Shown here: positions 1 to 64,000 of the stretch, piece after piece
Numbering within the stretch: position 1 is the first letter of the stretch
Layout: each line of letters begins with the position of its first letter
Assembly (NCBI RefSeq): GCF_000737595.1
Contig: NZ_CP006271.1
Location: 186,001-250,000 of the forward strand
Direction of reading: 5' to 3'
Origin: Synechococcus sp. KORDI-52
Lineage (GTDB): Bacteria; Cyanobacteriota; Cyanobacteriia; PCC-6307; Cyanobiaceae
DNA: 64,000 bases
The notes under the pieces: model-generated
Told to the model about the DNA's origin: nothing
The model's input: the letters and a program-made list of their open reading frames with translations, nothing else
Database searches by the model: none
Translations under genes and position numbers: made by a program

Positions 1-887
1 GTGGCGGCCTGCTCAGCAGCGTTCTCGCCTTGCGTCAGCTCTATGCCTCCAGCGAGGACCTGGCCGGCTGGGCGGATCCGAATTCCATCGGCGCCGGCAC
101 CATTCGGATCTATGGACCCCTGGGGAACCCCAATCTCCTGGCGGGTTATCTGCTGACGCTGATTCCCTTCGCAGCGATTGCTCTGCTGCGTTGGCGGGGT
201 GTGGGAGCCCGGTTGTTGGCCGGCACCACATTGGTGCTGGCGGGAACAGCCACGCTGTTCTCCTACAGCCGTGGGGGCTGGCTTGGGATGGTGGCTGCCG
301 GCGCCGTGCTGCTGCTGTTGCTGCTGCTGCGCTGGACCCGCCACTGGCCCCTGGTCTGGAGACGTCTGGTGCCCCTTGCCGTGTTGGTGGTTGGAGCCGC
401 TTGTCTGGTGGTGGCGGCCACCCAGATCGATCCCATCCGCACACGCATAACCAGCCTGCTGGCGGGACGCGGAGATAGCTCCAACAATTTCCGCATCAAC
501 GTCTGGATGGCAGCGATCCAGATGGTGCAAGACCGCCCCTGGCTGGGTATCGGCCCTGGCAATGCGGCGTTCAACAGCATCTATCCCCTGTATCAGCAGC
601 CGAAGTTCAACGCCCTCAGTGCCTACTCCGTTCCCTTGGAGATCCTGGTGGAAACCGGCATTCCCGGGCTGCTGGCCTCCCTGGGAATGCTGGTCAGCAG
701 CCTGCGGCAGGGACTAAAGCAACTCAACACTGACGGGCCAAGCGCCTTGGCAGCCATCGCCAGCCTCGCCGCCATAGCTGGTCTGCTGATGCAGGGCAGC
801 ACCGACACGATCTTCTTCCGCCCCGAAGTCCAAGTGATCGGATGGTTTGCCCTGGCCACCCTGGTGAGTCGACCCGGGGAACCATGA
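1..887 (+). CDS. ictB: IctB/O-antigen ligase-family membrane protein, 3' part
   Basis: The reading frame is already open at the window edge, so only the last 295 or so residues are seen. It is strongly hydrophobic with several membrane spans, and has the polar segment around the SRGGW motif and the later IGPGN and ETGIPG motifs typical of the Wzy/WaaL O-antigen ligase superfamily. The cyanobacterial branch is annotated IctB, once proposed as a bicarbonate transporter and now usually treated as an O-antigen-ligase relative, so its true substrate is uncertain. The stop overlaps the next start (ATGA), which suggests translational coupling with the kinase gene. The family is confident; the function is not. 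Confidence 0.8.
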   Translation, partial: GGLLSSVLALRQLYASSEDLAGWADPNSIGAGTIRIYGPLGNPNLLAGYLLTLIPFAAIALLRWRGVGARLLAGTTLVLAGTATLFSYSRGGWLGMVAAGAVLLLLLLLRWTRHWPLVWRRLVPLAVLVVGAACLVVAATQIDPIRTRITSLLAGRGDSSNNFRINVWMAAIQMVQDRPWLGIGPGNAAFNSIYPLYQQPKFNALSAYSVPLEILVETGIPGLLASLGMLVSSLRQGLKQLNTDGPSALAAIASLAAIAGLLMQGSTDTIFFRPEVQVIGWFALATLVSRPGEP

Positions 888-1837
888 AGCTGCTCGCAGG
901 ATTCGATGCAGGGCAGACGCACACCCGCTGCCGCCTCAACCTCATTCGAGACGGCTTGCATCAGCCTGTCGGCGAAGGCGAGGGGCCTGGTGTCAGTCAT
1001 CTGGATGCCCCCCGTGGTGAGGACCGTTTTCTCGAGGCGATCCGCACCAGCGCGCAGCAGGCGCTTAGGGATCACCCCGATGGCGTGATCCAGGCGGCCG
1101 TTGTCGGAGCCAGCGGCATCGAACATGGCACGGCGTTGCAACAGCGCGCCGAACGGTTGGTGCGCCAGGCACTGAGCCTCGGCGATGGCGTCCGACTGGA
1201 CCATGTGCTGGTCACCGGAGACGAACGCACGGCCTTACGAGGTGCGATCCCGGAAGGTGCAGGAATCCTGGTGATCAGCGGCACGGGAATGATCATCGTG
1301 GGCCGAAACAACAGCGGCCATGAACACCGCTGTGGCGGCTGGGGATGGCTGCTGGATGGAGCCGGCTCAGCCTTTGATCTTGGCCACCAGGGCGTGCAAC
1401 TGACCCTGCGCATGGCCGATGGACGTCTGCCCGACCATCCCCTGCGGCAACTGATCTGGAATCGGATGGGATGCGACAGCCATGCAGCCGTGAAAGCCCG
1501 GGTGGTGCAGGCCGAGTTCGGCACGGCGGAGTTCGCTGCTCTGGCTCCCCTGGTGGTGGACGCGGCAAACATGGGCTGCTCAGGTGCAGAGGAGATCGTC
1601 AAGCGATCAGCAGCAGGCCTTTCGAGCGGTGTCAACACCGTGGCCCGGCGTCTTTCGCTGGTCTGCCCACTGGTGATCTGCCAGGGGGGAGCCATCACTC
1701 ATCTCATGGGTTTCCGAACGGCCGTGCAACAGAGCATCCGTCAATCGATTCCCAACGCCCGCTGGGGTGAGGCCAGGGGCGATGCCTGCCATGGCGCACT
1801 GCTGATGGCGGAGGACTTGATCGTCAGGCCACGTTGA
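884..1837 (+). CDS. N-acetylglucosamine kinase-like protein (BadF/BadG/BcrA/BcrD ATPase family)
   Basis: The 317-residue protein has an ASKHA-type sugar-kinase fold. The phosphate-1 loop FDAGQTHTRC is at residues 7-16, a second phosphate loop ISGTGMIIVG lies near residue 130, and GGWGWLLDGAGSAF resembles the eukaryotic and bacterial GlcNAc kinase group. It probably phosphorylates GlcNAc or a related amino sugar with ATP in the cytoplasm. The ATG at 884 was chosen because it overlaps the upstream stop and puts the phosphate loop at the N terminus; an upstream in-frame GTG at 842 lies inside ictB. The 3' end overlaps convergent glmM by 14 bases. Both neighbours would act on amino-sugar phosphates. 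Confidence 0.75.
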   Translation: MKLLAGFDAGQTHTRCRLNLIRDGLHQPVGEGEGPGVSHLDAPRGEDRFLEAIRTSAQQALRDHPDGVIQAAVVGASGIEHGTALQQRAERLVRQALSLGDGVRLDHVLVTGDERTALRGAIPEGAGILVISGTGMIIVGRNNSGHEHRCGGWGWLLDGAGSAFDLGHQGVQLTLRMADGRLPDHPLRQLIWNRMGCDSHAAVKARVVQAEFGTAEFAALAPLVVDAANMGCSGAEEIVKRSAAGLSSGVNTVARRLSLVCPLVICQGGAITHLMGFRTAVQQSIRQSIPNARWGEARGDACHGALLMAEDLIVRPR

Positions 1838-3218
1838 GATGGTCCTCTGCAACAGCGGCCAGATGCCCCGTCCAATGCTCGACAGCTGCTGATTGCTCCG
1901 CTTCCACCATCACCCGCAGCACAGGCTCCGTGCCGCTGGCTCGCACCAGAATGCGACCGGTCTCGCCCATCGACTGCTCCGCCGAGGCAATGGCGTCGGT
2001 CAGAGGGGTGCACGTGCTCCAGTTCTTGCGTCGCGCACGGTCCAACACACGCACATTGACCAGTTTCTGGGGATAAGCGTGAAAACTGCGGTCCAGCCAA
2101 TCGCTGAGGGTGATGCCCTGGGCATGGCACAGGGTGGCCAGCTGCACAGCAGTCAGGACGCCGTCGCCACACAGCCCGTGGGAAGCCGAAAGAATATGGC
2201 CTGATTGTTCGCCACCAAGGGCAGCGCCACTGGCCACCATCGCCGCATGGACGTGCTGGTCTCCCACCGGTGTTCGATCGAGGTTGCCGCCCCGCTGCTG
2301 CCAGGCGCGCTCGAAGCCGAGGTTCGACATCACGGTGGCCACCAACCGCTGATCGGGGAGCGCCTGCTGATCCTGCAGCACGGATCCCCAGAGGAAGAGC
2401 ACGTGATCTCCATCAATGATGCGACCACAGCCATCCACCGCCAGCATCCGGTCGGCATCACCATCGAAGGCAAACCCCATCGCCGCGCCGCGCTCGATCA
2501 CAGCCCGCTGCAGCGGTTCCAGATGAGTTGAACCACAAGCCACATTGATGCGGGAGCCATCGGGTTCCCCATGGAGCACGGTCAGATCAGCCCCCAAGGC
2601 ACTGAAGGCATCCGCACCACAGGCTGTCGCCGAGCCCCAGCAGAGGTCGAGCACGATGGGGACGCCGTCGAGCCGGCGATCCGCCACCGATTGCTGCAAC
2701 ACCTCCCGGTAGCCATCGAGGAGATCGGCGCTGGAGCGCGCCACGCCGCAACGAAATGCACCATCTTCAACCCCGGAAAGCTGGCCCTTCAGGCCTGCCT
2801 CCACCTGGGCCTGACGGGGGGCACTGAGCTTGGCACCATCGGCCCCAAACACTTTGATGCCATTGTCTGCGGGAGGATTGTGGCTGGCGGACACCATCAG
2901 GCCACCGGCAGCACCAAGCTGACGAATCAACAGCGGAACCGCCGGTGTGGGACACAGGCCCAGGGCCCACACATCGCGCCCGGCTGCCGTTAATCCGGCT
3001 GTCAAGGCCGACACCACCATGCTGCCGCTGGTCCGGGAATCCATTCCGATCAGAACAGGGCCGTCCGCCTGCAGAACCCGGCCAACCCAGTAGCCCACCT
3101 GGAGACACAAGGCGGGGGTGAGAACGGAGCCGGCGAGCCCACGGATCCCATCAGTACCAAACCCTGGCGCAGCGTCACCGAGAGCGGGGCCGATCGGGGA
3201 GCACGCCTTTTGAACCAT
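1824..3218 (-). CDS. glmM: Phosphoglucosamine mutase
   Basis: This 464-residue enzyme interconverts glucosamine-6-phosphate and glucosamine-1-phosphate on the path to UDP-GlcNAc for peptidoglycan and LPS. Alpha-phosphohexomutase motifs appear in order: FGTDGIRG near the N terminus, the phosphoserine loop SASHNPPADNGIK, the metal loop DGDADR and the phosphate-binding RASGTEPVLRVMVE near the C terminus. The length is normal for GlmM. The ATG at 3218 is preferred over a TTG nine bases upstream. It is transcribed towards the amino-sugar kinase gene and away from the transglycosylase gene. Confidence 0.93.
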   Translation of the reverse strand: MVQKACSPIGPALGDAAPGFGTDGIRGLAGSVLTPALCLQVGYWVGRVLQADGPVLIGMDSRTSGSMVVSALTAGLTAAGRDVWALGLCPTPAVPLLIRQLGAAGGLMVSASHNPPADNGIKVFGADGAKLSAPRQAQVEAGLKGQLSGVEDGAFRCGVARSSADLLDGYREVLQQSVADRRLDGVPIVLDLCWGSATACGADAFSALGADLTVLHGEPDGSRINVACGSTHLEPLQRAVIERGAAMGFAFDGDADRMLAVDGCGRIIDGDHVLFLWGSVLQDQQALPDQRLVATVMSNLGFERAWQQRGGNLDRTPVGDQHVHAAMVASGAALGGEQSGHILSASHGLCGDGVLTAVQLATLCHAQGITLSDWLDRSFHAYPQKLVNVRVLDRARRKNWSTCTPLTDAIASAEQSMGETGRILVRASGTEPVLRVMVEAEQSAAVEHWTGHLAAVAEDHLNVA

Positions 3219-3372
3219 CGGTCTCAATCGTGGACAGCACCATAGGGAGCGCCTCTGACGCTGGTCCGCAGGAACGTGACAGGTGCAGCTCTGCCCTCAG
3301 CGTCATCTCGGCCGAGACAACACTCGCCATTCCTCTGCAGAGCATCAGAATGCAACGAGTTCAAGGTTGGGT

Positions 3373-5502
3373 GTGCAGGCAGGGCCGCGAATCGGAACAC
3401 TGCTGCTCCTCTCCGTCGCAAGTCTCAGTGGATTGGCTGCATGGGGTGGGCAGCAACTGCTGAATAGGCTTCATCAACCCCTCACCCCACAGCTCTCGCA
3501 AGCGCAGCTCTGGCAGCGCTACCGCTGGTCCATCGATCCGCAGACCCGGCGAGAAGCCGCTTTGTTGATGGTGGCCAGAGATGAATCAGATGAACTGCTC
3601 AACGGCCAAGGCTGGGGGCGCGCTCCAATCGCTGCGGTGGTGCTCGAACGAACAGCCCTCACCGCCGCTGCCCAGGGCAAGACATCCGTGGCCGAACACA
3701 CCTGGCAACGCCTGCTGGATCGCTTTCCCGAAGCGCCCGGTTCTGCCTGGGCTCGCTTGGCCCTCGGCCAGACCAACCCCGTGCTTCACCAGCAGTTGCT
3801 GCGGCGGCAACCCGCCCACCCGGCAGCGCTCTCCTTGGCAGCAGGCAATGGGTCCGAACAGCTGCTGAACCATCAAGGAGCCCTGCACCTAGCCCGCTGG
3901 AATGGGCGGCAGCCAGGGGCCCTGGCGCTGATGCGGAACGCCTGCCAAGCCGCAGGACCCCAGGCACCCCAGCCCGATCAGCGTCAGATCCTGGCCCAGG
4001 CCGTGGCGAAACGAGGCCATCCTGAAACCGCACTGGACTGCCTCCAGGGGATCGATGTCACCCCGGAGACCCAGCTGGCCATCGGTCGCTCCCTGCTGCT
4101 GCATGGCAACCCTGAGGAGGGAACAGAGCAGCTTCTGACCCTGGCGCAACACCATCCTGACCACCCCGCCAGCCTTGAAGCGGCGCGGATCCTGAGCGAA
4201 CCGCTTGATCCAGACCCCGAAGTGCTGGATGCCCTGCCGGCAGCTGTGCAGAGGCACTCGGCCGCCGTTGCCGCGGCCCGCGTCCGACTGGCCGACGGCG
4301 ACGGCGCGGCGGCCGTCCTGAACCGATGGCCCCATGATCCCGATGTCTGGCAACTCCAATGGGACCTGGCCCGCAAGGCCTTTCTTGCTGGGACTTGGGA
4401 TCGTGCACGCAACCTGCTGGAACGCCGCGAAAAGGATGGGCCCCTGCCTCCACCATTGGAAGCACGACGGTTGTTCTGGCTGGGGCTCAGCCAAAACGAA
4501 CTCGGCGAAACGGCCATGGCGGAACGCACCTGGCGCCACCTGATCAGGTCCTTCCCAGCGGGCTACTACCGATGGCACGCCATGGATCGGCTTGGAATCG
4601 CCGAACCCCTGGATTTGCGTTCCCCAGAACAAGAGCAATACCCCCCAACCTGGCAACCCCTCAACAGCCAGAACGCCCTGGTGAACGAGCTTTGGCGCCT
4701 GGGCCAGGCGCACGCCGCCTGGGAGGCCTGGCAGGCCGAGAACGATCCTGCGATCATCCCGCCACCCGAGGAACGTCTTACCGAGGGCAGGCTGCGCCTG
4801 GCCCTCGGGGACACCTGGATGGGATTGGATCAGCTGTGGTGGCTCAGCCTGCGCTGGCGTGACCCCAGCTGCCAGCAACGGAGCCTTCTTCATCGCAACC
4901 AATTCCCTCGTCTCTTCGAAGCTGAGATGACGACAGCGGCAGAGCGAGAAGGTCTTCGAGCCAACCTGTTGCGGGCCATCGCCAAACAGGAGTCGCGCTT
5001 CGCACCTGGAGTCGTCTCCCCTGCTGGGGCCGTTGGTGTGATGCAACTGCTGCCCTCCACGGCCACGGAAATGGCTGGCGCACCCACCAGCATGCTGATG
5101 CTGAAGGATCCCGCCAACAACATTGAACTTGGCGCGCGCTACCTCAACCAGTTGCTGGAGCGCTGGGACAACGACCCCTTGCGCAGCATTGCCAGCTACA
5201 ACGCCGGGCCCGGTGCAGTCAGCGGATGGCCACAGCCCACAGATGCGGATGATGCCGCGCTCTGGGTGGAGCGCATTCCCTACCCCGAAACGCGCTTTTA
5301 CACCAAGAAAGTGCTCGACAACCTGCTCGGCTATTCAGGTGAGTCTCAAGCCTTCTGCGACCAAGCTGAGCGTGGGCTGCGGCAGCAGCGTGGCCGTGGC
5401 AATGCCACCGATCACGACAACACTCATCCAGAGCAAGCAGATACCGGAAGCGGGCAAAACGCCAATGCGGATGAGATCGAGCCTGGCCAACAGCAAGGCT
5501 GA
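3373..5502 (+). CDS. slt: Soluble lytic murein transglycosylase (Slt type)
   Basis: This 709-residue enzyme cleaves peptidoglycan glycan strands to anhydromuropeptides. A hydrophobic N-terminal segment (IGTLLLLSVASLSGLAAW) should export or anchor it. The middle is a long alpha-helical, TPR-like region, and the C-terminal part is the SLT catalytic domain with KQESRF (catalytic Glu about residue 540), PAGAVGVMQLLP and SYNAGPGAV. The GTG at 3373 was chosen because AAGG lies just upstream and the signal segment follows; earlier in-frame residues look non-coding. The last 56 residues are hydrophilic and lie wholly antisense to another gene (5335-5838), beyond the normal catalytic domain. Confidence 0.85.
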   Translation: MQAGPRIGTLLLLSVASLSGLAAWGGQQLLNRLHQPLTPQLSQAQLWQRYRWSIDPQTRREAALLMVARDESDELLNGQGWGRAPIAAVVLERTALTAAAQGKTSVAEHTWQRLLDRFPEAPGSAWARLALGQTNPVLHQQLLRRQPAHPAALSLAAGNGSEQLLNHQGALHLARWNGRQPGALALMRNACQAAGPQAPQPDQRQILAQAVAKRGHPETALDCLQGIDVTPETQLAIGRSLLLHGNPEEGTEQLLTLAQHHPDHPASLEAARILSEPLDPDPEVLDALPAAVQRHSAAVAAARVRLADGDGAAAVLNRWPHDPDVWQLQWDLARKAFLAGTWDRARNLLERREKDGPLPPPLEARRLFWLGLSQNELGETAMAERTWRHLIRSFPAGYYRWHAMDRLGIAEPLDLRSPEQEQYPPTWQPLNSQNALVNELWRLGQAHAAWEAWQAENDPAIIPPPEERLTEGRLRLALGDTWMGLDQLWWLSLRWRDPSCQQRSLLHRNQFPRLFEAEMTTAAEREGLRANLLRAIAKQESRFAPGVVSPAGAVGVMQLLPSTATEMAGAPTSMLMLKDPANNIELGARYLNQLLERWDNDPLRSIASYNAGPGAVSGWPQPTDADDAALWVERIPYPETRFYTKKVLDNLLGYSGESQAFCDQAERGLRQQRGRGNATDHDNTHPEQADTGSGQNANADEIEPGQQQG

Positions 5503-5838
5503 CGCCAGGATGAGCACGTCAGTGAACACATTGAGCTTCATCAGATAAAGGCCACCGGTGATCACCACAAGCAGCGTGACCACCAACGTCATCACCCGGC
5601 TGGACGCCATCAGCAACGACACCTGTCGCAACAACAGATCCGGCATTGTGCAGAAGATGACAACCACCTGGGCCTGCAGGACAACAAGGCACCAGAACCA
5701 GGCCGCACTCACACCGTAGAGAGACGTGAAACTGGGCTGAACAAGCTGCCAATGGTGGCCGAGCACAAGCGCAACAAGAAACAGCACCGTCAGCATCGGT
5801 GCCCGAACAGGAAGGCTCAGCAATCGGAGAAATGGCAT
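5335..5838 (-). CDS. Conserved-looking integral membrane protein of unknown function
   Basis: The 167-residue protein has about four or five hydrophobic spans (for example MLTVLFLVALVLGH, VVTLLVVITGGLYLM, ICLLWMSVVVIGGIA). No catalytic motif is recognised. The ATG at 5838 starts right before the first hydrophobic stretch; the open frame continues upstream to 6060 but would run antisense into the thioredoxin-like gene. The last third (5335-5502) overlaps the end of slt on the other strand by 168 bases. The run of membrane spans continuing through the overlap suggests that this frame is the constrained one. Function unknown. Confidence 0.6.
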   Translation of the reverse strand: MPFLRLLSLPVRAPMLTVLFLVALVLGHHWQLVQPSFTSLYGVSAAWFWCLVVLQAQVVVIFCTMPDLLLRQVSLLMASSRVMTLVVTLLVVITGGLYLMKLNVFTDVLILASALLLARLDLIRIGVLPASGICLLWMSVVVIGGIATATLLPQPTLSLVAEGLRLT

Positions 5839-5901
5839 GGAGTCAAGGTAGCGGCAGCCTTTCGGAGGAGCTGCCAGAGTGACTGCTTCGGTTGAAGTGC
5901 G

Positions 5902-6477
5902 ATGACAGGGTCCCCAGAGTCTTCGCCCCTGGGCACAGCACAGCGATGGGTGCTGGTTGCCGTCGCGGTTGCTCTGGCCCTCGGTCTTGTGATCCTGCGC
6001 GGTGGCATTCAGAGCGAAAGCCCGATGGAACAGCTGGCGAGACAATCCCTCGACCCGCAAACAGCACTGACCAACGGACGTCCAACGCTGATGGAGTTCT
6101 ACGCGGACTGGTGTCAGGTCTGCAGAGAAATGGCACCCTCAATGCTGGAACTGGAGGAGACCTCCCGAGAACAACTCAATGTTGTTCTGGTGAACGTCGA
6201 TAACCCCCGTTGGCAAGATCTGGTTGATCGCTACGACGTCAACGGCATCCCCCAGTTGAATCTGTTCAATGCCGAGGGAGAGCCGAGGGGTCGATCCCTT
6301 GGCCTGCGCAGTGCTGAAGAACTGCAACTGCTGCGTGCAGCACTGCTGGAGGATCAGCCTTTACCCGCCCTGCCTGGGGTCGGCACCATCAGCCGGCTAA
6401 CGCCTCCTGGCTCCGCTGACCGTGCCTTGGCTGGAGCGTCGAGCCAACCCACAGCCGGGCCCCGAAGCCATGGTTGA
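5902..6477 (+). CDS. txlA: Membrane-anchored thioredoxin-like protein (TxlA/HCF164 type)
   Basis: The 191-residue protein has one N-terminal membrane span (about residues 15-33) followed by a thioredoxin fold with the redox motif WCQVC (Cys71 and Cys74) and the cis-proline segment GIPQLNLF. It matches the cyanobacterial TxlA and plant HCF164 group, which carries reducing power across the thylakoid membrane for cytochrome and redox-protein maturation; that role is family knowledge. The C-terminal 30 or so residues are low-complexity. The end overlaps by four bases a possible TTG start for thyX. Confidence 0.82.
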   Translation: MTGSPESSPLGTAQRWVLVAVAVALALGLVILRGGIQSESPMEQLARQSLDPQTALTNGRPTLMEFYADWCQVCREMAPSMLELEETSREQLNVVLVNVDNPRWQDLVDRYDVNGIPQLNLFNAEGEPRGRSLGLRSAEELQLLRAALLEDQPLPALPGVGTISRLTPPGSADRALAGASSQPTAGPRSHG

Positions 6478-6488
6478 CACGCCTCGCC

Positions 6489-7244
6489 ATGATCACCGCA
6501 ACTCGTCACTCCGACGCCCCCATGGACCGCTTTCGGGTCGATCTGATCGCAGCCACGCCGAACCCGCAGCAATGCGTGTACGCCGCCATGCATCAGGACT
6601 ACAGCGAAGGGTTTGTGGCCGGAGACCGTGCGAGTTGGCCGGATGAGCAACGGGCAGGAGAGATCTGCGTCAAACGTCTGCTGTCTGGAGAGCGGGGCCA
6701 CTACGGCCCGATGGAACACGCCCAGATTGTGCTGAACGTGGGCTGGTTCCCGCACTCGGTGATGCAGCAGGCACGCACCCACCGCGTCGGCGTGAGCTTC
6801 GATGTGCAATCGATGCGATACACCGGCGACCGCATCTGTCGCGCAGCGGATGGGGCCCTCGACCTTGAGGAGGTGTTTTATCTAAGGCCCGTCGGGGAGT
6901 ACAGCGACCGGCAGGGCAAGAAATACGCCTACACCGAAGCGCTGCGCAACCAGGATCTAGAGCTGTGCCGCAGCGCCGCCGAGCGTTACAGAGACCTTCT
7001 CAAGGCCGGCTTCGCCGAAGAACATGCCCGCGGCATCCTTCCCTTCGACTACCGCCAGCATTTCGTGGTGAGCTTCAGTCTGCGGGCATTCCTGCACTTC
7101 ATGGATCTGCGGGCCAAGCTCGATGCCCAACTTGAGATCCGCCAGCTCTGCGATCTGATGTGGCCCCACATGGTGGCGTGGGCCCCTGAATTTGCGGCCT
7201 GGTACGAAAAGACCAGGCTGCACCGAGCACGACTGGCCCCGTGA
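6489..7244 (+). CDS. thyX: Flavin-dependent thymidylate synthase
   Basis: It converts dUMP to dTMP using FAD, NADPH and methylene-tetrahydrofolate, replacing ThyA. The ThyX signature is seen as RTHRVGVSFDVQSMRY, with the family's nucleotide-binding region around GPMEHAQ and a C-terminal RQHFVVSFSLRAFLHFMDLR. The start is uncertain: ATG at 6489 gives 251 residues, and ATG at 6522 (MDRFRVDLI) also fits the conserved beginning. It converges on dcd with a ten-base gap, so two steps supplying dTMP sit side by side. Confidence 0.93.
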   Translation: MITATRHSDAPMDRFRVDLIAATPNPQQCVYAAMHQDYSEGFVAGDRASWPDEQRAGEICVKRLLSGERGHYGPMEHAQIVLNVGWFPHSVMQQARTHRVGVSFDVQSMRYTGDRICRAADGALDLEEVFYLRPVGEYSDRQGKKYAYTEALRNQDLELCRSAAERYRDLLKAGFAEEHARGILPFDYRQHFVVSFSLRAFLHFMDLRAKLDAQLEIRQLCDLMWPHMVAWAPEFAAWYEKTRLHRARLAP

Positions 7245-7254
7245 ATCAAGCGAT

Positions 7255-7848
7255 TTAAACCTTGGCCAGGGTCACCCGTTCCGGCTGATGCTGGTATTTG
7301 CCTTGTCGATCGCTGTAGGTGGTTGAACAGGGATCACCTTCAAAGAACAACAGCTGACAGATGCCTTCATCGGCATAGATCCGGCAGTCAGCACCAGAAC
7401 TGTTGCTGAATTCAAGGGTGAGGTGGCCCTCCCAGCTGGCTTCTGCTGGAGTGGTGTTCACGATGATCCCCAAGCGTGCATAGGTGCTCTTGCCCAAGCA
7501 GATCACGGTGATGTTGGGGGGAACCCTCAGCTTTTCCAACGCCACGCCAAGGCCATAGGAATGCGCCGGAAGTATGAAGTAGCGCCCGTCGTCATCTTCA
7601 TGCAGCGGGGTGGGCTCCAGGTTGGCCGGGTTGAACCGCTTGGGGTTCATCACCGTGCCCGGCACATGCCGGAAGATCAGAAATTCCTGGGGAGACAGGC
7701 GCAGGTCATAGCCATAGGAGGAACAACCGAAGCTCAGCACGGGGCGCAGCTTCTGCTCCGGATCCAGATGACGGACAAGGCCACTTTGGAAGGGCTCGAT
7801 CATGCCCTGTCCGGCCTGTTCAGTGATCCAGCGATCGCACTTGAGCAT
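7255..7848 (-). CDS. dcd: dCTP deaminase
   Basis: The 197-residue trimeric enzyme deaminates dCTP to dUTP, feeding dUMP to thymidylate synthase. Diagnostic segments are SSYGYDLRLS, LGKSTYARLG and the catalytic region TTPAEASWEGHLTLEFSN with the proposed catalytic Glu. Length is normal. The ATG shares one base with the stop of the upstream CobO-like gene (TGATG), so the two are probably cotranscribed. The convergent neighbour thyX uses the downstream product of this pathway. Confidence 0.94.
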   Translation of the reverse strand: MLKCDRWITEQAGQGMIEPFQSGLVRHLDPEQKLRPVLSFGCSSYGYDLRLSPQEFLIFRHVPGTVMNPKRFNPANLEPTPLHEDDDGRYFILPAHSYGLGVALEKLRVPPNITVICLGKSTYARLGIIVNTTPAEASWEGHLTLEFSNSSGADCRIYADEGICQLLFFEGDPCSTTYSDRQGKYQHQPERVTLAKV

Positions 7849-8447
7849 CAGAAACCTCGGCGCAACTCCGTGACTTGATCTGCCATCTCCACCACACCGG
7901 AGGGGATTGCAGGTCCAGTGATGATCACATCCATCGAAGCGGGCCGCTGCTCAAGGGCCTCAATCACATCCGCCTCATTGAGGTATCCGAAAGTCACAGC
8001 AAGGCCGATTTCATCCAGCACCAGTTGATCGAGATCACCCTGGATCAGGTGCTGACGGCAGATGGCCCAAACCGCAGCCACCGCTTCCGCACCACCGGGA
8101 TGATCCGGCGAGGAGAGACAGAGAGGCACCTCGGGCCGCAGCCAGACAAGGCCGCCACAGAGTTGAACGCGACCGGCGGGTCCCTGTTGCACGCCCCCTT
8201 TAAGGAACTGACTGATCAGAACACGACTGCCCAAGCCGGCGGCACGCATGGCTTGGCTGAGCACACTGGCGAAACTGCCTCGGTAGGGCGCCGTGTGCAC
8301 CTGCAACTGCCCTTCGGGTGCCACCACATACAAAGGTGGTGGGTCGGAGACGGCAGGCAAGGAAGTGAAGCCGGCGCGCTGCAGAGCCTGCTGATCCCGA
8401 TCCAGGGAGTTCTGGAAGGCTTGGGGGTCGACAAGGCTTGTGGTCAT
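7848..8447 (-). CDS. CobO/BtuR-like protein with degenerate P-loop
   Basis: The 199-residue protein aligns by eye with cob(I)alamin adenosyltransferases of the CobA/CobO/BtuR family: MRAAGLGSRVLISQFLKGG, then LDQLVLDEIGLAVTFGYLNEADV and DVIITGPAIPSGVVEMADQVTELR. However the Walker A loop, normally GNGKGKTT, reads TAPYRGSFA (residues 52-60), so the Lys and Thr needed for ATP binding are absent. It may be a non-catalytic or repurposed paralogue. Start: ATG at 8447 fits the domain; ATG at 8507 is an alternative. It is divergent from rph and overlaps dcd by one base. Confidence 0.65.
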   Translation of the reverse strand: MTTSLVDPQAFQNSLDRDQQALQRAGFTSLPAVSDPPPLYVVAPEGQLQVHTAPYRGSFASVLSQAMRAAGLGSRVLISQFLKGGVQQGPAGRVQLCGGLVWLRPEVPLCLSSPDHPGGAEAVAAVWAICRQHLIQGDLDQLVLDEIGLAVTFGYLNEADVIEALEQRPASMDVIITGPAIPSGVVEMADQVTELRRGF

Positions 8448-8592
8448 CGCGGCAACATCCGTCCGGGCGACCCCGGCAAGACCTTGAATGTAGCGGCGAG
8501 ATGACATTCCACAAGGGGATTGACACCACCCATGGTGTTTGAACAGGGCGAGAACCAACCGCCTGCGAGGCTTGAACAACTGCACACCACCA

Positions 8593-9336
8593 ATGAGCCA
8601 ACCACCTGGACACCGCACCGATGGTCGAAGCCCGCGGCAGTTGCGACCGTTCTCGGTGAGCTGGAATCCCATGGGGTTTGCCTTGAGCTCCCTAGTGGTT
8701 CACACCGGTCGAACCGCTGTTCTCTGCAGCGTCTGCCTGGAGGAGAAGGTCCCCCGCTGGCGCAAGGGAGAGGGGTTGGGATGGCTCAGCGCCGAATACC
8801 GGTTGCTCCCGGGCTCCACGCCGCAGCGGCAATCCCGAGAGTTGATGAAACTGTCGGGCCGAACGCAGGAGATTCAACGGCTGATCGGCCGCAGCCTGCG
8901 CGCCGTGATCGACATGGAGCGCCTTGGGGAGCGCACCTTGCTGATCGACTGCGATGTGATCCAGGCCGATGCCGGCACCCGGACGGCGTCGATCACCGGG
9001 GCTTGGCTGGCCCTTGAACAGGCCTGCCGGTCGCTCGTGCAGCAAGGAGTGCTGGAACAATCACCCCTGGTCGACCAGGTGGCTGCCGTGTCCGTCGGCC
9101 TTGTGAATGGCGAAGCCTTGCTGGATCTCGACTACAGCGAGGACAGCAGGGCTGAGGTGGACCTGAATGTTGTGCAGGCTGGCGATGGTCGCCTGCTGGA
9201 GATTCAAGGAACAGCGGAAGGAGCCCCCTTCAGCCGCAGCCAGCTCAATGATTTGCTGGATCTTGCGGAGCCGGGCCTGACATCCTTGATGCAGGCGCAA
9301 CATGGAGCCTTGAACGAGCACAGCAGCTTTACGTAA
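8593..9336 (+). CDS. rph: Ribonuclease PH
   Basis: The 247-residue phosphorolytic 3'-5' exoribonuclease trims tRNA 3' ends. Family features are the N-terminal RTDGR and PRQLRP, a conserved block at VPRWRKGEGLGWLSAEY, and the active-site region DCDVIQADAGTRTASITGA, with EIQGTAEGAPFSRSQL near the C terminus. The ATG at 8593 is preferred to an upstream GTG or ATG that would add residues unlike the family. The stop codon lies inside the NtcA box of the next gene. Confidence 0.93.
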   Translation: MSQPPGHRTDGRSPRQLRPFSVSWNPMGFALSSLVVHTGRTAVLCSVCLEEKVPRWRKGEGLGWLSAEYRLLPGSTPQRQSRELMKLSGRTQEIQRLIGRSLRAVIDMERLGERTLLIDCDVIQADAGTRTASITGAWLALEQACRSLVQQGVLEQSPLVDQVAAVSVGLVNGEALLDLDYSEDSRAEVDLNVVQAGDGRLLEIQGTAEGAPFSRSQLNDLLDLAEPGLTSLMQAQHGALNEHSSFT

Positions 9337-9374
9337 TAACGGCTACATGGCGGCCACCGATGGCTCCGTAACTT
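9333..9374 (+). promoter_or_regulatory. NtcA-activated promoter of ntcA
   Basis: A perfect GTA-N8-TAC NtcA box is at 9333-9346. After exactly 22 bases comes a TAN3T-type -10 element, TAACTT, at 9369-9374. This is the class II arrangement of NtcA-activated cyanobacterial promoters. The predicted start of transcription is near 9381, about 15 bases before the ntcA ATG, with a G-rich ribosome-binding region between. It implies positive autoregulation, as known for ntcA in other cyanobacteria. The box overlaps the rph stop codon. Confidence 0.8.
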
Positions 9375-9395
9375 CGCTTCATCAGGGGGGTTGTC

Positions 9396-10112
9396 ATGAC
9401 CAGTAGCCGAGGTTTCAGCCGATACGCCCCACAGATGGTGGCTCCAGCTCCCAGTCCAGAGCCGGCCAATCGCTCCCTGTTGGAGATCATCCGCGATCTG
9501 GATGGCGCCAGCAGTGAGCTGGTGGACCGCAACAAGACAATCTTTTTTCCCGGAGATCCCGCCGAACGGGTGTATCTGATCCGCCGGGGAGCTGTTCGCC
9601 TCTCCCGCGTGTATGAATCAGGCGAAGAGATCACGGTGGCCCTGCTCCGCGAGAACAGCCTTTTCGGGGTGCTCTCCTTGCTGACCGGTCAACGATCCGA
9701 TCGCTTCTATCACGCAGTGGCCTTCACCAGGGTTGAGATGGTGACAGCACCGGCGACATCCGTGAAGGCCGCCATCGAAGCGGACACCAGCGTTGGGCTG
9801 CGCTTGCTTCAGGGCCTGTCCAGCCGGATTCTTCAGACCGAAACAATGATCGAAACCCTGACCCACAGGGACATGTCTTCGCGTCTGGTGAGCTTCTTGC
9901 TGGTGCTGTGCAGAGATTTCGGCGTGGCCGATGAGCTGGGCATCACCATCGATCTGCGCCTGTCGCATCAAGCCATCGCTGAAGCGATTGGCTCAACCCG
10001 CGTCACAATCACGCGTCTGCTGGGAGACTTGCGCCAATCCGGTCTGGTTCAGATTGATCGCAAAAAAATCACCGTTCTGGATCCGATCGCTCTGGCCAAA
10101 CGCTTCAGCTAG
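9396..10112 (+). CDS. ntcA: Global nitrogen regulator NtcA (CRP family)
   Basis: This 238-residue CRP/FNR-family activator senses 2-oxoglutarate and switches on nitrogen-assimilation genes. The effector fold is at about residues 40-150, and the C-terminal helix-turn-helix [24 protein letters not shown] at 190-213 is essentially the NtcA recognition helix. The ATG at 9396 follows a GGGGGG stretch that serves as ribosome-binding site. It has its own NtcA-type promoter directly upstream. The likely target amt is 20 kb away in this window. Confidence 0.97.
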
Positions 10113-10139
10113 ACAGCAACGCGACCGACAGGTGCAGCC

Positions 10140-11291
10140 ATGAGCGGCTGGGCGTTAATCCTCGTTCTCCTGGTCCTCGGAGGCGTGCTGTCGACCCTGG
10201 GTGACCGGTTGGGCAGCCGCGTTGGCAAAGCCAGGCTGAGCTTGTTCAAAATGCGCCCGCGGCGAACCGCCGTTCTGATCACAGTGCTGACTGGCAGCCT
10301 GATCAGCGCACTGTCGCTCGGCCTGCTGCTGCTGGTGAGCCGCCAGCTGAGGGTGGGACTGTTTGAACTTGATGCTCTGCAAGCCCGGCTCCAGGACAGC
10401 CGACGGCAGCTCGATGCAGCCGAACGGGAACGGGACAAGACCCGAACGGACACCAAGCGGATTGCTGCTGAGCTCAAGCAGGCGCAGCAACGGGCGGACA
10501 CCCTGCGCCTTGAACTGGCTCCGCTTCAGGACGAACGCGCCCAACTCGAGGCCGAGCGCGAACGATTAACCCGCGATATCGCCTCCCGCGATGCCGATAT
10601 CCAGCGAACGGAAGCTGAATTGAAGAGTGTGCGCAGCCGCATCCGATCCGGTGAGCAGGAACTCAAGGATCTCGAACGCAATCTGGTCGCCCTCAGACGT
10701 GGGTCGGTGGTGATCAGCAGCGGACAGACCTTGGCGCGAGCAACGGTTCGGCTCGACGCTCCAGAGCAAGCAAAACTCGCTGTCGACAGGCTGCTTCAGG
10801 AAGCCAATCTCAATGCCTACGCCAAGGTGAGGCCGGGTGAAGCCCCCAAACGCCAGTTGATCCGCGTCCCCCGCAGCGACGTGCAACGGCTGCAAAGCAT
10901 CATCCGAGAACCGGACACCTGGGTGATCTCACTGCGCTCCGCCACCAATGTGCTGCGCGGCGAAACGGCGGTGTACGCCTTCCCCGAGGTGCGTCCCAAC
11001 CGTCGGGTGGCGCAAAGCGGGGACGTGCTGGCCACCACCACACTGCAACAGGATGAACGCACTCCGGAGAGCATCCGCACACGCCTGAACCTTCTCCTGG
11101 CTTCGGCCTATGCGGAGGTGCAACGGCGGGGATCCCTCACGGAAGGGCTGCAGTTTGATGGATCGGCCGTCTCTCAACTGGCCCAGAGTCTGATGGAAGA
11201 GCCCAGCCAAAGCGTGATCTTGAAGGTGATTGCTTCTGGGGTCAGCGAGAGCGCCGATCCTGTGGTCGTCAAGATTGAGGCCTCCCGATGA
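10140..11291 (+). CDS. DUF3084 coiled-coil membrane protein
   Basis: The 383-residue protein has two N-terminal membrane spans (residues 4-20 and about 44-66), then a long coiled coil of Arg, Glu and Leu-rich heptads (about 75-190), then a compact C-terminal domain. It matches the cyanobacterial DUF3084 family, whose function is unknown. The position right after ntcA (27 bases) and the four-base ATGA overlap with the following YqgF-like gene suggest readthrough transcription. Confidence 0.75.
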   Translation: MSGWALILVLLVLGGVLSTLGDRLGSRVGKARLSLFKMRPRRTAVLITVLTGSLISALSLGLLLLVSRQLRVGLFELDALQARLQDSRRQLDAAERERDKTRTDTKRIAAELKQAQQRADTLRLELAPLQDERAQLEAERERLTRDIASRDADIQRTEAELKSVRSRIRSGEQELKDLERNLVALRRGSVVISSGQTLARATVRLDAPEQAKLAVDRLLQEANLNAYAKVRPGEAPKRQLIRVPRSDVQRLQSIIREPDTWVISLRSATNVLRGETAVYAFPEVRPNRRVAQSGDVLATTTLQQDERTPESIRTRLNLLLASAYAEVQRRGSLTEGLQFDGSAVSQLAQSLMEEPSQSVILKVIASGVSESADPVVVKIEASR

Positions 11292-11728
11292 AGCGGGTTG
11301 CGGTGCTCGATCCAGGCCGCTGCAAGTGTGGCCTGGTGCTGGCCGATCTTGATCTTGGACTTGTCCGCGAGGGCCACCTCCTCACCCCAGAGGCCGTGGA
11401 ACCCTGGCTGGAGCGGTGGAATCAAGACCAACCTCTGGACCGCATCCTGATCGGCAATGGCACGGGAAGCCAGGCATGGATCAAACGGCTCAAACGCCTG
11501 GGCAGCCTCACGGTGATTCCGGAACAGGGAAGCACCCTGAGGGCAAGACAGCGGTACTGGACGCTATGGCCCGCTCGAGGTTGGCGCCGAGTCCTGCCGA
11601 CGGGGCTGCGCATTCCACCGGTGGACCTGGATGCTGTTGCCGCCCTGGTGATGCTGGAAGAGCACCTTCAATGCCACCTGCGATGGCCAGAGCCGGCCCC
11701 AAAGTTCGTGCTCAGAACCGGGCCCTGA
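11288..11728 (+). CDS. YqgF/RuvX-like RNase H-fold protein
   Basis: The 146-residue protein begins with AVLDPGRCKCGLVLADL, the DPG first strand of the RNase H-like YqgF/RuvX resolvase family, and continues with ILIGNGTGSQAW and IPEQGST, equivalent to the second acidic strand. PPVDLDAVAALVM near the C terminus fits the final acidic position. It is shorter and more divergent than canonical RuvX, so nuclease activity is inference. Translationally coupled to the DUF3084 gene. Confidence 0.6.
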   Translation: MKRVAVLDPGRCKCGLVLADLDLGLVREGHLLTPEAVEPWLERWNQDQPLDRILIGNGTGSQAWIKRLKRLGSLTVIPEQGSTLRARQRYWTLWPARGWRRVLPTGLRIPPVDLDAVAALVMLEEHLQCHLRWPEPAPKFVLRTGP

Positions 11729-11969
11729 CCATGAAGGTGTAGTCACCTCCCGGTTCAAGCTTGTAATCGGATCGCACCAGGAACCGGCGTAGGGCATCCT
11801 CGATCAGAGCCCGTCCCAAGGACGGTTCCACCACCAGCTCACCCCGGTCAAACCCCCAGGAAAACTGCCACTCGAAGCCACCGGCCGAAACCTCGCCCTC
11901 CACACACTTGGCCTGAAAACACTGGCGGAGCACCCGCAGATGGGCTGTTGTCGCCGGAAGCGCCGGCAT
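11712..11969 (-). CDS. DUF3146 family protein
   Basis: A small soluble protein of 85 residues found in cyanobacteria and classed as DUF3146; function unknown. Its ATG at 11969 shares a base with the pth stop (TGATG), which makes this start more likely than a site 12 bases upstream. Its 3' end overlaps the convergent YqgF-like gene by 17 bases. Sequence features include QCFQAKCVEGEV and a C-terminal GGDYTFMVRARF. Confidence 0.6.
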   Translation of the reverse strand: MPALPATTAHLRVLRQCFQAKCVEGEVSAGGFEWQFSWGFDRGELVVEPSLGRALIEDALRRFLVRSDYKLEPGGDYTFMVRARF

Positions 11970-12586
11970 CAGTCGTTGCACTCCAGGTCATGGCGGAACC
12001 CGTTGATCCAAGTTCCAGCGCGCTCAAAACTTTGGCGCTGAAGACGTTCGATCGCCTCCAGAACAGCATCAAGAACCGCCTCGACACAGGGTTGCTCCAG
12101 CTTGCTGAAGGGACCAAGAACATGGGACACCGTTCGGGCTCGACGCTCGGCAGGGTTCTCAGCTGGTGCACCTATGCCGATCCGCAATCTCGGAAAGGCC
12201 TGGGTTCCGAGATGCTGAATGGTGCTGCGCAGTCCGTTGTGACCACCAGCTCCACCCTGAGCCCGCAGCCGCAGGCGACCGAGGGGAAGATCCATGTCGT
12301 CCACCAGCACCAGCAGTTGGTGCGGTTCAAGCCCAAACCAATCGAGGGCCGCACGGATCGCCCGACCGCTGTCGTTCATGTAGGTCTGTGGCATCAAGAA
12401 GCGCAAACGTCGATCCCCCACACCTGTATCGGCGGCCAGACCATGCAGCTTGGCTTGCTGCCGAAAACTGAATCCAGAACGGTCACTCAGAAGCTCCAAC
12501 GCCATGAAGCCGATGTTGTGACGTGTTCCGGAATATTTGGTCCCTGGATTGCCCAGTCCGACCACCAGCTTGAGATCAGTGGTCAT
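11969..12586 (-). CDS. pth: Peptidyl-tRNA hydrolase
   Basis: This 205-residue enzyme releases peptides from stalled peptidyl-tRNA. Family motifs are VVGLGNPGTKYSGTRHNIGFMALE with catalytic His23, then MPQTYMNDSG and LVDDMDLPLGRLRLRAQGGAGGHNGLRS. The C terminus is normal for bacterial Pth. It follows tatA by 14 bases on the same strand and overlaps the DUF3146 gene, so psbH, tatA, pth and DUF3146 look like one transcription unit. Confidence 0.96.
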   Translation of the reverse strand: MTTDLKLVVGLGNPGTKYSGTRHNIGFMALELLSDRSGFSFRQQAKLHGLAADTGVGDRRLRFLMPQTYMNDSGRAIRAALDWFGLEPHQLLVLVDDMDLPLGRLRLRAQGGAGGHNGLRSTIQHLGTQAFPRLRIGIGAPAENPAERRARTVSHVLGPFSKLEQPCVEAVLDAVLEAIERLQRQSFERAGTWINGFRHDLECND

Positions 12587-12600
12587 ACCGCTGGAACAAC

Positions 12601-12831
12601 TCAGTCGCTGGGGGGAAGTTCTTCAGCCGGTTTGACCGTGTCGTCAGGCATTTCCGGCTCAGCCATGGCTTTGTTGATCTCCCGTTCAAATTCCTTGGAG
12701 GCCGACTGAAAACCCTTCAAGGTCTTGCCCAAGGTACGACCTAGTTCTGGGAGCCGCTTCGGACCAAAAACCAACAGGGCAACGGCGCCGATGACCGCCA
12801 TTTCGGGGAGACCGACGCCGAAGATGTTCAT
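12601..12831 (-). CDS. tatA: Sec-independent translocase TatA/E
   Basis: The 76-residue protein has one N-terminal membrane span (EMAVIGAVALLVFGPKRLPELGRTLGKTLKGF) with the FGPK hinge and amphipathic helix of TatA, followed by an acidic tail. It forms the pore of the twin-arginine export system in plasma and thylakoid membranes. It lies nine bases downstream of psbH and 14 bases upstream of pth on the same strand. Confidence 0.93.
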   Translation of the reverse strand: MNIFGVGLPEMAVIGAVALLVFGPKRLPELGRTLGKTLKGFQSASKEFEREINKAMAEPEMPDDTVKPAEELPPSD

Positions 12832-12840
12832 ACGTCCAGA

Positions 12841-13041
12841 TCAGCCCAGGCCGTTCCAGTTCACGTTGATGCCCTCAAGGATCAGGGACTTGTTGTAGAG
12901 CTGGAGGATCACCAACAGAAACACCAGGAACAGCACCATGAAAATGCCCATAACGGGAGTGGTGCCCCATCCGGGAACCACCTTGCCGTATTCGGAGTTA
13001 AGGGGGCGGAGAAGGTCTCCCAGACGGGTGCGTTGGGCCAT
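12841..13041 (-). CDS. psbH: Photosystem II phosphoprotein PsbH
   Basis: The 66-residue small photosystem II subunit has the conserved N terminus [26 protein letters not shown] and one membrane span [19 protein letters not shown]. It stabilises QA to QB electron transfer and dimer assembly. It lies divergent from psbN, with an 84-base gap that must hold both promoters. Confidence 0.97.
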
Positions 13042-13125
13042 GGCGACGCCGGGTCTCGGGTGGTTTGAAGTCCCGATACTGTAGGGGCCGACTCCGGTTC
13101 GGGGTTGATCCTGTCGAGAGATGTG

Positions 13126-13266
13126 ATGGAAACGTCGTCCCCAGCCCTGTCAGTCGCCATTGGCGTGCTCGCCGTTTTGTTCGGACTCACCGGATTTGGC
13201 GTTTACCAGGCCTTCGGCCCGCCCTCAAAAGCACTCGACGACCCGTTCGACGATCACGAGGACTGA
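13126..13266 (+). CDS. psbN: Photosystem II assembly protein PsbN
   Basis: A 46-residue frame reads [20 protein letters not shown], then [20 protein letters not shown] and an acidic end, a match to PsbN. The protein helps assemble and repair photosystem II rather than being a structural subunit. It is encoded opposite and divergent to psbH, as in other cyanobacteria and chloroplasts. The last 13 bases overlap the end of the alpha-mannosidase gene on the other strand. Confidence 0.95.
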
Positions 13267-16193
13267 CCGAGCACCAAGGAGACGAGTTCTCCCGGGGCGA
13301 TCACCACGGCATCAGCAGCACTTGAATCAGATTCCCTGCGCACACTCCACCCCGCTCCAGGGGTCCAGCGGCAGCGCGACGATCCCGCATTGAGCAGCTG
13401 CAGCAGACAATCACCCCCATGGCCCTTCAAAGCCACCGGTGTGAGCTGCAGCGGCAGCGCTGGGATCCATTGACGCAGCGCTGCAGGCAGAGGCAGACAC
13501 CATCCCGGCTCGCGGAAGGCAATGGCCGCTTGCGGCACACCCGCATCGCTCCAGGAGCCAGACAACGGCATGAGGGCCAAACGCTGGCGATGCCACCCCT
13601 GATCGGCACTCGGATCAGGCCAGGTCGGACCGCGCAGCAGCGAAACACCAAGCCGGTCTGAAGACCAATCAACCCCCTGGGGACCGTCCAGCAGCACAGC
13701 CATCCCGCCTCCGGGAGCCGCCGACTGCGAGGCGAACCAGGAGATCACGGGGACCTCCCAGCGGGCTTGTTCCCGAGCCGTCATCGGCTCAGCCGGCCGT
13801 TCGATCACCCCTCCACTGGTGTCGGCAGCAATGCGGACGGCGGGAGTCGCCAACGGCAGATCCAGACGCAACAACTCGTGGGTCTGACGCCAGTCGATGC
13901 TGCAGATCAGCTCAAGCCACGGCGTGTCGGCCTTCAGCCGCAGGTCGAGCCGCATGCGGCTGGCACCAAGCTGGCGCCGCAACACCCCATGGGCCACCAG
14001 GGGGCCCTGATCGAGCCATTCCATGCAATCCGTGGGCACCACGCCCAGGGGCTGAGATCGGTAGTCCGCCGCCAGATCCCAGGCATCCCAGAATTCGCCG
14101 CGGTCCCGATAGCGCTCCAATTGCAGGGGGGACGACAATTGATTCCGGCCATCGCGATCCCGCAGAGCCAGCAGTCCTGCCGCGGAGACGTCAAGGTCGA
14201 TCAGACCATTGCCCACGCGCCAAGCCCCCGCCCCCAGCGACGTGATGACCACCGGGTGACGGGGTTCAGCAGCGCAGGACGCCAACCCTGGTTCACTCCG
14301 GAGCGGCACAGAACAGGTCCCGTGCTGAGGTGGCAACTGCACCCAGGTGCCACCACCAGCGGCGGCCTGCTGGGGCAATGCAACGGCTTGGGCTGACCAC
14401 GATCCCGCCGGAAGACGAACCAGAGGCGACCAGGAGGCCAAAGGCTGCAGACCCCACCAACTCCAGTCCCCCGCCGTGACCTGCGAAAGGGACAGCCTTG
14501 CCAGCCTCCGGTCGCGCTCCCGGCGGGCCTGGCGCCGGGCCGCACGCCAGACCGGTTCGGCCTGCTCAAACACCTCAGGGATCGAGGTTCCCGGAAGAAT
14601 GTCATGAAACTGCTGAAACAACAGCGGGCGCCAATCGCTGCTGCGGCTGTCCCGGCCCGTGATGGCCAACAGGGCCGACGCGGCATCGGCCTCCCGCAAA
14701 AGCTGTTCCAAGGTGCGGTTGTGCCGCTTCTGATCAGGCCTGCTGGTGGCGCAACCGCGGTGCAACTCCAGAAAGAGCTCATCCCGCCACACCGGCCAGG
14801 CCTGATCGTCCCGCTCCAGCCCTTTCAGAAACTCACGCACCGTGCCAGCTCGGGTGGGCAGGGCAGTCGATTGGCCCTCCCAGAGCTCGATCTGTTCGAG
14901 CAGCTCTTCGGTCGGACCACCTCCGTGATCACCAACACCCGGAATCCAGAGGGCCGTCTCCAGGCCCGTGGCCTGATGCCATGCCCGCTGTTCCTCGAGC
15001 ATCTCCACAGGGTCAGCGCGGCGCCCGATCGGCGGAAGCATCAGGCTGTGCAGCTCGGATCGTCCCCGCCCGCGCCAGCAGAACACGCGATGGGGGAAGG
15101 GGTTCTCGGCATTCCAGGCCAACTTGTGCGTGCAGAACCAGCGCACACCGGTGGCTGCTGCCACCGCAGGTAGGCCAGCAGCGAAGCCAAAGCTGTCCGG
15201 CAACCAGGCCAGCTCATGGGCCCATTCCGGGAAACGGCGACGGCTGTCGTCCTGCCCGATCGCGAATTGATTCCACAGCGACGCCGTACTGACCAGAACA
15301 CAGTCCGTTTCGACCCAGGGGCCATTGATCGGTTCCCAACGGCCGGCGCGGCTGGCCGCCTGGATCTCAGCAAACAGAGCAGGCCGATGCTGTTCCATCC
15401 AGGCGTAAAGCGCTGGAGTGGAATGGGCAAAGCGCAGCTCGGGCCAGCGACGCATCAGGGCCAAGGCCGATCGAAAGGTGCGTTCAGCGGCCTGCCAGGT
15501 GTCGGCCACCGGCCAGAGCCAGGCGAGATCGAGATGGGCATGACCCAGCCAATGCAACGCCCCTCGCGGGGGGGGCACCTGATGCAGGTGCGCTGCAACA
15601 GCGGCCTGCGCCTCAGCACTGCTGGGATCCAGATCCGCCCAATGCGGCGGCAGGTCTCCGTCCGCCGCCAGATGCAGGTCCAAGGCCGCAGGCAACAAGG
15701 TGCCCTCTGGATCGGGGCCACCGGCTTGCGGCTCGAGATCGAGATGACTGCTGATCAGAGCTCCATCGTCATGCAAGGGGCTACAGAGCTCCAGCACAAG
15801 ATCCAGCGCAGCCCCCTGGCGACATCGCTCGGGCAGTGGCCAGCGACAAGCAGTATCGAAAAGATCCCCCTCATGCACCAGCACACCATCCACCCAGAGC
15901 CGCATCTGCTCGGCCCACCAGCTCAGCACCAGCCGGGCATGGCCAGACGCCTTGTCAGACCAGCCGTCTGGCCAGCTCAACCGCTGCTGAAGCCGCAACC
16001 ATTGTCGGCCTCTTGGCCAGATCAGCAGACCACGCTTGGCCCAGTCCGGACGGTGCGTTGATCCCCAGGTTTCATTGAGAAAACCATCGGCCTGGGGCGT
16101 GCCTGAGCGGTACCAACCGGCTCGCAGATCACGACGCGAGCGACTGCGAAACGTTTCAATCCACTCCGATCGACCGACCTGATCAGGGTCCAT
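13254..16193 (-). CDS. GH38 alpha-mannosidase
   Basis: The 979-residue protein has the GH38 catalytic domain with HAHLDLAWLWP (residues 218-228; zinc-binding His and Asp) and WLPDSFGF (nucleophile Asp about 333). A long C-terminal beta-rich region follows, as in class II alpha-mannosidases. It would hydrolyse alpha-mannosides, possibly in turnover of envelope or storage glycans. No signal peptide is seen, so it should be cytoplasmic. The ATG at 16193 was chosen over start codons closer to psbI. It is flanked by psbN and psbI, an unexpected place for a glycosidase. Confidence 0.88.
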   Translation of the reverse strand: MDPDQVGRSEWIETFRSRSRRDLRAGWYRSGTPQADGFLNETWGSTHRPDWAKRGLLIWPRGRQWLRLQQRLSWPDGWSDKASGHARLVLSWWAEQMRLWVDGVLVHEGDLFDTACRWPLPERCRQGAALDLVLELCSPLHDDGALISSHLDLEPQAGGPDPEGTLLPAALDLHLAADGDLPPHWADLDPSSAEAQAAVAAHLHQVPPPRGALHWLGHAHLDLAWLWPVADTWQAAERTFRSALALMRRWPELRFAHSTPALYAWMEQHRPALFAEIQAASRAGRWEPINGPWVETDCVLVSTASLWNQFAIGQDDSRRRFPEWAHELAWLPDSFGFAAGLPAVAAATGVRWFCTHKLAWNAENPFPHRVFCWRGRGRSELHSLMLPPIGRRADPVEMLEEQRAWHQATGLETALWIPGVGDHGGGPTEELLEQIELWEGQSTALPTRAGTVREFLKGLERDDQAWPVWRDELFLELHRGCATSRPDQKRHNRTLEQLLREADAASALLAITGRDSRSSDWRPLLFQQFHDILPGTSIPEVFEQAEPVWRAARRQARRERDRRLARLSLSQVTAGDWSWWGLQPLASWSPLVRLPAGSWSAQAVALPQQAAAGGGTWVQLPPQHGTCSVPLRSEPGLASCAAEPRHPVVITSLGAGAWRVGNGLIDLDVSAAGLLALRDRDGRNQLSSPLQLERYRDRGEFWDAWDLAADYRSQPLGVVPTDCMEWLDQGPLVAHGVLRRQLGASRMRLDLRLKADTPWLELICSIDWRQTHELLRLDLPLATPAVRIAADTSGGVIERPAEPMTAREQARWEVPVISWFASQSAAPGGGMAVLLDGPQGVDWSSDRLGVSLLRGPTWPDPSADQGWHRQRLALMPLSGSWSDAGVPQAAIAFREPGWCLPLPAALRQWIPALPLQLTPVALKGHGGDCLLQLLNAGSSRCRWTPGAGWSVRRESDSSAADAVVIAPGELVSLVLGQSS

Positions 16194-16257
16194 TGCCCTG
16201 CTGACGTTGTCATGCCCCATAGGATGATGCCCTTCTCTCAGACGCCGGTCGGTCTCC

Positions 16258-16377
16258 ATGCTCGCCCTCAAGATCTCCGTTTACTCGGTCGTCTTCTTCT
16301 TCCTCGGCATCTTCGTGTTCGGATTTCTTGCGAGCGATCCCAGCCGAACCCCCAGCCGCAAGGACCTGGAAGATTGA
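16258..16377 (+). CDS. psbI: Photosystem II reaction centre protein PsbI
   Basis: A 39-residue frame starts [20 protein letters not shown] and ends with [19 protein letters not shown]. This is PsbI, a single-span subunit next to D1. The match runs to the usual C terminus, with the short tail typical of marine picocyanobacteria. It is divergent from the mannosidase gene, 64 bases away. Confidence 0.96.
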
Positions 16378-16472
16378 GTCAACCTCTCGAACAGACCGCG
16401 CCACGCACTGGTCTGATCGAACTGGGATTCCTGTTATGAGCTGGCAAGCTCATAGCTCTCAGCAGAATTCCT

Positions 16473-19355
16473 TTGGCGGCGAACCGCCTTCCTCTCCTCT
16501 TAACCGGGATCCTGATCACAGGTTCGGTTTCGGCATTGCCCGTTTCAGCCAGCTCGGCTGATCAGACGTCGTCGACTCTTGCTCAGGCGCCGGAGCGCCT
16601 CAAGATTCGGGCTGATCGTCAGTTCACCGATTCCAAGTCCAAGGCATCCATTGCCGAAGGCAACGTCAGCGTTCAGCTCGGCGATGCGGAACTCCACGCC
16701 GATCGCATTGAATTTGATGCTGGTTTTCGCACGCTCTACGCCCGCGGCGCCGTTCGTTTCAGGCGTGGCAACCAATATTTTCAAGCCTCGAGTTTCCGCT
16801 ACAACCTCGTCCAAAACCAGGGTCAGCTCAATGACGTCTACGGGGTCATCGATCTCGAGGAGCCTGTTACCAATCCATTAACGAGCTCTTCAACAGCATC
16901 GCCAATCCCTGAAACACCGTCCACGTCAGGACCAGACGGAGCCCCAACGGAAGAGATCCGAGCAAACAGCGACACGATGCCCCCGGTGGCCTGTCCGCCG
17001 CTTCTTCCTCCCATTCCCGACTGGCATCCACAGCCCTGGGCGGTCACGGCCTGGGGGGGGCAGATGATTGACGCCGCCTTTGGCGACACCTTCCTGTTCA
17101 ACGGCCGCATGCGACCGGAGGCCGTGCTGGGTGTGGGCCTGCAGAGGCGGATCATGCGCGCAGGTCCACTGGCCATTGAACTCGAGGCTGACCTGTTCAG
17201 CCACATTGCCAAGCAGCAGCGGGGGGGCGAGTTCAACCAGAACAAGCCCTTCGCCGACCTACCCGCCCAGAGCTTCGGCGAGGGCATTCTGGGCATCGGT
17301 GCGCGGATCTGGGTGCAGCCTTGGCTGAGTTTCAGCTTCGTTGAGGGCATCAGCTACAACACCGATGTCAGCCTCTACGAGAAAACATTCCGCGAGAACT
17401 ACACCCAGCTGCTGAACTATCTCGGCTTCGAAGTCGAAGCTGCTGTGTCCTCCGACCTCTCGCTCGTTGGCCGAATTCACCACCGTTCCGGGGCCTTCGG
17501 CACCTACGCAGGTGTCACCGAGGGGAGTAATGCCTACCTACTCGGCCTGCGCTACCGCTGGGGTCGGGATACACCCAAGCCGGAAAGCGTCATGATGCCG
17601 CCCCTGCCTGAGTGTGATGACCCGGATCGCGACCAGCGCGTCAAGCCCTCCTCCCTCTCCGACCGTCTCGACTCGATTGCCCTCGGTGATGGAGGGGATC
17701 CCCAGCGCCATGTCTCCAGCCATGGCACCCCTGACCCACCAGCGATGCCCCCGGCTCAGCAGCAGGCCATGCGCACCGAGGCGATCGCCGCGATTGACCA
17801 GCGCATCTCGGACGTCGATTTCCAGGGCAGCTTCAGCATCGAGCGACGCAGCGGCATCCCCGTTCAACGCCTGAATTCCTCAGTCAGGGATGAAAACCGC
17901 TTCGGGGTGGTCAAAGTGCCTCAACTGAAGAGCCTCGGAAGCACGAATCTCCTGAATGGCACGATCAGCCGCTGGAGGGTGCAAGCCTCGAAGGTCTTGA
18001 TCACATCCGATGGCTGGCAAGCCGATCGGATGGGTTTCAGCAACGATCCTTTCACCCCGGCGCAGACCAGGATCGACGCAGAGGATGTGATCGCTCGCGA
18101 GCAAAGCAACGGTGATGTGCTGATCTCAGCGCGTCGCAACCGCCTGATCGTCGAAGAGCGACTGCCCGTCCCCGTGACCCGTCGGCAGCTCATCCAAAAG
18201 GAGGAGGAAGTCGAGAACCGCCTGGTTGTTGGCATCGACAATGACGACCGCGGCGGACTGTTTGTAGGACGCAACCTGAGACCGCTGACCATCGGCTCCA
18301 GCACGGAACTATCCGTTCAACCGCAGTTCATGGTCCAGCGCGCCATCGACGGCGATTTCAACAGCGCCGGAGATCTGTTTGGTTTGGAGGCGAAACTTCG
18401 TGGCCGGTATGGGAACTACCAACTGAGTGCCGACGCCGACATGAGCAGTCTTGATCCGGCAGACATCCTGAGCAGCAGTCGCTTCTGGGGAAACTTCGGC
18501 CGCGACATCAACCTGGGGCGCTTGGGGGTCCTCGAAGCCAAGTTGTTCGGGGCTTACCGCTATCGAACCTGGAATGGCTCCCTCGGTGAAACCGACATCA
18601 ATGCGGCCTACGGCGTTTATGCCCAGACCCGGGGGAGCTGGTCAACAGGGGAGGCCGACCACGAGTACCTCATTCGCGGTGCAGTGGGGGACTACCAGGC
18701 GGAACGGTTCAACAGTGATCGCCTTCTGCGCAGCGGGCGTGGCAGTCTCTATGCCTCGCTCACCAGCCAGTTTCCCCTGATGAAGGGGAAGACCGCAGAG
18801 CTGATTCCGACAGCGGCCTATCGCTACTCCCCAGTCCCGATCGTCCCAGGGCTGCGCCTGAACACCAACGTGAACACCTCGGTTGCCGTCTATGGCGATG
18901 GACTTCACCAGGAAACCCTGAGTCTGAGCGGAGGGCCCACCATCACCCTGGGCACCTTCAGCAAGCCCTTTCTCGATTTCACACAGATCTCGATTGTCGG
19001 CAGCGGCTCCCTGAAAAACGGCAACAGCCCTTTCGCCTTCGATCGGAACGTTGATCTTGCCACCCTTGGCGTCGGTCTGACCCAGCAAATCGTGGGGCCG
19101 GTCGTCCTCAGCACAGGCGTCAGCTACAACATCGATCCCGGCTCGGAGTTCTACGGCAGAACAGTCAACTCGAACATCGAACTGCGCTGGCAACGACGCA
19201 GCTACGACGTGGGGATCTATTTCAATCCCTACGAAGGCATTGGTGGCGTTCGCTTCAGGCTCAACGACTTTGACTTCAAAGGAACAGGGGTGCCCTTCGT
19301 GCCGTACACGCCAACGAACTGGATGAAGACAACCAACGCAGATCGACCCTTCTGA
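16473..19355 (+). CDS. LptD/OstA-like outer-membrane protein (DUF3769)
   Basis: The 960-residue protein has an N-terminal signal-like segment (LLLTGILITGSVSALPVSA), an OstA/LptA-like beta-jellyroll repeat (about residues 40-135: RADRQFTDSKSKASIAEGNV, DAELHADRIEFDAGFRTLYARG), a Pro-rich linker and then the large beta-strand region of cyanobacterial DUF3769 proteins. It is probably the LptD equivalent, placing LPS in the outer membrane. The start is unusual: no in-frame ATG follows the stop at 16437, so TTG at 16473 is the best candidate, with no clear Shine-Dalgarno sequence. Confidence 0.75.
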   Translation: MAANRLPLLLTGILITGSVSALPVSASSADQTSSTLAQAPERLKIRADRQFTDSKSKASIAEGNVSVQLGDAELHADRIEFDAGFRTLYARGAVRFRRGNQYFQASSFRYNLVQNQGQLNDVYGVIDLEEPVTNPLTSSSTASPIPETPSTSGPDGAPTEEIRANSDTMPPVACPPLLPPIPDWHPQPWAVTAWGGQMIDAAFGDTFLFNGRMRPEAVLGVGLQRRIMRAGPLAIELEADLFSHIAKQQRGGEFNQNKPFADLPAQSFGEGILGIGARIWVQPWLSFSFVEGISYNTDVSLYEKTFRENYTQLLNYLGFEVEAAVSSDLSLVGRIHHRSGAFGTYAGVTEGSNAYLLGLRYRWGRDTPKPESVMMPPLPECDDPDRDQRVKPSSLSDRLDSIALGDGGDPQRHVSSHGTPDPPAMPPAQQQAMRTEAIAAIDQRISDVDFQGSFSIERRSGIPVQRLNSSVRDENRFGVVKVPQLKSLGSTNLLNGTISRWRVQASKVLITSDGWQADRMGFSNDPFTPAQTRIDAEDVIAREQSNGDVLISARRNRLIVEERLPVPVTRRQLIQKEEEVENRLVVGIDNDDRGGLFVGRNLRPLTIGSSTELSVQPQFMVQRAIDGDFNSAGDLFGLEAKLRGRYGNYQLSADADMSSLDPADILSSSRFWGNFGRDINLGRLGVLEAKLFGAYRYRTWNGSLGETDINAAYGVYAQTRGSWSTGEADHEYLIRGAVGDYQAERFNSDRLLRSGRGSLYASLTSQFPLMKGKTAELIPTAAYRYSPVPIVPGLRLNTNVNTSVAVYGDGLHQETLSLSGGPTITLGTFSKPFLDFTQISIVGSGSLKNGNSPFAFDRNVDLATLGVGLTQQIVGPVVLSTGVSYNIDPGSEFYGRTVNSNIELRWQRRSYDVGIYFNPYEGIGGVRFRLNDFDFKGTGVPFVPYTPTNWMKTTNADRPF

Positions 19356-19790
19356 TCATTCACCACCCCCAATGATCAGGTCGCTTCCGAACAGTGAAGC
19401 TCCGGCATAGCGCATGCCGGAGGTCTTTGCGTTGGGCGCATAGGCATTGATCACCCGGGCATCACGCAAATCGGCACCACGCAGATCCACGCCAGACAAC
19501 TCCGCATTGGTGAGGTTGGCTCCACGCAAGTCAGCCCCTTCCAGCAAAGCCCCAGTCAGATCAGCCCCTTCCAAATTCGCTTCCCTGAGATCGGCGCCGC
19601 GTAGATCGCTGCCCCGAAAATCAGCACCGATGAGATGGGTCTGACGCAGGTCTGCATGGCGCAGATCACAACCGGGACAACTGCGATCCAGTGAATCGTG
19701 GGGCTGAACCAGAAGCGGTACCGCACCAGCGGGAGCAGCAGCCGCAACCATCAACACCGGCAACAACAACCGCGACAACACATGGGCCAT
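19356..19790 (-). CDS. Secreted pentapeptide-repeat protein
   Basis: The 144-residue protein has an N-terminal signal peptide (about residues 1-23) and roughly 16 tandem A(D/N)LXX pentapeptide repeats, such as ADFRGSDLRGADLREANLEG, which form a right-handed quadrilateral beta helix. A CPGC pair lies just before the repeats. It should be periplasmic or in the thylakoid lumen. Function unknown. Its stop abuts the stop of the DUF3769 gene. Confidence 0.75.
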   Translation of the reverse strand: MAHVLSRLLLPVLMVAAAAPAGAVPLLVQPHDSLDRSCPGCDLRHADLRQTHLIGADFRGSDLRGADLREANLEGADLTGALLEGADLRGANLTNAELSGVDLRGADLRDARVINAYAPNAKTSGMRYAGASLFGSDLIIGGGE

Positions 19791-19854
19791 TGAGACGCAG
19801 CCTCCTCACGCAACCGCCTATCTCTTTCATAGACACAGGAGTCGCGATTGACCG

Positions 19855-20469
19855 TTAATCGGCGGTGAATCGGTTGATGTAAGGCAGTGTCTTCATCAAC
19901 GCTGCAACCTGGGGGCCATGGTCCAGAAGCTGAGACGTGGCATCCCAGCGGCCGCTGCGCAGCATGTCCAGAGGACCAGCTTCGATCGTCACAGGCCAGC
20001 TGGACTCCGATGAAGTCAGTTGCAAAGTGGCGAGATCCAGCTGCCAGGAGCCATCCGGTTCACGATCCACCTTGGCCTGAATGGCCTTGATCTGGTCAGG
20101 CGCTGCCACAACACAGGGAATGCCCAGGGCGAGGCAATTGCCATAGAAGATCTCCGCAAAACTGACACCGATAACCGCGCGGATTCCCCAGCGCATCAAG
20201 GCCTGAGGCGCGTGCTCACGGCTGGAACCACAGCCGAAATTGCCATTCACCACCAGGATCGAGGCACCCTGATAGCGGGCCTGATCAAAGGGATGCTCGC
20301 CGGAGAGCTCCAGACGGTCATCAGCGAACACCTGGTCGCCCAGCGCCTCGAAGCTGACGCATTTGAGAAACCGTGCCGGAATGATCCGATCGGTATCGAT
20401 GTCTTCACCTGGAAGGGCAATGGCCGTTCCACTCACCTGCTCAATCGGACCAGTCGGGAAGAGAGCCAT
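19855..20469 (-). CDS. leuD: 3-isopropylmalate dehydratase small subunit
   Basis: The 204-residue subunit of isopropylmalate isomerase, used in leucine synthesis, pairs with LeuC. Motifs include GEDIDTDRIIPARFLK and GNFGCGSSREHAPQALMRWGIRAVIG. The ATG at 20469 overlaps the leuC stop by one base (TGATG); a GTG three bases upstream is possible. The pair is the usual leuC-leuD operon. Confidence 0.94.
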   Translation of the reverse strand: MALFPTGPIEQVSGTAIALPGEDIDTDRIIPARFLKCVSFEALGDQVFADDRLELSGEHPFDQARYQGASILVVNGNFGCGSSREHAPQALMRWGIRAVIGVSFAEIFYGNCLALGIPCVVAAPDQIKAIQAKVDREPDGSWQLDLATLQLTSSESSWPVTIEAGPLDMLRSGRWDATSQLLDHGPQVAALMKTLPYINRFTAD

Positions 20470-21887
20470 CACGATGCGGACGGAGAGATCAAAGTACGGA
20501 CATCGGTCACATGACCGTTCACGGCAGCGGCGGCCACCATCGCTGGACTCATCAACAACGTCCGGCCACTGGCCGATCCCTGCCGACCCTTGAAATTGCG
20601 ATTGCTGGAGCTGGCGCTGATCTGCCGTCCCTCAAGTCGATCCGGATTCATGGCCAGACACATCGAGCAGCCAGGCTCCCGCCATTCAAAGCCTGCGGCA
20701 CGAAACACCGCATCCAGACCTTCCGCTTCAGCAGCCTTCGCCACCTGCTCCGAGCCTGGAACCACGAACGCCTTGATGCCCGCGGCCACCTGGCGCCCGC
20801 GGGCCACGTCGGCGGCAGCACGGAGATCGCTGAGCCGACCATTGGTGCAGCTGCCGATGAAACAGACATCCACAGGAACGCCGGCAATGGCCGTACCTGG
20901 CTGCAGATCCATGTAGCGGTAAGCCTCTTCCGCGATCGGACGCTCACCCGCATCCAGCTGGTCGAGGCTGGGGACGGTTTCATCAATTCCCAGACCTTGC
21001 CCGGGAGTGATACCCCAGGTCACCGTGGGCGGAATCGCAGCCGCATCAAACACCACTTCATCGTCCACCGTTGCATCAGCGTCAGTCGCCAGGGAGCTCC
21101 ACCAGGCGACAGCGCGGGTCCAGGCGTCACCCGTGGGGGCATAGGGGCGACCTTTGAGATAGTCAAAGGTCACCTGATCGGGATTGACGTAACCGCAGCG
21201 GGCTCCACCCTCGATCGCCATGTTGCAGAGCGTCATCCGCTCTTCCATTGACAACGCCTCGATGGCAGACCCGGCGAACTCATAGGCGTAACCAACACCG
21301 CCTTTCACACCAAGGCGGCGGATCACGTGAAGGATCAGATCCTTGGCCGACACCCCGTCCGAAAGGAGGCCATTCACCTGGATCCGGCGCACCTTGAGCT
21401 TGTTCATCGCCAGGCTCTGGCTGGCCAGCACGTCGCGTACCTGACTCGTGCCGATCCCGAAGGCAATCGCTCCGAAGGCGCCATGGGTGGACGTATGGGA
21501 GTCACCGCAAGCCACCGTCATCCCGGGCTGTGTCAGTCCGAGCTCCGGGGCAATCACGTGAACGATGCCCTGCCGACCGCTGCCGATGTTGTTGAGAGGA
21601 ATCCCGTGCTCCTGGCAGTTCCGCTCCAAGGTGCTGAGCATCTCTTCCGCCAACGGATCGGCGAATGGCCGTTCCTGGGAGGTGGTCGGCACGATGTGGT
21701 CCACCGTGGCCACCGTGCGCTCAGGACAGCGCACGCTCAGGCCCTTGTCCTTCAGTGCGGAAAAGGCCTGAGGACTGGTGACCTCATGAATCAGATGCAG
21801 ACCGACAAACAGCTGGATGGATCCACCGGGAAGCTCCGCAACCCGATGCAGATCCCACACCTTGTCGTAAAGGGTGCCGGAACTCAA
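20469..21887 (-). CDS. leuC: 3-isopropylmalate dehydratase large subunit
   Basis: The 472-residue aconitase-type [4Fe-4S] subunit carries the iron ligands in [13 protein letters not shown] and in [13 protein letters not shown], with [21 protein letters not shown] in the middle. The first codon is TTG: the conserved N terminus [16 protein letters not shown] starts exactly there, and no ATG or GTG fits. It converts 2-isopropylmalate to 3-isopropylmalate with LeuD and is translationally coupled to leuD. Confidence 0.94.
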
Positions 21888-21913
21888 CAGTTCAGCCGCA
21901 AGGACCGTTGACC

Positions 21914-23173
21914 CTAAACCTGAGCGAGCAAGCGCAGACGCAGACGGTCCAAACCGCGGATCACACTCAGCCTCTGAATGGCCGCCCGGCCCCGCCGCTC
22001 ACCGAAATGCTGCACCCAGGTCTCACAACCATGGGGGCCGGCCAAGGCCAGGTGCACCAAGCCCACCGGCTTCTCAACACTGCCACCGCCAGGGCCGGCA
22101 ATGCCGCTCACCGCAATCGCCCAGTCGCACTCCAGCCGCTCCCGTACTCCCCGGGCCATCGCCTCGACCACAGGTTCCGAGACAGCCCCATGGGTGACGA
22201 GCAGATCCGGAGACACCCCGAGCAAGCCCTGTTTCACGTCATTGCTGTAGGCGACGACGCCACCCTGGAAGACCGACGAAGACCCTGGAACAGCCGTGAG
22301 GGCTGCCGCCAGTCCACCACCGGTGCAGGACTCCGCCACCGCCATCGTCTGATGGCGGTGGCGGAGCAAGTCGATCACCACCGACGCCAGGCTGTCCTCA
22401 TCCACCCCATAGCAGTGGTCCCCTGTGCGACGGCGCAACTCGGCCTCCAGCGGCACCAGCATCTGGGCGGCGGCATCGGCCGTGGGCGCACAGGCCGTGA
22501 GCCGCAATTTCACATCTCCGAGCGAGGCATAGGGTGCCACCGTTGGATTGGTCGACGTCAACAGATCGGCAACGCGCTCCGCCAGATCGGATTCACCAAT
22601 GCCGCTGAAGCGAAGCTGACGGCTGACAAACACACCTGACGTCCCAGCATTGGCTTGAAGCCAGGGAACGGCCGTCTCCGTCCACATCGCCTGCATCTCC
22701 GAAGGCACCCCCGGGAAGGTGAGGATCGTGAAATCAGGCCGGGGCGACCAGATCATCCCGGGCGCCGACCCCTTTGGATTGGGAAGGATCTCCGCCCCAC
22801 GAGGGAAATAAGCCTGGCTGCGGTTACTGAGCGCCACCGCGCGGCCACCCGCCGATAACTTCCGCTGGATCTCCAGCCAAAGTTCAGGTCGCTCCTCAAG
22901 GGGAGTCTCGAAGGCAGCGGCCAGGGCCTCTGTGGTGAGGTCATCGGGTGTGGGGCCCAGACCTCCGGTCGTCACGAGAACCCTGCAGCGTTGGGACGCC
23001 TCGCGCACGGCGGCAACCAGACGGTCTTTGTTGTCACCGACGACGGTCTGGCGGTAATGCGGAAGCCCCAGGCACGCCAACTGTTCAGCAATCCATCGGG
23101 CATTGCCGTTGAGGATGTCCCCCAACAGCAGCTCCGTGCCCACGCACAGGATTTCGACGCCCGCTTCAGCCAC
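21914..23173 (-). CDS. cinA: CinA family protein (NMN deamidase / competence-damage protein)
   Basis: The 419-residue protein has an N-terminal molybdopterin-binding-like COG1058 domain ([35 protein letters not shown]) and a C-terminal amidase domain ([38 protein letters not shown]). The family includes NMN deamidases in pyridine-nucleotide recycling and a protein linked to competence. The start is GTG, and the first eight bases overlap the end of the upstream WecA-like gene. Confidence 0.9.
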
Positions 23174-24308
23174 GCGGCTCCCCGAGAGAGACGGGATCCA
23201 CAGGGGTGGAACGCGGCGTGGTGTTCATCAGGGCCCGCTCGTGTTGCAGCTGGCGCCGGCTGATCACAACGGTGGCCACGAGGATGGCGGTGGCCAAAGC
23301 CAGCCAGAGGAATCGCATCTCAGCGTTGGCCACCACCAGGGCCAGGGCTGCGAGCCACTGGGTGAAGACGTAGATCAGGAGAACTGTGCGCCGATGGCTG
23401 AATCCGGCGCGCAGCAGGCGGTGATGCAGATGACGGCGGTCGGGGTAGAAGGGGGAGCGGCCTTCCCGCAGACGCCCCATGATCACGGCCGACATGTCGG
23501 CCAGAGGAAGCGAGAGAATCAGCAAGGGCAGCAAAAGGCTTACGGTTGTAAGCCCTTTGGCGGGGCCCACGATGCTCACGGCAGCGAGGGTGAAGCCGAG
23601 AAAGTAAGAACCTCCATCGCCCATGAAAATCCGGGCGGGATTGAAGTTGTGCCGCAGGAAGCCCAGGCAGCAGCCCGACAGGGCAGCGGCGAGGAATCCA
23701 GCGGCCACCTGATGCAACGAAAAGCTGACGGACACCAGCCCGACAGCGGCGATGCCTGCCACCCCGGCGGCAAGGCCATCGAGGCCATCCAACCAGTTGA
23801 TGGCATTGGTGATTCCCACCAGCCAGACCACGGTCGCCAGAAGGCCGAGGCTGTTCGGCAAGGCAATCGGACCTGCCGACGCGGTGAGCCAGGGAAGATC
23901 GATGGCTCCAATGCGAACCCCTTGACTCCAGACCGCCATGGCCACGGCGACCTGTCCAGCCAGTCGCGGCCATGGCGAGAGGGCGAAGAGATCATCCGCC
24001 AGGCCGATCAGAAAGAAGCAGAGCGAGCCCGCCAAGGTGCTCCAAATCAATTGGTCTCTGGCTGGGGCCAGCAGTCCGAAGCCCCCCATCGACCAGACCG
24101 CCGCCAGGGCAAGACCAAAACCCAGCAGCATGGCAATTCCCCCGAGCCTCACCATGGGGGTGATGTGCTGTTTGCGCTCATCCGGTTGATCGGTCCAACC
24201 GAAGCGCAGACCCAACCGTCGAACCTGGGGCACCAGCACCGTAGTGATTGCCGCCGCCAGAAGAAAACTGACCGAGGCGACCGCGATTGGGCTGGCCAAG
24301 AGATTCAC
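23166..24308 (-). CDS. WecA/TagO-like undecaprenyl-phosphate sugar-phosphate transferase
   Basis: The 380-residue protein has about 10-11 membrane spans and the MraY/WecA motifs: [54 protein letters not shown] and the C-terminal HLHHRLL. It should transfer GlcNAc-1-phosphate from UDP-GlcNAc to the lipid carrier, starting O-antigen or exopolysaccharide synthesis. The start is GTG. A WecG-type glycosyltransferase gene is found at 39464, which could add the next sugar. Confidence 0.88.
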
Positions 24309-24423
24309 GACTGCTCCAGGAAAGAGACGATCCCCCGGTCAGAAGGAGTCATCTCAATCCTAAAGAGCCAGTAACCCACAGACCAGACACCAGCAAAGCC
24401 CGTTGAAGCGCTAAGGCCGAGCC

Positions 24424-25713
24424 TCATGCCAGCACAGGCTGCTTGCTGTCGGCATAGAGCGGAAAGCGCTCACACAGCGCAGCCACCCGATCCAGGCACC
24501 GCTGGCGCATCGCATCATCCTCAGGATTAAGAAGACGATCAGCAATCACATCCGCGACCTCGCGGAAGGCTTGCGCATCGAAACCACGGGTGGTGAGTGC
24601 AGCGGTCCCCAGCCGCAGGCCACTGGTGACGAAGGGCGATTCGGGATCAAAGGGAACGGTGTTCTTGTTGGCTGTGATGTGAACATCACTCACCAGCAGA
24701 TCAGCCACTTTCCCCGTCATTCCGATGCCCCTGAGATCCAGCAGCACCACGTGGTTGTCGGTGCCGCCACTGACGACATCGATGCCGCGGGCGATCAGCT
24801 GTTCAGCGAGGGCCGCCGCATTGACAACCACCTGCTGGCTGTAGGCCTTGAACGAAGGCTGCAACGCTTCGCCGAAGGCCACAGCCTTGGCAGCAATCAC
24901 GTGCTCCAAGGGGCCGCCCTGACTGCCAGGGAAGACGGCCTTGTCGAACTTCTTGGCGAACTCGGCATCGCGGCAGAGGATCAGGCCACCGCGGGGACCA
25001 CGCAGGGTCTTGTGGGTGGTGGTGGTGACCACATCGCAGTGAGGCACCGGGCTGGGATGCTCACCAGCTGCCACGAGCCCGGCGATATGGGCCATATCGG
25101 CCAGCAGATAGGCACCCACTTCATCTGCGATGGCGCGGAACGCAGCGAAATCGATGGTGCGTGGATAAGCGGAATAGCCACAAACAATCAACCTGGGCTT
25201 GTGCTCCAAAGCAAGCTGGCGAATCGCCGCCATGTCCAGACGCTGGGTCTGCTTGTCGACGCCGTACTGGACGACGTTGAACCACTTGCCACTGACGTTG
25301 ACGGGAGAACCATGGGTCAGGTGACCGCCATGGGACAGATCGAGCCCCATGATCGTGTCGCCGGGCTTGAGCAGCGCCAGAAAAACGGCGAAGTTGGCCT
25401 GGGCACCGCTATGGGGCTGCACGTTGGCCCAGGCAGCACCAAACAGCTGCTTGGCCCGCTCGATGGCCAGCTCCTCGATGGCATCAACGTGTTCACACCC
25501 CCCGTAGTAGCGCTTGCTGGGGAGTCCCTCGGCGTACTTGTTGGTGAGCACAGACCCCTGGGCCTGCATCACGGCGCGAGACGCAAAGTTCTCCGATGCA
25601 ATCAATTCAAGGTGGGTTTCCTGACGCTGTCGCTCCTGGTTGATGAACGCAGCAATATCAGGATCCGACTGAGCCAGATCAGCGTCGATGGCGCGTCCAG
25701 AGGCCTGGCCCAT
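24424..25713 (-). CDS. glyA: Serine hydroxymethyltransferase
   Basis: This 429-residue PLP enzyme moves a one-carbon unit from serine to tetrahydrofolate. The lysine motif [17 protein letters not shown] is seen, with [18 protein letters not shown] and [12 protein letters not shown] in the N-terminal part. Its one-carbon product is used by thyX and purH in this window. It begins 64 bases downstream of the terminator of the tRNA-Arg gene on the same strand. Confidence 0.96.
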
Positions 25714-25776
25714 GAAGTGTCAGTACAGCGTTGACCAATCGTAAGAAACCACTGTGAACAGACCGAGCGATCAACC

Positions 25777-25802
25777 AAAAAAAAACTGCCCATGGGGGCA
25801 GT
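25777..25802 (-). terminator. Rho-independent terminator of the tRNA-Arg gene
   Basis: Read on the minus strand, a seven-base stem ACTGCCC/GGGCAGT with a short loop is followed by nine Ts, starting six bases after the tRNA 3' end. This is a strong intrinsic terminator and should isolate the tRNA from glyA downstream. Confidence 0.85.
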
Positions 25803-25807
25803 TGAAA

Positions 25808-25881
25808 CGCGCCTGGAGAGATTCGAACTCCCGACCCTCTGATCCGTAGTCAGATGCTCTAATCCGCTGAGCTACAAGCGC
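25808..25881 (-). tRNA. tRNA-Arg(ACG)
   Basis: The 74-base cloverleaf folds with acceptor GCGCTTG pairing with CAGGCGC and discriminator G. The anticodon loop is CTACGGA, so the anticodon is ACG. The D-loop GCTCAGCGGATTAGAGC and the T-arm GTTCGAATC are canonical. CCA is not encoded. The intrinsic terminator follows directly. Confidence 0.95.
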
Positions 25882-25969
25882 TTGCGCCAAACCATCAGAC
25901 CCCATCGAGGGTCCGCTCGTCAACTGGGTCCGGGTCGCGTCAGGATTCAGGGGTTTCTGAGCTCAAGCA

Positions 25970-26215
25970 ATGCCAATCCGCTGGTATGGCCCCGCTGACC
26001 CTGAGGATCCGACCTACCGGCATTTCGAGCGCATCGTGAACCTCTGCCTGCATGGCGGGGTCTTCGCTGCGGTGACCAGCGGCGGCTGGTTCCTGCAGGA
26101 GATGCGCCACCCCTTCCCTGACGGGAGCCTGACCTGGGTCACCAGCCTCTGGGCCACCCTGTGGCTGGGCCAATTGATTTGGGTGATTCTTCAGCGACCC
26201 AAGCCGGCTGAATAA
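25970..26215 (+). CDS. Small conserved-looking membrane protein, unknown function
   Basis: The 81-residue protein has a soluble N-terminal part (RWYGPADPEDPTYRHFERIVNL) and two hydrophobic segments (CLHGGVFAAVTSGGWF and LWATLWLGQLIWVI). It appears first in a run of three small plus-strand genes (25970, 26257, 26575), which look like an operon. No catalytic motif is recognised. Confidence 0.55.
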   Translation: MPIRWYGPADPEDPTYRHFERIVNLCLHGGVFAAVTSGGWFLQEMRHPFPDGSLTWVTSLWATLWLGQLIWVILQRPKPAE

Positions 26216-26256
26216 GGCCAGCATGGTGGCCAGTCCCCCTCAAACCTCCTGGGCCG

Positions 26257-26547
26257 ATGTCCCTTTCCGCCAGCGACCTGCAGGACCTCCAGAACGTTTT
26301 GGCTGATCGCCTCTACGTTCAGATCAGCGGCTGGCATCTGTATCTAGGCGATGCCGACCTGGCCTCCGCCCTGGCGATCGAATGCAGTGCCCGCGTCAAT
26401 CAGGGTGCTGAGGTCGCGGCCCGGCAGGCCCTCGACGCCGTGAAGGTGCCGCTGGCGGGTGGCGCCAGTCAACTCCCTCTTGCCAAGCTGATTCCCCCCG
26501 CCCAATTGCGCGATCTCGAGGAGATCCTCGAGCCGTACTGCGGATAA
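26257..26547 (+). CDS. DUF3181 family protein
   Basis: The 96-residue soluble protein matches the cyanobacterial DUF3181 family by its pattern: LYVQISGWHLYLGDADLASALAIEC, with a C-terminal PPAQLRDLEEILEPYCG. Function unknown. It lies 41 bases after the preceding small gene and 27 bases before the next. Confidence 0.6.
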   Translation: MSLSASDLQDLQNVLADRLYVQISGWHLYLGDADLASALAIECSARVNQGAEVAARQALDAVKVPLAGGASQLPLAKLIPPAQLRDLEEILEPYCG

Positions 26548-26574
26548 GGTTGCAGTCCTTCCGCAGCGGTTGGT

Positions 26575-26838
26575 GTGCTGATCATTGAAGTCACCAACTC
26601 CAGAGATGTTGTTCGTCAGCGCATCGGCCGACTGGGTGAGCGGCTGATCGGACGGGTGGTGGATGCGGAGGCTCAGGTTGAAAAAGCGCTGATTCAGGAA
26701 CTGGAAACCGCTTTCAAGGAATTCGGCATCGAAGCAAGGATCGTGTCTGTTCAGGGCCCGCAGCTCGTGGGTCGTGAACAGCTGGAACTCCCCATCCAGG
26801 TGCGTGAAGAGCGTGATGTGCGTCTCAGCGAGGCCTGA
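26575..26838 (+). CDS. Small conserved-looking soluble protein
   Basis: The 87-residue protein starts at a GTG and is rich in charged heptads (RDVVRQRIGRLGERLIGRVV, KALIQELETAFKEFGI). No motif that assigns a function is seen. Its 3' end overlaps the convergent murJ gene by 14 bases. Length and codon use resemble its neighbours, so it is likely to be real. Confidence 0.5.
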   Translation: MLIIEVTNSRDVVRQRIGRLGERLIGRVVDAEAQVEKALIQELETAFKEFGIEARIVSVQGPQLVGREQLELPIQVREERDVRLSEA

Positions 26839-28432
26839 ATCGACCCACCACCAACTGCGTGAGCTCACGCACCTCCGGCACCTTGAGTTGAGCGCCGATG
26901 GTGCCGAACAGCACCAGGCCCAGCAGGCCAGGGGCAGAAACCTGCAGCAGCAGACCCACCAGTCCTGAAGGCCAGGTCACCAAAGCCACGAGGATCTTGA
27001 CGACCCCGGCGGCCAGCACACCGGCGATGGCCAGCCGCAACAGATCAAGCCCCCAACGCCGCAGAGGAAGCCCTGAAATCCGTTGCTGAAGACCAACCAA
27101 CAGGGCAAGACAGGTGAGCAGATTGATGGCAACCGTGGCGAGCACCAACCCGGGTGCGCCGAAATTGAACGGCGACTGATCCCCCCACGGGGTCGGACCA
27201 CCCACAAGCAACCAATCAAAAATCACGTTCAGACCGATCCCCGCCAGCGAGAACCGAAAGGGCGTCGTCCCATCGCCGAGGGCATAAAAGACACGCACCA
27301 GCACATCCCGGCCGAGATACGCCGGCATGCCCAGGCCATAGGCCATCAGCAAGCCCGTCACCAACTGGACGGCTGACGCATCGAAGGCACCACGCTCATA
27401 GACCAGGGCAACAATGGGACCGCCCAAGGCGATGAACAGTCCCCCCAGGGGAATCATCGATGCAGCAGACAGCATCAACCCCTGCCGGATCCGTTCGATC
27501 AGCTGCGGTCGATCCGCCGGGGCCGTGAGCCTGGCGAAGGTGGGCAGCAAGGGCACCAGCAATGCATTCGAGATCAGGCCCAGGGGCGTCTGCACCAGCA
27601 AATTGGCGTAGCCCAGACCCGCCGCCGCACCGACGATGCCGGAGGCGAAAAACAGATCCGTGAACACATTGATCTGCAGCATTCCGGACGACAGCGTCGC
27701 CGGCCCCATCACACGCCACACCTCGCGCACGCCGGGATGCCGCCAGTCCCAGACCAGCTGAAAACGGGCCAACCCCTGCCGTATCAACGCCGGCAGCTGG
27801 ATCAGCCACTGCAGCAGGGCTCCCACCAACGTGGCCAAGGCCAGCACCACACCGCCTGTCATGGCGGCGGACGGCAAGGCGATCTCAGCACCGAGCTGCC
27901 ACCACAGCAGTCCCACCCCCAGAATCAAGGCTCCGCTGGACATCAGCGGTGAAATCGCCGGAATCCAGAATTCATCAGCAGCGTTGAGGGATCCGAAGCC
28001 CAACCCAATCAGCCCGGCCAGCAATGCCATCGGTGCCATCACCTGCAGCTGAACCCGAGCGATGGCGTGGAGCTCGGGGGACAGACCCGGCCCCACCAGG
28101 GTGATCAAAGGATCCGCCGCAACCACCAGAACGACCGTCACCAGCAGCAACAGAGCGCTGACGCTGGTGTTGAGCGCCGCAAGGATGTGTGCTCCTTCGA
28201 CCCGTGGTCGCCGGCTCAGCACACTCACCATGGCGCTGTGGAAGGGGCCATTGATCCCGCCGAGCAGGATCAGCAGAAATCCAGGCAGCACATAGGCGTA
28301 GTTGTAAGCGTCATAGGCCGCACCAACACCGAAAGCGGCGGCAATCACCAGCTGCCGAACCAGGCCACCCACCTTGCTCAGCAGGGTGCCGAGGGTCACC
28401 ACCAGTGCGATCCCCTTCAGTGAACGCGCCAT
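26825..28432 (-). CDS. murJ: Lipid II flippase MurJ (MviN family)
   Basis: The 535-residue protein has about 14 membrane spans and the MviN signatures: GTLLSKVGGLVRQLVIAAAFG near the N terminus, FFASGIVGAAAGLGYAN in the middle, and VLVRVFYALGDGTTPF. It exports the peptidoglycan precursor lipid II. The ATG at 28432 (MARSLKGIALVV) is the natural start; an upstream frame overlaps the sfsA promoter region. It is divergent from sfsA, 68 bases away. Confidence 0.9.
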   Translation of the reverse strand: MARSLKGIALVVTLGTLLSKVGGLVRQLVIAAAFGVGAAYDAYNYAYVLPGFLLILLGGINGPFHSAMVSVLSRRPRVEGAHILAALNTSVSALLLLVTVVLVVAADPLITLVGPGLSPELHAIARVQLQVMAPMALLAGLIGLGFGSLNAADEFWIPAISPLMSSGALILGVGLLWWQLGAEIALPSAAMTGGVVLALATLVGALLQWLIQLPALIRQGLARFQLVWDWRHPGVREVWRVMGPATLSSGMLQINVFTDLFFASGIVGAAAGLGYANLLVQTPLGLISNALLVPLLPTFARLTAPADRPQLIERIRQGLMLSAASMIPLGGLFIALGGPIVALVYERGAFDASAVQLVTGLLMAYGLGMPAYLGRDVLVRVFYALGDGTTPFRFSLAGIGLNVIFDWLLVGGPTPWGDQSPFNFGAPGLVLATVAINLLTCLALLVGLQQRISGLPLRRWGLDLLRLAIAGVLAAGVVKILVALVTWPSGLVGLLLQVSAPGLLGLVLFGTIGAQLKVPEVRELTQLVVGRFRPR

Positions 28433-28500
28433 TCGCCCCCCAGCACTGGGCGCATTGTGGAGGCACCACACGAGACCATGGGCCCATCTCGGCTGCTGCC

Positions 28501-29259
28501 ATGACTGGCCTTCCCTCTCCGGGCGATCCCCTGCTGCGCTTCGAAACCCTGACGGAGGGCGTGCTGCTGAAGCGCTACAAACGCTTCCTGGCCGATGTGG
28601 AGCTGAGCAGCGGCGAGACCGTCACCGCCCACTGCGCCAACACCGGGCCGATGACCGGAGTCTTGATCCCTGGCCAACGGGTGCGTCTGCGCCACGCCCC
28701 CTCCCCCAAACGCAAACTGGCCTGGACCTGGGAGCAAGCCGAAGTGCCAGGCGCCGATGGCCAGCCCTGCTGGGTCGGCATCAACACGGCCCTGCCAAAC
28801 CGCCTGATTCGCGCCACGGTCGAAGCAGGGTGCCTGGAGGCCCAACTCGGCGCCATTGCGGGGATCCGCGCCGAGGTGGCCTACGGCACGAACAAGCGCA
28901 GCCGGATCGACCTCCTGCTGAGCCCGGCCGAGCAGAACCCCGATCAACGACCGATCTACCTGGAGGTGAAGAACACCACCTGGACCGACGGCAGCACGGC
29001 CCTGTTCCCCGACACGGTCACCGAACGGGGGCAGAAGCATCTGATTGAACTGATGGGTGTGCTTCCGGAGGCGCGGGCGGTGTTGGTGCCCTGTCTCAGC
29101 CGCCCGGATGTGGAGGGCTTTGCTCCCGGCGACAGCGCTGATCCGCGCTACGGAGAGCTGTTCCGCCAAGCCACCGGCAGCGGTGTGGAGGTTCTGCCGT
29201 GCTGTTTCAGCTTCAGCGCCGATGCGGTGCACTGGCAGGGGACCCGGCCCCTCCATTGA
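28501..29259 (+). CDS. sfsA: SfsA family DNA/RNA nuclease
   Basis: The 252-residue protein has the SfsA signatures: LLKRYKRFLADVEL near the N terminus, HCANTGPMTG, KRKLAWTWE, YGTNKRSRIDLLL and YLEVKNTTW. The family was first called a sugar-fermentation stimulator; its fold includes a PD-(D/E)XK-like nuclease region, consistent with the EVKNTT motif. Start at ATG 28501. The following gene is amt. Confidence 0.9.
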   Translation: MTGLPSPGDPLLRFETLTEGVLLKRYKRFLADVELSSGETVTAHCANTGPMTGVLIPGQRVRLRHAPSPKRKLAWTWEQAEVPGADGQPCWVGINTALPNRLIRATVEAGCLEAQLGAIAGIRAEVAYGTNKRSRIDLLLSPAEQNPDQRPIYLEVKNTTWTDGSTALFPDTVTERGQKHLIELMGVLPEARAVLVPCLSRPDVEGFAPGDSADPRYGELFRQATGSGVEVLPCCFSFSADAVHWQGTRPLH

Positions 29260-29322
29260 GATTGAGTTTTGGTAGCAGATCGAACAAGAAAGTGCGCCAT
29301 CGCAAGGCACCGTGGGAATGTT

Positions 29323-29344
29323 CATCTGGAAACAAGTCCAGATG
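29323..29344 (+). other. Perfect hairpin in the amt leader
   Basis: CATCTGGA and TCCAGATG form an eight-base perfect stem with a six-base loop (29331-29336), 26 bases before the favoured amt start. There is no T-run, so it is not a terminator. A second inverted repeat (arms at 29389-29393 and 29405-29409, with an inner extension) and a third (29419-29436, CAGGAGGC/GCCTCCTG) follow within the N-terminal coding part of amt. Together these may be a structured leader. Confidence 0.5.
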
Positions 29345-29370
29345 CCTCACGCAGCTCTGCACCCTCGTTC

Positions 29371-30843
<1,473 letters not shown>

Positions 30844-30871
30844 TTGGCTTCAGGCATCATTCGTTGATCCC

Positions 30872-30899
30872 AAGCCCGGCCGATTGGCCGGGCTTTTTT
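30872..30899 (+). terminator. Rho-independent terminator of amt
   Basis: AAGCCCGGCC and GGCCGGGCTT form a ten-base perfect stem with a GATT loop, followed by more Ts (30894-30899), starting 28 bases after the amt stop. This is the strongest intrinsic terminator seen in the window. Confidence 0.92.
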
Positions 30900-30954
30900 A
30901 CTGCCTGACGCGCCGCTTCAGGCCACATAGAGTTCCCCCACTCCAGCGCCCTCC

Positions 30955-32154
30955 ATGGACACCCACGCCTTCAAGCGCTCCCTCCACCATTCCGAGCGTT
31001 ACAACCGCAGAGGCTTCGGGCGCGCCGAGGAAGTGGCAGAAAGCCTTGAGCAGGCCTACCAGAGTGGACTGATCGGCACGATTCGGGATAACGGCTACCG
31101 GCTGGAACACGGCCGGCTCAACGTTCGTCTTGCGGAAGCGTTTGGGTTCTGCTGGGGCGTTGAACGGGCCGTGGCGATGGCCTACGAAACCCGCAAGCAC
31201 TACCCCAGCGAGCGTCTCTGGATCACGAACGAGATCATTCACAACCCTTCGGTGAATGATCACCTCAGAGAGATGAATGTTCAGTTCATTCCCGTCGACC
31301 AGGGGGTGAAGGACTTCTCCGGTGTCACCTCCGGTGATGTGGTGATCCTGCCGGCCTTCGGCGCCACCGTTCAGGAAATGCAGTTGCTGAACGAGCGGGG
31401 CTGCCACATCGTCGACACCACCTGCCCCTGGGTCTCCAAGGTGTGGAACACCGTGGAGAAACACAAAAAGCACACCTTCACCTCGATCATTCACGGCAAG
31501 GTGAAACACGAGGAGACGCTGGCCACCAGCTCCTTTGCCGGCACCTATCTGGTGGTTCTGGATCTGGACGAAGCCCAATACGTCGCCGATTACATCCTCG
31601 GCCGAGGGAACCGTGATGACTTCATCAAACGCTTTGCCAAGGCCTGCTCCCCGGGATTTGATCCTGATCAGGACCTTGAACGGCTGGGTGTGGCCAACCA
31701 GACCACGATGCTCAAAAGCGAGACGGAAGAGATCGGACGCCTGTTCGAACGCACGATGTTGAGCAAGTACGGTCCAACCCAGCTCAACGACCACTTCCTG
31801 GCCTTCAACACCATCTGCGACGCCACCCAGGAGCGTCAGGACGCCATGTTCTCCCTGGTGGATGAACCCCTGGACCTGATGGTGGTGATCGGTGGTTTCA
31901 ACTCATCCAACACCACCCACCTGCAGGAGATCGCCATCAGCCGCGGCATCCGCTCCTTCCACATCGACACGCCCGAACGCATTGACGTCGGCAACAATTC
32001 GATCGAACACAAACCACTGGCGGCCGAACTCTCTCGCGAGGGCGATTTCCTGCCAGAGGGCCCCGTTCGGGTGGGAATCACCTCCGGCGCTTCAACCCCC
32101 GACAGGGCCGTGGAAGAGGTGATCGAAAAACTGATGCAATTGAGCGAAAGCTGA
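30955..32154 (+). CDS. ispH: 4-hydroxy-3-methylbut-2-enyl diphosphate reductase
   Basis: The 399-residue iron-sulfur enzyme makes IPP and DMAPP in the last step of the MEP isoprenoid pathway. The three cluster Cys are seen: GFCWGVERA (Cys66), [11 protein letters not shown] (Cys157) and [11 protein letters not shown] (Cys288). The N-terminal extension before residue 55 is typical of cyanobacterial and plant IspH. Start at ATG 30955. Confidence 0.96.
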
Positions 32155-32215
32155 ATCACAGCGAGCTTTACATTGGTTCATCTTTAATCCGCCCTTCGCC
32201 GGCTGCTCCTCATCC

Positions 32216-32824
32216 GTGACGGTCTTGTCGCCCACTGAAACCGACAATCAGCTTCACGGTGACGACCCGCAGGTGCGCTGCTACTCCAGCCACTTCGAGG
32301 ATTCAATGCAGATGCTGGCGCCCCAGGCGGTGGTGGCCCGCTACCTGGATGACCATCAGAGCTGGTTTGAACGTTGCGCCAGCCCGATGCAGGTGGAGGC
32401 CATCGATCGCCAGTCCTACAGCCTGACCCTGGGGCGCTTCGGCAACTTCGGCTTTGAAGTGGAGCCCACGATCGCTCTGCGACTGCTGCCGAAGCAGAAA
32501 GGGATCTACCGGATCGAAACCGTTCGGACGGTGCCGCAGTCCCTCGCCCTGCGCAATCACTACGACGTCGACTTCCGCGCTGGGATGCGCCTGATCCCGG
32601 AGCAGGAGAACACCTCCGTGGAGTGGGACCTGGATCTCAAGGTCTGGATCCGTCTTCCCAAAGTGATCACCATGCTCCCGAATCAGTTGGTCCAGAGCAG
32701 TGGGGATCATCTGCTTAAGCAGATCGTCCGTCAGATTTCACGTCGGCTGACCTGGAAGGTCCAGGAGGATTTCCATGCCGCCCATGGCCTGTGCTGCCCA
32801 CCCCGTCAGCGGGCAGCCTTCTGA
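32216..32824 (+). CDS. DUF1997 family protein
   Basis: The 202-residue protein starts at GTG 32216 and matches cyanobacterial DUF1997. Seen are YLDDHQSWFERCASPMQVEA, YSLTLGRFGNFGFEVEPTI and the C-terminal LPNQLVQSSGDHLLKQIVRQ. The shape suggests a START- or coenzyme-Q-binding-like lipid-binding fold, which is inference. It converges with the DUF4079 gene, with a seven-base gap. Confidence 0.65.
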   Translation: MTVLSPTETDNQLHGDDPQVRCYSSHFEDSMQMLAPQAVVARYLDDHQSWFERCASPMQVEAIDRQSYSLTLGRFGNFGFEVEPTIALRLLPKQKGIYRIETVRTVPQSLALRNHYDVDFRAGMRLIPEQENTSVEWDLDLKVWIRLPKVITMLPNQLVQSSGDHLLKQIVRQISRRLTWKVQEDFHAAHGLCCPPRQRAAF

Positions 32825-32831
32825 AGGATCG

Positions 32832-33290
32832 TCAGCGGTTGGTCCAGATCTTGTTGACAATCTCCATGCCGCTGACAGCCTGCCAGAGGAACAGTGTGAG
32901 CATGCCCATGTTCAGGCCGACATGAGCTTTGCGCGCAATCACATTGCCCCGCTGCATCAGGGGTGAGAGCGACGCGGCGACGGCGATCATCCCGGTCATC
33001 GCCAGACCCACCAGCAGGTGCGGACCGACGAACAACTTGCCATTGTTCAGATAGGTGACCGCCATGCCACCAAGCGTGCCGAGGGTCATCACGGCCAGCA
33101 GGATGCTGCCCCAGAGGTAATGGCGCTGGGCGAACTTTTTCGGCACCAGCTCTTTGCGTTGTTCTGGGGTGCCGGTGCGGGTTTTCTTGACCTTGATCCC
33201 CAGGTAAAGAGCCCAACCACCAACGGCGAGCAGGCCCCACTCGGTTAGGGGGTGGGCGAAATTGAGGCTGAAGGGGAGGGTGGCGAGCAT
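32832..33290 (-). CDS. DUF4079 family membrane protein
   Basis: The 152-residue protein has four spans (for example LWGSILLAVMTLGTLGGMAV and LLVGLAMTGMIAVAASLSPL) and conserved His residues (HPLTEW, HYLWGS, HLLVG, AHVGLNMG). This resembles cytochrome b561-like heme-binding proteins, so DUF4079 is the likely class. Redox activity is inferred, not shown. The neighbour purH is on the same strand upstream. Confidence 0.65.
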   Translation of the reverse strand: MLATLPFSLNFAHPLTEWGLLAVGGWALYLGIKVKKTRTGTPEQRKELVPKKFAQRHYLWGSILLAVMTLGTLGGMAVTYLNNGKLFVGPHLLVGLAMTGMIAVAASLSPLMQRGNVIARKAHVGLNMGMLTLFLWQAVSGMEIVNKIWTNR

Positions 33291-33320
33291 TGAGGGGGAC
33301 TCTTCAGTGCCGCGAGGCTA

Positions 33321-33337
33321 GGGGGCCGGCGGCCCCC
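33321..33337. repeat. GC-rich perfect inverted repeat after purH
   Basis: GGGGGCC and GGCCCCC flank a GGC loop between the end of purH and the start of the DUF4079 gene. There is no T-run on either strand. It could help pause or end purH transcription, or block exonucleases. Confidence 0.45.
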
Positions 33338-33344
33338 ACCAGCG

Positions 33345-34907
33345 TCAGTGCAGAAAATGGCGGCGGCCCGTGAGCTGCATCGCCAGGCCGAGCTCGTCGC
33401 AGGCTTTGATCGAATCGCCATCGCGCATGCTCCCGCCGGGATGAATCACGGCGGTGATGCCGTGGCTGGCAGCCAGACGCACCGTGTCATCAAACGGGAA
33501 GAAGCCATCACTGGCCAGCACGGCCCCCTGGGCTTTCTCACCCGCAGCCTCCAGGGCAATCCGCGCTGAGCCCACGCGATTCATCTGACCAGCACCCACG
33601 CCGAGGCTCTGGCCATCCTTGGCCACAACGATGGCGTTGGAGCGAACGTGACGCACCAAACGCCAGGCAAATTCCAGATCCAGCTTTTCCTGCGGTGCGG
33701 GCGGGCGCTGGCTGGCCACGCTCCAGTCGGCCGGCGTGATCGCCTGGTCGTCGAGATCCTGAACAAGAACACCACCCAGGATGCTGCGCACATGATCGGG
33801 GCCGGCCAGATCAATGGCCTGGGGAGCCAGCTCCAACAGGCGCAGATTGGCTTTGGCCGCTAGCACCTCCCGCGCCTCGGGCGTGAAGCCCGGTGCCACG
33901 ACACATTCCAGGAACAGGCTGGTGAGCTCACGGGCCGCCGTGGCTTCCACCACACCGTTCATGGCGATGATGCCGCCGAAGGCACTCACCCGATCCGCAT
34001 CCAGGGCCCGCGTCAGTGCTGCAGGCAGCGAGGCTCCGATCGCCACACCACAGGGATTGGTGTGCTTGACGACCACGGCCGCGGGTTGCAACGCCGGAGC
34101 GGAGCCGTCGGCTCCGTAGCCGAACTCCCGCACCGTGGCGAGGGCTGCCTCGAGATCCAGAAGGTTGTTGGTGCTCAGCTCCTTGCCCTGCAGCTGAATG
34201 GCGCCACCCCAACCCTGTTTGGGGTGGCTGAACCAGCGCGCTTTTTGGTGGGGATTTTCGCCGTAGCGAAGGGTCTGCCGCAGCGGCACCGCCTCCAACC
34301 AGGGGCTGTCGTCCGCGGCGTTTTGCTCCGCCATCCAGCGGCTGATCGCGGTGTCGTACGACGCGGTGTGCTGGAACGCTTCGAGGGCCAGTTGACGCCG
34401 CAACTCCGGAGGCACGCTCCCGCCCGACTCGGTCATGGCGGTCAACAGACGGTCGTATTGATCAGGGCTGGTGAGAACAGCCACATCGGCATGGTTTTTA
34501 GCGGCCGCCCGCACCATGGCGGGGCCACCAATGTCGATGTTCTCGATCGCCTGATCCCAGCTGACGTCGGGCCGTGCAATCGTTTCGCGGAAGGGATAAA
34601 GGTTGACCACCACCACATCGATGGGGGAAATGTTCTGCTGCCCAAGATCAGCCTGGTGGGACGCGTCACTGCGCTTGGCCAGAATTCCGCCGTGCACCCT
34701 TGGGTGGAGCGTTTTCACACGACCGCCAAGAATTTCGGGGGCACCGGTGTGCTCCGACACACGGGTCACTGGAAGGCCGGCCTGCTCGAGCACCTTGGCC
34801 GTGCCTCCACTGGAAAGCAACTGATAGCCGTGGGTCCGATGCAGGGCCTCCGCCAGGGGCACCAGCCCGGACTTGTCGGAAACACTCAACAGAGCGACAG
34901 GAGCCAT
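33345..34907 (-). CDS. purH: Bifunctional AICAR transformylase / IMP cyclohydrolase
   Basis: The 520-residue enzyme catalyses the last two steps of IMP synthesis. The N-terminal methylglyoxal-synthase-like cyclohydrolase domain ([32 protein letters not shown]) is followed by the transformylase domain with [22 protein letters not shown] and [14 protein letters not shown]. Length and start are normal. It depends on the folate one-carbon pool supplied by glyA. Confidence 0.97.
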
Positions 34908-34963
34908 CGAAGGGTCGTGACTGGGTCGTGAGCCAACCTACGCAGCAGTGATGTTGATGCCCC

Positions 34964-35536
34964 ATGGATGGCCGGCTGGTGCTGCTCCACGGCTGGGGAG
35001 CCAATGGAGAGGATCTCAAGCCCCTGGGCGATCGCCTGGCTGGTGAGAGCTCAAAAACCCTCGATGTGGTGTGCCTAGAGGCCCCTGAACGCCATCCCGA
35101 CCAACCGGAAGGACGCCAGTGGTATGGCCTGTTCCCAGCCCAGTGGGATGCCGTGCCCGCGGCCATTGAGCGCCTCAAGGCCCAACTTCAGAGCCTGAGC
35201 AGCTCAGACCTTGGACTCGAACGAACGGTGGTGTTCGGCTTTTCCCAGGGAGGTGCCATGGCTCTGGAGGGGGGCTGCGCCCTGCCCATCGCCGGAGTGA
35301 TCAGTTGCAGCGGCTACCCGCACCCCAACTGGGCTCGTCCCCAGCAACATCCGGCAGTGTTGTTGATGCATGGGTCTGACGACCCCGTGGTTCCGTTCCA
35401 GGCCATGCAAGCGATCGCATCACAGCTGCAGGCCGAGAGATGCCAGACGATCCCATTCAAAAACGGCCACACCATCCCCGACGAGATGGTGCAGCCGATC
35501 CTGCTGTTTATCGAGCGTGTTCTGGAGAACGTCTGA
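34964..35536 (+). CDS. Carboxylesterase/phospholipase-type alpha/beta hydrolase
   Basis: The 190-residue protein has an alpha/beta-hydrolase fold with nucleophile motif GFSQGGAMALEGG, HGSDDPVVPF (acid) and NGHTIP (histidine). It is close to the carboxylesterase/lysophospholipase and acyl-protein thioesterase group. No signal peptide, so cytoplasmic. The stop codon is directly adjacent to the stop of the convergent DUF3155 gene. Confidence 0.82.
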   Translation: MDGRLVLLHGWGANGEDLKPLGDRLAGESSKTLDVVCLEAPERHPDQPEGRQWYGLFPAQWDAVPAAIERLKAQLQSLSSSDLGLERTVVFGFSQGGAMALEGGCALPIAGVISCSGYPHPNWARPQQHPAVLLMHGSDDPVVPFQAMQAIASQLQAERCQTIPFKNGHTIPDEMVQPILLFIERVLENV

Positions 35537-35905
35537 TCAAACGAAGGCGTATTCGTATTCCTCCATTTCCTCCCAATCATCAGCGCCAAGCTCAAGGCCC
35601 TCAAAGAGCTTGTCTTCACCGATGGAATCAACAATCGTGCGCAGTGACGGGAAGAGGAAATGGTTCTCCTCGGCGTATTGAGCACTAAATAGACCCTTCT
35701 CACCCCAGAAGAAGCGGTCGGTGGTGTGCTCATTGCGACGCACATGCAACAGAGCCGGAGGCACCAGTCCGCCCTCGGCGATGTAGCGCCGCGCGGCCGT
35801 CACAGGCTTGTACTCGCCGGTTTCCAGGTGATGGGTTGGCACATGCGCCAAAACCCGCTGACCTGCCAGACGACGACGGCTGATGCGCTTGCGCTTCTTG
35901 GACAT
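35537..35905 (-). CDS. DUF3155 family protein
   Basis: The 122-residue soluble protein starts with a very basic segment (KKRKRISRRRLAGQ) and ends very acidic (GADDWEEMEEYEYAFV). It matches the cyanobacterial DUF3155 family, function unknown. The charged ends suggest nucleic acid binding, which is inference. GGAG lies upstream of its ATG. It is preceded by a 0.38 kb intergenic region with a terminator-like hairpin. Confidence 0.7.
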   Translation of the reverse strand: MSKKRKRISRRRLAGQRVLAHVPTHHLETGEYKPVTAARRYIAEGGLVPPALLHVRRNEHTTDRFFWGEKGLFSAQYAEENHFLFPSLRTIVDSIGEDKLFEGLELGADDWEEMEEYEYAFV

Positions 35906-35995
35906 GGAAGGGCTCCAAATAGAGAAGAGGAAAGAGGTGATTCGTCAGACCAGACAGACTCCGCATCGGCGAAAAACCATCACCACGGAATCGTC

Positions 35996-36025
35996 AAAAA
36001 ACGTCTGAGTGGTAATTCCAGACGT
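35996..36025 (-). terminator. Intrinsic-terminator-like hairpin in the intergenic region
   Basis: On the minus strand ACGTCTG and CAGACGT form a seven-base stem with an 11-base loop, followed by five more Ts. No protein-coding gene lies upstream on this strand within the gap, which is why it suggests a small RNA or attenuator. Confidence 0.55.
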
Positions 36026-36200
36026 GAGAGACCGCGTCAAAGCGATTGAGGACTCCCCACAATCACTGGCAGAACACCAACACCCAAGCGGGAACCAGCG
36101 GAGGACACTGCAGCCTCTGCTGTAGCTTTGGTCGCAAAGCAAATGCAACCGTTGTGAGAGCTGGCGGACGTCTGTTCACAACGAACAGCGCCTCGGTCGA
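35996..36200 (-). ncRNA. Candidate small RNA, or leader of the DUF3155 gene
   Basis: A promoter-like element (TTGAAA, 16 bases, TAAGAT) points leftward from 36208-36235 and a hairpin followed by a T-run sits at 35996-36025, giving a transcript of about 205 bases with internal hairpins. No protein is encoded between them. The same signals could instead mark an attenuated leader of the DUF3155 gene, whose ATG is 90 bases further on. Purely a sequence-based proposal. Confidence 0.3.
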
Positions 36201-36207
36201 TATCAGG

Positions 36208-36235
36208 ATCTTAAGACTTTTCCCAGATTTTTCAA
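36208..36235 (-). promoter_or_regulatory. Sigma-70-like promoter candidate, leftward
   Basis: On the minus strand TTGAAA (36230-36235) and TAAGAT (36208-36213) are separated by 16 bases. The -35 has five of six consensus matches and the -10 has four of six. Predicted start near 36200. Confidence 0.35.
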
Positions 36236-36284
36236 GTCCCCCGGGCGCAGGCTTGCGTCATCGCCTGAATTGATCGGCCGTCTG

Positions 36285-37406
36285 ATGCAGCTCACCGATC
36301 GATTCCTCGACTTCAGTGATCAACAGCTGGCTGATCTGACCGCCCAGGAAGGCATTCAGCACTTGGGGCTGTACGTCAGTTCACCACCCAATCAGCCAGG
36401 CCCGCCCTTGCTGCTCCTCCGGCAGTGGTCTGCCAATGAACGCTCTCTTCCCCCTGCCGACGCCGACCCGAACCTGCGCCTGCCGCACCAGAATCGGCGC
36501 TGGTATCCCCTGCAGGATGCAGGACTGATCCTGGGGGCCCTGCGCGCCGACCTGGATCCGCAACGAAGCTGGACGCTGGCCCTGGACCAACGGATGCGGC
36601 GCAGCGCCGCCGCGATCAGCCACGCCCTCGGGCGAGATCTGGAATGCCTGCAACTCCGCCAGGAACTCAACCAAAACAACGATCAACTGCGCACCCTCGT
36701 TCACCAGTTGCGCAATCCACTGGCGGCCCTGCGCACCTACGCCCAGCTGCTGCTGCGGCGCCTCGAAGCCGACAGCTCCCACCGTTCTCTCGTGGAGGGG
36801 ATGCTCTCGGAGCAACGCCAACTCGGCCAGTACATCGATGTGCTCGATGGGCTCGGGCAGCACCGTCTCCCCCAGCAGGAACCCCTTGGTCCCACCCTTC
36901 TGCCCCCCGGGCCAGCCAACGGCACGGCGACCATGCAAACCCTGCTGCTGCCCCTGCTGGAGCGGGCAGAAGCGACGGCAAGCCTGCAGGGCCGCCCCTG
37001 GCAGGGGCCGCAGCAATGGCCCCAGTGGATTGATCAGCCGGCCCAGGACGGAACGATCGCAGAAATCGTCGCCAACCTTCTTGAAAATGCATTTCGCTAC
37101 AGCCCAGCGGGTTGCACCGTGGGCCTTTGCCTGTTGCCTGATGGGCTCTGCGTCTGGGACAACGGGCCGCCGATCCCCCTGGAGGAGCGCGATCTGATTT
37201 TCGAACGGGGAGCGCGAGGGTCCACCGGACAAGAGCGGGCGGGCACCGGCCTTGGTCTCGCCCTTGCACGCTCCCTGGCGGAGCAGCAGGGCCGCAAGCT
37301 CAAGCTCTGCGTGGAGCCTTCCACGATCGCTCCGGATCTGCCCGCTCTGGGCAATGCGTTCGTGCTCAGCTGGCTGGCAGGAGCAAGGCCAAACCCAGCA
37401 ACGTGA
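36285..37406 (+). CDS. Orphan sensor histidine kinase
   Basis: The 373-residue protein has an N-terminal sensor region without membrane spans (about 1-115), a dimerisation domain with the phospho-acceptor H140 in LVHQLRNPLAALRTYAQLLLRRLE, and an ATPase domain with EIVANLLENAFRYSP, VWDNGPPIP and GTGLGLALARSLAEQQG. The ATG at 36285 is used; a TTG 15 bases upstream is possible. No response-regulator gene is adjacent. The 3' end overlaps convergent cobS by 41 bases. Signal unknown. Confidence 0.85.
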   Translation: MQLTDRFLDFSDQQLADLTAQEGIQHLGLYVSSPPNQPGPPLLLLRQWSANERSLPPADADPNLRLPHQNRRWYPLQDAGLILGALRADLDPQRSWTLALDQRMRRSAAAISHALGRDLECLQLRQELNQNNDQLRTLVHQLRNPLAALRTYAQLLLRRLEADSSHRSLVEGMLSEQRQLGQYIDVLDGLGQHRLPQQEPLGPTLLPPGPANGTATMQTLLLPLLERAEATASLQGRPWQGPQQWPQWIDQPAQDGTIAEIVANLLENAFRYSPAGCTVGLCLLPDGLCVWDNGPPIPLEERDLIFERGARGSTGQERAGTGLGLALARSLAEQQGRKLKLCVEPSTIAPDLPALGNAFVLSWLAGARPNPAT

Positions 37407-38136
37407 TCATCTCGGTGAGCACAAGAACCGCTCCATAGCTGTCGCCGGTGTGCCCCCCCAGGCGTCGCCCGAGGCTCTGGGCCACCAGGATCGCCACCAC
37501 GCCCCCCAGGAGAAGGGGCAGGAGTGCCACCCAACCTGCCAACAGAACCACCACCAGCGAGGCGGGCAAGGCATCCCAGAACGGCCTGGCATGGTCGCGA
37601 TGAAAGGCGGCGGTTCCATCGGCCCGGAGGTAGTCGAAACGCGCCATGGCCCAGAGCGGCCCCACCCGGGCCCAGAAGGCCGCCAGACAGAGCCCCAGAG
37701 GGGCCTGCCCCCCCAGCTGGATCAAGGCCGCAACCTGCACGAGCAGCACCATCACAAGAGCCAGCACGCCACTGGCGCCCACCCGACTGTCCTTCATCGC
37801 CTCCAGCCGCCGCTCCGCTGGCGCCCCGAGGCCATCCGCCGTGTCGATCAAGCCGTCGTGGTGCAACCCGCCACTGAGTTGGATGCCAAGGGCCACCACG
37901 CAGGGAGCACAGGCAGCCGGAGGCCAACCGAGCCTGGAGAGACCGATCCAGAGCAGCCCCTGTAACGCACCGATCAGCAGTCCCATCCAGGGAGCGAAAC
38001 GGGCAATGCGCTGAAACGAGGGCTGCGGCCAGGGCCATGCCGGCAGCACTGTGTAAAAGATCCAGGCTCCCGCCAGATCAGACAGCCAGGGCGGAACGAT
38101 CCGGGGAATGGCGAGATGGATGCAATCGGCCCTCAC
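37366..38136 (-). CDS. cobS: Adenosylcobinamide-GDP ribazoletransferase (cobalamin synthase)
   Basis: The 256-residue membrane protein joins the lower-ligand nucleotide to cobinamide in (pseudo)cobalamin synthesis. CobS motifs are GGLHHDGLIDTADGLG, RLEAMKDSRVGASGVLALV and GGHTGDSYGAVLVLTEM, with several spans. The start is a GTG. It is divergent from tgt by 29 bases and overlaps the histidine-kinase gene at its 3' end. Confidence 0.92.
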   Translation of the reverse strand: MRADCIHLAIPRIVPPWLSDLAGAWIFYTVLPAWPWPQPSFQRIARFAPWMGLLIGALQGLLWIGLSRLGWPPAACAPCVVALGIQLSGGLHHDGLIDTADGLGAPAERRLEAMKDSRVGASGVLALVMVLLVQVAALIQLGGQAPLGLCLAAFWARVGPLWAMARFDYLRADGTAAFHRDHARPFWDALPASLVVVLLAGWVALLPLLLGGVVAILVAQSLGRRLGGHTGDSYGAVLVLTEMITLLGLALLLPAS

Positions 38137-38165
38137 CGTAGGGTCATTGCAGGGGCGGATCAGTC

Positions 38166-39284
38166 GTGTTCGGCTTCGAGATCAACGCGCATTGCGCCAA
38201 CACATCAGCACGCTGCGGCACCTTTGAGACTCCGCACGGGCCGGTGCACACACCCCGCTTCATGCCGGTGGGAACCCTGGCCACCGTCAAGGGCGTCAGC
38301 ACGGAGCAACTGGGGCGCACGGGAGCCCAGATGGTGCTTTCGAACACGTACCACCTGCATCTGCAACCGGGGGAGGAGATCGTGGCGGCGGCCGGTGGGC
38401 TGCACCGGTTCATGGGCTGGAACGGCCCGATACTCACCGACTCCGGCGGCTTTCAAGTGTTCAGCCTGGGGGACCTGAACAAGATCGATGACCGTGGCGT
38501 GGTGTTCCGGAACCCCCGCGATGGACGCACCATCGACATGACCCCGGAACATGCCACCCAAATCCAGATGGCCCTCGGGGCGGATGTGGCTATGGCCTTC
38601 GACCAATGCCCGCCCTATCCGGCGACTGAGAACGACGTGATCGATGCCTGTCGCCGTACCCATAGCTGGCTCGAGCGCTGCGTCACGGCCCACACCCGCG
38701 AAGATCAGGCGTTGTTCGGCATCGTTCAGGGCGGTTGTTTCCCGCATCTGCGGCGGGAGAGTGCCATGGCCGTCGCCTCCTTTGATCTGCCGGGCATCGC
38801 CGTGGGTGGCGTCAGCGTCGGCGAGCCCGCCGAGGAGATGCATCGCATCGTGCGGGATGTCACGCCGCTGCTTCCCACGCAGAAACCGCGCTACCTGATG
38901 GGCATCGGCACCCTGCGCGAGATGGCGATTGCCGTGGCCAACGGCATTGACCTGTTCGACTGCGTCTTGCCCACGCGACTCGGCCGTCATGGCACCGCCC
39001 TCGTGGGCGGCGAACGCTGGAATCTGCGCAATGCCCGCTTTCGCCACGACCACACCCCCCTGGATCCGAGCTGTTCCTGTGTGGCCTGCACCGGTCACAC
39101 CCGGGCCTACCTGCATCACCTGATTCGCAGCGAGGAGCTGCTGGGCCTCACCTTGCTGAGCATTCACAACATCACCCAGCTCGTGCGTTTCACCTCGGCC
39201 ATGGCACAGGCCATTCGCGACGGCTGTTTTTCAGAGGATTTCGCTCCCTGGGAGCCAGACTCACCAGCCCATCACACGTGGTAG
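38166..39284 (+). CDS. tgt: Queuine tRNA-ribosyltransferase
   Basis: The 372-residue enzyme inserts preQ1 at G34 of tRNAs with GUN anticodons. Catalytic and zinc motifs: [12 protein letters not shown] (nucleophile region), [18 protein letters not shown], and the zinc site [17 protein letters not shown]. The start is GTG 38166. psbK follows after 31 bases on the same strand. Confidence 0.96.
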
Positions 39285-39315
39285 CGTCCAGCCCAACGCC
39301 TTTTTGATACAAGGG

Positions 39316-39459
39316 ATGGCCGCCTTCACCCTCGACCTGCTGGCACAGCTGCCCGAGGCCTATCAGGCCTTCTCTCCGCTGATCGACATTCTTCCGTTGA
39401 TCCCCGTCTTCTTCCTGCTGCTGGCCTTTGTCTGGCAGGCCTCTGTGGGCTTCCGCTGA
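39316..39459 (+). CDS. psbK: Photosystem II protein PsbK
   Basis: A 47-residue frame reads [20 protein letters not shown] and then [20 protein letters not shown] and QASVGFR. The LPEAY and DILP(L/V)IP motifs identify mature PsbK with its short leader. AAGGG lies directly before the ATG. tgt followed by psbK is a common arrangement in marine picocyanobacteria. Confidence 0.94.
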
Positions 39460-39463
39460 AGCC

Positions 39464-40198
39464 TCAGCCATACCGAAGAACCTTCACAGCAAACGCTGGC
39501 AGCGACAGCATGCGACGCCAGCGTGATGGTTCCTGAATGAGCCGATACAACCACTCAAGCTGCATCCGGCACATCCAGCCGGGGGCACGTTTTGTGGTGC
39601 CGGCCCAGACGTCAAAACTGCCGCCGACACCCATCCACAGTCCTGGCTGACCGAACGCCACGCGTTCCGACCAGGTTTCCTGGCGCGGCACCCCCAGGGC
39701 CACGAGAACGAGATCCGGCTTCAAGGTCTTGAGCTGAGCCTCAACGCCCGGCCAAGCTTCGGGCGCTTGATAACCATCCACAGCGAGCGCCAGGTTGAGC
39801 CCGGCGATCCGTTGGGGTAACTCCGCACGCAGCGTTGCCATTACCTCAGGTGATGCGCCCACCAGCGCCACACGCCAACGGTGGACCGCGGCATATTCCA
39901 GCAGCGTCCAGGCCAGTTCAATCCCGGCCGTTTTGACAACCCGGATGTTCTGACGTCCGAGAGCCCAGACCACACCAGCTCCATCGGGGATCACCAGATC
40001 AGCCGTTGCGATCGCCTGGCCCAGGGAAGCATCCGCCCGGGCGGACATGGTCATCTCAGCGTTGAGGGTGACGATGCGTCCGCCGCCTTGGGCATGCAGA
40101 CCGAGGGCTGCAGCACAGACATCACGACAGGCATCCACCGGAACGCCGAGCACCTGGCAGCGGTGATGGTCATCGGGGGCGGTGCTGACAGAGTCCAT
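39464..40198 (-). CDS. WecG/TagA/CpsF family glycosyltransferase
   Basis: The 244-residue GT26 enzyme transfers a second sugar (ManNAc or ManNAcA type) to lipid-linked GlcNAc. Motifs: RIVTLNAEMTMSARADASLG, ADLVIPDGAGVVWALG, VALVGASPEV, LVALGVPRQETW and VGGSFDVWAGTTKRAP. Its likely partner is the WecA-like transferase at 23166. The stop is four bases from convergent psbK. It is divergent from the phosphorylase-kinase-like gene. Confidence 0.87.
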   Translation of the reverse strand: MDSVSTAPDDHHRCQVLGVPVDACRDVCAAALGLHAQGGGRIVTLNAEMTMSARADASLGQAIATADLVIPDGAGVVWALGRQNIRVVKTAGIELAWTLLEYAAVHRWRVALVGASPEVMATLRAELPQRIAGLNLALAVDGYQAPEAWPGVEAQLKTLKPDLVLVALGVPRQETWSERVAFGQPGLWMGVGGSFDVWAGTTKRAPGWMCRMQLEWLYRLIQEPSRWRRMLSLPAFAVKVLRYG

Positions 40199-40234
40199 GG
40201 CCGTGGGGCTGCGTTGGAGAATTTAGGAGTGGTG

Positions 40235-43200
40235 ATGCATGAGGGCATGGTTGTGACGACGACGGAACCCCTTCCGCAGAACCACGCCACAAGCCTTCAG
40301 CGCCTGGATCAATCCATCCAACGGGTGGTTATCGATCGGCAGGACCCGATCAGCGGCCTGCTCCCCGCCAGCACCGCCCACACCATCCATGGCGACTACG
40401 GGGATGCCTGGGTGCGGGACTGCGTCTATTCGGTGCAGTGCGTTTGGGGGCTGGCCCTGGCCCACCGCCGCCAGCAGGGGCAGAACAGCCGGCGCTCCTG
40501 GGAGCTGGAGCAGCGGGTGGTGGCCCTCATGCGGGGCCTGATGCGCTCGATGATGCGGCAAGCCGGGAAGGTGGAGCGCTTCAAGCAGAGCCTCAATCCC
40601 CTCGACGCACTCCACGCCAAGTACGACAGCTGCACCGGCGAACCGGTGGTGGCAGATGACGCCTGGGGCCATCTCCAACTGGATGCCACCTCGTTGTTCC
40701 TGCTGCAGCTGGCGCAGTTGACCAAGGGCGGTTGCGCCGTGGTGCAAAGCCGTGACGAAGTGGATTTCCTTCAGAACCTGGTGCACTACATCGCCCGGGC
40801 CTACCGCACCCCCGACTACGGAATCTGGGAACGGGGAGACAAAGGCAACCATGGCCTGCCGGAGCGCAATGCGAGCTCGATCGGCATGGCCAAAGCCGCC
40901 CTGGAAGCACTCGATGGGCTTGACCTCTACGGCCCCCATGGCGATGGCGGCTCCATCCTGCTGATTCCCCAGGGGGCCATCGTGCGCCTCCGTCGCGCTC
41001 TGGAAGGGCTTCTGCCACGGGAATCCGCCAGCAAGGAAGCCGACAGCGCCTGCCTGTCGGTGATTGGTTATCCGGCCTGGGCCGTGGAAGATGCCGCCCT
41101 GGTGGAGCGCACCGGCCGCCGGATTCGACGGGAACTCGCTGGGGCCTACGGCTACAAACGCTTCCTGCGGGATGGTCACCAGACGGCGGTGGAAGACGTC
41201 AACCGCCTGCACTACGAACCGGAGGAGCTCGCCGCCTTTGAAGGGATCGAGTCGGAGTGGCCGTTGTTTCTGGCCTTCGAACTGGTCACCGCATGCTGCG
41301 AAGGACGCTGGGATGATGCCCGGCGCCTGCACAGCCAGCTCAAGACGCTGGCTGTTGAAGAAGACGGCGAACGTCTCTACCCCGAGCTGTATCAGGTCCC
41401 GGCCAGCTCGGTCCAGCAGGAACGGCTTCATCCAGGCAGCCAGGAGCGGGTGGCCAACACCAACCTGCCGCTGATCTGGACCCAGAGCCTGGTGTGGCTC
41501 GGAGAAATGCTGCTCGACGATCTGATCCGTCCCGAGGACATCGACCCCTGTGGCCGCAGGGAGCCGCAGCCGCTCGGCGCCGACACCGTTCTTGTGGCGA
41601 TGGCTGCGGAGACGGATGCCGTGCGCCAGGCGCTGCTGGCTGCAGAGGTGCCGATCGATCCAACCGCGGTGATTGCCGTGCAGTCGTCCGACGAGCTGAA
41701 GCAACGGCTGAAAGCCGCCGGCACCAATCCGCGGCTTGAGCTCACTGGGCGCCCCGGCCACCGGGTGGAAACCGAGGACACGGCTCGGGTCTACCGCCAG
41801 GACGGCGCCATCAGTGTGTTCACCCCATCCGTGCTGGAAGACCGCAGCAGCTATCTGGCCGATGACCCGGAGGAGCTGCTGGAGACCGTTGTGGACGAGC
41901 TGCATCTGCTGCAACGGCACTGGCGTGGCGTCGGACGTCCCCTTCTGGTCATCCCCATTCGCGACGCGGCCCTCCAGCAGCATCGCGACGTCATACTCAA
42001 ACTGGCCCGACAACTCGGCAGCGGCGTCATTGAACGCATCCCCGTCCGCTTGGGCTGCCTCAGTGAACTGGTGGATCAGGCGCAGAAAGTGCAGCTGCCG
42101 CCGCTCCAGCAAAAGCCGGTGCCACGATCGGAGCCACCCCAGCACCTTCTGCGCGACGCCACCGATCTACGGGATCTGACCGCCGCAGAGGAGCAGGAGC
42201 TGGATGACACCCCGATCGAACAGTTGAGCCAGCGCCTCTGGAACAGTGCACTCCTGCATGAACAGGCCGAAGTGCTCGAGTTGCTGCAACGGCGTCTCGG
42301 CCCCCAGGGGATTCAACGCAGCCCCGAGGGCCATCCAGTGGCCCTGCGCACCCTGCTTGAGGAGGTGTATCAACGGGGCTTGCGTTGTGAAGACTGGAAT
42401 GTGGTGCGGCGTTGTGCCGGCGCCATGGGGATGGTGCATCCCCAGCTGGAGGATGCCCTGACCGACCTTCTCGTCCGCCAGAAACAGGTGGTGGTGGGGC
42501 GCAATTACACCGGCGACTCCCGGCTCCGCCAACCGATGGACAGTGCCGCCATCGCCGAACGGATTGAAACCACCAGCGGGATCGACGGCCGTGAGCGCAT
42601 GCTCGAGCAGGAGCTCCTGCTCGCCCTCGACAGCGTGGCGCGGCGGGAGCCAGCCCTGCTCAAGGGCAGCCTGACCCTGCAGCTGGGGCAGCTGATGCTG
42701 CTGCTGACATCGGAGCTGGCCGTGGAGAAGATGCTCAGTCAGGACGAAGCCTTTGAAGCCCTCTGCGGCGAAGCACCCCACGCCATCCGCAAGCGGTTGC
42801 GCGCCGTTCTTGGGGATGTGGAGCATGCCAGGGCCGCCCTACAACGCGGCGAACAGCTGCATGTCAGCGGCCGGGTGAAGTGGTCAGTACCCGACCCATT
42901 GGAGGAGACCCCGGGGGGTGGGGACTGGCTTCAACACCGCATCCGCCTGGGCTCCTTCCAAAAAGTTCCCCGCGATTTCTATGCAGGAATCTGGTCGTTG
43001 CTGCAGCACTGCCGCGGCCTGGTGATCGGCGACAAGCTGGAACGGCGCAATCGCCTCAACAGCCGCCTCATTCTCGAGAAAACAGCGGGGGAGCGCAATT
43101 TCGCGGCCCAGGTCGACCATCTGCTCAGTCGGATCAAGGCACCGGAATACCGCCAACTCTGCAGCGAATGTCTGCTCTCGTTGATGGCCTTCGTCGAAGC

Positions 43201-43423
43201 CAATCCGGAGGTGCGTTTCGAGGATGACCTGGCCCTGGATGTGGTGATCGGCCATGCCGTGCGGGTGGGCTGGCAACAGAGCCATCCCTCGCTTCGACCG
43301 GAGAGCTACCCCCATCACAAAGCCCAGGCCTGGGGGCAGTTCTATCAATCCTCACCTGGTGATTGCCGTCGCTGGCAGGTCACGGCCTTAAGGGAGCTGG
43401 CCGAACAGCAAGGGCTGTTCTGA
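40235..43423 (+). CDS. GH15/phosphorylase kinase alpha-beta-like protein
   Basis: The 1062-residue protein has an N-terminal glucoamylase-like (alpha/alpha)6 domain with GDYGDAWVRDCVYSVQCVWGLAL and CVYSVQ, DDAWGHLQLDATSL and NTNLPLIWTQSLVWLGEMLL. This matches the phosphorylase kinase alpha/beta and GH15 superfamily. The C-terminal half is long, helical and Leu-rich. Bacterial copies have no proven role; a glycogen-related one is possible. ATG 40235 follows AGGAG by five bases. The open frame extends upstream to 39881 only as the antisense shadow of the WecG gene. Confidence 0.8.
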   Translation: MHEGMVVTTTEPLPQNHATSLQRLDQSIQRVVIDRQDPISGLLPASTAHTIHGDYGDAWVRDCVYSVQCVWGLALAHRRQQGQNSRRSWELEQRVVALMRGLMRSMMRQAGKVERFKQSLNPLDALHAKYDSCTGEPVVADDAWGHLQLDATSLFLLQLAQLTKGGCAVVQSRDEVDFLQNLVHYIARAYRTPDYGIWERGDKGNHGLPERNASSIGMAKAALEALDGLDLYGPHGDGGSILLIPQGAIVRLRRALEGLLPRESASKEADSACLSVIGYPAWAVEDAALVERTGRRIRRELAGAYGYKRFLRDGHQTAVEDVNRLHYEPEELAAFEGIESEWPLFLAFELVTACCEGRWDDARRLHSQLKTLAVEEDGERLYPELYQVPASSVQQERLHPGSQERVANTNLPLIWTQSLVWLGEMLLDDLIRPEDIDPCGRREPQPLGADTVLVAMAAETDAVRQALLAAEVPIDPTAVIAVQSSDELKQRLKAAGTNPRLELTGRPGHRVETEDTARVYRQDGAISVFTPSVLEDRSSYLADDPEELLETVVDELHLLQRHWRGVGRPLLVIPIRDAALQQHRDVILKLARQLGSGVIERIPVRLGCLSELVDQAQKVQLPPLQQKPVPRSEPPQHLLRDATDLRDLTAAEEQELDDTPIEQLSQRLWNSALLHEQAEVLELLQRRLGPQGIQRSPEGHPVALRTLLEEVYQRGLRCEDWNVVRRCAGAMGMVHPQLEDALTDLLVRQKQVVVGRNYTGDSRLRQPMDSAAIAERIETTSGIDGRERMLEQELLLALDSVARREPALLKGSLTLQLGQLMLLLTSELAVEKMLSQDEAFEALCGEAPHAIRKRLRAVLGDVEHARAALQRGEQLHVSGRVKWSVPDPLEETPGGGDWLQHRIRLGSFQKVPRDFYAGIWSLLQHCRGLVIGDKLERRNRLNSRLILEKTAGERNFAAQVDHLLSRIKAPEYRQLCSECLLSLMAFVEANPEVRFEDDLALDVVIGHAVRVGWQQSHPSLRPESYPHHKAQAWGQFYQSSPGDCRRWQVTALRELAEQQGLF

Positions 43424-43459
43424 TCCCAGCAACCGCTTGTCTGATCCCAACCAAGCCCG

Positions 43460-44467
43460 TCAGATGGGTGCCAGCAAGGGTGCGCCGCTATCCGGATGCT
43501 CGACCGCCTGCTCGATCAGATCCGCCAGCTTGAGGGCACGCGAGGCCTGAAGACCATCCACAGCGGGGGTTTCCCGGCCGCGCACACACTGAAGGAAGTG
43601 CTCAAGCTCGGCATAGAGCGGCTCAATCGAGGTGGTGCTCACCTCCTCGATGAAGCCGTCATTGCGATACAGCAGCTCACCGTGATCAGCGGAGTACCAC
43701 TCGTGGGCGCGGCGGTGGATGTGCAGGGTGTGGTTAAGGAAGTCTGTCTCCACCAGACTCGATCGGCAGTGGGCGCTGAGACTGCGGATCTTGCGGTGGC
43801 TCATCTTGCTGGCGGTGAGGCTGGCCACAACACCGTTCTCGAAACCCAGCGTGGCATTGACGTAATCGATCGGCCCCTCGGCACTGCGACCGCCGGCAGC
43901 TGCAAGCCGCACCACCGGTGCCTTGGCCAGCTCCAGAACAAGGTCGATGTCGTGGATCATCAGATCCAGCACCACAGAAACGTCATTGGCCCGATCGGAA
44001 TGGGGGCTGTGGCGACGCCCCTCGAGGACCACCACCTCCTCATTGGCCACCACCTTGATGAGCTCACGGAAGGCGGGGTTGAACCGCTCAATGTGACCCA
44101 CCTGCAGGAGTCGACCCGCTGCTGTCGCGGCCTCGATCAGTGCGGTGGCCTCGTCCTGATTCGCCGCAATCGGCTTCTCAATCAGAACATGCACACCCGC
44201 ACGGAGGCAGGCCAGACCGACGGGGTGGTGCAGCAGGGTGGGAACCGCGATGCAGACGGCCTCCACCTCAGAGAGCATGGCGTTGTAGTCGGCAAAGCAG
44301 CGGCAGCCGAATTGTTCGGTGGCGAGCTGTCCGCGATCGGCATCGGGGTCCGCAACGCCCACCAGATCGGCATCTCGAAGCAGGCTGAGCACCCTGGCGT
44401 GATGCCATCCCATGTTGCCGATGCCGATCACCCCGACCTTCACTGGGACCATGGGGTCGGGAGACAT
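43460..44467 (-). CDS. Gfo/Idh/MocA family oxidoreductase
   Basis: The 335-residue protein has an N-terminal Rossmann fold with VGVIGIGNMGWHHARVL, the EKP motif VLIEKPIAANQDEA and a C-terminal substrate domain containing GHIERFNPAF and VVLDLMIHDIDLVLEL. It is an NAD(P)-dependent sugar or sugar-nucleotide dehydrogenase; the substrate cannot be read from sequence. UDP-GlcNAc-type O-antigen sugars are plausible given DegT and WecG genes nearby. Start ATG 44467; GTG 44473 and ATG 44452 are alternatives. Confidence 0.85.
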   Translation of the reverse strand: MSPDPMVPVKVGVIGIGNMGWHHARVLSLLRDADLVGVADPDADRGQLATEQFGCRCFADYNAMLSEVEAVCIAVPTLLHHPVGLACLRAGVHVLIEKPIAANQDEATALIEAATAAGRLLQVGHIERFNPAFRELIKVVANEEVVVLEGRRHSPHSDRANDVSVVLDLMIHDIDLVLELAKAPVVRLAAAGGRSAEGPIDYVNATLGFENGVVASLTASKMSHRKIRSLSAHCRSSLVETDFLNHTLHIHRRAHEWYSADHGELLYRNDGFIEEVSTTSIEPLYAELEHFLQCVRGRETPAVDGLQASRALKLADLIEQAVEHPDSGAPLLAPI

Positions 44468-44504
44468 CAGCACGGGCGGTTGGTTGGGGGAAGACTATCG
44501 GCCT

Positions 44505-45788
44505 TCATTCGGATTGATCCTCTGAACTGGGGAGAACGAGCCGGACCCGCTCAATCCGCGGCCCCGCCATGGCCTTGATTTCGAACTGCAGGCCGTTGAA
44601 ATGCAGAGCCTCTCCTGCGGATGGAATGTGCTGAAGCCGCTCCAGCAGGAAACCGGCCAGGGTGTGATGGTCATCGGCTTCCGGCAGGTTGAGGTCAAGT
44701 TGCCGGTTCAGCTCGAAGATCTCCAGATCGCCCGCCATCAACCAGGCACCTGGGGTGTCCTTCTCCTCGAGCAGATCCGGTTCATCGGACTCCGTGGGGT
44801 CCTCATCGCCAACGATTTCTCCGGTGAGATCCGCTGCGGTCACCAGCCCCTCCGTACCGCCGTGCTCATCCACCACCAGCAGCAGGGGCTGTCCGCTGCG
44901 GATCATTGGCAGCAGCTCCGCCAGGGTGCAGGTCTCCAGCACGGGCACCGCAGGCTGGAGGTAGGGCTCAAGCAACGAATCAGCCTGGAGCTCCCCCCTG
45001 GCGATCGGTTCGGCCATGTGGCGGAGATCCAGCACGCCGCGCACGTCATCCAGCGACTGGCCGATCACCGGGAAGCGGGCGTGACGGGTGTGATGCACGG
45101 CTTCCATCATTTCGGCGAAACGAACCGTGGCCGGCAGCGTGACCATCCCGGAGCGCGGCACCATCACCTCCCTCACCTGGGTGTCCCTCAAAGCGAACAC
45201 ACCTTCAAGGATGTTTTTCTCATCGGGGAACAACCCCGTGACCCGACCGGATTCCACCAGGGTTTCCAGCTCCCCGGCTGAAAGGGCTGGCACCAACACA
45301 TCCCACTGGGGAGCCAGGCCAAGCAGACGCATCAGCAGACCCGCCAGCGCCTCGAGCAGGTTGAGCAGTGGAGCCAGACAACGCATCACCACCTCGAGCA
45401 GCGGCACCAGCCGGAGCGCCGACGATTCAGGACGGTTCAGCACCCAGGCCTTGGGCAGCAGACCCGCCAACAACGTGGCCATCAGCACGATGCTGAGGAA
45501 CAGCGCCGTGTCGCGCCAAGCCACACCCACAGACCCATCCACCCAGAGCCGCTCTCCCAGGCCACGGCCAGCCCAGCCCAAAGCCACCAAGGCGAGGGTG
45601 GCACCCAGCTGGCTGACCAGGAGCGCTCGCCGCAAACGCCGCTGCAGCCGCTGAATGGAACGGGCTCCAGCTTGCTGTTCCTCCACCAACACTTCGACGC
45701 GGCTGGGACGAAGCCGCAACAGCGCCACCTCTGCAGCCGCGAAGAAGGCCGGCAGAGCCAGCAGAACAGCGAGCAGAAGGAGCCGCAT
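44505..45788 (-). CDS. CNNM/CorC-HlyC family membrane protein
   Basis: The 427-residue protein has an N-terminal DUF21/CNNM membrane domain with four spans (residues 1-170), a tandem CBS-domain pair (REVMVPRSGMVTLPATVRFA to VDEHGGTEGLVTAADLTGEIVGD) and a C-terminal CorC_HlyC domain (LDLNLPEADDHHTLAGFLLERL). The family affects magnesium or cobalt efflux; the old haemolysin name is misleading. Start ATG 45788. Confidence 0.88.
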   Translation of the reverse strand: MRLLLLAVLLALPAFFAAAEVALLRLRPSRVEVLVEEQQAGARSIQRLQRRLRRALLVSQLGATLALVALGWAGRGLGERLWVDGSVGVAWRDTALFLSIVLMATLLAGLLPKAWVLNRPESSALRLVPLLEVVMRCLAPLLNLLEALAGLLMRLLGLAPQWDVLVPALSAGELETLVESGRVTGLFPDEKNILEGVFALRDTQVREVMVPRSGMVTLPATVRFAEMMEAVHHTRHARFPVIGQSLDDVRGVLDLRHMAEPIARGELQADSLLEPYLQPAVPVLETCTLAELLPMIRSGQPLLLVVDEHGGTEGLVTAADLTGEIVGDEDPTESDEPDLLEEKDTPGAWLMAGDLEIFELNRQLDLNLPEADDHHTLAGFLLERLQHIPSAGEALHFNGLQFEIKAMAGPRIERVRLVLPSSEDQSE

Positions 45789-45801
45789 CAACAGAGGAAC
45801 A

Positions 45802-45874
45802 TGGGGGTCGCGAGGATCGAACTCGCCTTAGGCGAATTATGAGTTCGCTGCATTCACCAGATTGCTAGACCCCC
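45802..45874 (-). tRNA. tRNA with CAT anticodon, probably tRNA-Ile2
   Basis: The 73-base cloverleaf has acceptor GGGGGTC/GACCCCC with discriminator A, anticodon stem GCGAA/TTCGC and loop CTCATAA, so the anticodon is CAT. The loop context ACTCATAATT matches bacterial and plastid tRNA-Ile(CAT), modified to lysidine, better than the elongator or initiator tRNA-Met. The Ile assignment is therefore likely but not certain. Confidence 0.85.
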
Positions 45875-45886
45875 TTGAGGAGAGTG

Positions 45887-46411
45887 TTACCACAAGGGAG
45901 TCACGTCGGGGAAGTCATTCGACACGGGTGGATCCAGCATGGGCTCGTAGGCATCGATGGCGACCACACTTCCATCGAATCCGCTGGGGATATCCATGGT
46001 GCGCAACGGCATCGGCGGGCTCTGTGCCTCAAGCAGCGCTCCCGCCGTGTTCTGGAGTGCGGAGCCATCCCAGACCAGGGTCTGGTCCGGAAAGCCCAGC
46101 CCCATCAACCGATTCCCCTCGATGCCTCCAACGGCAATCCCCAGAAGATCGGTGAGTTGATGCAGGGGGTCGACGCCCCGGGCCATGGGTGAGGTCCAGG
46201 TGAACAAGCGACGGTTGATCAGCTCACTGGTGGTCTCCGTGGGCTGGCACACCGTCACTTCAACGGAGGCTGAACCCGAGCCCGGCGGAGGTGCTTCAAC
46301 GCTGGTCGTGCAGACCAGCGGGCCCGCCAGCACCGATGGGCCGGCGAACAGGAACAAGCCCGAGCGAAAGAACGACCGCAGCAGCACTGGATGAAACAGC
46401 TCTAAGCGCAA
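45887..46411 (-). CDS. Exported protein of unknown function
   Basis: The 174-residue protein begins with a hydrophobic segment (FFRSGLFLFAGPSVLAG) that looks like a signal peptide, followed by a Thr/Ser-rich region and two Cys. The remainder contains NRRLFTWTSPMARGVDPLHQLTDLL and GNRLMGLGFPDQTLVWDGS. No family recognised. The start used is TTG; a GTG 24 bases downstream is also possible. It is divergent from pyrE. Confidence 0.5.
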   Translation of the reverse strand: MRLELFHPVLLRSFFRSGLFLFAGPSVLAGPLVCTTSVEAPPPGSGSASVEVTVCQPTETTSELINRRLFTWTSPMARGVDPLHQLTDLLGIAVGGIEGNRLMGLGFPDQTLVWDGSALQNTAGALLEAQSPPMPLRTMDIPSGFDGSVVAIDAYEPMLDPPVSNDFPDVTPLW

Positions 46412-46443
46412 ACTAAGGACATCTGCTAAGTGCGGCCAGTCCC

Positions 46444-47016
46444 ATGTCTGAATCGTCGATTGTCCCGACTGAGCGGCAGAACCTGCTGAACCGCCTTGCC
46501 ACCCTGGCCTACAAACGCGGGGACTTCACCCTTGCCTCCGGCCGCAAAAGCGAGCACTACGTGAACTGCAAACCCGTGAGCCTGAGCGGTTCCGGCCTGG
46601 CGCTGATCAGCCGGGCGATGCTCACCCACGTGGAGGCCAATGCAGTGGCCGTGGCTGGCCTCACCCTCGGCGCCGACCCCCTGGTGAGCGGTGTGGCCAT
46701 GGCCGCGGCCGATCAGGGCCGGGATCTCGATGCGCTGATCGTGCGCAAGGAGGCCAAAGGCCACGGCACCGGAGCGTGGCTGGAAGGACCGCTGCCAGTC
46801 CCCGGGGCCCTGATCACCGTGCTGGAGGACGTGGTGACCACGGGGGGCTCCTCGCTCAAGGCGGTCCGGCAGCTGCGCGACGCCGGATACACCGTCCATC
46901 GAGTCGTCACCATCGTCGACCGGGAAGAAGGGGGTGAGGCCGCCATGGCGGCTGACGATCTCGAGCTGATCAGCCTCTACAAACTGTCTGAAATCGCCGC
47001 CATCACGCAGGCATGA
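46444..47016 (+). CDS. pyrE: Orotate phosphoribosyltransferase
   Basis: The 190-residue enzyme makes OMP from orotate and PRPP. The PRPP loop [16 protein letters not shown] is seen, with [17 protein letters not shown] and [16 protein letters not shown]. It is overlapped by the ygfZ-like gene (ATGA). Confidence 0.95.
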
Positions 47017-47807
47017 GCAAGCTGTTTTGGGATGCCCAGGTTGCCCGGCTGCGCTTGAACGGCAGTGGAGCCCGTCAGTTTCTCCAGGGGCAGACCAGTG
47101 CTGACCTCAACGCCCTCGCATCCGGGGATCTGCTTCAGACCTGCTGGCTGACCGCAACGGGCCGCTTGCGGGCCGTGCTGGAACTGCGTCTGGACGCGGA
47201 GGGAGCCGATGTGATCGTTCTGGCGGGAGAGGCCTCTGCGGTTCGCGCCGGCTTCGATCAAGTGATCTTTCCAGCCGATCGGGTTCGCCTCCAACCTCTG
47301 GCGCCGTTGCGCCGACTGCAGTGGCTGGAGCCCCATGCTGCAGCCCTGTGGTGCGATCCAGACGCAGCATTGCCCGAGCCTTGGGCCTCAGGACAGCCCG
47401 CCAGTGCAGCAGCTTTTGAGCAGTGGCGGCTCCAAAGCGGATTTCCACCGGGGCCGGGTGAACTCAATGGCGAGACCAACCCCCTGGAACTTGGACTCGT
47501 CGCTCAGATCAGCACGGAGAAAGGCTGCTACCTGGGCCAGGAAACCATGGCCAAACTCACCGGCCAAGCAGGGGTGAAACAACAGCTGCGCTGTTGGAGC
47601 TGCCCCAATCCGCTGGCTCCGGCGGCAAAGCTCACGCTGAATGGAGAGCGGGCCGGGGTGATCACCAGTGCCCTGGATCACGACGGAACCTGGATGGGTC
47701 TGGCCCTGGTGCGCCGCCAGTGCCTGGCCAGTTCAACGCTGGAGGGACCCAACGGAGAACAGCTCCGCATCAGCCGACCCGAAGCGTTTCAGGATCCTGA
47801 GGCCTGA
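47013..47807 (+). CDS. ygfZ: Folate-binding YgfZ/GcvT-like protein
   Basis: The 264-residue protein has the COG0354 motif [13 protein letters not shown] with its invariant Cys, and [12 protein letters not shown] in the N-terminal part. YgfZ supports assembly of iron-sulfur enzymes using folate. This fits a window rich in such enzymes (LeuC, IspH). Translationally coupled to pyrE. The 3' end overlaps the convergent nuclease gene by 19 bases. Confidence 0.85.
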
Positions 47808-49264
47808 TCCTGGTGAAGCAACCAGGCGGCAACGGCCCACGTGGCCAGGCAGTCGTCACGGTTGTAATCAAAGATCCAGCGCAACCCATGCCTGTTGCCG
47901 CGTCGCTCGGGGCCATCGCCCTGCCACTGCCGCCACCACAGCAGGGCCCGGGCCCCGTCCACACCGGGCTGACTCCAGTGGAAACCCTGCCAACCAGCCA
48001 CGGCCTTGAGGCCATAGCTGGCCAGGGGCAGGCGCCAATGACGCCGCAGCCGGGCATGCACATCCACCAGACGCTGACGTAGCTGCAGCAGATCAGCTTC
48101 AGCGGCACCCTGCCGCTCAGCCAGACGTCGCAAGGCCAGGCTTTCTGTTTCGCCGTAATGAAGAATCGGCCAGCTTTGATAGCAGCTCAGCAGCCGTTGC
48201 AGCCGGAACCAGCAACGGGATTCGCCGTGCTCCGCCAGAGCCAGGATCGGGTGATAGGCCACGGAAGCCAGGTCCCAGTCGCCGGTTTCGGTCCTGGGCA
48301 AAACCACAAAGCCGTGAAGAAAGTCGTGGCGGGCATCGGGATCGGATTCGATGTCGTACAGCAGCACACCAGGGCAGTTCTGTAATTCCGGAAGAGCCGG
48401 TGCGGCGTGCAAACGATCCACTCGACCGTCCCGCTGCGCCCTGGCCTGAGCCACCAGGGAGGCCGCCACCTCACCATGCTGCTCACCGAAGCGTTGCAGA
48501 CGCACAGCAAGCTGCTTCGGATCCGCAGCGGCCAGATCAGACAAGCCGCGAATCCCAAGCTCCAGCAACATCTCGCGCCGCTTGGCCCCGATGCCGCTGA
48601 CCTCACTGAGATGGCCTTCCGCCGCCGCCACGGCGTTGCAGGCCACCCGCCACGAGCACAGTGAGCACTTGCGTCGGTCTGCGGCCAGAGGCGGGGGGAC
48701 CGGGCGGTCCAGATCGTCACGCAGTTTGCGCAACCCTTCCGACAGCTGTCGGCGCAACCCTTTGGACCAGGGCACCCGCTCCTGTTCCAACCGCCGGCCA
48801 CCGCCGCCGAGAACCAACATGGAGGGAACATCCCCCTGCTGCTCCTGCTCGAGCAGCAGAGCCATCAACGCCAGGGGCAACTGATGCTCCCGGGTGGTGC
48901 GACGGCCCTGACGGGCCAGTACCGGTTGATAGGCGAACTCACCCCAGCGGCTCTGACCTCTGACCCGTCGAAGCAGGGGAGGATGCGCCTCCAACGGCTC
49001 ACTGGACGGACCGAGCCCCTTCAGACGCAGACCCACTACAGCCTCGGCACCGGCAGCACAGGCCGCCAGACCATGGCCCGGCTTGCGGGGCAGCAAGGCC
49101 ACAAAGCAGCGCTGCTGATCGTCCAGCAGCAGATTGCGATGGGCCGTCCAGCGCCGCTCCGCCGGAGTCCCGTGGCGATCGAGCCAGGCCTTGCGACGGC
49201 AACGCAGCCAACTGCGCAGCAACCGGTCGGTGAGGGCGTTGTCGGCAGGCGGGGTGTCACCCAT
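47789..49264 (-). CDS. TM0106-type RecB-like nuclease with DnaQ-like domain
   Basis: The 491-residue protein combines a RecB-like N-terminal nuclease region containing a Cys cluster (Cys200, Cys203, Cys209 in KCSLCSWRVACN; Cys22 upstream), a helix-hairpin-helix (about 215-245, LSEVSGIGAKRREMLLELGI) and a C-terminal RNase H/exonuclease-like domain starting LLYDIESDP and ending YNRDDCLATWAV. This is the TM0106 family; a [4Fe-4S] cluster is likely. Its biological job is unknown. Confidence 0.75.
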   Translation of the reverse strand: MGDTPPADNALTDRLLRSWLRCRRKAWLDRHGTPAERRWTAHRNLLLDDQQRCFVALLPRKPGHGLAACAAGAEAVVGLRLKGLGPSSEPLEAHPPLLRRVRGQSRWGEFAYQPVLARQGRRTTREHQLPLALMALLLEQEQQGDVPSMLVLGGGGRRLEQERVPWSKGLRRQLSEGLRKLRDDLDRPVPPPLAADRRKCSLCSWRVACNAVAAAEGHLSEVSGIGAKRREMLLELGIRGLSDLAAADPKQLAVRLQRFGEQHGEVAASLVAQARAQRDGRVDRLHAAPALPELQNCPGVLLYDIESDPDARHDFLHGFVVLPRTETGDWDLASVAYHPILALAEHGESRCWFRLQRLLSCYQSWPILHYGETESLALRRLAERQGAAEADLLQLRQRLVDVHARLRRHWRLPLASYGLKAVAGWQGFHWSQPGVDGARALLWWRQWQGDGPERRGNRHGLRWIFDYNRDDCLATWAVAAWLLHQDQASGS

Positions 49265-49317
49265 CCGCCGACCTTACGGCTGCCGGCTGCTAGATCCACT
49301 GAAGTGCAGGCTGTGCC

Positions 49318-50781
49318 ATGGCATCGGCTCCCCTCCCCCTCAGCCCAGCTCCGATCAAGTTCGGCACCGATGGCTGGCGCGGGATCATCGGCGTTGACAT
49401 CACGGTGGAGCGGCTCCTGCCCGTTGCCGCAGCCGCGGCCCAGGAGCTCGCCCATCGCGCCCCCGAAGGTCTCAGCAGCCGAACGGTGGTGATCGGTTAC
49501 GACCGGCGCTTCCTGGCCCCCGAACTGGCGGAAGCGATCGCCGCCGCGGTGCGGGGTTGTGAACTCGAGCCGCTGCTAACCGACACGGCTGTGCCCACGC
49601 CGGCCTGCAGCTGGGCCGTGGTGGAGCGCCAAGCCCTGGGAGCACTGGTGATCACCGCCAGTCACAACCCGCCGGAATGGCTGGGGCTGAAGATCAAAGG
49701 TCCCTTCGGTGGATCGGTCGAGGGAGACTTCACCGCCGCGGTCGAACGACGCCTGGCCGCCGGCGGGATCACGGCACCGATCCGGGCAGAGGTCCCTCGG
49801 TTTGATGGACGCCGTGACCATCTCGAGGGGCTGCGTCGCAAGCTGGACCTCACCGCCCTCGTGCGTGGCCTCAAGGCCATCAACCTGAAGGTGATCGTCG
49901 ATCCGATGCACGGATCAGCAGCCGGATGTGTCACGGAGCTGCTCGGCCCTGATGCCGATGGCGTTGTGGAGGAAATCCGCAGCGATCGAAATCCCTTGTT
50001 CGGTGGTCATCCGCCGGAACCCCTGGCTCCCTACCTCGGGGAGCTGATCACGGCGGTGAAAACCTCAACCGCCGCCGGAACCCCTGCCGTGGGACTGGTG
50101 TTCGACGGCGATGGTGACCGCATCGCCGCCGTGGATGAAACCGGTCGGTTCTGCAGCACCCAGCTGCTGATGCCCCTGTTGATCGATCACCTGGCCCGGT
50201 CCCGCCAGCTGCCGGGCGCCGTGGTCAAGACCGTGAGCGGCTCGGATCTGATGCGGCTGGTGGCGGAAGCACAGGGGCGCAAGGTTCTTGAGCTTGCGGT
50301 GGGTTTCAAGTACATCGCCGCGGAGATGCTGGCGGGGGACGTGCTGATCGGCGGCGAGGAATCCGGTGGTGTCGGCTTCGGCATGCATCTGCCCGAGCGG
50401 GATGCCCTGTTCGCGGCGATGCTGGTGCTGGAAGCCCTTGTGGAAGGCAAGCAACCCCTGGGAGCACGGCTGGATGCACTTCAGCACCAGCACGGTGGCA
50501 GCAGTCACTACGACAGGCTCGACCTGCGCCTGGCCGACATGGAGGCACGCCGGCGGCTCGAGACGCTGCTGAGCCAGAACACGCCTTCGACCGTCGCCGG
50601 TGCAGAGGTGCTGGAGGTGATCACCACCGACGGGATCAAGCTGAGGATGGGGCCCAGCCACTGGTTGATGCTGCGCTTTTCCGGCACGGAACCGCTGCTG
50701 CGGCTCTACTGCGAAGGGCCTGATGCCGATCGGGTGAACAGCGTGCTCGCCTGGGCCAGAGAGTTCGCGGAGGCCGCATGA
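49318..50781 (+). CDS. Phosphoglucomutase/phosphomannomutase family protein
   Basis: The 487-residue alpha-phosphohexomutase has FGTDGWRGI, the phosphoserine loop TASHNPPEWLGLKIKG, metal loop DGDGDRIAAV and C-terminal RFSGTEPLLRLY. It is separate from glmM in this window; whether it prefers glucose or mannose cannot be read. The stop overlaps the rdgB start (ATGA). Confidence 0.9.
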   Translation: MASAPLPLSPAPIKFGTDGWRGIIGVDITVERLLPVAAAAAQELAHRAPEGLSSRTVVIGYDRRFLAPELAEAIAAAVRGCELEPLLTDTAVPTPACSWAVVERQALGALVITASHNPPEWLGLKIKGPFGGSVEGDFTAAVERRLAAGGITAPIRAEVPRFDGRRDHLEGLRRKLDLTALVRGLKAINLKVIVDPMHGSAAGCVTELLGPDADGVVEEIRSDRNPLFGGHPPEPLAPYLGELITAVKTSTAAGTPAVGLVFDGDGDRIAAVDETGRFCSTQLLMPLLIDHLARSRQLPGAVVKTVSGSDLMRLVAEAQGRKVLELAVGFKYIAAEMLAGDVLIGGEESGGVGFGMHLPERDALFAAMLVLEALVEGKQPLGARLDALQHQHGGSSHYDRLDLRLADMEARRRLETLLSQNTPSTVAGAEVLEVITTDGIKLRMGPSHWLMLRFSGTEPLLRLYCEGPDADRVNSVLAWAREFAEAA

Positions 50782-51359
50782 AGACACTGGTGATCGCCAG
50801 CGGCAACGCCGGAAAGATTCGTGAATTCCAGGGTCTGCTGCAGACCCTGCCCGTCAGCGTGCAGCCTCAGCCTGAAGGTTTGGAGGTTGAGGAGACGGGC
50901 AGCACCTTTGCCGCCAACGCCCGGCTCAAGGCCCAGGCGGTTGCCGCCGCAACAGGGGAATGGGCCCTGGCCGACGATTCAGGCCTGAGCGTGGATGCCC
51001 TCGATGGTGCTCCGGGTGTTCACTCCGCCCGCTACGCCCCGACAGATCCGGAACGGATTGCCCGGCTGCTGAAGGCCCTGAACGGCTCAGACCAACGCCA
51101 GGCCCATTTCTGTGCGGCGCTCTGTGTTGCCGCTCCGAGCGGAACCGTCCTGCTGGAGGTGGAGGGCCGTTGCGACGGCTGGATCACATCCGCACCGCGA
51201 GGGGATCAAGGCTTCGGCTACGACCCGATTTTTGAAGTCGTCGGAACGGGCCGCACCTTCGCCGAGATGCCCTTGGCCGAGAAGAAACAGCATGGCCACC
51301 GCGGCAAAGCCTTCACCCTCCTGGAACCCAAGCTGCGGCAGTTGCTCCTGGCCAGCTGA
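50778..51359 (+). CDS. rdgB: dITP/XTP pyrophosphatase
   Basis: The 193-residue HAM1 enzyme removes non-canonical purine nucleotides. Motifs: SGNAGKIREFQGLL, ADDSGLSVDALDGAPGVHSARYA, GFGYDPIFEV and EKKQHGHRGKAF. Translationally coupled to the upstream phosphohexomutase. A near-complete standard length. Confidence 0.95.
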   Translation: MKTLVIASGNAGKIREFQGLLQTLPVSVQPQPEGLEVEETGSTFAANARLKAQAVAAATGEWALADDSGLSVDALDGAPGVHSARYAPTDPERIARLLKALNGSDQRQAHFCAALCVAAPSGTVLLEVEGRCDGWITSAPRGDQGFGYDPIFEVVGTGRTFAEMPLAEKKQHGHRGKAFTLLEPKLRQLLLAS

Positions 51360-51436
51360 AACAGCTCCTTGACGTCCCGGGATCAGGAGCATGGTTGTCA
51401 GCAGGAGCCATCCACTCGGAATGGCCCGGAGATCCA

Positions 51437-52171
51437 TCAACGCAGGCAGTAATCCAGTTTGAGGGTGAGGCTCTGACTGGGCTTGGGCGCCTCCCCAGGC
51501 CTGAAGTTGGCAGGCCCCATTCGGGCAGCCATCCTCACGGGTTGAAACGCCGAACCCCGCTGATCAATCAGCAACAAGTCCACCTTGCGCAGCCCCAGAG
51601 CCCTTGCCGTGGCCTGGGCCCGTCGTTGGCCGGTCTCGAGAGCTTGTTTCAGCAACTGATCCACCAATGAGGCACTGCCATCGATGGACGCCAAGGACGT
51701 CATCCCCTGCAGTCGGACGCCCGGCAAGCGAGCGGCGGCCTGCATGAGCGCGTCGTACTGGTCACGGCTCACCTCGCCGGTGATGGTGGTGCTCACCCGC
51801 TCCCGTCGCGGCCCCAATGTGCCTCCGCCAACGGAAGAGCTGCGGGGTGCAGGGATGGTGAGCCGACCCATCGCCAAAGGCTGAATGGCCTGACGGGCCT
51901 GGGCCAACCGAGCGTTCAGTTCTCTCGTCGCAACCTCCTTGCTGGCCTCCTCAGCATCGAGTCCAAGCGAAAAGCGAAACCGATCGCTGCGGGTGGTTCC
52001 CCGTTCATTCACCTGGATCTGCAGCAGGGTGCCCTTGCAATCACGCTCCGCAGCCTTCATCGGGGGCGGCGCCATCGCGGTGAGCCCGAGCAGGACAGGC
52101 GCGGCGATCCCGACACCGGCCCTGAGTCGAGCGAAACACGGCTCAGGCGAACGCGGCACAGATTTGGTCAT
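51437..52171 (-). CDS. SIMPL domain (DUF541) exported protein
   Basis: The 244-residue protein has a signal-like N terminus (about 18-36) and the SIMPL/DUF541 pattern: a repeat of Ser/Thr-rich strands with VLLGLTAMAPPPM, GEVSRDQYDALMQAAARLPGV and ARALGLRKVDLLLID. The family is periplasmic and linked to oxidative stress in some bacteria; no specific role can be given. Confidence 0.65.
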   Translation of the reverse strand: MTKSVPRSPEPCFARLRAGVGIAAPVLLGLTAMAPPPMKAAERDCKGTLLQIQVNERGTTRSDRFRFSLGLDAEEASKEVATRELNARLAQARQAIQPLAMGRLTIPAPRSSSVGGGTLGPRRERVSTTITGEVSRDQYDALMQAAARLPGVRLQGMTSLASIDGSASLVDQLLKQALETGQRRAQATARALGLRKVDLLLIDQRGSAFQPVRMAARMGPANFRPGEAPKPSQSLTLKLDYCLR

Positions 52172-52268
52172 GGAGACAGCTCATGTCTGGCCTCCATGCT
52201 GACGAGGCTGGTGCCACAAAAGCTGCTGAATCGTGTCCGGCGTGTCTCAAGCCGTGACCGCTCCAGCC

Positions 52269-53285
52269 TCAAACGGCAGCGTCGTACAAGGAAAAGAAAC
52301 GACGCCGCAACCGCCAGGGGAAACGCAGCTCCCGCAGCACGCGAACCATCAGACCGCGCATCTGCTTCTGCTCTGCCTCGGTCTGAGGCCCCCTGTACAC
52401 CCGTTGCGAAGCAGGCCGCACCGGGAAAAGACTCTCCCAGCTGACGCCCCAGTGTTGCTGTGCAAAAGCTTCATTGGAACGGGCGTAGAAGGCCGACACG
52501 CGGTCCTGAAGTGGTTGATCGAAGCCGTCGAACTTCTCCCGATCCCAACCGCGCTCGATGGCAAGTTCACGGATGACCTTGCCCTTCCGCTTGAGCACTT
52601 CCGGATCGAAACCCGTCTCCACCATCAGGCGACGGCAAAGGGCCGACATCCAGATGCCTCGTGCTCCCGGCTGGATGTTCTGCTTGGAGGAGCGGCCTTG
52701 AAACCAGCCCTGCTCACCCGAAGGGGCGTCCAGATCAAGGGCATCGACAAGGGCCAGGAAGGGATCTGTGATGGCCACCTGCCTGGAGAGAGGAAGAAAC
52801 AATGTCGCAATCGCGGGAAAGCGACTGAGCACACGAAATTTAGACGGGTAAGCAATATCCCAAGAATCAGGATCGCTCATGATGTAATCACAATATTGCT
52901 CAAAATCAGGCGTTTCACGGAATCTCCGAACCCGGTGCGCATAGACCGAATTCAACCAGGACTGTTGATCTCGAACGAAATAACTAACGCCTAACTTGAA
53001 CCCTTGACGTTCAACCAGATCCTGCAGGTTGGCCAACACAGTTCGACTGAGGATCCGATCATCCAACGAAGAACTGCTGAGCAAAACCCGGTGTAGCGAG
53101 GGCGGCAGCGTGGCCAGCGCCTCTTCGAGAGGCGCATAGTTCTTCTCTGCAATGGAATTAGCGAGACGGTTATCATCACCATCCATCAACACGCCCTGAG
53201 CGGCGAGATGGTCGCGGTTTTGGCGGAGCCGCTCCGTGACGTAACTGCTCGCTGCCTTATGGGGACCGGCATGGATCCACAGCAT
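52269..53285 (-). CDS. Sulfotransferase-like protein
   Basis: The 338-residue protein starts WIHAGPHKAASSYVTERL, which resembles the 5'-phosphosulfate binding loop (PxKxxTTxL) of sulfotransferases, with Lys and Ser kept. The later segment SYFVRDQQSWLNSVYAHRVR resembles the 3'-phosphate binding region. Acceptor unknown, possibly a polysaccharide. The central part has low G+C (52861-52920 is 42% by count). ATG 53285 is preferred over a TTG at 53330. It looks like an accessory gene. Confidence 0.55.
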   Translation of the reverse strand: MLWIHAGPHKAASSYVTERLRQNRDHLAAQGVLMDGDDNRLANSIAEKNYAPLEEALATLPPSLHRVLLSSSSLDDRILSRTVLANLQDLVERQGFKLGVSYFVRDQQSWLNSVYAHRVRRFRETPDFEQYCDYIMSDPDSWDIAYPSKFRVLSRFPAIATLFLPLSRQVAITDPFLALVDALDLDAPSGEQGWFQGRSSKQNIQPGARGIWMSALCRRLMVETGFDPEVLKRKGKVIRELAIERGWDREKFDGFDQPLQDRVSAFYARSNEAFAQQHWGVSWESLFPVRPASQRVYRGPQTEAEQKQMRGLMVRVLRELRFPWRLRRRFFSLYDAAV

Positions 53286-53359
53286 CCGCTCATCACGATT
53301 GATCTGCGGACGCGTGAATGACGTTGGCAACCGTGAGGCCTGCGGAGGCCCTCAACGTA

Positions 53360-54829
53360 TCAGCGTTGGGGCGCCCAACTCCCATGCAAGCCATGGGGAA
53401 TCGCCAGAGGCAGCTCCAACACAGCCTGCTCAGACAGATCACAGGCATCAAGAATCACCAGATCCGAGGCAGATCGGGCACCGTTCCAGACCAGATCAAG
53501 CACCCAACCGGCATCTTCTTGGTCCGTCGAAGGATCCGGCACCATCAACGGTTCACTCACAAAGCCACGGGGACCGGCGTCCCAAATCACACGCTCGCCG
53601 GTCTGCAAGTCCAGTTTCTTGACAACCTGCAGCGGATCATTGCCCTGCTCACGGGCCGCCGCGGCCATCCAGGCGTAACGACAATCGAGGCCTTCACGAT
53701 CCGGATTCACCATCGCGAACTCACAACAGCGCTCACTCAATCGTGTTGTTTCGACCTCGCCTGAATCCAGACGAATCCTGCACTGCTCCAGCAATCCCTC
53801 AGGAATGAGATCGAAATCCACATCCATAAAATCCTCATCAGGACCAATGCCAGGGAAGTCGCTGTAATAAATACTCTCGACAACAACATCGCCACAGTCT
53901 TCCCAAGCATTGAGGTGATGGAAGACAAAACCCTCTGGGGCATCGATGATCCGTGGAGGCTGCCCAGCGAAGCTGCCGCTGTCCCTCGGAACCAGCCAGA
54001 ATTTGGCTTGTCCGTCGGGTTTCGAGCGCAGGCATTGAGCAGCACCTTTCTCGCCCAGGACGAAAGGCAACGGATTGAAAGCGATGGCGTTCTGAAGAAA
54101 AATGGCCCAGTTGGGCGTGATCGCAAAATCATGCAAAAACGCGAAACCAGAGAACGTGTCTGAACGTTCATGGAGCAGTTGCCCCGCTTCTGGCCCCTCC
54201 GTCGCGAATTCCATCAGGCGGATCGTGCTGCGAGGCCCTGTGTTCACCCCAAAGGTGACCATGCAGGGACTGCCGTTATGGCCGGGGTCGAAGCGGGGGT
54301 GGGCACTGAAGGCTTCACCCTTGTTGAGCACGCCATCGAGTCGGGAGAGACCGCGGGTCTCGAGGGTGCGGGGATCGAGCGCGTAAGGCTCAGCGGCCTC
54401 CCAGAGGGCAAGCAGTTGATCGCCCAGACGCACCACGTTGGTGTTGGCGATGTTCTTCAGGCGCAGATCAAAGGCATTAGCCAAGCGCCCCCCGGGCTTC
54501 TGGCTACCGAACACCCCGCGGTAAAGCACCCTGCCGGCCTTCTCCTCGGCCAGCCAGCCCTCCGTGCGCACGTAACGGTTGCTGAGCTGAACGCGGCCGT
54601 TCTCAAACCGCATGGCCGCGATCATGCCATCACCATCAAAGGGGTGATGGACGCGATGCCCATCCCGCTCCAGACGACCGGGTCCATTGCGATAGAAGGT
54701 GCCCTGGAGCTCAGCCGGCACCGTTCCACGCACCGGTGTCAGCGCCACATCGGTGAGTTCCTCGTCCACGTTGACAAAGGCACTGGCCCAGTCGCTGCGG
54801 TCGTAGCTGCGGGCAGGGGCGACGGTCAC
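53360..54829 (-). CDS. Carotenoid cleavage dioxygenase
   Basis: The 489-residue RPE65/CCD family enzyme has the four iron-binding His: FSAHPR (His177), FLHDFAITP (His233), VFHHLNAWED (about His304) and the C-terminal HGLHGSW (about His482). It oxidatively cleaves carotenoids or apocarotenoids. The start is GTG 54829. It is divergent from no gene; hisB lies upstream on the same strand. Confidence 0.9.
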   Translation of the reverse strand: MTVAPARSYDRSDWASAFVNVDEELTDVALTPVRGTVPAELQGTFYRNGPGRLERDGHRVHHPFDGDGMIAAMRFENGRVQLSNRYVRTEGWLAEEKAGRVLYRGVFGSQKPGGRLANAFDLRLKNIANTNVVRLGDQLLALWEAAEPYALDPRTLETRGLSRLDGVLNKGEAFSAHPRFDPGHNGSPCMVTFGVNTGPRSTIRLMEFATEGPEAGQLLHERSDTFSGFAFLHDFAITPNWAIFLQNAIAFNPLPFVLGEKGAAQCLRSKPDGQAKFWLVPRDSGSFAGQPPRIIDAPEGFVFHHLNAWEDCGDVVVESIYYSDFPGIGPDEDFMDVDFDLIPEGLLEQCRIRLDSGEVETTRLSERCCEFAMVNPDREGLDCRYAWMAAAAREQGNDPLQVVKKLDLQTGERVIWDAGPRGFVSEPLMVPDPSTDQEDAGWVLDLVWNGARSASDLVILDACDLSEQAVLELPLAIPHGLHGSWAPQR

Positions 54830-54889
54830 GGGCGAACGATCAACGTGTACCCATCTTCTCGTAACGGACTGTGAAGCGCGGTGCCGGCC

Positions 54890-55498
54890 TCAGTTGGCGC
54901 CGGCCTGCTCCAGCACCCCTTTGCTGCTGGGAATGGCACCGGCTCGGCGAGGATCCACCTCGGTGGCCATGCGCAGGGCCCGGGCGAAGGCCTTGAAGCA
55001 GGCCTCGACGATGTGGTGCGAGTTGGCGCCATCCAGCTGACGGATGTGCAGGGTGAGGCCGCTGTTGTTCACCACCGCCACAAAAAACTCCTTCACCAGC
55101 TCGGTGTCGTACGTGCCGATCTTCTGGCTGGGGATCACCAGGCTGTAGCTGAGGTGAGGGCGACCGGAACAATCAAGGGCCACCTGCACCAGCGCCTCGT
55201 CCAGTGGCGCCACGAAATGCCCGAAGCGATGGATGCCGCGGCGATCGCCGAGGGCCTGGGCGAGGGCCTGACCCACGGCAATGCCCACATCCTCATTGGT
55301 GTGGTGATCGTCGATGTGGGTGTCGCCCACCGCCTTGATCTCCAGATCGATCAGGCCATGGCTGCTGATCTGGTGAAGCATGTGATCGAGGAAGGGCACA
55401 CCGGTGCTGGCCTGACACTGGCCTGAGCCATCCAGGCCCAGACGCACCTGCACGTCGGTTTCACCGGTGACCCGATGAATGACTCCCTGGCGTGCCAT
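54890..55498 (-). CDS. hisB: Imidazoleglycerol-phosphate dehydratase
   Basis: The 202-residue manganese enzyme performs the sixth step of histidine synthesis. Motifs include [37 protein letters not shown] and [19 protein letters not shown]. The ATG at 55498 has a perfect AGAGGAGGTG ribosome site, so the longer upstream frame is not used. fabI ends 30 bases upstream on the same strand. Confidence 0.96.
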
Positions 55499-55527
55499 CA
55501 CCTCACCTCCTCTGTCCACATCGTGCC

Positions 55528-56310
55528 TCACATTCCCGTGACGCAGTAGCCCGCGTCCACATAGATGGTCTGGCCGGAGATGCCGCTGGCCAGATCGCTG
55601 AGCAGGAAGGCGGCGGTCCCGCCCACCTCCATCTGGGTGACGGTGCGGCGCAGGGGAGCCTTCTCCTCCACGTTGTGGATCATGTCGAGAATGCCGCCAA
55701 TCGCCGAGCTGGCCAGGGTGCGGATCGGGCCCGCACTGATGGCGTTGACGCGCACCTGCTTCTCCGGACCCAGCTCTGCGGCCAGATAGCGCACGGACGC
55801 CTCCAGAGCGGCCTTGGCGACACCCATCACGTTGTAATTGGGAATCGCCCGCTCAGCACCGAGGTACGAGAGCGTGATCACACCGGCCTTCTCGCTGAAC
55901 AGCGGCTTGGCATGGGCACAGAGGGGAGCCAGGGAATAGGCGCTGATGTCGAGGGAACGGGCGAAGCCTTCAGCGGTGGTGGCGCTGTAATCGCCGATCA
56001 GCTCGTCCTTGCCGGCAAAGGCCAGGCAGTGCACCAGCCCATCGAGAACGCCCCACTTCTCCTTGATCTCCCCGAACACCTCAGCCATCTGATCGGCGTC
56101 CTGCACATTCAGGGGCAGGAACAGGCTGGGCTCCAGGGGAGCGGTGAGTTCGCGCACCTTGGCTTCGAAGCGGCCCTTCTCATCCGGCAGGTAGGTGATG
56201 CCGAGTTCGGCACCGGCCGCCTTCAGCTGCTGAGCGATGCCCCAGGCGATCGACCGGTTGTTGGCGATGCCGGTGACGAGAATCTTCTTGCCGGTGAGAT
56301 CAAGCAGCAT
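55528..56310 (-). CDS. fabI: Enoyl-[acyl-carrier-protein] reductase [NADH]
   Basis: The 260-residue SDR enzyme completes each fatty-acid elongation cycle. Seen are [19 protein letters not shown] and the catalytic pair in [35 protein letters not shown] follows. The ATG at 56310 gives the standard N terminus. It is divergent from the photolyase-domain gene. Confidence 0.96.
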
Positions 56311-56393
56311 CGGGACAGACCGGAACGGGTTGAATTCGCGCGATTCTCCCCCATCCCCCGCCAGGATCACCGCTCATTTGCTCTCCAAGGCCG

Positions 56394-57305
56394 GTGCCAA
56401 GCGCTGCGTCACCCCCGATCAACGGCGACCTGCCGCGGCAATTCGCGTCCCGCGATGCGCTGAATGCTCTCTTGGAGCAGGAGTTCCCGGAGGCTGAAGG
56501 GGAGCTCAGCCCCGTACAAGGAGGCCGGGAAGCCGCCGAGGCCCAGCTGTTGAAGATCAAACCGGCCCGTTACGCCAAGAGCCGAAACCATCTGAAGGGC
56601 GCGGTCACTGGTCTGTCGCCCTACATCCGCCACGGCGTGCTGAGCCTCGCTGAGGTGCGCGAGGCCGTGTTTGCGCGGATCCGCAACCGCAATGAAGGCG
56701 AAAAGTTGATCAACGAGCTGGGCTGGCGCGACTTCTGGCAACGGATGTGGCTCCACCTGGGCGACGGCATCAACGACGATCAGGAACCGTTCAAGACGGG
56801 GCATCACAGCAGCGCCTATACCCGGGAGCTACCGGCCGATGTGCACAGTGGGACCACGGGGCTGGCCTGCATGGATGGCTTCCGCGATCAGCTGGTGAGC
56901 ACCGGCTGGCTGCACAACCACGCCCGCATGTGGATGGCGGCTTGGCTTGTGCATTGGCGACGGGTGCACTGGACAGCCGGAGCCGACTGGTTCCTTGAGC
57001 ACCTGCTGGATGGGGATCCGGCCAGCAACCATCTGAGCTGGCAGTGGGTGGCCAGCACCTTCAGCCACAAGCCCTATTTCTTCAACCGCGGCAACCTCGA
57101 GCGCTACAGCGACGGCCAGTACTGCGATGGCTGCCCCAGTGCCGATTCCTGCCCCTTCGAGGGCAGCTACGACCAACTGGAGAACCAGCTGTTCGCGCCG
57201 ATGCCAACGATCCGGGACACCGGCAACAACCGCAACCAGCAACGCAACCGCCAACGCCGGAACAGCGGGGGTGCCAGTGCCGCCCTGGCCCGTCCCAAGC
57301 GATAA
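56394..57305 (+). CDS. Photolyase FAD-binding domain protein (lacks antenna domain)
   Basis: The 303-residue protein matches the FAD-binding half of photolyases and cryptochromes: LSPYIRHGVLSLAEVRE, ELGWRDFWQRMW, TGWLHNHARMWMAAWLVHWRR and LSWQWVASTFSHKPY. The usual N-terminal alpha/beta domain is missing. A C-X2-C-X5-C cluster (Cys244, Cys247, Cys253) follows in SDGQYCDGCPSADSCPFEGS. The start is GTG 56394. The next gene, 14 bases away, seems to encode the missing alpha/beta domain. It may act with that protein as a two-chain photolyase, but substrate and activity are inference. Confidence 0.75.
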   Translation: MPSAASPPINGDLPRQFASRDALNALLEQEFPEAEGELSPVQGGREAAEAQLLKIKPARYAKSRNHLKGAVTGLSPYIRHGVLSLAEVREAVFARIRNRNEGEKLINELGWRDFWQRMWLHLGDGINDDQEPFKTGHHSSAYTRELPADVHSGTTGLACMDGFRDQLVSTGWLHNHARMWMAAWLVHWRRVHWTAGADWFLEHLLDGDPASNHLSWQWVASTFSHKPYFFNRGNLERYSDGQYCDGCPSADSCPFEGSYDQLENQLFAPMPTIRDTGNNRNQQRNRQRRNSGGASAALARPKR

Positions 57306-57319
57306 GACGCCAGTCCCCC

Positions 57320-57760
57320 ATGACCTTTCAACGCCCCATCCTCTGGATTCACGAGGAAGCCCTCGGCACCCACAACCCGGCCCTGCAGGCCTGGCCCGAG
57401 GCGCCAGCACTGTTCGTGTTCGACAGCCAGTGGGTCCGCGACGCACGAATCAGCCGCAAACGGCTCGGCTTTCTCTACGAAAACGCGCTCGATCTTCCCC
57501 TCACCCTGCGCAAAGGGGATGTGGCCGCTGAGGTGCTGGCCTTTGCCCGTCGCCACCAAGCCGATGGCGTGGTGAGCAGCAGCGCAGTGGACCCCCGCCT
57601 GGAGCGCATCGGCACGACCATCGCTGCGGAACTGCCGCTGGAGCTTCTGGATCCCGCTCCCTTCGTGGACCTGCCCCGGCCACCCCGGCTGGGACGGTTC
57701 AGCCGCTACTGGCGTGACGCCGAAGCGGTGGTGTGGGAGGGCTACTCACCAGCCCGCTGA
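57320..57760 (+). CDS. Photolyase antenna (N-terminal alpha/beta) domain-like protein
   Basis: The 146-residue protein reads PILWIHEEALGTHNPALQAW and LFVFDSQWVRDARISRKRLGFL, which parallels the N-terminal domain of photolyases (xxxWFRxDLRxxDNPAL..., VFVxD). Residues ALDLPLTLRKGDVAAEVLAFARRHQADGVV continue the pattern. It has no FAD-binding domain. Its location 14 bases after the FAD-domain gene suggests the two chains form one enzyme, with the domain order reversed relative to a normal photolyase. The 3' end overlaps the convergent lipoprotein gene by 19 bases. Confidence 0.6.
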   Translation: MTFQRPILWIHEEALGTHNPALQAWPEAPALFVFDSQWVRDARISRKRLGFLYENALDLPLTLRKGDVAAEVLAFARRHQADGVVSSSAVDPRLERIGTTIAAELPLELLDPAPFVDLPRPPRLGRFSRYWRDAEAVVWEGYSPAR

Positions 57761-58260
57761 TCCTTCAGCAGCTGCCGGGCTCGCTTCAGTTCCTCCACAG
57801 GATTGGTGAGCAGGTCTTCCTCCTCGAGGGATGGCAGCTGAACGGGAACCACCTGATCTTCCCGGAGAGGCGGCTCAGTCCATTGCCAACGATCCTCAGG
57901 GGCACGGGCCTGGCATAGAGCCTTCAGTTCCTTCTCGAGAAGATCTCGCACATCGCTCCGGGCTACGGCATCGAAAAACTCCTGACGGGTGGCCAGCCCG
58001 GAACTGAACGGGGTTGTTCCGTTGCCGTTGAACAAGCGGGCTGGATCCGGCAGCCAACGGGGACGACACACCCCCGAAAAGCTGGTGTCCGTCTCCAGAT
58101 AGATATGGATCCCGTAGCCATCGGGTTGGTTCACCACAGCCACGCCGTCATGGGGGGAGTAGCGCTGCAGGGGGAACACGCGCCAGCTGGGCGGCTTCTT
58201 CGGGGCACCGCAAGCCGCCAGCAGCAGGGCGATCCCCCAAATCAGACGCAGGCGCGGCAT
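57742..58260 (-). CDS. Putative lipoprotein of unknown function
   Basis: The 172-residue protein begins with a signal peptide ending in a lipobox LLAACG (Cys17). The mature part (FPLQRYSPHDGVAVVNQPDGYG, DTSFSGVCRPRWLPDP) has no recognised family. The C terminus is acidic. It is divergent from the peroxiredoxin-like gene. Confidence 0.6.
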   Translation of the reverse strand: MPRLRLIWGIALLLAACGAPKKPPSWRVFPLQRYSPHDGVAVVNQPDGYGIHIYLETDTSFSGVCRPRWLPDPARLFNGNGTTPFSSGLATRQEFFDAVARSDVRDLLEKELKALCQARAPEDRWQWTEPPLREDQVVPVQLPSLEEEDLLTNPVEELKRARQLLKDQRAGE

Positions 58261-58317
58261 CCATCACCACCGGAGGTGGCCATCCTGAAGCAGATTCTTC
58301 CGATCTGCCTGCGCGTC

Positions 58318-58902
58318 ATGGCTCTGACACCATCCACGATGCTGGCGCTCAACACGCCGCTGCCCGGCTTTGATCTGCCCCTGGTCACGGGCAGCCGGCT
58401 GAACAGCACGTCGTTGGACCAGCGTCCCGTGCTGCTGATGGTGCTCTGCGCCCATTGTCCCTTCGTGAAGCATGTGGAGCCGGAACTCACCCGGCTGGCA
58501 CAGGAGTTCAGCGATGCGGTGCAGCTGATCGGTGTGAGCAGCAACAGCCTGATCACCCACCCCCAGGACGGGCCCGAGCATCTGGCCGATCAGGCCCGGC
58601 GCCACGGCTGGAGCTTTCCCTACCTACTGGATGAGCAGCAGAGCCTCGCCACAGCGCTACGGGCGGCATGCACGCCGGAGTTCTACCTGTTTTCACCCGA
58701 TGGCAAAGGCCTGCACACCCTCCGCTACCGCGGCCAGCTGGACGGCAGCCGACCCGGCAATGACCAGCCCCTCGATGGCCGGGACCTGCGGGCCGCCCTC
58801 CAGGCGGTGCTGTCTGGATCCCCGGTGAACGCCCACCAGACCGCCTCTGTGGGCTGCAATGTGAAGTGGAACCCCGGACACGAGCCGGACTGGTTCAGCT
58901 GA
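58318..58902 (+). CDS. Peroxiredoxin/thioredoxin-family protein
   Basis: The 194-residue AhpC/TSA-like protein has a CAHCPFVKHVEPEL redox region (CXXC about residues 42-45), GVSSNSLITHPQDGPEHL and a C-terminal NVKWNPGHEPDW. The HCP motif and this C terminus fit the cyanobacterial redoxin-domain group of thiol peroxidases. Cytoplasmic. ATG 58318 is used, with an upstream frame opposite the lipoprotein gene discarded. Confidence 0.8.
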   Translation: MALTPSTMLALNTPLPGFDLPLVTGSRLNSTSLDQRPVLLMVLCAHCPFVKHVEPELTRLAQEFSDAVQLIGVSSNSLITHPQDGPEHLADQARRHGWSFPYLLDEQQSLATALRAACTPEFYLFSPDGKGLHTLRYRGQLDGSRPGNDQPLDGRDLRAALQAVLSGSPVNAHQTASVGCNVKWNPGHEPDWFS

Positions 58903-58921
58903 GCCACTTAAGCTTTCCTTT

Positions 58922-60163
<1,242 letters not shown>

Positions 60164-60219
60164 GGCAGCAATCAAAGCAACGAACATTTCAACGACTTCG
60201 TGACTCAAAAACTGTCCAT

Positions 60220-60975
60220 TTATTTCAATTGCATATCCAGATAGGCCAGCTCCCAACTGAGGCTTACACCGCTTGAGTGGACGTTGACGCCAATGCAATC
60301 ACGCAAGGCAACCTCCAGCTCAGCCTTGGAACAAGTCTGCAAACCGAAAAGGCCAGCACAGAAGCTGAGCATTTGATCAACACTCTCAAAGGTCCAGGGG
60401 CAGGCACGACGCGAGACGTCGATGAGATCAAACCTCGGTGGAACCACCTGGGCAAAGAAATCACGGTAAAAGCCTCGGTGCCCACCGGGCGTATGACGGT
60501 CAACGAAGGTTTCCAGGAAGGCCTGCACTCCACTGCCAGGAGCCACATCAGCCAAGTGGAAGACTCCGCCAGATTTCAATGCACTCTCAACATTGGAATA
60601 CAGCGGAGATAAGTCTTGAATGTGATGAACAGCAGCCAAACAGACCACCCGATCAGCAGATTTCGCTGCGATAGGCCAGGGCGAATTCAAGCTGACAACA
60701 GTGGACTTGGCCCCGAAGCCGGACGTGAGCTCAAAGTTGTGAACGGAAGGCGTCGTACCGGGCATCTTGCGTTTCAAGAACGCCTCCAAGTAGCCCCCAC
60801 CAGATGGCACATCTACCAGGCACTCGCCAACCTTCAAGGGCGCCTTGGCAAAGAGAGAAGAAAACTCTGCATCACGGGCCGTTGGACAGGACAGCATCGC
60901 ATCGTGATAGAGCGATCCTCGCTGATCAAAAATCTCACCATACTCGTGCACAACCAGTGGAGCTGTAATATTCAA
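60220..60975 (-). CDS. Class I SAM-dependent methyltransferase
   Basis: The 251-residue protein has motif I VGECLVDVPSGGGYLEAF (GxGxG replaced by PSGGG) and a typical acidic-loop and strand-4 region (DRVVCLAAVHHIQDLSPL; SGGVFHLADVAPGSG). Substrate unknown. The start is probably TTG 60975; GTG 60951 is an alternative. It follows the ATP-grasp gene by 33 bases on the same strand, so they form a two-gene operon. Low G+C compared with the window. Confidence 0.7.
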   Translation of the reverse strand: MNITAPLVVHEYGEIFDQRGSLYHDAMLSCPTARDAEFSSLFAKAPLKVGECLVDVPSGGGYLEAFLKRKMPGTTPSVHNFELTSGFGAKSTVVSLNSPWPIAAKSADRVVCLAAVHHIQDLSPLYSNVESALKSGGVFHLADVAPGSGVQAFLETFVDRHTPGGHRGFYRDFFAQVVPPRFDLIDVSRRACPWTFESVDQMLSFCAGLFGLQTCSKAELEVALRDCIGVNVHSSGVSLSWELAYLDMQLK

Positions 60976-61008
60976 CGGTCAAGGACCAAAACTAAATTGA
61001 CGCCAAAA

Positions 61009-62838
61009 CTATTCAGACGAATCCAGAGCATCAAGATATTGAAACAAGGCTTTAGACGCCGGATTTGATGATGGTGGAATCATATTGAGAATCTTGATGC
61101 GAGAACGCGGCAAGATCCAGCCCCTTTTCAGCAACAATTCTGGAGTCATGAGACAAATCAATTCAGCAACGGATTTGTTCAGAAGCAACTCATTGGGATG
61201 GCAAAAAAAATGAACGCTGTTCTGCACGTCCCCAACCAAACAGGAGGCGAGATCAGCACGCAGAAGCAGCGGGCAGGCGAGAGTCGCGCCGGGGTGTTGA
61301 TCCATCAACAGCTTCAGCTGGTCTGCAGCCTTTTGGCCTGATTCCCCACTCCAATGGGCAAGAAGCAACGTACAAGGAATCGTAGATTGTGCATGGTCTG
61401 CAAACAGATTCTGCATCAAATCCCTGGCGCGATGTGGCTGCTGCTGAGGCATAAAATTGACCTCAATAAAAGCCCCTGGGTGGAATAAAGGATCCAGACT
61501 GATGTCTGTTGTGATGTAATCGACGCCACAACAATCAAGGCGCATTGTCTTGGCGATAGACAAGCATTGACTCACAATCCTCGGATGCACGGCTGCAGGG
61601 CTCATTTCTTCCCGCAAGCCACCAGTGCTCACATTCGAGTTTCGACGCAGTGGAACGGTTCGACCCGACTCGATGACGCTGTCCAGCTCAAAACCAGCCG
61701 ACGCAATACAACTCAAAACCTCAACGTCCTGAACATCAATCTCCGCCGACAAACCATCCTGCATGTGTTTCAATCGTCTGGACGCATTGAGCTTCTCGAT
61801 ACAGGCCTTGACCGTATCGGTTCCATTGCCGGTGATCACAGGAGCGCTTCGCTTCACAACAAACTCAAGGCGCCCAGCAGTGACGTTGAGTCGATAGTCG
61901 GATCCACACACATGCTCCTGGAGCAACAAGAAGTTTTGAGCTGTGCTTTGTCTTGCAACACCAATGGCGTCTTTCAGCACCTCAAAATCATGAATATTTG
62001 AAGTGACACCTTTGCCTTTTTCAGCGTCAGCTGGCTTAACGACACACGGAAAACCGATTCTATTGATTAACTGCTTGATCGTCGCGTCTGAACTGTCTGC
62101 ATCAAAACTGATTTGCTTGGGAACACGAACCCCAAGCCTGGCCAATAGACCATGCGAAGCACGTTTGTCATTGGCAAATGTCGCACCAAGATGACTGTCC
62201 AAATCGTTCGCCGAAGAGCTGCATAGTCTTCCCTGAACCCCTTCGCCGAAGTGATACGTCCTTGAACGTTCATCCAGCAGGGAGAAAGAAATCTCTCGTT
62301 TTGAAGCTTCGGCCAAAAGAGCTGCTGTCAATGGATGATCGCAGCAGACACGAACAAGCCGAACCAAACGAATGTGTTCAGCTTGAAAGCCTGGGGCAGG
62401 ATCGAATGGGATGTTGCCGGACCATCTTGAGAAACATTCCCGCAGAAGGTTGACGGACAATTGAACGACAGCACCCAAGATCTCGTGCTGATCACTTTCA
62501 ACGGCGAAACAAACTCCAACGGCCTTGACCTCAGGCCTCAAAGGGCAAGATCTTAATTCTGCAGGCGACAGCATGGATTGCGCCAAAGCAAAAACAACTT
62601 GTTCACAACCAGCCTCCTGCCGGCATTCAGCCTCAACCTTCCGCAGGATGGATGGCTTGATATTGAGCGCAGGAACCAAAAGACGCATCAACGTCCAGAC
62701 ATCCGCAACACGCAGGAACCGATGAACGGAGTCGAGCTGAGAATCACTTAAAGGCCAGTGAGCCAGCCAACATCGCCTAGCGAACAGAGGCCCTTCTCCC
62801 CAAACCTCAGAAACACTGACCTGAGGGAGATCAGCCAT
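61009..62838 (-). CDS. Cyanophycin synthetase-like ATP-grasp ligase lacking the Mur-ligase domain
   Basis: The 609-residue protein has a divergent N domain (1-190), then an ATP-grasp domain (about 195-475) with CphA-like segments: YHFGEGVQGRL, ANDKRASHGLLARLGVRVP, FPCVVKPADAEKGKGV, YRLNVTAGRLEFVVKRSAPVI, NVSTGG, LDCCGVD and FIEVN (metal ligands Asp440, Glu459, Asn461). A 130-residue C-terminal region of no known family follows, with no P-loop or Mur-ligase motif. It should join a carboxylate to an amine using ATP. Substrate unknown. Sampled G+C is 47% (61081-61140) against 72% in the phosphohexomutase gene. ATG 62838. Confidence 0.75.
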   Translation of the reverse strand: MADLPQVSVSEVWGEGPLFARRCWLAHWPLSDSQLDSVHRFLRVADVWTLMRLLVPALNIKPSILRKVEAECRQEAGCEQVVFALAQSMLSPAELRSCPLRPEVKAVGVCFAVESDQHEILGAVVQLSVNLLRECFSRWSGNIPFDPAPGFQAEHIRLVRLVRVCCDHPLTAALLAEASKREISFSLLDERSRTYHFGEGVQGRLCSSSANDLDSHLGATFANDKRASHGLLARLGVRVPKQISFDADSSDATIKQLINRIGFPCVVKPADAEKGKGVTSNIHDFEVLKDAIGVARQSTAQNFLLLQEHVCGSDYRLNVTAGRLEFVVKRSAPVITGNGTDTVKACIEKLNASRRLKHMQDGLSAEIDVQDVEVLSCIASAGFELDSVIESGRTVPLRRNSNVSTGGLREEMSPAAVHPRIVSQCLSIAKTMRLDCCGVDYITTDISLDPLFHPGAFIEVNFMPQQQPHRARDLMQNLFADHAQSTIPCTLLLAHWSGESGQKAADQLKLLMDQHPGATLACPLLLRADLASCLVGDVQNSVHFFCHPNELLLNKSVAELICLMTPELLLKRGWILPRSRIKILNMIPPSSNPASKALFQYLDALDSSE

Positions 62839-62876
62839 CGAATTAAAATTAAACCAATAGGATCAACTTAACACGA

Positions 62877-62898
62877 AAATACTTGAGCGAAAGTATTT
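62877..62898. repeat. Inverted repeat upstream of the ATP-grasp gene
   Basis: AAATACTT and AAGTATTT form an eight-base perfect inverted repeat around a GAGCGA loop, 38 bases upstream of the ATP-grasp start. It sits in an A+T-rich 234-base gap. It could be an operator or mRNA hairpin. No T-run directly follows it, so it is not a strong terminator for the photolyase gene. Confidence 0.45.
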
Positions 62899-63072
62899 CA
62901 ACGAGCAAACATCAAGACTGAAGTTCAGACCCCTTCAAGGCAACAGATTTGAGCACCTGCGCTCCAGCATTACCATGCAATCAACTTGTCGCCGCTTAAA
63001 CAGCAGCGCCTTTTGCTTGGCCTTTAAGTCTGGAACACAACTGTTTAAATTCAAGTTGATGTCTTTTACGAA

Positions 63073-64000
63073 CTACTGGCGAATCGTTGCGTAGAGAGCT
63101 TTAAAACGAGCCTGCTGCTTCTTGTGATCCACGAGCAGTTCGGGATAGTCCCGCCGTTCCAGAGCACCGATCTCCCCGCTGAGCAGATCCTTGGTGTTCA
63201 CATGGCGCAGCTCCGGCACCCACTGGCGGATGTAGTCCCCAGCTGAATCAAACTTGGAGGCCTGGGTTGCTGGGTTGAAGATGCGCAGGGGCTTGGGATC
63301 CATGCCGCTGCTCGCACTCCACTGCCAGCCACCGTTGTTCGCAGCAAGATCCCCGTCCACCTCCAGCTCCATGAAGGCGCGCTCACCCCAGCGCCAGTCG
63401 CAGATCAGGTCTTTGACCAGATAGGACGCCACGATCATCCGGCAGCGGTTGTGCATCCAGCCGGTCTGGTTGAGCTGACGCATGGCGGCATCAATGATCG
63501 GCATGCCGGTCTGCCCCTCCCTCCAGACCTTGAACCAGTCGTCGTTGTTGTCCCAAGGAAAACGACGCCACTGCTCGCGGTAAGGGCCATCGGCCAGTTC
63601 AGGGAAATGGAACAGGGCCTGCTGGTAGAACTCGCGCCAACCCAGCTCCTGTTCCCACACAGCGATGGCCTGCAAGTGCTCCTCGCTGCGGGCCTGCTCA
63701 CGGGCCGCCTGGGCCGTGCACCAGGCCTGGCGGGGACTGAGGGTGCCAACGCTCAGGGCCGCACTGAGGTAGGAGGTGCCTGGGATGCCGGGAAAATTGC
63801 GATCCGGTTCGTAGCCGAACAGGGGGCCATCGCAGAAACGGGTGAGCTGCTCGAAGGCCGCCGCCTCTCCAGGGCGACAGGGGCAGATCTCGGTGCCCTT
63901 GAAACCATGGTTGGCCTGCAGGGCCGCGAGGGACTCTCCCTCCGGAGCTTGAGCAGGATCCAGGTCCACCAAAGCGGAGGGAGCGGCAACGGTGCTGGGT
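63073..64000 (-). CDS. phrA: CPD deoxyribodipyrimidine photolyase, C-terminal part
   Basis: The gene enters from the window edge; the last 308 residues are seen and the start is beyond 64000. The FAD-binding domain has the full class I photolyase motifs: LGWREFYQQALFHFP, FPWDNNDDWFKVWREGQTG, GWMHNRCRMIVASYLVKDL, NNGGWQWSASSGMDPKPLRIFNP and YIRQWVPEL. It repairs cyclobutane pyrimidine dimers with blue light. It is separate from the split photolyase at 56394-57760. Confidence 0.93.
   Translation of the reverse strand, partial: PSTVAAPSALVDLDPAQAPEGESLAALQANHGFKGTEICPCRPGEAAAFEQLTRFCDGPLFGYEPDRNFPGIPGTSYLSAALSVGTLSPRQAWCTAQAAREQARSEEHLQAIAVWEQELGWREFYQQALFHFPELADGPYREQWRRFPWDNNDDWFKVWREGQTGMPIIDAAMRQLNQTGWMHNRCRMIVASYLVKDLICDWRWGERAFMELEVDGDLAANNGGWQWSASSGMDPKPLRIFNPATQASKFDSAGDYIRQWVPELRHVNTKDLLSGEIGALERRDYPELLVDHKKQQARFKALYATIRQ

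Follow-up and report, generated by a model that had tools for sequence, protein, structure and literature searches.

Cyanophycin synthetases are known for the synthesis of a single polymer, and an excerpt of PMC9427784 describes one of them, CphA2, as being without the Mur P-loop and lid. In the CphA2 structures (7ta5, 8fxh and 8fxi) an N region is followed by an ATP-grasp domain and a C region that has no P-loop, and the same layout, at a like length (~600-640 aa), is found in the ligase encoded at the locus described here. With CphA1 (7lg5 and 7wae) this ligase shares a homologous G domain, and its identity to full-length CphA1 rows is 27-34% over little more than that domain. N-acetylglutaminylglutamine synthetase and GshF belong to the same ATP-grasp group as the ligase G domain (E 4e-36 and 2e-28, respectively), with their ATP-grasp parts alone matching the ligase and scores far below cut-off. 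Among the open-licence papers listed, none was found, by its title and the opening of its abstract, to describe a Mur-less relative of CphA with a methyltransferase as partner.

At this locus the ligase gene is accompanied by a methyltransferase gene. The best explanation, to which we assign a probability of about 0.6, is that the two genes were acquired as a cassette: the ligase, an ATP-grasp member of the cyanophycin-synthetase superfamily that is predicted from its residues to be catalytically complete, would form an amide other than cyanophycin, and the methyltransferase would modify its substrate or product.

A two-gene insert at the phrA-DegT junction

The window, which is the whole stretch of 64,000 nucleotides that was analysed, contains an insert of 2.9 kb (60164..63072; 50.2% G+C) between the ORF of a DegT-type aminotransferase (58922..60163, plus strand) and phrA (63073..64000, minus strand); only the 3' part of phrA lies in the window, the full gene encoding 497 aa (L043:11074-12567). 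The insert contains two genes only, placed as the initial annotation had described them, on the minus strand and 33 bases apart (spacer 60976..61008, minus strand, from the ORF coordinates). Both ORFs are intact. The ligase gene (61009..62838) has an ATG start and encodes 609 aa, and the gene for a class I SAM-dependent methyltransferase (60220..60975) encodes 251 aa from a TTG start that coincides, in the alignment, with the MNI and MHL starts of its relatives. The AT-rich gap between phrA and the ligase gene (62839..63072) has a G+C content of 40.6% and no match to the sigma-70 consensus; a promoter and terminator scan was uninformative, with no promoter-like match (2.1 expected) and four terminator-like matches (4.4 expected). 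The presence of a RiPP precursor in this gap was considered and rejected, its longest ORFs (39 aa) being unconvincing.

The G+C content of the ligase and methyltransferase genes is 50.5% and 53.4%, compared with 63.0% for positions 1-60163 of the window; stretches of 2.9 kb, taken at 100-base steps in the sequence upstream of position 60.1 kb, averaged 63.0% (sd 1.8, minimum 59.3%). The figure of 43-47% previously given for the operon and its upstream gap is too low for the genes, although the phrA-side gap falls below it and the contrast with the surroundings is still large. In three relatives the pair is also poorer in G+C (53-59%) than the measured neighbours (70-72%). Of 25 other genomes of the genus that carry phrA, 20 have the 3' ends of phrA and the DegT gene abutting or overlapping, and in four genomes of the genus the same junction holds other cargo of low G+C (RTX/cadherin, cupin and T2SSF). 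Comparison of the window with Synechococcus 1G10 gives 39% identity for the ligase and ~65% for the flanking phrA and DegT. Among a further 33 genomes of the genus, several of them incomplete drafts, none was found to carry the pair, and conservation in most marine Synechococcus was not seen in the genomes searched. Sporadic presence, an otherwise abutting or overlapping junction, low G+C and the other cargo at the junction support the proposal that the pair was acquired, probably by transfer. The fact that the pair is lower in G+C in each of its four carriers could have a cause other than recent transfer.

Two vehicles were considered and rejected. Plasmid records matched the ligase in 126 cases, with no match that covered more than 80% of the query. 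Among the 30 matches listed, 28 carried the annotation of a cyanophycin or N-acetylglutaminylglutamine synthetase, one was in an unannotated record and one had no feature under the match. The methyltransferase matched no plasmid record. Regarding a viral origin, one stretch of viral contigs fitted the pattern for the ligase and 73 fitted that for the methyltransferase alignment, none of which encodes a relative, and eight phage records matched the ligase at residues 171-469 only, with 23-26% identity.

Distribution of the pair and of larger islands

Of 399 genomes sampled from the order, four contain the methyltransferase, and the same four hold the closest ligases (Fisher p 1e-9, ignoring kinship). 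Genome contigs were scanned with two degenerate patterns, which would miss diverged carriers. The two genes are adjacent in three of the four carriers, and their homologues in LacPavin share an ATGA overlap. This co-occurrence and overlap favour the two-gene pathway that had been suggested from the window, and we infer that ligase and methyltransferase act in a joint pathway. In 1G10 the methyltransferase gene lies apart from the ligase gene and precedes a full-length CphA1-like gene, whose product it could serve instead. Between two relatives, dN/dS (calculated from dN and dS) was 0.32 and 0.22, i.e., below 1; for the methyltransferase the longest ORFs were used, in which the first ~20 codons are upstream of the MNI start. 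In UW140 and LacPavin both strands of the gap after the pair are open and conserved, and a third gene may be present there.

In 1G10, the island at this junction comprises both genes together with the CphA1-like gene and PGA_cap, and a CphA1-like gene occurs in three of the four pair carriers compared with 3 of the remaining 395 genomes (Fisher p 8e-6, kinship ignored). The pair in the window might on these grounds be a reduced or decaying leftover of a larger island that comprised the ligase, the methyltransferase, a Mur-bearing CphA1-like ligase and PGA_cap (and, elsewhere, a P450 and a TauD-type oxygenase); its own genome is without a CphA1-like gene, and the pathway there may be a reduced one. 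However, both ORFs in the window are full length with their active-site residues intact, and their order is that of UW140 and LacPavin, where the pair is on a different contig from the CphA1-like cluster. Such an origin is considered unlikely.

The ligase compared with cyanophycin synthetases

The ligase comprises an N domain (residues ~1-160), an ATP-grasp G domain (~165-485) and a probable decayed remnant of the Mur core that extends to residue 609. Residues 118-467 match the NCBIfam cyanophycin synthetase models PRK14016 and TIGR02068 (E 4e-55 and 1e-53), and its sequence matches in the PDB are CphA1 and CphA2. The earlier description of a cyanophycin-synthetase-type ATP-grasp enzyme is upheld for this core, with scores well below the curated cut-offs (187 bits vs 877 and 182 vs 850, respectively). 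In its own genome the ATP-grasp_5 model gave two weak matches, below cut-off and both elsewhere than the pair, which were uninformative.

Active-site residues were mapped onto a CphA1 whose numbering coincides with that of TeCphA1; their roles, except that of N452, were also taken from excerpts of PMC9427784. All four members of the ligase clade retain K220, K261, R309, R323, N394, S396, D431, E450 and N452, and all of the ATP/Mg residues (K220, K261, D431 and E450) are thus present in the ligase. E215, H267, G456 and R458 are altered in the clade, with H267 replaced by K or Q, R458 by Q, A or S, and G456 by Q; Q is also found at position 267 in one CphA1 row (A1_L054). R470 is an additional residue that is invariant in the clade. 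Retention of the ATP/Mg residues and of R309, R323, N394 and S396, and absence of HxxEH and R458, are shared with CphA2, whereas CphA1 differs from the ligase in possessing the Mur P-loop, HxxEH, H267 and R458.

The Mur P-loop (GTNGKT), which is present in eight of eight CphA1 rows, is absent from the ligase, and a Pfam search found no Mur match in it. The C region was nonetheless matched to that of CphA2 by hhalign (E 5.6e-5, probability 66%, 107 columns) when four further Mur-less rows were added to the clade profile; the clade alone gave 8.3e-5 over 44 columns and the four further rows alone 0.0056, and part of the match falls in the tail of the G domain. The C region had no match among CphA1-like proteins of the order (E 0.22-0.44). 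It is probable that the Mur half has decayed to a structural remnant. The claim that the ligase is Mur-less consequently stands for the P-loop, and is qualified by a C region that moderately resembles the Mur remnant of CphA2: residues 475-609 have no Mur ligase match in Pfam and a weak profile match to that remnant.

The N domain, which like the C domain had been reported as unrecognised, showed no significant match to CphA N domains in a profile comparison, has no Cx19HxxEH motif and could be aligned to CphA at the level of fold only (Foldseek and VIA-align, from a poor model). The ligase model is weak (pLDDT 56, pTM 0.34) because its alignment contained four sequences only. The best eight PDB matches of this model in Foldseek were all cyanophycin synthetases, over 623-700 aligned columns, with TM-scores of 0.13-0.20 and an rmsd near 25 Å; structural re-comparison of the same poor model with VIA-align placed GshF best, tied with CphA1 and D-Ala ligases.

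A tree was built from 35 rows hand-picked among the homologues, in which the labels CphA1, CphA2 and 'CphA1-like' are our own and derive from length, P-loop and residues, not from assays. It left out L002 (a duplicate of L061), the further full-length rows L004, L007 and L009, the broken or partial rows L046_7608, L049_292 and L050_161, and L050_13552 (the 680-aa ligase of 1G10). The ligase clade was separate (support 99/94), and five CphA2-like rows formed a clade of their own (100/100). On sequence grounds, the ligase is neither CphA1 nor CphA2; from the latter it is set apart by its clade, the G456 to Q replacement, the clade-invariant R470 and its methyltransferase partner, and by a genome in which neither CphA1 nor cyanophycinase was found.

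The ligase could still be a CphA2 that makes cyanophycin from beta-Asp-Arg. It is without the Mur P-loop, R458 and Cx19HxxEH, as are the CphA2-like rows, has K at the H267 position, as do all five of them, and has a C region that matches that of CphA2. However, it falls outside the CphA2 clade, has Q where G456 is kept in five of five CphA2-like rows, and is linked to a methyltransferase. Its genome contains no other CphA homologue at E 1e-3, no CphA1-like gene and no cyanophycinase (the model used was positive in 5 of 14 control genomes), and there is therefore no known source of the beta-Asp-Arg dipeptide. Synthesis of cyanophycin by this enzyme is thus highly improbable.

The methyltransferase and a proposed function

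Identification of the second gene product as a SAM methyltransferase was confirmed, and its class I assignment is based on Pfam (Methyltransf_11, over cut-off), an AlphaFold2 model (pLDDT 87, pTM 0.85) and Foldseek (532 PDB matches at E<=0.001, the top rows being methyltransferases). It is 45-47% identical to its relatives, among which the motif I region is conserved as DVPSG(G/S)GYL. Its fold is that of BioC, YcgJ, NovO, JHAMT and HvrF; identity to BioC, trans-aconitate methyltransferase, JHAMT and HvrF in those Foldseek rows is 11-18%, and the BioC cut-off is missed (17.2 bits vs 184.95). The modelled fold would be compatible with many substrate types.

The residue map indicates that ATP/Mg and carboxylate-binding residues are kept in the ligase and that substrate residues are changed, and the chemistry it suggests is amide-bond formation. 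In the proposed pathway, the ligase would activate a carboxylate with ATP as an acyl phosphate, and couple this to a second substrate that also bears a carboxylate, such as an amino acid or short peptide, through the amino group of the latter. The methyltransferase would then methylate the product from SAM, or would methylate one of the building blocks; a carboxyl O-methyl or an N-methyl group is the likeliest guess. A small, methylated, amide-linked amino-acid compound is a plausible product.

ATP-grasp enzymes that modify ribosomal peptides or proteins (RimK-like or graspetide-like) exist, and the RimK-like ATP-grasp Pfam model matches the ligase over cut-off. The best and longest similarity of the ligase is to cyanophycin synthetases rather than to RimK, however, and the ORFs of the phrA-side gap (all <=39 aa) include no recognised precursor candidate, which leaves little room for a ribosomal target shared by ligase and methyltransferase. 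A defence or phage-related cassette, which the variable low-G+C cargo at this junction in other genomes of the genus might suggest, can be largely discounted, as PADLOC gave no match at E 0.01 except one of 44 residues in the methyltransferase (E 0.003), viral contigs matching the search patterns hold no relative, the phage matches noted above are confined to one part of the ligase, and the other cargo is RTX/cadherin, cupin and T2SSF.

If the two-gene amide pathway is correct, then a clade that kept the chemistry, with altered substrate residues, no functional Mur half and a methyltransferase as companion, would represent reuse of the cyanophycin synthetase scaffold for other amides, and in organisms with small genomes. 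Picocyanobacterial genomes could be inspected for such pathways at one simple address, the phrA-DegT junction. It is tentatively suggested that CphA-like ligase islands with this junction at their centre form a family in picocyanobacteria that has not been described, in which Mur-containing and Mur-less ligases are mixed with methyltransferases, P450, Fe(II)/2-oxoglutarate oxygenase and PGA_cap, and which might make modified, possibly exported, non-cyanophycin peptides or polyamides; the window would then hold a small version, with one ligase and one methyltransferase. In three other genera, four genomes (G157, G182, G376 and G207) have CphA-like ligases together with other tailoring genes after phrA, and in two of these another shortened, Mur-less ligase abuts an unrelated methyltransferase.

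A rare gene pair at the phrA-DegT junction

The ligase gene (61009-62838, minus strand; a 609-residue ORF) and the methyltransferase gene (60220-60975, minus strand; a 251-residue ORF with a TTG start) are separated by 33 bases and flanked by the ORF of a DegT-type aminotransferase and by phrA, and the ORF coordinates thereby bear out the arrangement described in the initial annotation. In alignment, the TTG start coincides with the MNI/MHL of three relatives, the longest ORFs of which start there or slightly upstream. The ligase gene has a G+C content of 50.5% and the methyltransferase gene one of 53.4%; between phrA and the ligase gene it falls to 40.6%. Neither gene is thus as poor in G+C as the 43-47% given initially, yet the contrast with the surroundings is real: the 2.9-kb insert (60164-63072) has 50.2% G+C, against at least 59.3% in 2.9-kb stretches upstream of 60.1 kb (sampled every 100 bases).

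A search of 33 further genomes of the genus, several of which are incomplete, gave no match to the ligase. Among 399 genomes sampled evenly across the order, 14 matched it at E<=1e-10, the window genome included; the best matches were in Synechococcus sp. 1G10 (40%) and in the UW140 and LacPavin MAGs (both 34%). The methyltransferase was matched in four of the 399, the same four that carry the closest ligases (p 1e-9, ignoring kinship). When genome contigs were scanned for two patterns conserved in the ligase, three loci came up, in 1G10, LacPavin and UW140. In a phylum-wide sample that may not have included the other three carriers, 1 of 386 genomes had a methyltransferase match, the window's own. 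In UW140 the genes are adjacent, as they are in LacPavin, where an ATGA overlap links the stop of the ligase to the start of the methyltransferase; in 1G10 they lie 3.7 kb apart. The initial pairing of the genes was right, as supported by the shared carriers, the adjacency and the overlap. Between LacPavin and UW140, the ligase genes have a dN/dS of 0.32 and the methyltransferase genes one of 0.22, values that fit purifying selection on the pair in that comparison.

The insertion site was examined through phrA. Of 34 genomes of the genus, counting that of the window, 26 gave a phrA match at E<=1e-100, and these 26 take in every one of the 19 high-quality genomes. Leaving the window genome aside, the ends of DegT and phrA overlap or lie no more than a few tens of bases apart in 20 of 25. 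Four of the remaining five hold cargo of 41-51% G+C at the junction, namely a T2SSF fragment (G003), a cupin (G006) and RTX/cadherin proteins (G021, G023); in the fifth (G008), no DegT gene was seen within the fetched stretch beside phrA. The junction is thus a recurrent recipient of low-G+C cargo. The pair is a real, rare cassette and was probably acquired, as first proposed, given the lack of a ligase match in the other genomes of the genus that were searched, the low G+C content of the pair and the usually closed junction.

The junction was also checked in 18 genomes of the family, chosen rather than drawn at random, with phrA (E<=1e-80) found in 16. DegT follows phrA directly in nine, CphA-like genes follow it in four, and neither was seen within 1.5 kb in three. 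The order after phrA is CphA1-like gene and DegT in genome G182; ligase, DUF3326, second methyltransferase, methyltransferase, CphA1-like gene, PGA_cap and DegT in 1G10; and Mur-less ligase, cytochrome P450, TauD-type oxygenase, CphA1-like ligase gene and DegT in UW140 (locus L046). LacPavin (L049) has the UW140 order up to a contig end before DegT, and some post-phrA genes are broken in both assemblies. Identity between the window and 1G10 is 39% for the ligase and 47% for the methyltransferase, against about 65% for phrA and DegT, and the pair has 53-59% G+C in the three relatives, against 70-72% for measured neighbours; simple descent of the pair with its flanks is therefore unlikely.

Relationship of the ligase to cyanophycin synthetases

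The NCBIfam cyanophycin synthetase models matched ligase residues 118-467 (E 4e-55 and 1e-53), but scored 187 and 182 bits where the cut-offs are 877 and 850. Matches in the PDB at E<=0.01 were CphA1, CphA2 (7ta5, 8fxh), GshF and one D-Ala ligase. In a G-domain tree of 35 rows, three of them long-branched, with CphA1 and CphA2 labelled by layout and residues and not by assay, the window ligase grouped with that of 1G10 (100/98), joined next by LacPavin and UW140 (99/94) and then by a set of four Mur-less proteins from the order (99/96). Separate groups were formed by each of CphA1 (100/98), CphA2 (100/100) and the order's CphA1-like proteins (100/100). The Mur P-loop is absent from the ligase and from 5/5 CphA2 rows, and present in 8/8 CphA1 rows.

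Active-site residues were mapped on a CphA1 row whose numbering coincides with that of TeCphA1, with roles, N452 excepted, taken from sections of PMC9427784. K220, K261, R309, R323, N394, S396, D431, E450 and N452 are kept in the window ligase and its three closest relatives; E215 is replaced by T/A/D, H267 by K/Q, G456 by Q and R458 by Q/A/S. The ligase thus has the residue set of an acyl-phosphate ATP-grasp ligase, but its site is altered in parts responsible for recognising the cyanophycin chain and incoming aspartate. Window R470 is invariant across the four-member clade. The motif Cx19HxxEH, described in sections of PMC9262961 for the N domain of primer-independent CphA1, was absent from the ligase in the mapping. 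Five CphA2-like rows likewise lack R458 and HxxEH and have K at 267, but retain G456. By these tests, the ligase is a member of neither CphA1 nor CphA2.

Other proteins varied at the same positions. Four Mur-less relatives (L037:9529-11325, L038:8112-9959, L039:8097-9947 and L042:7992-9848) have E or V for N394 and R for S396, and those of L037 and L038 adjoin autotransporter beta-domain ORFs. The CphA1-like protein of genome G225 (L054:8059-10656) lacks the N-domain HxxEH and has Q for H267.

The AlphaFold2 model of the ligase (four-row alignment) was poor overall (pLDDT 56, pTM 0.34). The best eight Foldseek matches were all cyanophycin synthetases, CphA2 7ta5 included, over 623-700 columns with TM-scores of 0.13-0.20 and an rmsd of about 25 Å. 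In VIA-align, CphA1 and CphA2 chains aligned from model residue 1-5 onward (rmsd 13-23 Å), and the first row, GshF (Z 10.9), was tied with CphA1 and D-Ala ligases. The modelled arrangement of domains is therefore unreliable; what the matches support is similarity of sequence and local structure. No profile match was found between the ligase N domain and CphA N domains; the putative CphA-type assignment comes from fold comparison.

The C region (residue 473 onward) was compared by profile with its counterpart in five CphA2-like proteins. The match had E 5.6e-5 (probability 66%, 107 columns) with four neighbouring Mur-less proteins included. Taken by themselves, the four clade members gave 8.3e-5 (44 columns) and the four neighbours 0.0056. 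Against CphA1, E was 7e-4 and 0.004, and the CphA1-like proteins of the order gave no match. The TeCphA1 G domain extends to residue 487 (PMC9427784, in part), about 14 residues past the cut, so part of each shorter match belongs to the G domain. With moderate support, the C region is best read as a decayed Mur core. The earlier view of a region with no known counterpart is probably wrong in light of the CphA2 match.

Proposed function of the pair

Going by sequence, the pair would combine amide ligation of the CphA type with tailoring by the methyltransferase. The G domain would phosphorylate an amino-acid or peptide carboxylate with ATP and hold it by the R309 equivalent; the amino group of a second substrate, its carboxylate held by the R323/N394 equivalents, would then attack, and the methyltransferase would methylate the product or a building block. 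The amide chemistry is proposed because of the family and the kept residues, and the shared pathway because of co-occurrence and gene order. Cyanophycin is an unlikely product because no cyanophycinase, other CphA homologue or CphA1-like gene (homology search) was found in the window's own genome.

The methyltransferase model was good (pLDDT 87, pTM 0.85). Its first Foldseek rows included BioC, YcgJ, NovO, JHAMT and HvrF, and a second structure comparison gave 4VPMT2 (Z 18.2, rmsd 3.8, 232 aligned) among many tied rows with varied substrates. BioC, JHAMT and trans-aconitate methyltransferase are carboxyl methyltransferases. Such enzymes are prominent among the structural matches of the model, but not exclusive, so any choice of methylated atom would be a guess.

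Associated ligases and a second pairing

The CphA1-like gene, which encodes the Mur P-loop GS[IV]GKT, was matched at 43% identity or more in 6/399 genomes of the order and at E<=1e-30 in 10/399; it occurs in three of the four pair carriers and in 3/395 others (p 8e-6, ignoring kinship). At L034:14525-18156, a CphA1-like ligase with a Mur domain stands directly before a PGA_cap protein, which in addition has a weak match to the model of the lasso-peptide epimerase MslH.

In G182 and 1G10, another Mur-less ligase adjoins an unrelated Methyltransf_24 protein (identity between the two genomes 51% and 72%, respectively). The association of a Mur-less CphA relative with a methyltransferase therefore probably arose at least twice. 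These ligases (L048:7173-9898 and L050:13552-16262) are of 680-685 residues and abut the Methyltransf_24 protein; genes x365 and x603 lie nearby, together with a radical SAM/SPASM protein in 1G10.
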